NCBI GenBank assembly: GCA_016197345.1
Contig: JACPVY010000032.1
Location: 1 to 8,374, forward strand
From: Burkholderiales bacterium
GTDB lineage: Bacteria > Pseudomonadota > Gammaproteobacteria > Burkholderiales > Burkholderiaceae_D
Direction: 5' to 3'
Length of the DNA stretch: 8,374 nt
Shown here: in pieces, positions 1 through 8,374 of the stretch
Position numbering within the stretch: the first letter of the stretch is position 1
Layout of the letters: each line of letters starts with the position of its first letter
Notes under the pieces: model-generated
The model's database searches: none
What the model was told of the DNA's origin: nothing
Seen by the model: only the letters and a program-made list of their open reading frames with translations
Translations under genes and position numbers: made by a program

Positions 1-69
1 AAAACTGTTGACGCTTTGATGAAGCTGGACTTGCCAGCTGGCGTTGATGTTGAAATCAAGTTGCAGTAA
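1..69 (+). CDS. rpsJ: 30S ribosomal protein S10, C-terminal end (partial, 5' end outside window)
   Basis: The first 69 bases read as 22 codons and a TAA stop. They end in KTVDALMKLDLPAGVDVEIKLQ-like residues; the core KTVDALMKLDLPAGVDV closely matches the last residues of bacterial S10 (E. coli KTVDALMRLDLAAGVDV). S10 sits in the head of the 30S subunit and, as NusE, also takes part in Nus-factor antitermination. Only the last fifth of the protein is visible, so the start and upstream context cannot be judged. In Burkholderiales rpsJ usually follows tuf at the end of the str operon. The terminator about 50 bases downstream fits that arrangement, but this is inference because the upstream genes are outside the window. 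Confidence 0.95.
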   Translation, partial: KTVDALMKLDLPAGVDVEIKLQ

Positions 70-79
70 TTTCACATAA

Positions 80-97
80 TCATCCCGCAAGGGGTGA
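80..97 (+). promoter_or_regulatory. Small GNRA-capped RNA hairpin after rpsJ
   Basis: Bases 80-86 (TCATCCC) pair with 91-97 (GGGGTGA) through seven base pairs, one of them a T-G wobble, closed by a GCAA tetraloop (87-90). It lies 10 bases after the rpsJ stop and has no T-run, so it is not itself an intrinsic terminator. It may protect the rpsJ 3' end. Its loop side (84-91) is also perfectly complementary to the downstream terminator arm (134-141), so it could be one half of a switch. The pairing is seen directly; the function is inferred. Confidence 0.45.
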
Positions 98-120
98 AAA
101 TCGAAGATTCCTAGAAAAAG

Positions 121-153
121 GCAGCCTGCGCATCTTGCGGGTTGCTTTTTTTT
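121..153 (+). terminator. Rho-independent terminator between rpsJ and rplC
   Basis: Bases 121-129 (GCAGCCTGC) pair with 137-145 (GCGGGTTGC) in a nine-base-pair stem that includes two G-T wobbles. The loop is seven bases (130-136) and eight consecutive T residues follow at 146-153. A run of A residues at 115-119 can pair with the T-run and lengthen the stem. This is a textbook intrinsic terminator on the plus strand. It would end, or attenuate, transcription arriving from rpsJ before rplC. E. coli has only a short gap between rpsJ and rplC, so a terminator here implies that rplC starts a separate transcription unit or is controlled by readthrough. Confidence 0.85.
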
Positions 154-163
154 ACGGTAGAAT
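135..163 (+). promoter_or_regulatory. Candidate sigma-70 promoter for the rplC operon
   Basis: TTGCGG at 135-140 and TAGAAT at 158-163 are separated by exactly 17 bases, the optimal sigma-70 spacing. Transcription would begin near 170, leaving a leader of about 88 bases before the rplC ATG. The -35 box lies in the loop and 3' arm of the terminator, so termination of rpsJ transcripts and initiation of rplC transcripts share DNA. GGCTTC follows at 168-173, as it does at the same offset in the promoter before rplN. The boxes are seen directly; activity is inferred. Confidence 0.6.
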
Positions 164-178
164 CTTCGGCTTCCGCGT

Positions 179-196
179 GGATTCGGTAACGGATCT
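179..196 (+). other. GNRA-capped hairpin in the rplC leader
   Basis: Bases 180-185 (GATTCG) pair with 190-195 (CGGATC) around a GTAA tetraloop at 186-189. A further G-T wobble (179-196) can extend the stem. It lies in the presumed 5' untranslated leader of the rplC transcript, about 10 bases after the predicted start point. It could stabilise the mRNA 5' end or be a protein-binding element. No match to a known ribosomal-protein leader could be recognised. Confidence 0.35.
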
Positions 197-257
197 GCGT
201 TTTATTTAGTTGTATTCACATCAGCCCCGCCCAATCGTAGGTGGGAATGGAGAAAAA

Positions 258-914
258 ATGAGCCTAGGCCTTCTTGGTCGCAAGGTTGGTATGATGCGCA
301 TCTTCACGGATGACGGGGATTCGATCCCAGTTACCGTGTTGGACGTGTCGAACAACCGTGTTGCGCAAATCAAAACGCCTGAAACGGACGGTTATACCGC
401 TGTTCAGGTTGCATTCGGTCATCGTCGTGCCTCCCGTGTTAACAAAGCTGCTGCTGGTCATTTCGCCAAAGCAGGCGTTGAAGCCGGCACCTTCCTCAAA
501 GAGTTCCATATTGATGCTGCTAAAGCTGCCGAACTGAAAGCGGGCGATGTAATCCCCGTCAGTCTGTTCGAAGTCGGTCAAAAGATCGACGTGCAAGGCG
601 TGTCCATCGGTAAGGGCTATGCAGGTACCATCAAGCGTCACAACTTTGCTTCTGGTCGCGCATCGCACGGTAACTCGCGTTCGCATAACGTACCTGGTTC
701 GATCGGTATGGCGCAGGATCCAGGTCGTGTTTTCCCTGGTAAGCGCATGACTGGTCACATGGGTGATGTTACATGCACCACACAAAACCTCGAAATCGCA
801 CGCATCGACGCTGAGCGTTCGTTGTTGTTGGTCAAGGGTGCTGTTCCTGGCGCGAAAAATGGTCAAGTGATTGTTCACCCAGCCATTAAAACCAAAGCAA
901 AGAAAGGAGCCTGA
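258..914 (+). CDS. rplC: 50S ribosomal protein L3
   Basis: L3 binds 23S rRNA early in 50S assembly, and its long central loop reaches toward the peptidyl-transferase centre. The protein is 218 residues, normal for Betaproteobacteria. It opens with the L3 signature [19 protein letters not shown], carries [12 protein letters not shown] near residues 66-77, and has the loop [20 protein letters not shown] at about 137-156. Gln153 in that loop aligns with E. coli Gln150, the residue methylated by PrmB. The start is the ATG at 258, with GGAG five bases upstream (249-252). An in-frame TTG at 210 would add 16 residues unlike L3 and is rejected. AAAGGAG near its 3' end serves rplD, which begins three bases after the stop. 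Confidence 0.98.
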
Positions 915-917
915 TAG

Positions 918-1538
918 ATGGAACTGAAGCTCCTGAATGAGCAAGGCCAATCGTCGGCAAATGTTAATGCCGCAGATACCGTGTTTGCTCGTGATTATAA
1001 CGAAGCGCTGATTCACCAAGTCGTTGTTGCTTACCAAGCGAATGCTCGCAGCGGTAACCGCAAACAAAAAGATCGTGAAGAAGTAAGTCATACGACCAAG
1101 AAGCCATGGCGTCAAAAAGGTACTGGCCGCGCTCGTGCTGGTATGTCGTCGTCCCCATTGTGGCGTGGCGGTGGTCGTATTTTCCCGAATTCGCCAGACG
1201 AAAACTTCTCGCACAAAGTCAACAAAAAGATGTATCGCGCAGGTATCTGCTCGATTCTGTCCCAGTTGGCGCGCGAAGGCCGTTTGTCCGTCGTTGAAAA
1301 CTTCTCGGTAGAAGCACCAAAGACCAAATTGCTGTCGCAAAAATTGCAAGGCATGGGCTTAGAATCGGTGTTGATCATCGTTGATGGCTTTGATGAAAAC
1401 CTGGCTTTGGCATCGCGTAACCTGCCTAACGTGCTGGTTGTCGAGCCACGTCATGCTGATCCACTCTCCTTGGTGTTCTACAAGAAGATTTTGGTCACCA
1501 AGGCTGCCTTGGCTAAGATTGAGGAGATGTTGGCATGA
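918..1538 (+). CDS. rplD: 50S ribosomal protein L4
   Basis: L4 lines the upper part of the nascent-peptide exit tunnel together with L22. In E. coli it also represses the S10 operon at both translation and transcription. The protein has 206 residues, the usual bacterial size. The tunnel loop is clear at about residues 61-93 ([15 protein letters not shown], then [13 protein letters not shown]), the region where macrolide-resistance changes map. The globular C-terminal part (LIIVDGF, NVLVVEP) is intact. Its Shine-Dalgarno AAAGGAG (902-908) lies in the end of rplC. The TGA stop overlaps the rplW ATG as ATGA, which suggests translational coupling. The E. coli-type L4 target lies upstream of rpsJ and is not in view. 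Confidence 0.98.
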
Positions 1539-1852
1539 GCGCGACATTGAAACATAGTGAAGAGCGCTTGATGAAGGTGCTAGTTGCACCAGTCATCTCG
1601 GAAAAAGCAACCATGGTTGCTGAAAAGAACGAGCAAGTGATGTTCCGCGTTCTGCCAGATGCCACCAAGCTCGAAATCAAAGCAGCAGTTGAAATGCTGT
1701 TCAAAGTTGAGGTTGAGTCGGTGCAAACCGTGAACCGCATGGGTAAGCAAAAGCGTTCTGGCCGTTTCACTGGTCGTCGCAATCACACCAAGCATGCGTA
1801 TGTTTGCCTCAAATCCGGTCAGGAAATTAACTTCACCGAGGAGGCTGCATAA
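1535..1852 (+). CDS. rplW: 50S ribosomal protein L23
   Basis: L23 sits at the mouth of the exit tunnel and docks trigger factor and SRP. The protein is 105 residues. The segment [20 protein letters not shown] at about 15-34 is the family hallmark, and Glu23 in ISEK corresponds to the trigger-factor contact Glu18 of E. coli. The C-terminal part ([21 protein letters not shown]) is normal. The ATG at 1535 overlaps the rplD stop by four bases and has GAGGAG at 1521-1526, eight bases upstream. The later ATG at 1571 would remove 12 residues that other betaproteobacterial L23 proteins have. Its last codons contain GAGGAGG (1838-1844), the ribosome-binding site of rplB, and its TAA shares one base with the rplB ATG. 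Confidence 0.97.
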
Positions 1853-2495
1853 TGGCACTCGTTAAGATGAAACCGACTTCCCCAGGTCGTCGTGGTATGG
1901 TCAAGGTCGTTAATCCCGACCTGTACAAAGGCCGTCCACTGGCAGCTTTGGTTGAAAAGAAGTCGAAAACTGCTGGCCGTAATAACAACGGTCACATCAC
2001 TACCCGTCATATCGGTGGTGGTCATAAGCAGCATTATCGTGTGATCGATTTCAAACGCACCAAGGATGGTATTCCAGACAAGGTTGAGCGTATTGAATAC
2101 GATCCAAACCGTACCGCTAACATCGCTTTGTTGTGCTACGCCGATGGCGAGCGCGCTTACATCATCGCCTCCAAAGGCATGGCTGTGGGCGACCAAGTGA
2201 TGAGTGGTTCGGCTGCTCCGATCAAATCGGGCAACTGCTTGCCAATCCGCAATATCCCAGTCGGCACCACCATGCATTGCGTGGAAATGTTGCCAGGCAA
2301 GGGGGCGCAAATGGCACGTACCGCAGGTGCTGTGTGGTCATGAACCCAATCGACCATCCTCATGGTGGTGGTGAAGGTCGTACCGCAGCAGGTCGTCATC
2401 CAGTGTCGCCGTGGGGCCAACAGACCAAGGGCAAGAAGACGCGTCGCAATAAGCGCACGACTTCCATGATCGTCTCGCGCCGTGGCAAGAAATAA
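1852..2495 (+). pseudogene. rplB: 50S ribosomal protein L2, broken by an out-of-frame internal deletion
   Basis: L2 is a primary 23S rRNA-binding protein needed for subunit joining and peptidyl transfer. From the ATG at 1852 (GAGGAGG seven bases upstream), 160 codons read as good L2, from [15 protein letters not shown] to [12 protein letters not shown]. The frame then gives VWS and a TGA at 2341-2343. From 2334 another frame gives [20 protein letters not shown] to the L2 end MIVSRRGKK, stopping at 2495. That part holds the catalytically important DHPHGGGEG histidines (His229 region in E. coli). The two parts total 213 residues against about 275, so some 62 codons are absent: the second half of the SH3-like RNA-binding domain, which normally carries LRLRSGE, the GEVGN segment and RWRG-RPTVRG. 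The missing length is about 184-188 bases, not a multiple of three. The flanking genes are intact. An assembly or consensus error is the likeliest cause because L2 is essential. Confidence 0.93.
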
Positions 2496-2505
2496 GGGGT
2501 AACAC

Positions 2506-2781
2506 ATGACACGTTCATTGAAAAAAGGGCCGTTTTGTGACGCCCATTTGGTCAAAAAAGTCGAGGCAGCGCAAGCTACCAAAGACAAAAAGCCGATCAA
2601 GACTTGGTCCCGTCGTTCGACCATCATGCCTGATTTTATCGGCTTGACTATCGCAGTACACAATGGCAAGCAACATGTGCCAGTGTATGTCTCCGAAAAT
2701 ATGGTCGGTCACAAACTCGGCGAATTCGCGTTGACTCGTACGTTTAAGGGTCACGCTGCCGACAAAAAGGCGAAGAAATAA
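2506..2781 (+). CDS. rpsS: 30S ribosomal protein S19
   Basis: S19 lies in the head of the 30S subunit, forms a complex with S13 and contacts the A-site tRNA region. The protein is 91 residues, the standard length. It starts [15 protein letters not shown] and has the diagnostic central block [25 protein letters not shown] split by the usual loop, followed by [18 protein letters not shown]. The start has AAGGGG at 2494-2499, overlapping the end of the rplB remnant. The ten-base gap after the rplB stop is normal for the operon. The intact gene and spacing directly after the damaged rplB argue against a wider rearrangement. Its stop codon overlaps the rplV ATG by one base. Confidence 0.98.
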
Positions 2782-3110
2782 TGGAAACCAAAGCTATCCT
2801 AAAAGGTGTCCGCCTGTCCGACCAGAAAGGTCGGTTGGTGGCTGACCTGATTCGCGGCAAGAAAGTTGATCAAGCTCTCAACATCTTGCAATTTAGCCCG
2901 AAGAAAGGTGCTGCGATCATCAAGAAAGTGCTCGAATCCGCAATTGCGAATGCTGAGCACAACGATGGTGCAGACATCGACGAGCTGAAAGTGAAGACGA
3001 TTTACGTCGAAAAAGGGCCGATCCTGAAGCGCTTCACCGCGCGTGCAAAAGGTCGCGGCGATCGTATCTCTAAGCAATCCTGTCACATTTACGTGACTGT
3101 CGGTAACTAA
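2781..3110 (+). CDS. rplV: 50S ribosomal protein L22
   Basis: L22 forms, with L4, the narrowest part of the exit tunnel and contacts all six 23S rRNA domains. The protein is 109 residues, typical. The N-terminal [20 protein letters not shown] and the tunnel hairpin at about 76-102 ([20 protein letters not shown]) are complete. This is the loop altered in macrolide-resistant and SecM-insensitive mutants elsewhere. The ATG shares its A with the rpsS stop (TAATG). Only a modest AAGG (2767-2770) precedes it at ten bases, so translation probably depends on coupling with rpsS. Confidence 0.98.
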
Positions 3111-3119
3111 GGAGTCACG

Positions 3120-3938
3120 ATGGGACAGAAGATACACCCAACAGGTTTCCGCCTTTCAGTCACCCGTAACTGGGCGTCGCGTTGGTATGCGGGCAATGGC
3201 AACTTTGCTCAAATGCTGAACGAAGACTTGAAAGCACGTACCTATTTGAAGAAAAAGCTGAAAAACGCTTCCGTCGGCCGCATCGTTATTGAGCGTCCAG
3301 CTAAGAATGCGCGTTTCACTGTTTATAGCTCGCGTCCGGGCGTTGTGATTGGTAAAAAAGGCGAAGACATCGAAGTCTTGAAAGCCGATTTGACCAAAAT
3401 CATGGGCGTGCCAGTGCATGTCAATATCGAAGAAATTCGTAAGCCAGAGATCGATGCACAATTGATCGCTGACTCGATTTCGCAGCAGCTCGAAAAACGT
3501 ATCATGTTCCGCCGCGCTATGAAACGCGCAATGCAGAACGCGATGCGCTTGGGCGCACTCGGTATCAAGATCATGTCGTCTGGTCGTTTGAACGGCATCG
3601 AAATCGCACGTAAAGAATGGTATCGCGAAGGCCGCGTGCCTCTGCATACCTTGCGCGCTGATATCGACTACGGCACCAGCGAAGCGTCTACCACCTACGG
3701 CATCATCGGTGTCAAAGTGTGGGTTTACAAAGGTGATCGTTTGGCTAATGGCGAAACGCCAGTGGTCGAAGTTGCTGGCGAAGACGACAAGAAGCGCCGT
3801 GGCCCACGCCGTGAAGATGGCAAGCCAGCAGGTCGCGCCCGTCCAAAGCGTGAAGGTCAAGCAGCTGGTGCACCAGGTGCTGGCGCCCCCGCTGGTAAGC
3901 GTCCCGCACGTAGCGGTGCAGATAAGGCAGGAGAATAA
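3120..3938 (+). CDS. rpsC: 30S ribosomal protein S3, with extended basic C-terminal tail
   Basis: S3 lies at the mRNA entry pore of the 30S head and helps unwind mRNA. The start [18 protein letters not shown] is diagnostic. A type II KH domain follows, with its GXXG loop as GKKG at residues 78-81 ([17 protein letters not shown]). The C-terminal S3 domain ([32 protein letters not shown], given here as a description of positions near 133-162) is complete. At 272 residues it is about 40 longer than E. coli S3. The extra length is a low-complexity tail rich in Lys, Arg, Pro, Ala and Gly from about residue 218. Such tails are common in Burkholderiales S3 and probably contact rRNA or mRNA. TAAGGAG (3108-3114) places the ribosome five bases from the ATG. 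Confidence 0.97.
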
Positions 3939-3940
3939 TC

Positions 3941-4360
3941 ATGCTGCAACCAAAACGTAGAAAATATCGTAAAGAGCAAAAAGGCCGTAACACAGGTATT
4001 TCGCACGAACGCGGCACCGCCGTTTCGTTTGGCGAATTTGGCCTGAAAGCGGTTGGTCGTGGTCGTTTGACCGCGCGTCAAATCGAAGCTGCTCGTCGTG
4101 CTATGACGCGTCATATCAAACGTGGCGGCCGTATTTGGATTCGGATTTTCCCGGACAAACCAATTTCGCAAAAACCTGCTGAAGTCCGTATGGGTAACGG
4201 TAAGGGTAATCCGGAATACTATGTCGCTGAGATCCAGCCAGGTAAAGTGCTGTACGAGATGGATGGTGTTGATGAAGCGTTGGCACGGGAAGCATTCCGT
4301 CTGGCATCTGCAAAGCTGCCATTGGCTACCACTTTCGTCGTCCGCCAAGTCGGCCAATAA
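3941..4360 (+). CDS. rplP: 50S ribosomal protein L16
   Basis: L16 organises the A-site architecture of the 50S subunit and is added late in assembly. The protein is 139 residues, from [17 protein letters not shown] to [10 protein letters not shown]. The near-invariant core [14 protein letters not shown] at about 61-74, followed by [18 protein letters not shown], is intact. Arg83 in EVRMGNGKG corresponds to Arg81 of E. coli, the site hydroxylated by the YcfD-type oxygenase. The N-terminal loop reads [12 protein letters not shown], slightly longer than the E. coli GKATRG-type loop, which accounts for the extra residues and resembles Oxalobacteraceae. AGGAG at 3929-3933 is seven bases before the ATG and lies inside the end of rpsC. 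Confidence 0.98.
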
Positions 4361-4372
4361 TAGGAGTTGTAT

Positions 4373-4564
4373 ATGAAAGCAACTGAACTCCGCGGCAAAG
4401 ACCAAGATGCTCTGAAAAAAGAGTTGAATGAGTTGTTGAAGGCACAATTCGGCCTGCGCATGCAAATCGCTACGCAGCAACTGAATAACACTGCACAACT
4501 CAAAAAGGTGCGCCGCGATATCGCGCGTGTGAAAACGGTCATGAACGTGAAGGACGCCAAATAA
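4373..4564 (+). CDS. rpmC: 50S ribosomal protein L29
   Basis: L29 is a small two-helix protein near the tunnel exit beside L23. It forms part of the docking surface for trigger factor and SRP. The protein has 63 residues: [10 protein letters not shown], then [20 protein letters not shown] and [15 protein letters not shown], the standard L29 helical hairpin. The start chosen is the ATG at 4373, with AGGAG at 4362-4366 six bases away. A TTG at 4367 is in frame but touches the Shine-Dalgarno and would add only two residues. The TAA shares one base with the rpsQ ATG (TAATG), so the two are likely coupled. Confidence 0.97.
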
Positions 4565-4836
4565 TGAACGATCAAGTGAAAAAGCCGCTCAAGCGCACAC
4601 TAATCGGTAAAGTGGTGTCGGACAAGATGGACAAGACCGTCACCGTATTGATTGAGCGCCATGTGAAACATCCGCTGTACGGGAAAATCATCATGCGTTC
4701 GAACAAGTATCACGCACACGATGAGACCAATCAGGTCAAAGAAGGTGATGTGGTTGAGATTCAAGAAGGTCGTCCGATTTCGAAGACCAAAGCTTGGACC
4801 GTGACCCGTGTGGTACAAGCCGCGCAAGTGGTGTAA
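4564..4836 (+). CDS. rpsQ: 30S ribosomal protein S17
   Basis: S17 is an OB-fold primary binder of the 16S rRNA 5' domain. The protein has 90 residues. [33 protein letters not shown] at the N-terminal half and the downstream [19 protein letters not shown] are the family blocks, both complete. GAAGGA (4549-4554) lies nine bases upstream inside rpmC. This is the last gene of the S10-type block. A 261-base gap with a promoter follows, as in E. coli where rpsQ also ends the S10 operon. No clear T-tailed terminator follows it, so readthrough into the spc block is possible. Confidence 0.98.
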
Positions 4837-4842
4837 TACAAG

Positions 4843-4895
4843 CGTCACAAAGCTTTAAAATATTTGTTGCGAGCCCAGCATTTTCATGTAATAAT
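4843..4895 (+). promoter_or_regulatory. Strong candidate sigma-70 promoter for the spc block, with AT-rich upstream region
   Basis: TTGCGA at 4867-4872 and AATAAT at 4890-4895 are separated by 17 bases. A TG at 4887-4888 makes an extended -10 motif. The stretch 4848-4866 is nearly all A and T and sits where an UP element would contact the RNA polymerase alpha subunits. Transcription should start near 4902, giving a leader of about 195 bases before rplN. The position matches that of the spc promoter in E. coli. The sequence just after the -10 is GC-rich (GCTGGGC), as in promoters under stringent control. All elements are seen directly; activity and control are inferred. Confidence 0.72.
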
Positions 4896-4903
4896 GCTGG
4901 GCT
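4872..4903. repeat. Perfect 11-bp inverted repeat across the rplN promoter
   Basis: Bases 4872-4882 (AGCCCAGCATT) are the exact reverse complement of 4893-4903 (AATGCTGGGCT), separated by ten bases. A G-T pair at 4871/4904 can extend it. In RNA it is a stable hairpin, but no T-run follows on either side, so it lacks the tail of an intrinsic terminator. In DNA it covers the promoter spacer, -10 box and probable start site. It could be an operator, a transcript-end hairpin for the S10 block, or both. Confidence 0.7.
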
Positions 4904-5097
4904 TCGTTCATCTAAGTGCTGCAAAAAAGAATCCAGGCAACCCTGTCCGAGATTCGTGGCCTTGAGGGAAGAAGTTTTGGAAGTCATCGACCCAAACAGT
5001 GCGCTTCAAGCATGAAGTAATCTGGCGGGACCAAGACTGACCGCGACAGAACCCGCATGGTGCGGATTAAGCGGCTTAAGTTGGGAAAGAAAATACT
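4896..5097 (+). other. Long structured leader before rplN
   Basis: This stretch holds no recognisable protein gene. It can form several hairpins. GAATC-CAGG (4929-4937) pairs with CCTG (4942-4945) and GATTC (4951-4955), leaving a five-base bulge. CTTCA (5004-5008) pairs with TGAAG (5013-5017). CCGCA (5053-5057) pairs with TGCGG (5061-5065), and TTAAG (5067-5071) with CTTAA (5075-5079). GCGGG (5025-5029) is a rival partner for CCCGC (5052-5056). The rplN ribosome-binding site is weak (GGGA at 5083-5086, 11 bases from the ATG). Leaders of this kind often host ribosomal-protein feedback, but no known motif is recognised here. Confidence 0.4.
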
Positions 5098-5101
5098 ATG
5101 A
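5057..5101 (+). CDS. Possible 14-codon upstream ORF overlapping the rplN start
   Basis: ATG at 5057 opens a frame of 14 codons, [14 protein letters not shown], that ends at TGA 5099-5101. The stop overlaps the rplN ATG as ATGA, the same arrangement used between rplD and rplW. The peptide is very basic. Part of it is encoded by two imperfect 9-base tandem copies (CGGATTAAG, CGGCTTAAG; 5063-5080). No good Shine-Dalgarno precedes the ATG, and the start lies in a small hairpin. It could couple translation onto rplN, whose own site is weak, or it may be chance. Confidence 0.25.
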
Positions 5102-5466
5102 TTCAAACCGAAAGCCGGCTCGAAGTAGCCGACAACACGGGTGCAAAAGAAGTTATGTGCATCAAGGTGTTGGGTGGTTCCAAGCGCCGTTACGCTGGCA
5201 TTGGCGACGTGATCAAAGTAACTGTCAAAGTTGCTGCGCCACGTGGTCGTGTCAAAAAGGGCGAAATTTATAACGCCGTGGTGGTTCGCACCGCAAAAGG
5301 CGTGCGTCGTCAAGACGGTTCGTTGGTGAAATTTGACGGCAACGCTGCTGTCTTGTTGAACGCTAAGTTAGAACCAATTGGCACACGTATTTTTGGGCCA
5401 GTAACGCGTGAACTGCGTTCCGAGCGCTTCATGAAAATCGTGTCGCTCGCGCCTGAAGTTCTGTAA
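5098..5466 (+). CDS. rplN: 50S ribosomal protein L14
   Basis: L14 is a beta-barrel protein on the 50S subunit face that forms bridges to 16S rRNA. It is also the docking site of the silencing factor RsfS. The protein is 122 residues, exactly the usual size. [19 protein letters not shown] at the N-terminus, [16 protein letters not shown], and the end [16 protein letters not shown] are all standard. The first gene of the spc block, it follows a promoter and a leader of about 195 bases. The Shine-Dalgarno is weak and distant (GGGA, 11-base spacer), unlike most neighbours. That may mean regulated or coupled initiation. Confidence 0.98.
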
Positions 5467-5475
5467 GGAAGACTT

Positions 5476-5790
5476 ATGAATAAGATTCGTAAAAATGACG
5501 AAGTCATCGTCCTGACAGGCAAGGACAAGGGCAAGCGTGGTGTAGTTCAGCAGCGTATTGATGCTGAGCACATCGTGGTTGAGGGTGTCAATGTCGCCAA
5601 AAAGGCGGTCAAGCCAAACCCGATGACTGGCGTAACTGGTGGCATCGTCGATAAGTTGATGCCAATTCACGTGTCCAATGTTGCATTGTTCAATGCAGCT
5701 ACTGGCAAGGCAGATCGCGTAGGTTTTAAAGAAGTGGACGGTAAAAAAGTTCGCGTATTTAAATCCACTGGCGAAGTTGTGAAGGTTTAA
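5476..5790 (+). CDS. rplX: 50S ribosomal protein L24
   Basis: L24 is an assembly initiator that binds the 5' end of 23S rRNA. The protein has 104 residues. An N-terminal KOW motif is clear at about residues 3-30 ([19 protein letters not shown]). It is followed by [15 protein letters not shown] and a second half, [23 protein letters not shown], typical of bacterial L24. AAGGA (5465-5469) overlaps the rplN stop and lies six bases before the ATG. The gene ends six bases before rplE. Confidence 0.98.
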
Positions 5791-5796
5791 GAAATC

Positions 5797-6336
5797 ATGG
5801 CCCGTCTCCAGGAATTCTATAAAGAAAAAGTCGTCGCCGAATTGACAAGCAAATTTGCTTACAAATCGCCGATGGAAGTGCCACGTTTGTTGAAGATCAC
5901 CCTGAACATGGGTTTGTCTGAAGCAGTGGCAGATAAAAAAATCATCGAACACGCTGTCGGTGATTTGACCAAAATCGCAGGCCAAAAACCAGTTGTGACC
6001 AAAGCACGTAAAGCTATCGCGGGTTTCAAAATCCGTGAAGGCTATCCGATTGGTTGCATGGTGACGTTGCGTGGCGCTCGTATGTATGAGTTCCTCGATC
6101 GTTTGGTAACTGTTGCATTGCCACGTGTACGTGACTTCCGCGGTGTTTCTGGCCGTGCATTTGATGGTCGTGGTAACTACAACATCGGTGTGAAAGAGCA
6201 GATCATTTTCCCTGAGATCGAGTACGACAAGATCGACGCGTTGCGCGGGATGAATATCAGCATCACCACTACCGCAAAGACCGACGACGAAGCGAAAGCT
6301 CTGCTCGCCGCATTTAAATTTCCGTTCAGAAACTGA
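5797..6336 (+). CDS. rplE: 50S ribosomal protein L5
   Basis: L5 binds 5S rRNA in the central protuberance and contacts P-site tRNA and S13. The protein is 179 residues, normal. Visible landmarks are [13 protein letters not shown] at the start, [15 protein letters not shown] near 29-43, [18 protein letters not shown] in the middle, and [19 protein letters not shown] near 126-144, the L5 signature. The upstream GAAGG (5781-5785) is 11 bases away, so the ribosome-binding site is poor. In E. coli the S8 repressor binds the mRNA at the start of L5. I could not confirm an equivalent S8 fold here by eye. Confidence 0.98.
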
Positions 6337-6343
6337 GATCGTC

Positions 6344-6649
6344 ATGGCAAAATTGGCACTGATTAATCGTGAACAAAAGCGCGCCGACTTGGTAAAGAAA
6401 TATGCCGGCAAGCGTGCAACTTTGAAGGCCATCATTGATGACCAGTCGAAGTCTGAAGAAGAACGCTATGAAGCGCGTCTGAAATTGCAAGCGCTGCCGC
6501 GCAATGCAAATCCGACTCGTCAACGTAAGCGTTGCGCAGTTACAGGTCGTCCTCGTGGCACATTCCGTAAATTCGGTCTGGGCCGTATCAAGCTCCGTGA
6601 ATTCGCCATGCGTGGTGAGATTCCCGGTCTGACAAAAGCAAGCTGGTAA
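6344..6649 (+). CDS. rpsN: 30S ribosomal protein S14 (zinc-independent form)
   Basis: S14 is a late-assembling protein of the 30S head next to S3 and S10. At 101 residues this is the long form, lacking the two CXXC zinc motifs. The single cysteine is at residue 64 in [21 protein letters not shown], the conserved C-terminal block. The end, [18 protein letters not shown], is typical. The cysteine-free type does not need zinc, as in other Proteobacteria. It starts seven bases after rplE with no strong Shine-Dalgarno (GAG near 6334), suggesting dependence on upstream translation. Confidence 0.98.
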
Positions 6650-6663
6650 TAGGAGAATATGCA

Positions 6664-7059
6664 ATGAGTATGAGCGATCCTATCGCCGATATGCTGACCC
6701 GCATACGTAATGCACAAGGTGTCCAAAAGGCAACGGTTTCTATGCCGTCGTCCAAAGTCAAAGTTGCAATTGCCAAAGTCCTGAAGGACGAGGGTTACAT
6801 TGAAGATTTCGCTGTTACCGAAGCTGGTGGCAAGTCGGAATTGAAAATCGGTTTGAAATATTATGTTGGTCGTGCAGTCATCGAGCGCTTGGAGCGCGTA
6901 TCCCGTCCAGGGTTGCGTGTGTACAAGGGCAAAGGTGAAATCCCGACCGTGATGAATGGTTTGGGTGTTGCTATCGTTTCGACTCCGCAAGGCGTGATGA
7001 CGGATCGTAAAGCACGCGCAAACGGTGTTGGTGGCGAAGTAATTTGCTACGTCGCTTAA
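6664..7059 (+). CDS. rpsH: 30S ribosomal protein S8
   Basis: S8 binds the central domain of 16S rRNA and in E. coli represses the spc operon. The protein has 131 residues. [18 protein letters not shown] opens it, and the C-terminal rRNA-binding part includes [15 protein letters not shown] and [19 protein letters not shown], ending GGEVICYVA as in nearly all S8. The ATG at 6664 has AGGAG at 6651-6655 eight bases upstream. The in-frame ATG at 6670 would sit 14 bases away and is less likely. Confidence 0.98.
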
Positions 7060-7069
7060 GGAGTGCAAT

Positions 7070-7603
7070 ATGTCTCGTGTAGCTAAAATGCCGATTGCAC
7101 TGCCAGCGGGCGCGGAAGCGACCATCACTGATTCTGCAATCACAGTAAAAGGCCCTATGGGCACAATGAGCCAAGCCTTGAATGGTTTGGTGAAGATTCA
7201 AAACACCAACGGCACTTTGACCTTTGATGTGGCGAACGACAGCCGTGAAGCAAACGCTATGTCGGGCACCATTCGCGCATTGGTCAATAACATGGTCACT
7301 GGCGTTACCAAAGGCTTTGAACGTAAATTGACGCTGGTTGGCGTGGGTTATCGTGCAAAAGCTGATGGCAACAAGCTTGATTTGTCGCTTGGTTTTTCGC
7401 ATCCAGTGGTGCATGTAATGCCAGCAGGCGTTACCTGTGCAACCCCAACGCAAACCGAAATCCTGATCAAGGGTATCGACAAGCAACGTGTGGGCCAAGT
7501 TGCCGCTGAAGTTCGTGCTTACCGCAGTCCTGAGCCTTATAAAGGCAAGGGCGTCCGCTATGCGGATGAAGTGGTCAAGCTTAAAGAAACTAAGAAGAAG
7601 TAA
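7070..7603 (+). CDS. rplF: 50S ribosomal protein L6
   Basis: L6 lies near the sarcin-ricin loop and the factor-binding site of the 50S subunit. The protein is 177 residues, made of two related alpha/beta domains (about 1-82 and 83-177). [15 protein letters not shown] at the N-terminus, [15 protein letters not shown] in the centre, and [16 protein letters not shown] near 152-167 are the family marks; the last is the most conserved segment of L6. TAAGGAG from the rpsH stop gives a good ribosome-binding site (GGAG 7060-7063, six-base spacer). It ends 13 bases before rplR. Confidence 0.98.
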
Positions 7604-7616
7604 TTAAGGGCTGACC

Positions 7617-7979
7617 ATGGATAAGAAAGAATCACGGCTGCGCCGCGGACGTCAAACCCGTCTGAAGATTGCAGAGTTGAAGGTGAACCGTTTGTCGGTG
7701 CATCGTACTAATCTGCATATTTATGCAAATCTGATCAGTCCTGATGCACGCGTTTTGGTTTCAGCTTCGACGCTGGAAGCCGAAGTGCGCGCCGAATTGG
7801 CTGGCAAGTCTGGTGCTGGTGGCAACACTGCCGCTGCAGCATTGGTTGGTAAGCGCGTAGCAGAAAAAGCGCTGAAAGCAGGGATTACCGAAGTCGCGTT
7901 TGATCGCTCCGGTTTCCGTTATCACGGTCGGATTAAAGCGTTGGCTGATGCTGCACGCGAAGCCGGCTTGAAGTTCTAA
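7617..7979 (+). CDS. rplR: 50S ribosomal protein L18
   Basis: L18 brings 5S rRNA into the central protuberance together with L5. The protein is 120 residues. It has an Arg/Lys-rich disordered N-terminus ([14 protein letters not shown]), then [16 protein letters not shown] and the C-terminal [28 protein letters not shown], the standard L18 ending. The start at 7617 has AAGGG (7606-7610) six bases upstream. The AAGGA overlapping its stop region (7978-7982) is the rpsE ribosome-binding site. Confidence 0.98.
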
Positions 7980-7991
7980 GGAAGAATCATC

Positions 7992-8374
7992 ATGGCAAAA
8001 ATGCAAGCAAAAATGCAAGGCGACAAGCCCGATGATGGCATGCGGGAAAAAATGATCGCGATCAACCGCGTGACCAAAGTGGTCAAAGGTGGTCGCATTT
8101 TGGGTTTTGCTGCATTGACCGTGGTCGGCGATGGCGATGGCAAAGTGGGCATGGGCAAAGGCAAGGCACGTGAAGTGCCGGTTGCTGTCCAGAAGGCCAT
8201 GGAGCAAGCGCGCCGCAACATGATCAAGGTGTCGTTGAAAAACGGCTCCATTCACCACAACGTGTATGGCGAGCACGGCGCATCCAATGTGATGATGCTG
8301 CCTGCTGCCAAGGGTACCGGCATCAGTGCTGGTGGCCCCATGCGCGCCGTGTTCGAAGTGTTGGGTCTCACGGA
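7992..8374 (+). CDS. rpsE: 30S ribosomal protein S5, N-terminal 127 codons (3' end outside window)
   Basis: S5 is involved in decoding accuracy, mRNA unwinding at the entry pore, and spectinomycin sensitivity. From ATG 7992, with AAGGA at 7978-7982 nine bases upstream, the frame stays open to the window edge. It reads [16 protein letters not shown], then the double-stranded-RNA-binding-like S5 domain with [20 protein letters not shown] at about 24-43. [20 protein letters not shown] and the start of the C-terminal domain ([18 protein letters not shown]) follow. The VKGGR loop where spectinomycin-resistance changes occur looks wild type. About 45 residues are expected beyond the window. Confidence 0.97.
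7995..8018 (+). repeat. rpsE: Two exact tandem copies of a 12-base unit at the rpsE start
   Basis: GCAAAAATGCAA occurs twice back to back (7995-8006 and 8007-8018), encoding Ala-Lys-Met-Gln twice right after the initiator Met. Each copy holds an in-frame ATG. Related betaproteobacterial S5 proteins begin with similar MAKMQAK residues, so the peptide is natural. The DNA-level exactness could allow copy-number slippage without a frame change. Confidence 0.6.

Follow-up and report, generated by a model that had tools for sequence, protein, structure and literature searches.

Interrupted rplB in a Burkholderiales draft genome: a probable local assembly error of a kind that recurs across the draft

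The rplB gene encoding ribosomal protein uL2 is interrupted in the Burkholderiales draft genome G000, where 184 bases possessed by its relatives are missing from the region of the C-terminal domain and the two remaining parts lie in different reading frames. We conclude, with a probability of roughly 0.92, that this break is a local assembly error and does not represent the sequence of the living genome. A single biological event should stand alone, yet breaks of this type recur across the draft, and this recurrence is the main reason for our reading.

Results

The DNA analyzed here, called the window, is a complete contig of 8374 bases (C107) from a draft that consists of 675 contigs with 2,995,108 bases in total and has a completeness of 68.17%. 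According to the list of open reading frames (ORFs), it carries a run of ribosomal genes that begins with the last part of rpsJ and ends with rpsE; the gene names are those that we presume from the products, with rplB additionally backed by Pfam. The remaining ribosomal ORFs are open over their full length, except that rpsE at the right end is cut by the end of the contig. Within the 188-base spacer between rpsJ and rplC we noticed a strong hairpin followed by a T run (positions 108–160, −26.5 kcal/mol, z −5.0), which resembles a terminator located within the S10 operon; it is absent from the list of a consensus terminator scan and gave no match in Rfam. The corresponding spacer is 158–251 bases long in the 11 of 36 tried loci of relatives in which it was measured, one of them with a six-T run.

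The window's rplB spans positions 1852–2495 (644 bases) and is composed of the following elements:

1852..2331, + strand: 5′ part of rplB, L2 codons 1–160 (ORF; Pfam L2_N 1–77 of 77 and L2_C 1–37 of 126)
2331..2333, + strand: join at which 184 bases of the relatives are missing (comparison with relatives; exact place deduced from the relatives' codons)
2341..2343, + strand: TGA stop codon of the 5′ frame (sequence)
2334..2495, + strand: 3′ part of rplB, the last 53 L2 residues and the stop codon, in another frame (Pfam L2_C 99–126 of 126)

The ORF at 1852–2343 encodes 163 amino acids, namely 160 residues of L2 and three out-of-frame codons preceding the TGA, and one base at the join can be assigned to either side. 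As in other uL2/rplB genes (PF00181 plus PF03947), the place in the operon is the same and both ends of the protein are conserved, and the N-terminal RNA-binding domain PF00181 (L2_N) is complete. In contrast to a normal rplB, the window gene lacks 61 codons and the reading frame within the C-terminal domain PF03947 (L2_C), which is therefore not whole in one frame but matched by two pieces. A first-pass annotation of this DNA had described 160 good L2 codons ending at the TGA and the last 53 residues in another frame from 2334, and both the ORFs and the Pfam matches bear this out.

The size of the loss was measured from anchors on both sides of the join. The anchors of the first pair are 31 bases apart in the window and 215 bases apart in relatives, in all 35 places where both anchors matched, and those of a second pair are 34 bases apart compared with 218 in eight of eight matching relatives (nine tried). 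The missing 184 bases correspond to 61 codons plus one base and, added to the 644 bases present, yield 828. The earlier estimates of an out-of-frame deletion of about 62 codons, an expected gene length of about 828 bases and a join at about 2331–2336 thus agree with our measurements, the last being narrowed to about 2331–2333. Twelve further anchor matches at 52 bases were rejected as shortened genes, as they represent a different site within the missing segment.

The same annotation had called for a comparison with relatives. The complete genome of the same genus, G001, has a greater distance between the two halves of rplB than the window. We compared 81 loci, of which G001 contributed one, and in 78 of them the L2 frame is open across the segment missing here; the other three, L039, L063 and L075, do not cover that part of L2 or of the operon. 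Two of these 78 loci are cut at the 5′ side by a contig edge, and six failed a motif test and were read by eye. A survey of the family with the L2_C profile gave matches in 272 of 294 genomes and none in 22; in the per-genome rows, the best E-value was 1.9e-11 in G000 compared with at most 1.9e-51 in the other 271 matching genomes. Of the 261 genomes with a rated completeness of 90% or more, 12 have no L2_C match, which probably reflects missing or masked contigs.

These results bear on the idea that the shortened gene is functional and that its two frames, coupled through an ATGA formed by A2340 and the TGA at 2341–2343, yield a reduced two-piece uL2 minus 61 codons of the C-terminal domain, in the ribosome of a free-living bacterium. 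The overlap and the otherwise good conservation of both pieces are compatible with such a product, although the overlap probably arose by chance. In a programmed frameshift or a split gene, all coding residues would be distributed over the pieces, and here the 61 codons are absent and not relocated, with no other L2 piece found in the available sequence of the draft. Since such an arrangement also occurs in none of the 78 relative loci having the gene, we regard a functional two-piece uL2 as extremely unlikely.

Alternatively, the deletion might be real and the organism might live on a second, intact rplB located elsewhere, which the first-pass annotation had proposed to search for. An incomplete draft with masked short contigs could hide such a copy. 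The search returned no other L2 piece in G000 at E-values up to 10, within a draft that is 68% complete and in which all 22 sampled contigs shorter than 3 kb read as N. Almost all relatives have a single L2_C match, and G017 and G204 have two, among the matches listed. Moreover, the similar breaks in unrelated genes described below would each require a separate explanation, and we consider a rescuing second copy very unlikely. In a protein search with the window's L2 piece, the best 120 matches listed included L2 proteins of up to 94% identity and neither a broken nor an intact rplB product of the window's species; an intact rplB of this species was not found. The closest protein in that search, P0001, is an L2 encoded on a 5.2 kb contig. 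Beyond HPHGGGEGK its C-terminus no longer follows the L2 sequence, and this is probably a further error in public sequence records.

We also considered that the contig might combine DNA of two organisms, with the junction inside rplB, as the gene is conserved and cross-species joins could arise there. The identity to G001 at fourfold sites is 182/323 to the left of the join and 509/876 to the right of it. There is no step between the two sides, therefore we see no sign of a two-organism chimera, and its probability appears negligible.

The first-pass annotation had further described the damage as local. This holds within the window, where the other ribosomal ORFs are open, and fails for the assembly as a whole, in which the damage is recurrent: at least six more G000 genes are cut likewise, encoding an ABC-F ATPase, an RND transporter, NadC, a class-III aminotransferase, UvrA and an S8 protease. 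Searching G000 for ABC_tran yielded 45 matches, with one domain broken over two frames on C435 in a gene that we take to encode an ABC-F ATPase, which lacks 101 bases compared with G001. A search for ACR_tran revealed a transporter of the RND family on C669 that is broken likewise, with 238 bases missing compared with G001. For nadC on C15, QRPTase_N is complete and QRPTase_C begins only at position 63 (178 bases missing compared with G001), and the aminotransferase gene on C25 matches profile positions 8–247 and then 292–403 (161 bases missing compared with G001). On C239, uvrA is in two pieces, of which one corresponds to residues up to 144 of a solved UvrA chain and the other to residue 177 onward in that chain, about 32 residues being missing, and the S8 protease gene on C666 matches profile positions 1–81 and 222–281 of 288 in two frames.

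The RND gene on C669 (L117) has a further frame break downstream, at about 900 and beside a short one-base run, suggesting that small consensus errors occur as well, and on C567 a run of 15 N interrupts tilS. At L171 (C255, 3489–6213), a GAF-containing ORF is followed by an HATPase_c piece in another frame, which may be one more split gene, encoding a histidine kinase. We did not accept as split an ACR_tran gene on C546, in which about 40 profile positions are missing within one frame and which could be natural, and a search for Aldedh gave no clear case in G000, the candidate on C79 consisting of two pieces in one frame.

Because cases found by family searches might reflect what was looked for, we also drew an arbitrary sample of 48 G000 contigs at evenly spaced or otherwise arbitrary numbers. 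Of these, 22 are masked as N and all fall short of 3 kb; the other 26 contigs comprise 151,789 bases. These were analyzed with a codon-usage test that lists adjacent ORF pairs on the same strand in which no motif resembling a ribosome-binding site accompanies the start of the downstream ORF; the test recovers the known cases, i.e., rplB, C435 and both breaks on C669. An earlier codon-usage frameshift detector had been dropped because it missed known cases including rplB, and its raw counts had taken in masked contigs. The 26 contigs gave 24 listed pairs, and the 14 pairs with at least 100 amino acids on each side were scanned, a cut that was set after viewing the list and then used for the control, too. 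Two of the 14 were split genes (nadC and the aminotransferase gene), seven were ordinary neighbors, one was ambiguous (L171) and in four at least one side matched no family. Among 11 further pairs chosen from the 40 contigs with family hits, which are not all the pairs there, two were split (uvrA and the S8 protease gene) and one was interrupted by N (tilS), while the remainder were ordinary or without families.

The same test and cut applied to 280,000 bases of G001 listed 24 pairs, all of which were scanned: none was split, 17 were ordinary neighbors and in seven at least one side was without a family. All nine ACR_tran matches in G001 begin no later than position 16 and extend at least to position 1018 without an internal stop. 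Among the 90 ABC_tran matches in G001, one is partial and contains a stop, at 14958, but we saw no case of a domain divided into neighboring pieces that lie in different frames. With 2 of 14 pairs split in G000 and 0 of 24 in G001, the breaks seem to be peculiar to this assembly and to stem neither from the genus nor from the method, small as these numbers are. They support the ranking of an assembly or consensus error as the likeliest cause, which the first-pass annotation had already given.

The recurrence also concerns the possibility that the deletion is real but confined to a minority of cells or to dead DNA of a mixed population and was chosen by the assembler. The assembled sequence by itself is compatible with this. 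A minor allele is unlikely to become the consensus, however, and the same choice would be needed at no fewer than six further G000 genes, which makes this explanation highly improbable.

Discussion

The lesion in rplB is thus very probably an artefact of the draft and not a real feature. A small unresolved gap of one to a few hundred bases may have been closed by abutting its two sides, or, by an alternative route, chimeric reads may have been assembled. The organism itself would then carry a normal, full-length rplB, and reads would be expected not to support the join. The five measured losses are 101, 161, 178, 184 and 238 bases, none of them a multiple of three, as obtained with a method that detects frame-breaking losses only. 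G000 also contains two short runs of N (15 and 24 bases), which suggest that the draft was scaffolded.

At the three junctions viewed base by base, we saw no long exact repeat, nor a repeat shared among them that would suggest a single fault of the assembler. A collapse mediated by repeats was rejected for rplB, as its exact repeats (10 bases at 2317/2379 and 9 bases at 1883/2389) are not at the join. A join via Gly-Val-Val, which often flanks the missing segment in relatives, was likewise discarded since the frame would then be preserved, in contrast to the observed change. In all three cases viewed (rplB, C435 and the first break on C669), a stop codon ends the upstream frame only a few codons from the join, which may be due to chance.

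PMC7111523 describes incorrect protein-coding genes that persist in public databases and drafts as a result of scaffolding gaps and local assembly errors. The window resembles the local errors in metagenome-assembled genomes presented there, in which a wrong consensus at unresolved points left incomplete or incorrect genes public. Those errors were recognized by missing read support, whereas the break in the window is deduced from sequence comparison and from its recurrence. A shortened uL2 has also been known from E. coli: tL2, a C-terminally truncated form once proposed to be functional, is attributed to proteolysis after cell lysis in PMC12039935. It is a cleavage product without the last 59 residues, in contrast to the loss at the gene level in the window (PMC12039935).

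The same source gives rplB as essential in E. coli, and by analogy it would be essential in the window's organism as well. If the lesion were a true one, it would challenge the indispensability of uL2. By a rough extrapolation from a small sample, the draft may hold dozens of genes that silently lack 100–250 bases, and claims of gene loss or pseudogenes made from G000 therefore need read support.
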